From Circinella minor (Eukaryota > Mucoromycota > Mucoromycetes > Mucorales > Lichtheimiaceae), in contig JAEPRB010000611.1 of assembly GCA_016758965.1 (NCBI GenBank), positions 1 through 11,269 of the forward strand: a DNA stretch of 11,269 nt, read 5' to 3'. A program made the position numbers and the translations under genes. The first letter of the stretch is position 1. The number at the start of each line of letters is the position of its first letter. Shown here one piece after another: positions 1 through 11,269 of the stretch. The notes under the pieces are model-generated. The model was not told the DNA's origin and ran no database searches. It saw only the letters and a program-made list of their open reading frames with translations.

Positions 1-97
1 TGTATTGTGACAGACGCATTTACTATCTTAATCGTAATTACAATTAAATAAAAAAACTTTACCATCTTCTTTAACATCTTGTTACTCACTTGATATT

Positions 98-199
98 ATC
101 CGCTATCCGATCCGCATCTGCAGCATCCGCATCCGCATCCGTATCCGCATTTGCGGATGCGGATGCGGATAGCCCTGTTATCCGATCCGATCCGATCCG
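98..199. repeat. Hexanucleotide ATCCGC/GGATGC array with central inversion
   Basis: The stretch is built from imperfect hexamers: ATCCGC or ATCCGA on the left, GGATGC in the middle, then ATCCG again on the right. Around a 2-nt loop (150-151), the 19-nt arms 131-149 and 152-170 are complementary with one mismatch, so the array contains a near-perfect hairpin. It lies just past the 3' end of the minus-strand gag relic and is much more GC-rich than the flanking DNA. A short-period satellite that expanded and then inverted is the simplest reading. No function can be read from it. Confidence 0.8.
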
Positions 200-215
200 T
201 GAAGAACACTACCCT

Positions 216-1196
216 CTACTGATTGTGCACGGGCCGAAAATCCTGCTTGCCATGACGATTTTCTTGATTACACTTTTTACAATTACGATGCATATGACCA
301 CGTTCACCACACTTGAAATATTTTATCCGATTTATACCATCATTCGATCGACTGCCATATGATCCGCCACTGCTCGAGCCACCATAATGACGATTCGCCG
401 GTTTAATTGCATCAAGATCCATAGGAGTGGGACCTTGATTACCAAAGGAAGGAGACAATTGGCTAAACGACTTATTAAAAGGAGAGAAATTTGATAGACG
501 ACGATTATTAACCTTTCCGCACTGTTCCGCCGTTTCATATGCTTCAGCATAAGCATATGCCTCTGATAACGAGAAAGGCTTCTGCATCAGCACTTGTAAT
601 CGGCATTGATATTTCAAACCTTGAACAAAATTAAATAATGCATCCTTAGTGTCCATATCTGGCAACTCTGGCATCAATGAACGAAACTCCCGAACATATT
701 GTTCCACCGACCCTGTTTGTTGAAATTGTTGTAACCACTGTCAAGCTAATTGTTCTGCATTAGCTGGTTTAAATTCATACTTGAATACGCGCTTGAATTC
801 GGACCAAGTACTAGGAGTTGAAGTCGTCATGTCATATTCCACACCACGCCACCACGTCGCTGCACCATTACGCAATAAAGTTACTGCAAACAACACCATT
901 TGATGATCGTCAATATTAACGAATTCCACATATTTTTCCAATGAGTACAACCAGGCTTCGACATGTTGAAACATGCGTTCACCATGAAATGTATCAGGTT
1001 GATGGGGATGAAAGATCTTGGCTAAACTTTATTGATCATCTGTATGTACCACAGGTCTTGTTGGCTGTGTATGTAAATTAGCAATTTGTTCCGCCTATTG
1101 TTGTTGTTGTTGTTGTTGCATTATTTGTTGTAATGATTGAAGCATCGTCATAATTGTTTGTTGTTCCATATTACCAGCTTGTTGTTGATTATCCAT
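216..1196 (-). pseudogene. Ty3/Gypsy-type retrotransposon Gag, three in-frame stops
   Basis: One reading frame of 327 codons runs from ATG at 1196 to TAG at 216-218. It is broken by TAG (1095-1097, codon 34), TAA (1029-1031, codon 56) and TGA (741-743, codon 152), with no frameshift. The N-terminus is Gln-rich, including a run of seven CAA codons just before the first stop. Codons about 75-235 carry a retrotransposon Gag core (Trp pair in AATWWRG, then LPELPDMDTKDALFNFVQGL). A C-terminal CCHC zinc knuckle follows (KCGERGHMHRNC), but its first Cys is Tyr (codon TAT at 318-320), which breaks a metal ligand. Gag packages element RNA into particles; this copy cannot. The matching LTR and primer-binding site lie immediately upstream. 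Downstream pol is absent or outside the window. Confidence 0.88.
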
Positions 1197-1226
1197 TTTG
1201 AATCAATGAATTGATTTTTCTTCTGT

Positions 1227-1234
1227 CGCTACCA
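1227..1234 (-). promoter_or_regulatory. Primer-binding-site-like motif (initiator tRNA-Met type)
   Basis: On the minus strand this reads TGGTAGCG, complementary to the CGCTACCA 3' end of fungal initiator tRNA-Met, the primer known for Ty1 and Ty3. It sits 2 nt inside the presumed LTR end (GACA at 1237-1240 on the minus strand) and 30 nt upstream of the gag ATG, the expected place. The match does not extend clearly past eight bases. Confidence 0.55.
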
Positions 1235-1236
1235 AA

Positions 1237-1793
1237 TGTCAGATCCATTGTAAGTTTATATGACTAATCGCCACACCTTAACATTAACAATAATAACCAG
1301 GATTCTTCGGTAGATGAAACACAATAAACTATGCCACAAGGGAAATGATAATAAAGAAGGTGAGGAAGGCAAAATAAGAAACAAGTAGACTAGTTGATAA
1401 TTAGATAGATAACTTGACAATTAGATAGTTTATTAATTCGTTAATTCGTTAATTGATTTTTATTATTATTATTTTGGAGGGTATTTATATAAAAACAAAA
1501 TAAAAATAATATTTCTAAATATGAATATAAATATGATAATATTATTAAAATAATAATATTATGCAAACAACATGATCGTTGTCTTAATAAGAATAAGAAA
1601 TAATGAAAATCAAAAATAAATAAATTAAAAACAGAATATGGATCAATATTATCCATACGAGACAACACAAAAAAATTAATTAAAGATCATAAAGATGATC
1701 TTTCATAATAACATAAAAGGAAAAGGATATTATAAATGGAAGAGACGACGGAGGTAATAATAATAAATAATATAAATGGAAATAAGGGAGACA
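1237..1793 (-). mobile_element. 5' LTR of the gag relic (outer edge uncertain, 1667-1793)
   Basis: The inner edge is set by the terminal GACA next to the primer-binding site. The minus strand contains a TATA box (TATATAAATACCC, 1479-1491) followed by AT-rich leader, as expected for the U3/R of an LTR. The outer edge is ambiguous. Minus-strand TGTC at 1790-1793 would pair with the terminal GACA and give 557 bp, while TGTGTTGTC ending near 1667 would give about 430 bp. There is no second LTR in the window to settle this. The direct repeat TTAATTCG occurs around 1434-1454. Confidence 0.5.
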
Positions 1794-1845
1794 ATGTATG
1801 AAAGAATATAGGAGGAACAGATGGGTGATGAATAAAAGTAACCAA

Positions 1846-1878
1846 CGGGTAAATACGTTAGGTAGAAGTATTTACCCG
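1846..1878. repeat. 11-bp perfect inverted repeat upstream of tRNA
   Basis: CGGGTAAATAC (1846-1856) and GTATTTACCCG (1868-1878) are exact reverse complements around an 11-nt loop. The GC-richer block that follows (1878-1983) has further short complementary segments (GGTTG/CAACC, GCGGA/TCCGC) and leads into the tRNA. It could be a leftover element terminus or a structured upstream region; no RNA family is recognised. Confidence 0.55.
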
Positions 1879-1983
1879 GCGACAACCTGGATTCCTGGGT
1901 TGGAATCGTTGCTTCGACGTCATACTTAGAGCTGACGCGGACCTGGGAACCAAATCCGCTTCAGACGCGACAAAAAGAGAGCG

Positions 1984-2054
1984 GCGTCGATGGTTTAGTG
2001 GTATAATATCCGCCTGCCACGCGGATGACCCGAGTTCGATTCTCGGTCGACGCA
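1984..2054 (+). tRNA. tRNA-Gly (anticodon GCC)
   Basis: The 71-nt gene folds into a full cloverleaf. The acceptor arms GCGTCGA and TCGACGC are perfectly complementary, followed by discriminator A. The D-loop contains GTTTAGTGGTA (A box TGGTTTAGTGG). The anticodon arm is TCCGC-CTGCCAC-GCGGA, giving anticodon GCC. The T arm is CCGAG-TTCGATT-CTCGG (B box GTTCGATTC). There is no encoded CCA and no intron. A T6 run near 2118 is a possible Pol III terminator. The tRNA lies between a retroelement LTR about 190-320 bp upstream and the DNA transposon 100 bp downstream. Confidence 0.97.
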
Positions 2055-2148
2055 CAGTTTACTTATTTACTGTGAATAGTAACATTTATTAATAAAGCCA
2101 CAATGGATATTATATTAATTTTTTGTCATAGCTAAAAATATTATTCAG

Positions 2149-2154
2149 TTTTAT
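2149..2154. repeat. Target-site duplication TTTTAT, left copy
   Basis: TTTTAT immediately precedes the left terminal inverted repeat and is repeated exactly at 7141-7146, just beyond the right one. A 7-bp version (GTTTTAT) is possible if the last G of the right end belongs to the target. Confidence 0.75.
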
Positions 2155-2177
2155 CGGCCCTAGTAATATACCTGGGG
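2155..2177. repeat. Left terminal inverted repeat of DNA transposon
   Basis: The 23-bp sequence begins CGGCCCTAG and ends TACCTGGGG. The reverse complement of 7118-7140 begins CGGCGGTGT and ends with the same TACCTGGGG. Aligned without gaps they match at 17 of 23 positions (hand count), with the outer four and inner nine bases identical. Confidence 0.75.
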
Positions 2178-2357
2178 GAGATTTACTATTTTTTATTATT
2201 TTTTTTTTTTTGAAAAAAAAAAAAGAAAGAAGAGTAAAAACGAGACTCAACTATTAATCGGAGAAGAATTTCTTTATTATGCTGCTGTATATAATTTGTG
2301 ATGCGCATAATTGAAGTTATGGAAGTATACAAAATAATATATGTATAATGTTCTTGT

Positions 2358-2363
2358 TTTATT
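2358..2363 (-). terminator. Polyadenylation signal AATAAA for the transposon gene
   Basis: AATAAA on the minus strand begins six bases after the TAA stop (2369-2371) and lies within the left subterminal region, so the transcript can end inside the element. It is a short motif in AT-rich DNA. Confidence 0.4.
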
Positions 2364-2368
2364 TGAAT

Positions 2369-5300
2369 TTATCGACGTCTTGCCCTTTTTTTAGGAATAG
2401 TTACATTTACAGAAAACAAGGGTTTTGATGAAATGGGTTGTGATGATGCTGGCTCAATTTTTCTAATACTGGGGCCAGGAGAAACAGCTGCGATTGAGGG
2501 TGATGATGCTGATGGCATAGATGAGGACGAAGGTATAGCTGAGACCCATGAAGCCGATAATGGTGATGGTGGTAATGATGATAATGATCCTAACCTTTGC
2601 ATAGTAGATATGGTAGTGGCAAACGGTGGTGGTGATGGTGTTTGTGCGACTAAAACAGGACGACTTCGCTCTGGTGACTGTAATTCTTCATGCATTACTT
2701 CACATATTCCGTTACTTATAGCAATGCTGGCACCCATCATTCGCTTAATGTTCCAATGTTCGTAATGCATTTTAAGATGTTCAGGAGTCTTATAAAAGAT
2801 GACAACTCCATCTACTGGTTGTGAAATAGACTTATTCCATTGAATTGAAAGATCTACCCATTGATTCGCACTAATACTACCCTTGGCAGGTTCTTTTATA
2901 AATTTACGAAACTTTTCCAATTCTTGTAGAGTGTGTATCGGTGTAACTGCATATTTGGTACCTTGTTTCTGTGCAAGAAATTTATATCGCTTGTTTAATG
3001 GATTGGAGGTTGAACCATCTGGTAAAAATAAATTAATGCTTGTTTTAACAGATAATGGGCGTGCTATTGTTGTTGAATGACGATACTGGTATAGGTCACA
3101 GCTTTTTGGTTGTGGCTGTTGATCAATTCCAAGCTTCTTTGCAACCTTTTCAGAAAACATCCCAATCCCAAAAGTCTCATTAGACGATCTCAAATGTAGA
3201 CCTTGAGAATAGATAATAGATGATTGATCAACAATGGCACCACCACTACAAAAAATACCAAGTTTCATCCGTAAATATAATAGTGCTTCTATCATCCATA
3301 AGTCGTAATGACTTTTATGCGGCTTTTGATAACGGTTCATGCTGCCAACCTGTTCATTATATATTAGTTTCAATATTATATATCTATTAGAAACGTTTAA
3401 TAAATATAAAAATAAAAAATCAAATTGGATTATTTACTTTGATGTTATGGCGAAGTCGATACTCGGCAAGAAAACAATCAGCCATATGTGGGCCAGCTCC
3501 ACTTGAACCAATAGCGCGAATGATATTTTGGTGAACACCACCCTCAAGAGAATTTGTTCCTCTACAGCAGCGATATATTGATAATCCGGCTTTCTTATCG
3601 AAACCAATTTTATAATAAAGAGGTACATCAGGATGATCAGATATTTGCCCTTCGTAAATTGCTTTGATCATGTTATCAGCTTGTTTCTATGCATTCTTGT
3701 CAAATAACGTACGTTCTGTTTTTACACATATAAGATTTCCATATTCATCGAATAATTCTTGAACAACCGGTCCGAGCTCATCGGGTGATGGGACAACTTG
3801 CTTAACCCTACGTAGGATCCATGATGCATTGGTGTTTATAACATAAGCCCAGGTAAGTCCCTTTTTACCAAGATATTCTTCAACTTTCTTTCTATCATCC
3901 TGGTCAACCACAAAAACTGCATCCCGTAATCGCCATGCAAATTCTTTTGCAAGAACATGTTGCCTTGGTATCTTTATCAATGCCATGAAATGGTAAATAT
4001 CTTTTAATACTCTAGGATGCTGAATTTGTTGTTGCTGTGGTATAACTCTTTGTGTTCGTGGTAGTGTTGCTGTTTTTGGTTGACCATATGTATGGTTAAT
4101 TTCTTCATCTTCTGATGACGACGAATTTTCATCCTCAAAAAGATTGTTTTCATCTTCCAAATCTTTAGCTAAAATGGTAGGTGAAAGTGGTGGGGATGCA
4201 TTGTGTGCTCTATCAACTATTGCATTATTGATAGGTGGTATGCTGTTATCTTGTTCTTGACATAGAGACTTTTTTTCAAAACGTAACATCGAAGTAGGTA
4301 AAGAGATTATAAACGGTGGCTGCCCAAAGTCAGAAAGGGTTCTTGAACTAATATCAATTATTGCACCAGGTACAGAAACACGGTTTATACAAACTTGAGT
4401 ACAGCTATCCTGATAATATATTGTCAAAAAAATATTTTCTCGTTAATAGATTATACAAAGAGTAATCAAATACTGACATTCTTATTTATACCTGAATGTT
4501 ATTGTTTGCTGATATAATTTTACCAAATGCGACAGGGTGAAACCATTGACAAGACGGATACACAGAAATGTATGCTCCTTCTGGAACTGGATTTGATACA
4601 GGTTTGCCAATTACCCCAACTTGTTCCAATTTTGTATAAATTGCAAGTGAAGCCCATGCATCCAAAGCCGAATAATATATTTGAGAAGATGATAGATTTA
4701 GTGCTTCCCAATTACTATTTCGATCACCTTTATCCAATGCTCCACCAAGGACTGATTTAGCAATTGTGGATAATGAAGCGGTACCATTGTCAATATAGCC
4801 ACGCCTTCGACAAAATTTTCCAAGTTCCAATACTGTACTTTTGTGGTATATCATATGATAATCACGACTTAGTTTATTCAGATCACCCGTTATATTGCGA
4901 CCAGCTTTTAATACTTTTGGAGATTCTAATATTGTTTTTAATGACAATGGGATATGATCATATTGGTGCACAGGTAAAACTAAAACATCGTTCTACATTA
5001 TAAAACTGTTTATTAATAATCTACGTAAAAATAATGGGAGTAATGTATGTGAATGAGAAATTACCTTGTATGAAATTTGAATGATTGCCACGTTTCGAGG
5101 ACGTGTGCCAATGGCATAATTCCACTCACAGTCAAGCCCTATTACAATTGTTTTAGAAACACTATCATTCACAATTGTTTTTTTTATAATGTCATCGGCA
5201 TTTAATGCACTTCGTATGTAATTAATATTAACATTGTCAGGTATTTTGATAAACGATTCAATTTGTTCTGTTAAAGATTCAGGTTCCAAATTTGCTGCTG

Positions 5301-6924
5301 ATGAAGATGCTTCAGCAATAGAATTATCATTTAAAGACGTGATCATTTGTTGGAGGAAACGTTTGTCTCCTCGTACATTATCGGTGAAAAAAAGACGTGG
5401 TGGCTGGTATCCATATTGTCTATACGTCTTCATCATTTCTTCAAATGGTGTTTTTAAGTGATGTAATGATTTTGTTGGAACCAGCAACTGCAATCGTATT
5501 TCCTCATATTCGTTACATATAGTATATAACGCACCAAACGTCGGTTGATTCCCCATTTTAGCAATTTTTTTAATAAACTTGAAAGTATGATCACCTTTCA
5601 GTATTTCACCACCAACAGCTGTCATTTGTTTGTCCATAAATGGACGAAGTACATCCAAAATAGCAGTATATACAAGTCGAAAATAAGTTACAGATGGAAT
5701 ATAACCCCCATATCCTTGTGCATCATCGAATGTAGAAAATTCATGATATTTGTTTTTGTTATTATTGTTATTCCATGATTCAAAAAGTGTTTGTTGGGTT
5801 TCTTTACGATATAAATGTGCTAATGTGTACTTCATATGCAATATAGTATGTCGTTTTGTATGAAGCTCTTGTAGCATTTCATGGAAGTTGGCGATCCCCA
5901 TTCCATGTTGAATACATGGGCGTAATATATCGATGAGATTGTTTGAAATTGCACAACGGTGTGTCAAAATTGCAGGAAATTCGATAGAAAGCTGATCAGG
6001 TAACTGCTTTAATATTTTTTCGTCACTCGAACCAATTGTTGTTTTACATTTTGGACATATGTACCGATATGAAATGATGTAGAAACATCTAGATATCAGA
6101 TTTTGATTTAATAAAGTATTATTTTATGAAACTGAATTTTATCAATATGTAATATATACAGTGTATAATACCTGTGCATATCAACAACACGACGCGCACA
6201 TGGATCACTGAAAAACCCTTTATAATCAAGTTTAATCTCTTTACAGCCTGGTTCGGAGCAACTGAGTGGTTTATCAATAAGTAAATGTGGCAACCATAAA
6301 AATACTCTTGGGTAATAAAGTGGTGTAGGATTTAATAGATTTTGTTCTCGAAGCGCAAAAAATGGTGCTTTTGGTTCTACCCAAAAAGTACCTTGATGAT
6401 ATTCGCTAGGATAACCATTATCCTTAACTTTTATTCGATTAACAATACTTGAAAAATAATTTGCGAGCACTCCATTATTTCGTTCGTTGTATGACTTTAA
6501 TTCGTTTTCAATACTCTTAATAGTATTAGGAATGACTTCGTCCTCTTCCATTTCTTTTGTCGTTTCCTTATTAATTTCATGTTCTTCGTCATCTTCTTCT
6601 ATTTCCGCTACCAAGTCTTTTAATGAAAAATAACCATCGTTTATGTTATCATGATACTATACAAAGAATGTCATTAGGGAACAAATTATTATGAATTTAA
6701 TATCATACTAAAAATATTGCCAACCTCTTCACTTCGTTTAATCCATTATTTTCTATGTTTTTATTTGGTTTAATGCGTATTTGAGATAAGACTGAAGGGT
6801 TTGTTACAATATCCTTTAAGGTTGTTTGCCCAGCAGGAAGACGTTTACATTTTGGTTTATTTTTACTACCGAACGGTCTACCAAGACCGCGTTTCTCTGG
6901 CAAAGACATGTCGTCGTTATCCAT
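2369..6924 (-). CDS. Transposase-like protein with AT-hook, Zn-binding module and DEDDy 3'-5' exonuclease; one in-frame stop
   Basis: Six exons: 6924-6733, 6656-6172, 6088-5065, 4992-4492, 4409-3438, 3349-2369. The five GT-AG introns (76, 83, 72, 82, 88 nt) join in phase, giving 1,384 codons. Residues 13-25 are an AT-hook (GLGRPFGSKNKP), followed by an acidic stretch. C197, C202, C237 and C240 form a zinc-ribbon-like set. D392 (GDHTFK) and D462 (FTDN) look like the first two acids of an RNase H-fold transposase. Residues about 540-685 are a WRN/Rrp6-type exonuclease: D545-C-E547 (GLDCEW), D604 (NITGDLNKL), Y674/D678 (YSALDAWASLAIY). Transposase-like sequence resumes with D871-IYHF and R-GTNS-LE(1023)-GGVH. 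The tail from about 1285 is Ser/Pro-rich and ends in the nuclear signal PKKRARRR. Codon 975 is TAG (3687-3689) inside an otherwise conserved-looking stretch. Being the only gene between the terminal repeats, it is presumably the transposase. The exonuclease call is firm; the transposase role is inferred. Confidence 0.85.
4993..5064 (-). other. Intron 3 splitting the exonuclease domain
   Basis: This 72-nt GT-AG intron (donor AAG|GTAATT, acceptor AATGTAG) separates exonuclease motif I in exon 3 (GLDCEW, ending QISYK) from motifs II and III in exon 4. Both exons end and begin on codon boundaries, so splicing gives QISYK-NDVLVLPVHQYD. The unspliced frame would stop at 4993-4995, directly at the acceptor. 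Confidence 0.85.
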
Positions 6925-7079
6925 ATTATAACAAGAGGGAAAACCTGTGTTGTATAAAAAAAAATTTCAAACGAAACAAAAAGGAAAATCCCATACGCTA
7001 TTCTCACGCCCATAAACGATCTTAGTACACATAAAAAGTGATAAGCTTAGGTCGCACAAAGGCGTTAAGTCATAATTTC

Positions 7080-7117
7080 ATTGGCTGACATTGTTGCTTA
7101 ACTTATAAAATGATTGG
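7080..7117 (-). promoter_or_regulatory. Possible promoter of the transposon gene in the right subterminal region
   Basis: On the minus strand two CCAAT motifs (7117-7113 and 7084-7080) flank a TATA-like TTTATAAG (about 7109-7102). They lie directly inside the right terminal inverted repeat and 160-190 bp upstream of the ATG at 6924. Such motifs are common in AT-rich DNA, so this is only a candidate. Nothing else was recognised in 6925-7117. Confidence 0.3.
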
Positions 7118-7140
7118 CCCCAGGTACTTTAACACCGCCG
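7118..7140. repeat. Right terminal inverted repeat of DNA transposon
   Basis: On the plus strand it begins CCCCAGGTA and ends ACACCGCCG. It is the inverted partner of 2155-2177 (17 of 23 positions). The following six bases TTTTAT (7141-7146) duplicate the six bases before the left repeat. Confidence 0.75.
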
Positions 7141-7146
7141 TTTTAT
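7141..7146. repeat. Target-site duplication TTTTAT, right copy
   Basis: It is identical to 2149-2154 on the other side of the transposon. Its last base is also the first base of the 4-bp duplication TCTT (7146-7149) of the neighbouring solo LTR, so the two insertions abut. Confidence 0.72.
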
Positions 7147-7149
7147 CTT

Positions 7150-7497
7150 TGTCGTAGCCATAAATAGTAGTGACTCTACTTTTCCTTTTTTATCCATTTG
7201 TAATACTTCTTTTGTAAACGTATTTTATTTTTATATTGCCACGTAGTTAATCCATATCACTGTCACATCATCATAATAATTATTCGGACACGTAGTCAAC
7301 CCTTAGTCACGAACACGTATATTATTATTATTAGTTTATCATATATCTTATTAATAGTTTAGAAAATATATAAATACCCCTTCACATTTCATATAATAAA
7401 AGGGCATCTTTCAAGTTATATTTTATTCTTTTATTATCTTTTGTTCCATTCTATTTCTATTGGCTATGGTACTGATCCGCCAAAAATTAATACGACA
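7150..7497 (+). mobile_element. Solo LTR (348 bp), Ty3/Gypsy-like, with TCTT target duplication
   Basis: It starts TGTCGTAG and ends TACGACA, so the first and last seven bases are perfect inverted complements. It is flanked by TCTT at 7146-7149 and 7498-7501. A TATA box (TATATAAATACC, 7367-7378) lies about two-thirds in, as in an LTR promoter. It aligns along its length with the reverse complement of 7515-7896; shared blocks include GCCACGTAGTT, AGTCACGAACACGTAT, TATTATTATTATTAG and GATCCGCCAAAAAT. No primer-binding site follows and no polypurine tract precedes it, so it is a solo copy left by LTR-LTR recombination. Confidence 0.85.
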
Positions 7498-7514
7498 TCT
7501 TCATATAGTATAAT

Positions 7515-7896
7515 TGTCGTAATATTTTTGGCGGATCAATACCGTAGCTAATAGAAAATAGAATAGAACAAAAGATAATAAAAGAATAAAATAGAAGTTG
7601 AAAGATAATGTTTATTGTTTTAATTATGAACGGATATTTATATGTTTTTCTAACTACTGTGAATAATGATAATTACATGTAAAAGCTAATAATAATAATA
7701 TACGTGGAGTGATTGTGGATTGAATACGTGTTCGTGACTATGGAATGTATACGTGTTCAAATGGATACTATGGTAAGGTGACGGTGATATGGATACAACT
7801 ACGTGGCATCATAAAAATCGAATATCTTTATAAAGAAGTAACATAAAAATAATCCAAAAAGGAAAATGGATGTAACTGTTATTTTTGACTATGACA
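7515..7896 (-). mobile_element. 3' LTR (382 bp) of truncated Ty3/Gypsy element, inverted relative to solo LTR
   Basis: Read on the minus strand it begins TGTCATAG just after the polypurine tract at 7909-7900 and ends TTACGACA at 7515. It contains a TATA motif (CATATAAATATCC, about 7633-7645 on the opposite strand). It is clearly the same family as 7150-7497 but diverged, with several small indels. It lies 17 bp from that LTR in inverted orientation. The body of its element is represented only by the integrase C-terminus upstream. Confidence 0.85.
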
Positions 7897-8384
7897 ATAC
7901 CCCCTCTCCAGATTGTTGGACGTCCTCGTACAATAGCGCAAGATGACCAGTAGATTTTAATTCGGCACGTTCAGCAGCACGAACAGCAGTAGGATCAAAC
8001 CATGAAGCATCAGAAATAATAGAATTGACATGAATAGGACGTAAACGATCAGTGTGGACCCAAGATCGATAAACTTGACCATGTAAATCTTCCAATTGAT
8101 ATATATCAGTATCCAAATTTGTAGCAATCACCTTAAAGGGGCCTTTCCAGTTATATTCGAGACTAAACTTATTTTCATGACGCATAAGCACATGATCTCC
8201 AACAGAAAAAATTTGCGGTTTCAGTTGTGCATCCCATTTGGCTTTATCCTTGGCAGCATTATTTTTTAATTTTTCTTCAGCAATAAGGCGAGCTTCCCGC
8301 AATTTACGTGCTTCAACCACACGACCTTTAGTAATAAGCCAGAGAAAAGGGAATGATCGCATAAATCGCTTGGACCTGATCAAC
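7889..8384 (-). pseudogene. C-terminal fragment of Ty3/Gypsy Pol (integrase C-terminal domain)
   Basis: The open frame continues to 8425, but recognisable homology starts near 8330 (RVVEARKLREARLIAEEKL). It continues through the integrase tail: FSVGDHVLMRHENKFS, then YNWKGPFKVI and YRSWVHTDRLRPIHV, the GPY/F-like module that binds DNA and chromatin targets. The zinc-binding and DDE catalytic domains, RT and RNase H are missing, so the piece is 5'-truncated. The join lies near the first CACTG repeat at 8384. The stop codon TAG (7889-7891) falls inside the first bases of the LTR. The last codons overlap the polypurine tract, a normal compact arrangement for the 3' end of such elements. Confidence 0.85.
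7900..7909 (-). promoter_or_regulatory. Polypurine tract
   Basis: The minus strand reads GGAGAGGGGG, followed by TAT and the LTR start TGTCATAG. Polypurine tracts prime plus-strand DNA synthesis during reverse transcription and sit exactly here, next to the 3' LTR. Confidence 0.75.
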
Positions 8385-8700
8385 ACTGCAGTAAGGATTG
8401 GCACTGAAAGCATACATTTTGACACTGATTATGCTTATACACTGGAAATTAGAGAGGCTCTAACAGTTTAGTAGATTTCAGTGTACGAAGTAAATAGTGC
8501 AAGGCTAGTGATTTACAGTGTACGAAATAATCAGTGTATGCCTAGTGATTTGCAGTGTACTAAATAACCAGTGTAAGACTAGTGATTTGCAGTGTACAAA
8601 AATTTGCAGTGCTAAAACAGCGAGTTTCGTGTACAGAAAATAACAGTGTAAAATCACAAATTCACAGTGGCAATGATGGATAAGCTGCATGTTTCCAGTG
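8384..8700. repeat. CACTG/CAGTG subterminal-type repeat cluster; candidate small non-autonomous element
   Basis: CACTG occurs at 8384, 8402, 8423 and 8440. The inverse CAGTG occurs at 8479, 8516, 8532, 8553, 8569, 8590, 8607, 8644, 8665 and 8696. In the right part most spacings alternate 16-17 and 21, from a degenerate 37-bp tandem unit (two clear copies, 8511-8547 and 8548-8584). The left part shows 17-18/21 spacing in the opposite orientation. An inner candidate element, 8440-8700, has 9-bp inverted ends (CACTGGAAA / TTTCCAGTG) and flanking TTATA (8435-8439, 8701-8705). Oppositely oriented terminal repeats resemble CACTA-type subterminal arrays. It adjoins the point where integrase homology is lost. 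Confidence 0.55.
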
Positions 8701-8815
8701 TTATATAATAAATGACTATACTAGCTATATATTTTCTATTTACGTATATAAAAAATCTCAGAGAAATGTACAAAATAAGAATGGGATAACTACTGCAATA
8801 TTTTTTTGGCTGTTT

Positions 8816-9178
8816 TCACTGTTTGACTGTAGTCCTTCGATTTTTCTTGTCAGTTGGGGGCTTCTTTTGGCTAATACTCTTTCCTTTTTGTTGTCCTTGT
8901 CGTTCTTGTCCTTGTTGTCGTCCTTGTTGTTGTCGTCCTTGTTGTTGTTGTTGTTCTTCTTCTTCTTCTTCTTGCTCTTGTTCTTCTTCTTCTTGCTCTT
9001 GTTCTTCTTCTTCATCTTCGTCTTCTTCCTCCCCATATTCATCGTCAAGCTCATCATTCTCTTGGCTTTCATCTGAAGAATCATTAGATGATATACCAGA
9101 TGTGCTTTCTGGTTCAGGCATGCTATCATCCGTGCTTGATATAATTGTGTTTTCATTGTTATTCAGGACTGGACGTCC
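8816..9178 (-). CDS. Hypothetical acidic Glu/Gln-rich protein fragment (exon-like)
   Basis: The frame is open from upstream of an acceptor-like site (TTTTAACTATAG, ending at 9179) to the stop at 8816-8818. Product: a Ser/Asp/Glu-rich segment, then about 25 mostly Glu residues, then a Gln/Arg/Gly-rich stretch and a basic tail (KKPPTDKKNRRTTVKQ). Much of it comes from GAA/GAG/CAA triplet expansions (about 8938-9040), so the open frame may be a by-product of simple repeats. No domain is recognised. An upstream exon could not be established; a short frame starting at ATG near 9344 is possible but unsupported. Confidence 0.3.
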   Translation of the reverse strand, partial: GRPVLNNNENTIISSTDDSMPEPESTSGISSNDSSDESQENDELDDEYGEEEDEDEEEEQEQEEEEQEQEEEEEEQQQQQGRQQQGRQQGQERQGQQKGKSISQKKPPTDKKNRRTTVKQ

Positions 9179-9780
9179 TATAGTTAAAATTATATATATA
9201 AACACTAATTAATTATATGTATCTGACTGTTGTATCTAACACATATTATTCATAAAGATAATTATTTGTCATTTTAATTATTAAGGTACAGCGTATTTTT
9301 AATTATGCTTTGCTGACATTTCGTGTACTTCCCTATTTGGACCATGATTTGTAAGAACACAGAAGTCTGTCTTCTATAATGATAACAGATAACAGCTGCG
9401 TAGATATATCATATCATCAACCGCTCAAAGTCTAATCTTAATATCATTAATCTTATATTCATAATTCACATGGCCATGACAAACTTAAATCTTATGTATA
9501 ACTATATACACATATCAATATATCCCACCGATAATAAGATTTATATAAATAGAGATAATATTTTGTTAAATAAACTTCAGTTCAACTATTGTTCTTTTGG
9601 GTCTCATTGACTTTTTAACGTCTCTTTATTTTTATTATATTTGATTGATATAACATTTTTTTCAACGAATTCCTCGTTTTGTTTTATCTAAATCTATATT
9701 CTCATATTCTTATTTATATTTTTATAACACACACACACATTTTTTTCCTCATCCATTTATAATTCTATTCTAATTTTATC
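9179..9780. other. AT-rich non-coding stretch before the second gag, with possible LTR
   Basis: No gene is visible. TGTAAGAACA at 9350 and TGTTCTT at 9590-9596 are partly inverted ends. A TATA box TATATAAATAG (9542-9552) lies between them and TGGG follows at 9598. A 5' LTR of roughly 248 bp (about 9350-9597) ending shortly before a primer-binding site is therefore possible, but the terminal CA is not present. 9598-9780 would then be the leader of the gag at 9781; it holds a short CA repeat (about 9727-9740) and T-rich runs. Confidence 0.35.
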
Positions 9781-11269
9781 ATGTCCACCTTCCAAGAAGA
9801 AACTGCTATTCCTACCGTATCTGCTGTTGTTCCTAAAAATCATCTTAACGATAATATGATGAGCGAATGTGGCTCTGCTGTATCAGCCACTTCTTCTTCC
9901 GCATGTCTCCTAGGATCGCCAAATTAGTTGCTAAGATTGCCTTCTTAGAAGAAGAAATGGTGCGAGATGATTTGTCAGAAGAAGATCTGGTCAAGGTTCA
10001 AAAGTTGTTTGCTATCCATGCTAACAGTCTCGATATGATGTTGGGTATCTAGAAGAAATTAGCTAAGAAGGATAAGGCTGTCACCACCATCTCATCATCA
10101 GTATTAATTGTTCCAAGTGATTTACCTTTATTACAGTGGACAGGTAATGTCCATGACAATACCAAGACCGTGTTTGCCTCCATTCATGAATGCCTCGATC
10201 GTTTCGAAGACATTATCGAATTGTATGGTCAAGACATCAATGCTAATTGGTGCTGTTTGCTTTCACGCATGTTGTCTCTGGACCAGCGCTCCTAGTTTAT
10301 CGACCATTTAGAGCCTCATGCCGCCTTGGATTGGTCGTTCACATGCAAGATGCTCATCAACAAATATGGTATTCAAGACGCCGATCGCCAAGCACAATAC
10401 ATGCAAGAACTGTTCTTATTGCATATGGGTCGCGATGACTTGGTGGAGCTGTATACCGACTGGTTTCACAAGCTTCGGCGTGAGGCAGGCTGTGATGACA
10501 ACCATGTCATGGCTGCCTTGTACATCCAATCATTGTTGCCAGAACTTGCCTAACACGTCACGTTGGGTCAAGCCCATTTGTCTCCAGATAAACGTGCCAC
10601 CATCGACCATGCTGCCAACCTTGCTCACCGTATGTATGGTAATGTGGTCCATTCAAAATATAGCAAGCAAGTTACCTCAAGTTCCGACTCGTCTACGTCA
10701 AGTACTGGTCCTATTGCTACTGGTCCCTCGTTTGCTGTTTCTGGCAAAAAAAAATAAAGGAAAGAAGAGAGCTGACACCAAGCACTGCCGTGTACATGGA
10801 CCAGGCCGTTATTCCTCTGAAGAATGCCGTGCTTTGGCTTCATTGCAAACAGGTGGTAATGCTAGTAAGGTTGCGAAGTTTGCTGGTTCGTCGTCTGCTA
10901 GTTCGTCTTGTTCCAGGAAGAAAAACTGTTTCAAGTGTGGCTTTGTTCCTTGGAAATAAGATCATGTTTGTGAGGTCAATCATTTGGCAATCCGCTCTGC
11001 CTCTCTCCTCCAATCACCATCATCATCATCGGCTTCTGGTCCTGCACCAGTCACGCCACCACCATCATCATCATCGCGTGTTCTCACACAAGGTGATAAC
11101 GCCAATACTTCGGTCCGTCCGGATTGGTCTCTGCTTCCTCTCCTCCTCCCGCAAACGAGGATACTTTAATGTCTGAGGTTGAAGAATCTCTTGTTAAAGC
11201 CTGCTTTAATTGTAAGTCCAATCATTCTCATGATTTTACAAAACATCTTTTCAAAAATACTAAATCATA
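9781..11269 (+). pseudogene. Second Ty3/Gypsy Gag, stops and frameshifts, runs off the window
   Basis: The frame starts MSTFQEETAIP at 9781 and shifts near 9900. From there it gives a helical segment (RIAKLVAKIAFLEEEM) and a retrotransposon Gag core (LPLLQWTGNVHD, then LELYTDWFHKLRREAG-like sequence and YIQSLLPELA). In that frame TAG at 10050 and 10293 and TAA at 10551 interrupt it. At an A9 run (10746-10754) it shifts again into a Lys-rich, Cys/His region: C-x2-H-x4-Y-x4-C at about 10786-10827, where Tyr (10810-10812) replaces the expected His, and CFKCG at about 10929. TAA (10957-10959) and a further shift near 11130 follow before CFNCKSNHSHD at the end. It is unrelated in sequence to the gag at 216-1196, so two element families are present. 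Pol would lie beyond the window. Confidence 0.85.

Follow-up and report, generated by a model that had tools for sequence, protein, structure and literature searches.

The window analysed here, an 11,269-nucleotide stretch of Circinella minor DNA, contains a transposon that spans positions 2156-7139 (4984 bp) and encloses one gene on the minus strand, with a tRNA gene beside it. The features are as follows.

1984-2055: tRNA-Gly gene, beside the element, about 93 bp away
2148-2155: left target-site duplication GTTTTATC, 8 bp, identical to 7140-7147; base 2155 varies among copies
2156-2177, plus strand: left terminal inverted repeat GGCCCTAGTAATATACCTGGGG; 7 sites in its own genome match it with at most 3 mismatches (reversed control, 0)
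2369-3349, minus strand: exon 6 (gene model)
3438-4409, minus strand: exon 5, with DxxH and the catalytic E (gene model; codon places read from the sequence)
3543-3545, minus strand: catalytic E codon, exon 5
3687-3689, minus strand: in-frame TAG stop codon of the window copy
3990-3992 and 3999-4001, minus strand: H and D codons, respectively, of DxxH, exon 5
4492-4992, minus strand: exon 4, bulk of the DEDDy exonuclease domain (PF01612, E 3.5e-14)
5065-6088, minus strand: exon 3, with the second half of the CCCC finger, DDE D1 and D2, and the exonuclease DxE (PF20499, E 1.7e-11)
5380-5382, minus strand: DDE D2, exon 3
5590-5592, minus strand: DDE D1, exon 3
6172-6656, minus strand: exon 2, start of DUF6729 and first two finger cysteines (PF20499, E 1.1e-07 in this frame)
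6709-6924, minus strand: exon 1, encoding the basic N-terminus; whether its 3' end lies at 6709 or about 6725 is uncertain
7118-7139, minus strand: right terminal inverted repeat GGCGGTGTTAAAGTACCTGGGG; 12 sites match it with at most 3 mismatches (reversed control, 0)
7140-7147: right target-site duplication GTTTTATC, identical to 2148-2155

The first-pass annotation had placed the ends at 2155 and 7140, within a 6-bp duplication. Imperfect inverted repeats are indeed found there, with 16 of 22 positions identical, an agreement reached by 1 of 200,000 letter shuffles, and TTTTAT lies just outside both ends as claimed. Nevertheless, copies disagree at the outermost C (2155) and G (7140), which are target sequence, so that the element ends one base inside each proposed end and the duplication is 8 bp long; the 6-bp duplication was therefore dropped.

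Within this genome, homology between copies stops at the element ends, in agreement with a check proposed in the first-pass annotation. With 98% identity, the C456 copy can be aligned from position 2 to position 4985 of 4986; it has AAATATTT on either side. Exact 8-bp duplications were found in 8 of the 11 related elements whose two ends were read (window, C456, C24, C149, C72, C94, C55, and C69), and imperfect ones in C93 (7/8) and C54 (5/8). The duplications differ between copies, as anticipated, but their length is 8 bp and not 6. In the C6 copy, which carries an interruption of about 5.2 kb, about 5 of 8 positions agree by manual reading and no matching paired duplication was seen; none was found either for the incomplete copies on C25, C527, and C45. 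Only one end was seen in the sequence examined for C144, C3, C108, C273, C182, C41, C135, and C292. Empty sites, also foreseen, exist for C456, in that six paralogous repeats run through its insertion point without a break, but a search with the flanks of the window element found none for the latter. Beyond the neighbouring LTR, the left flank of the window element yielded a single tRNA-like hit (C507) together with segments of C215 and C46; on the right it is flanked by a high-copy inverted-repeat element.

The proposal of a single six-exon gene between the repeats agrees with our model, in which six exons with GT-AG introns fit on the minus strand. In the encoded protein, the DDE triad corresponds to D400, D470, and E1031, assigned by motif and alignment rather than by a tree, and the DxxH motif (D879/H882) follows the second D. 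An N-terminal CCCC finger is formed by C205, C210, C245, and C248, with a spacing of 5-35-3. The DEDDy exonuclease domain starts in the last part of exon 3 (about 5150), and its residues D553, E555, D612, Y682, and D686 all lie between D470 and D879. Together with the ends and the duplications, these motifs support the earlier description of a transposon whose sole gene encodes a transposase fused to a 3'-5' exonuclease. The exonuclease is not needed as the catalytic transposase, since D1, D2, and E are kept in three relatives in which Pfam matched no exonuclease (P0010, P0012, and P0023). The autonomous character claimed for the element is doubtful for the window copy, because of the stop codon and a probable frameshift in exon 1, where a net 4-base difference from C456 also makes the exon end uncertain. 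Judged from its sequence, the window copy is now broken, and no copy covering the catalytic positions keeps all of them with an open frame.

Structure models were made for the relatives P0010 and P0020 in place of the window protein, owing to its introns and length. At the level of prediction only, they suggest an RNase H-like core, whose nearest PDB fold is the IS256-family transposase ISCth4 (about 11-13% identical where the two match), as well as a WRN-like exonuclease set into the stretch from D2 to DxxH. Near the catalytic E, the P0010 model has a pLDDT of only about 51-61, and Hermes was matched by Foldseek with an E of 0.055. Pfam transposase models, including MULE/Mutator, hAT, and P-element, gave no match in 25 relatives at E up to 0.1, and the family profile retrieved exonucleases and one unrelated weak row, and no transposase, from PDB sequences. 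Among the matches listed, no protein named Dada appeared in searches with the family proteins and no animal Dada was named in the alignment-based search.

Eight chimeric elements combine the right end and leader of the Circinella element with a different gene that bears a TnpB/Fanzor-like motif, and thus internally different elements of this genome share an end, as the first-pass annotation had proposed to look for. Domain searches found no recognised transposase domain in the chimera gene. The Fanzor motif was rendered here as D-X(125,275)-[TS][TS]XX-[C4]-X(5,50)-RD, which P0037 fits and none of 2000 shuffles do, yet the likely RuvC-I D of this protein (GATDYG) is 316 residues off; P0038 does not fit. 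The TNB model failed to reach its cut-off in a single C93 piece (E 0.23) and had no match in P0037. In the available text on Fanzor1, the elements of Mucorales that carry it are placed in MuDR, Mariner, Sola, IS4, or Helitron, or given no class, and the chimeras resemble them in having TIRs and a [TS][TS]xx-C4-RD protein with no recognised transposase of their own; the word Dada is absent from that paper (PMC3627910). As the chimeras show, one end with its leader is tradeable onto TnpB/Fanzor-like cargo, and these elements are probably moved in trans by the Circinella exonuclease-transposase.

The ends of the unit, the 8-bp duplications, the empty sites, the gene anatomy, and the catalytic motifs can be read directly in the DNA, and the element is probably a Dada-type DDE transposon of 4984 bp with 22-bp imperfect TIRs, Dada being known chiefly for insertion inside tRNA and snRNA genes. 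In the proposed mechanism, the N-terminal region, with its basic stretch, CCCC finger, and DUF6729, would bind the element ends, which the DDE core would cut and join, with a stagger of 8 bp, to AT-rich target DNA, and gap repair would then give the 8-bp duplication. By analogy, the probable role of the exonuclease is to trim 3' ends of DNA that arise in transposition, as proposed by Kojima and Jurka for the Dada of Laccaria and Ectocarpus (PMC3706591).

A broader reading, which we put forward tentatively as a possibility, is that of a superfamily-level branch of DDE transposons with an exonuclease, sister to the RNA-gene-targeting Dada, with TIRs, an 8-bp stagger, and no RNA-gene targeting, whose transposase mobilises in trans the TnpB/Fanzor-carrying elements built on its right end. 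If true, this would represent a partnership between a transposase and an RNA-guided nuclease that is absent from the available text of the Dada and Fanzor papers (PMC3706591, PMC3627910).

The first-pass annotation had considered a possible new superfamily, but in motif order, in spacing, and in where the exonuclease lies, the protein agrees with Dada transposases as described in the text available (PMC3706591), so that the element is not a wholly new superfamily. It remains unlikely that this layout of finger, DDE, and exonuclease was reached from another C/DxxH-type ancestor, in a separate superfamily that always had TIRs and an 8-bp stagger. The 8-bp duplications, TIRs, AT-rich targets, and missing C-terminal finger do suit hAT, P, or MuDR/IS256 better, and the best predicted fold match is an IS256-family enzyme; against this, the finger spacing is that of Dada-U6_DR, the D1-D2 distance is similar, the exonuclease sits at the unusual position that it also has in Dada of Laccaria and Ectocarpus, and 6 of 36 relatives have a C-terminal cysteine cluster. 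Very improbable is the idea that the gene is itself hitch-hiking cargo between ends owned and moved by another transposase. The presence of the same right end in eight elements whose gene is of quite another kind is consistent with it and implies that cargo is exchangeable, but the chimera gene lacks a recognised transposase domain, whereas the exonuclease protein has DDE, DxxH, and a predicted transposase fold, and full-length copies contain no further long coding gene. That the element was aimed, Dada-style, at the nearby tRNA-Gly is scarcely credible, given that it inserted outside this gene, that ARAGORN (32 loci) and Rfam (20 sources) were positive for the window only, and that the neighbouring LTR accounts for the tRNA, tRNAs lying about 6-10 bp from the LTR end in 4 of 6 LTR loci, window included.

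The Dada-type assignment was made from published descriptions rather than from a tree. Kojima and Jurka (2013, PMC3706591) describe exonuclease-bearing Dada transposases from Laccaria bicolor and Ectocarpus and, according to the available text, the Circinella element shares with them a multi-exon gene and a DEDDy exonuclease that follows the second D and precedes DxxH, with Dada-U6_DR an identical finger spacing, and with Dada the DDE triad, DxxH, and a similar D1-D2 distance; its size falls inside the 4666-10979 bp of exonuclease-bearing Dada. In the same text, Dada duplications are 6-7 bp, a C-terminal CCHC finger is said to be in all Dada, Dada-U6 and Dada-U1 have no terminal inverted repeats, and Dada with definable termini lie inside a small RNA gene. 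The Circinella element differs by its 8-bp duplications, its TIRs, its AT-rich targets outside RNA genes, and the absence of a C-terminal CCHC finger in the window protein, and for these reasons we regard it as a variant of the Dada type rather than a member in the strict sense. With its TIRs, 8-bp duplications, and dispersed AT-rich targets, it offers a natural comparison for the gain or loss of Dada targeting and for the role of an exonuclease set within a catalytic domain, and it gives a likely meaning to database proteins labelled only DUF6729 or 3'-5' exonuclease domain-containing. Like MuDR and IS256, it joins a C/DxxH DDE core with the 8-9-bp duplication class, but the IS256-family ISCth4 is bacterial, has no exonuclease, and follows a copy-out/paste-in route, as far as described (PMC7780238). 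KolobokD, in the text available, is likewise a C/DxxH-type DDE transposon that bears an exonuclease, although of the DEDDh type and with TTAA duplications (PMC9587614).

The inverted repeats described in the first-pass annotation are real, with 16/22 positions matching between the left and right ends of the window element. A search of the C. minor assembly (46.6 Mb, 619 contigs) with this element gave at least 45 matching stretches, window included. Homology between copies stops at the element ends, the copy in contig C456 being alignable across 2-4985 of 4986 (window element as query); alignments of other copies start at positions 2 (C527), 4 (C6), and 7 (C25). The proposed outermost base varies among copies and is therefore assigned to the target, not to the element, which turns the proposed 6-bp duplication into one of 8 bp. 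As expected, the window and C456 copies each have their own duplication, with GTTTTATC on both sides of the former and AAATATTT on both sides of the latter. Eight further elements with a common right end show exact 8-bp pairs in six cases (C24, C149, C72, C94, C55, C69) and inexact pairs in C93 (7/8) and C54 (5/8), while the flanks of a degenerate copy in C6, read from the sequence by eye, match at about 5/8. Exact duplications are found in 8/11 elements (window, C456, the eight sharing the right end, and C6), the chance of one exact 8-bp match at a fixed place being about 3e-5, computed at 65% AT. The AT content is 86% at the eight exact sites, compared to 65% in the window. We also observe that about 5.2 kb of other DNA (C6, ~93831-99066, between loci L012 and L014) interrupts this C6 copy, which is older (~88-89% identical).

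Two features lie to the left of the window element:

1250 to ~1976: LTR, ending a few bases before tRNA-Gly
1984-2055: tRNA-Gly

The LTR appears gypsy-like, judging from a gag-like reading frame. The C456 flank also has an LTR of this family, but there it faces the other way with respect to the element and lies at a different distance, so the ends are not explained by common flanks. A query made of the C456 flanks fused with a single copy of the 8 bp matched a repeat family across the junction, with seven matches besides C456 spanning it. All six junction-spanning sequences read (L081 and five others) are uninterrupted, with a single [A/G]A[A/T/G]TATTT, one being exactly AAATATTT. The anticipated empty sites thus exist for the C456 copy, as six uninterrupted paralogous repeats, whereas none was found when looked for in the case of the window copy.

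A tRNA is present at 1/32 loci and an Rfam match in 1/20 sources, in both cases the window only. The LTR family has at least 45 genome matches, and at four of the six loci scanned for tRNA (L066-L071, window included) a tRNA gene lies ~6-10 bp from the LTR end (Gly, Asn, Asn, Thr; window included). This closeness accounts for the tRNA near the window element, and suggests by analogy that the family is a tRNA-targeting retrotransposon, like yeast Ty3. Directly after the right duplication starts a ~750-bp element of long imperfect inverted repeats (window 7149-7897), with 95 matching stretches in the C. minor genome.

The gene model of the window element comprises 1392 codons, including one in-frame TAG:

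6924 to 2369, minus strand: gene of six exons, with GT-AG introns of 52-88 bases
3687-3689, minus strand: in-frame TAG

The TAG is also found in the C45 fragment, and a sense codon occupies this place in C456, C25, C6, and C527. Exon 1 shows a net four-base difference between window and C456, so its end is uncertain and the window copy is probably frameshifted there. The window copy keeps 14/14 scored catalytic or finger positions, yet carries the stop; two positions are changed in C456, three in C25, one in C6, and one of those covered in C45, while the C527 fragment spans only the catalytic E. The closest protein, P0001, has the same two changed residues as C456. The genome contains 50 DUF6729 and 34 PF01612 exonuclease matches (counted per exon, with host genes possibly among those for PF01612), indicating many divergent relatives of the window transposase. 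In P0023 (Apophysomyces sp. BC1021), DUF6729 and the D, D, E motifs are joined to SH3 domains, possibly a host fusion or a gene-model artefact. P0031, from the diatom Thalassiosira exigua, has DUF6729 followed by the exonuclease, as in the window protein, which means that exonuclease-bearing forms extend beyond fungi.

The right ~300 bp of the window element (TIR, leader, first codons) recurs at eight loci, where it leads into a shared body that carries another gene:

Contigs C24, C93, C149, C72, C94, C55, C69, C54 (loci L019-L026, L057, L058, L061-L065, L089-L092): chimeric elements

These chimeras are 3.9-8.6 kb long and their other end is GGCGCTTATATAATTCCTGGGG or near it, shortened in C24. 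GAAATT adjoins the right end at 6/8 of their insertions, a mild target preference. Their product, P0037, contains GATDYG ... SSQTC-C4-RD, resembling the TnpB/Fanzor C-terminal motif, but its D spacing of 316 lies beyond the 125-275 given in PMC3627910. This type of gene had no match above cut-off in Pfam, NCBIfam, or PDB, and we take the TnpB/Fanzor reading as a lead, not a classification.

The sequences show that the element is a unit that moved, with an 8-bp footprint, and that both nuclease active sites are present in the window copy. The N-terminal region would bind the element ends, the DDE core would cut and join, and the exonuclease would trim; the chimeras would be mobilised in trans. 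For excision, we favour cut-and-paste, the mode of eukaryotic C/DxxH enzymes, over copy-out/paste-in. The latter is the mode of ISCth4, according to PMC7780238.

Among the Mucor-related papers listed (all 10 in one search, 20 of 74 in another), none appeared from its entry to be on such an element, and no mention of 'DUF6729' was found in the literature examined. Of four papers retrieved for Dada transposons, two concern this superfamily. According to Kojima and Jurka (PMC3706591), Dada combines a DDE triad and DxxH with a CCCC finger at the N-terminus and a CCHC finger at the C-terminus, makes duplications of 6-7 bp (6 or 7 bp again in PMC8869645), and inserts into RNA genes. In Laccaria and Ectocarpus Dada, a DEDDy exonuclease is located between the second catalytic D and DxxH, and these authors suggested 3'-end processing for it. 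The spacings are 5, 35, 152, 70 in the window protein, compared to 5, 35, 135, 68 in Dada-U6_DR. The window element nevertheless differs from Dada as described there in the length of its duplication, in having TIRs, in its target, and in lacking the C-terminal finger, and because of these four misfits we call it, from its sequence, a Dada-type variant rather than a strict member of Dada.
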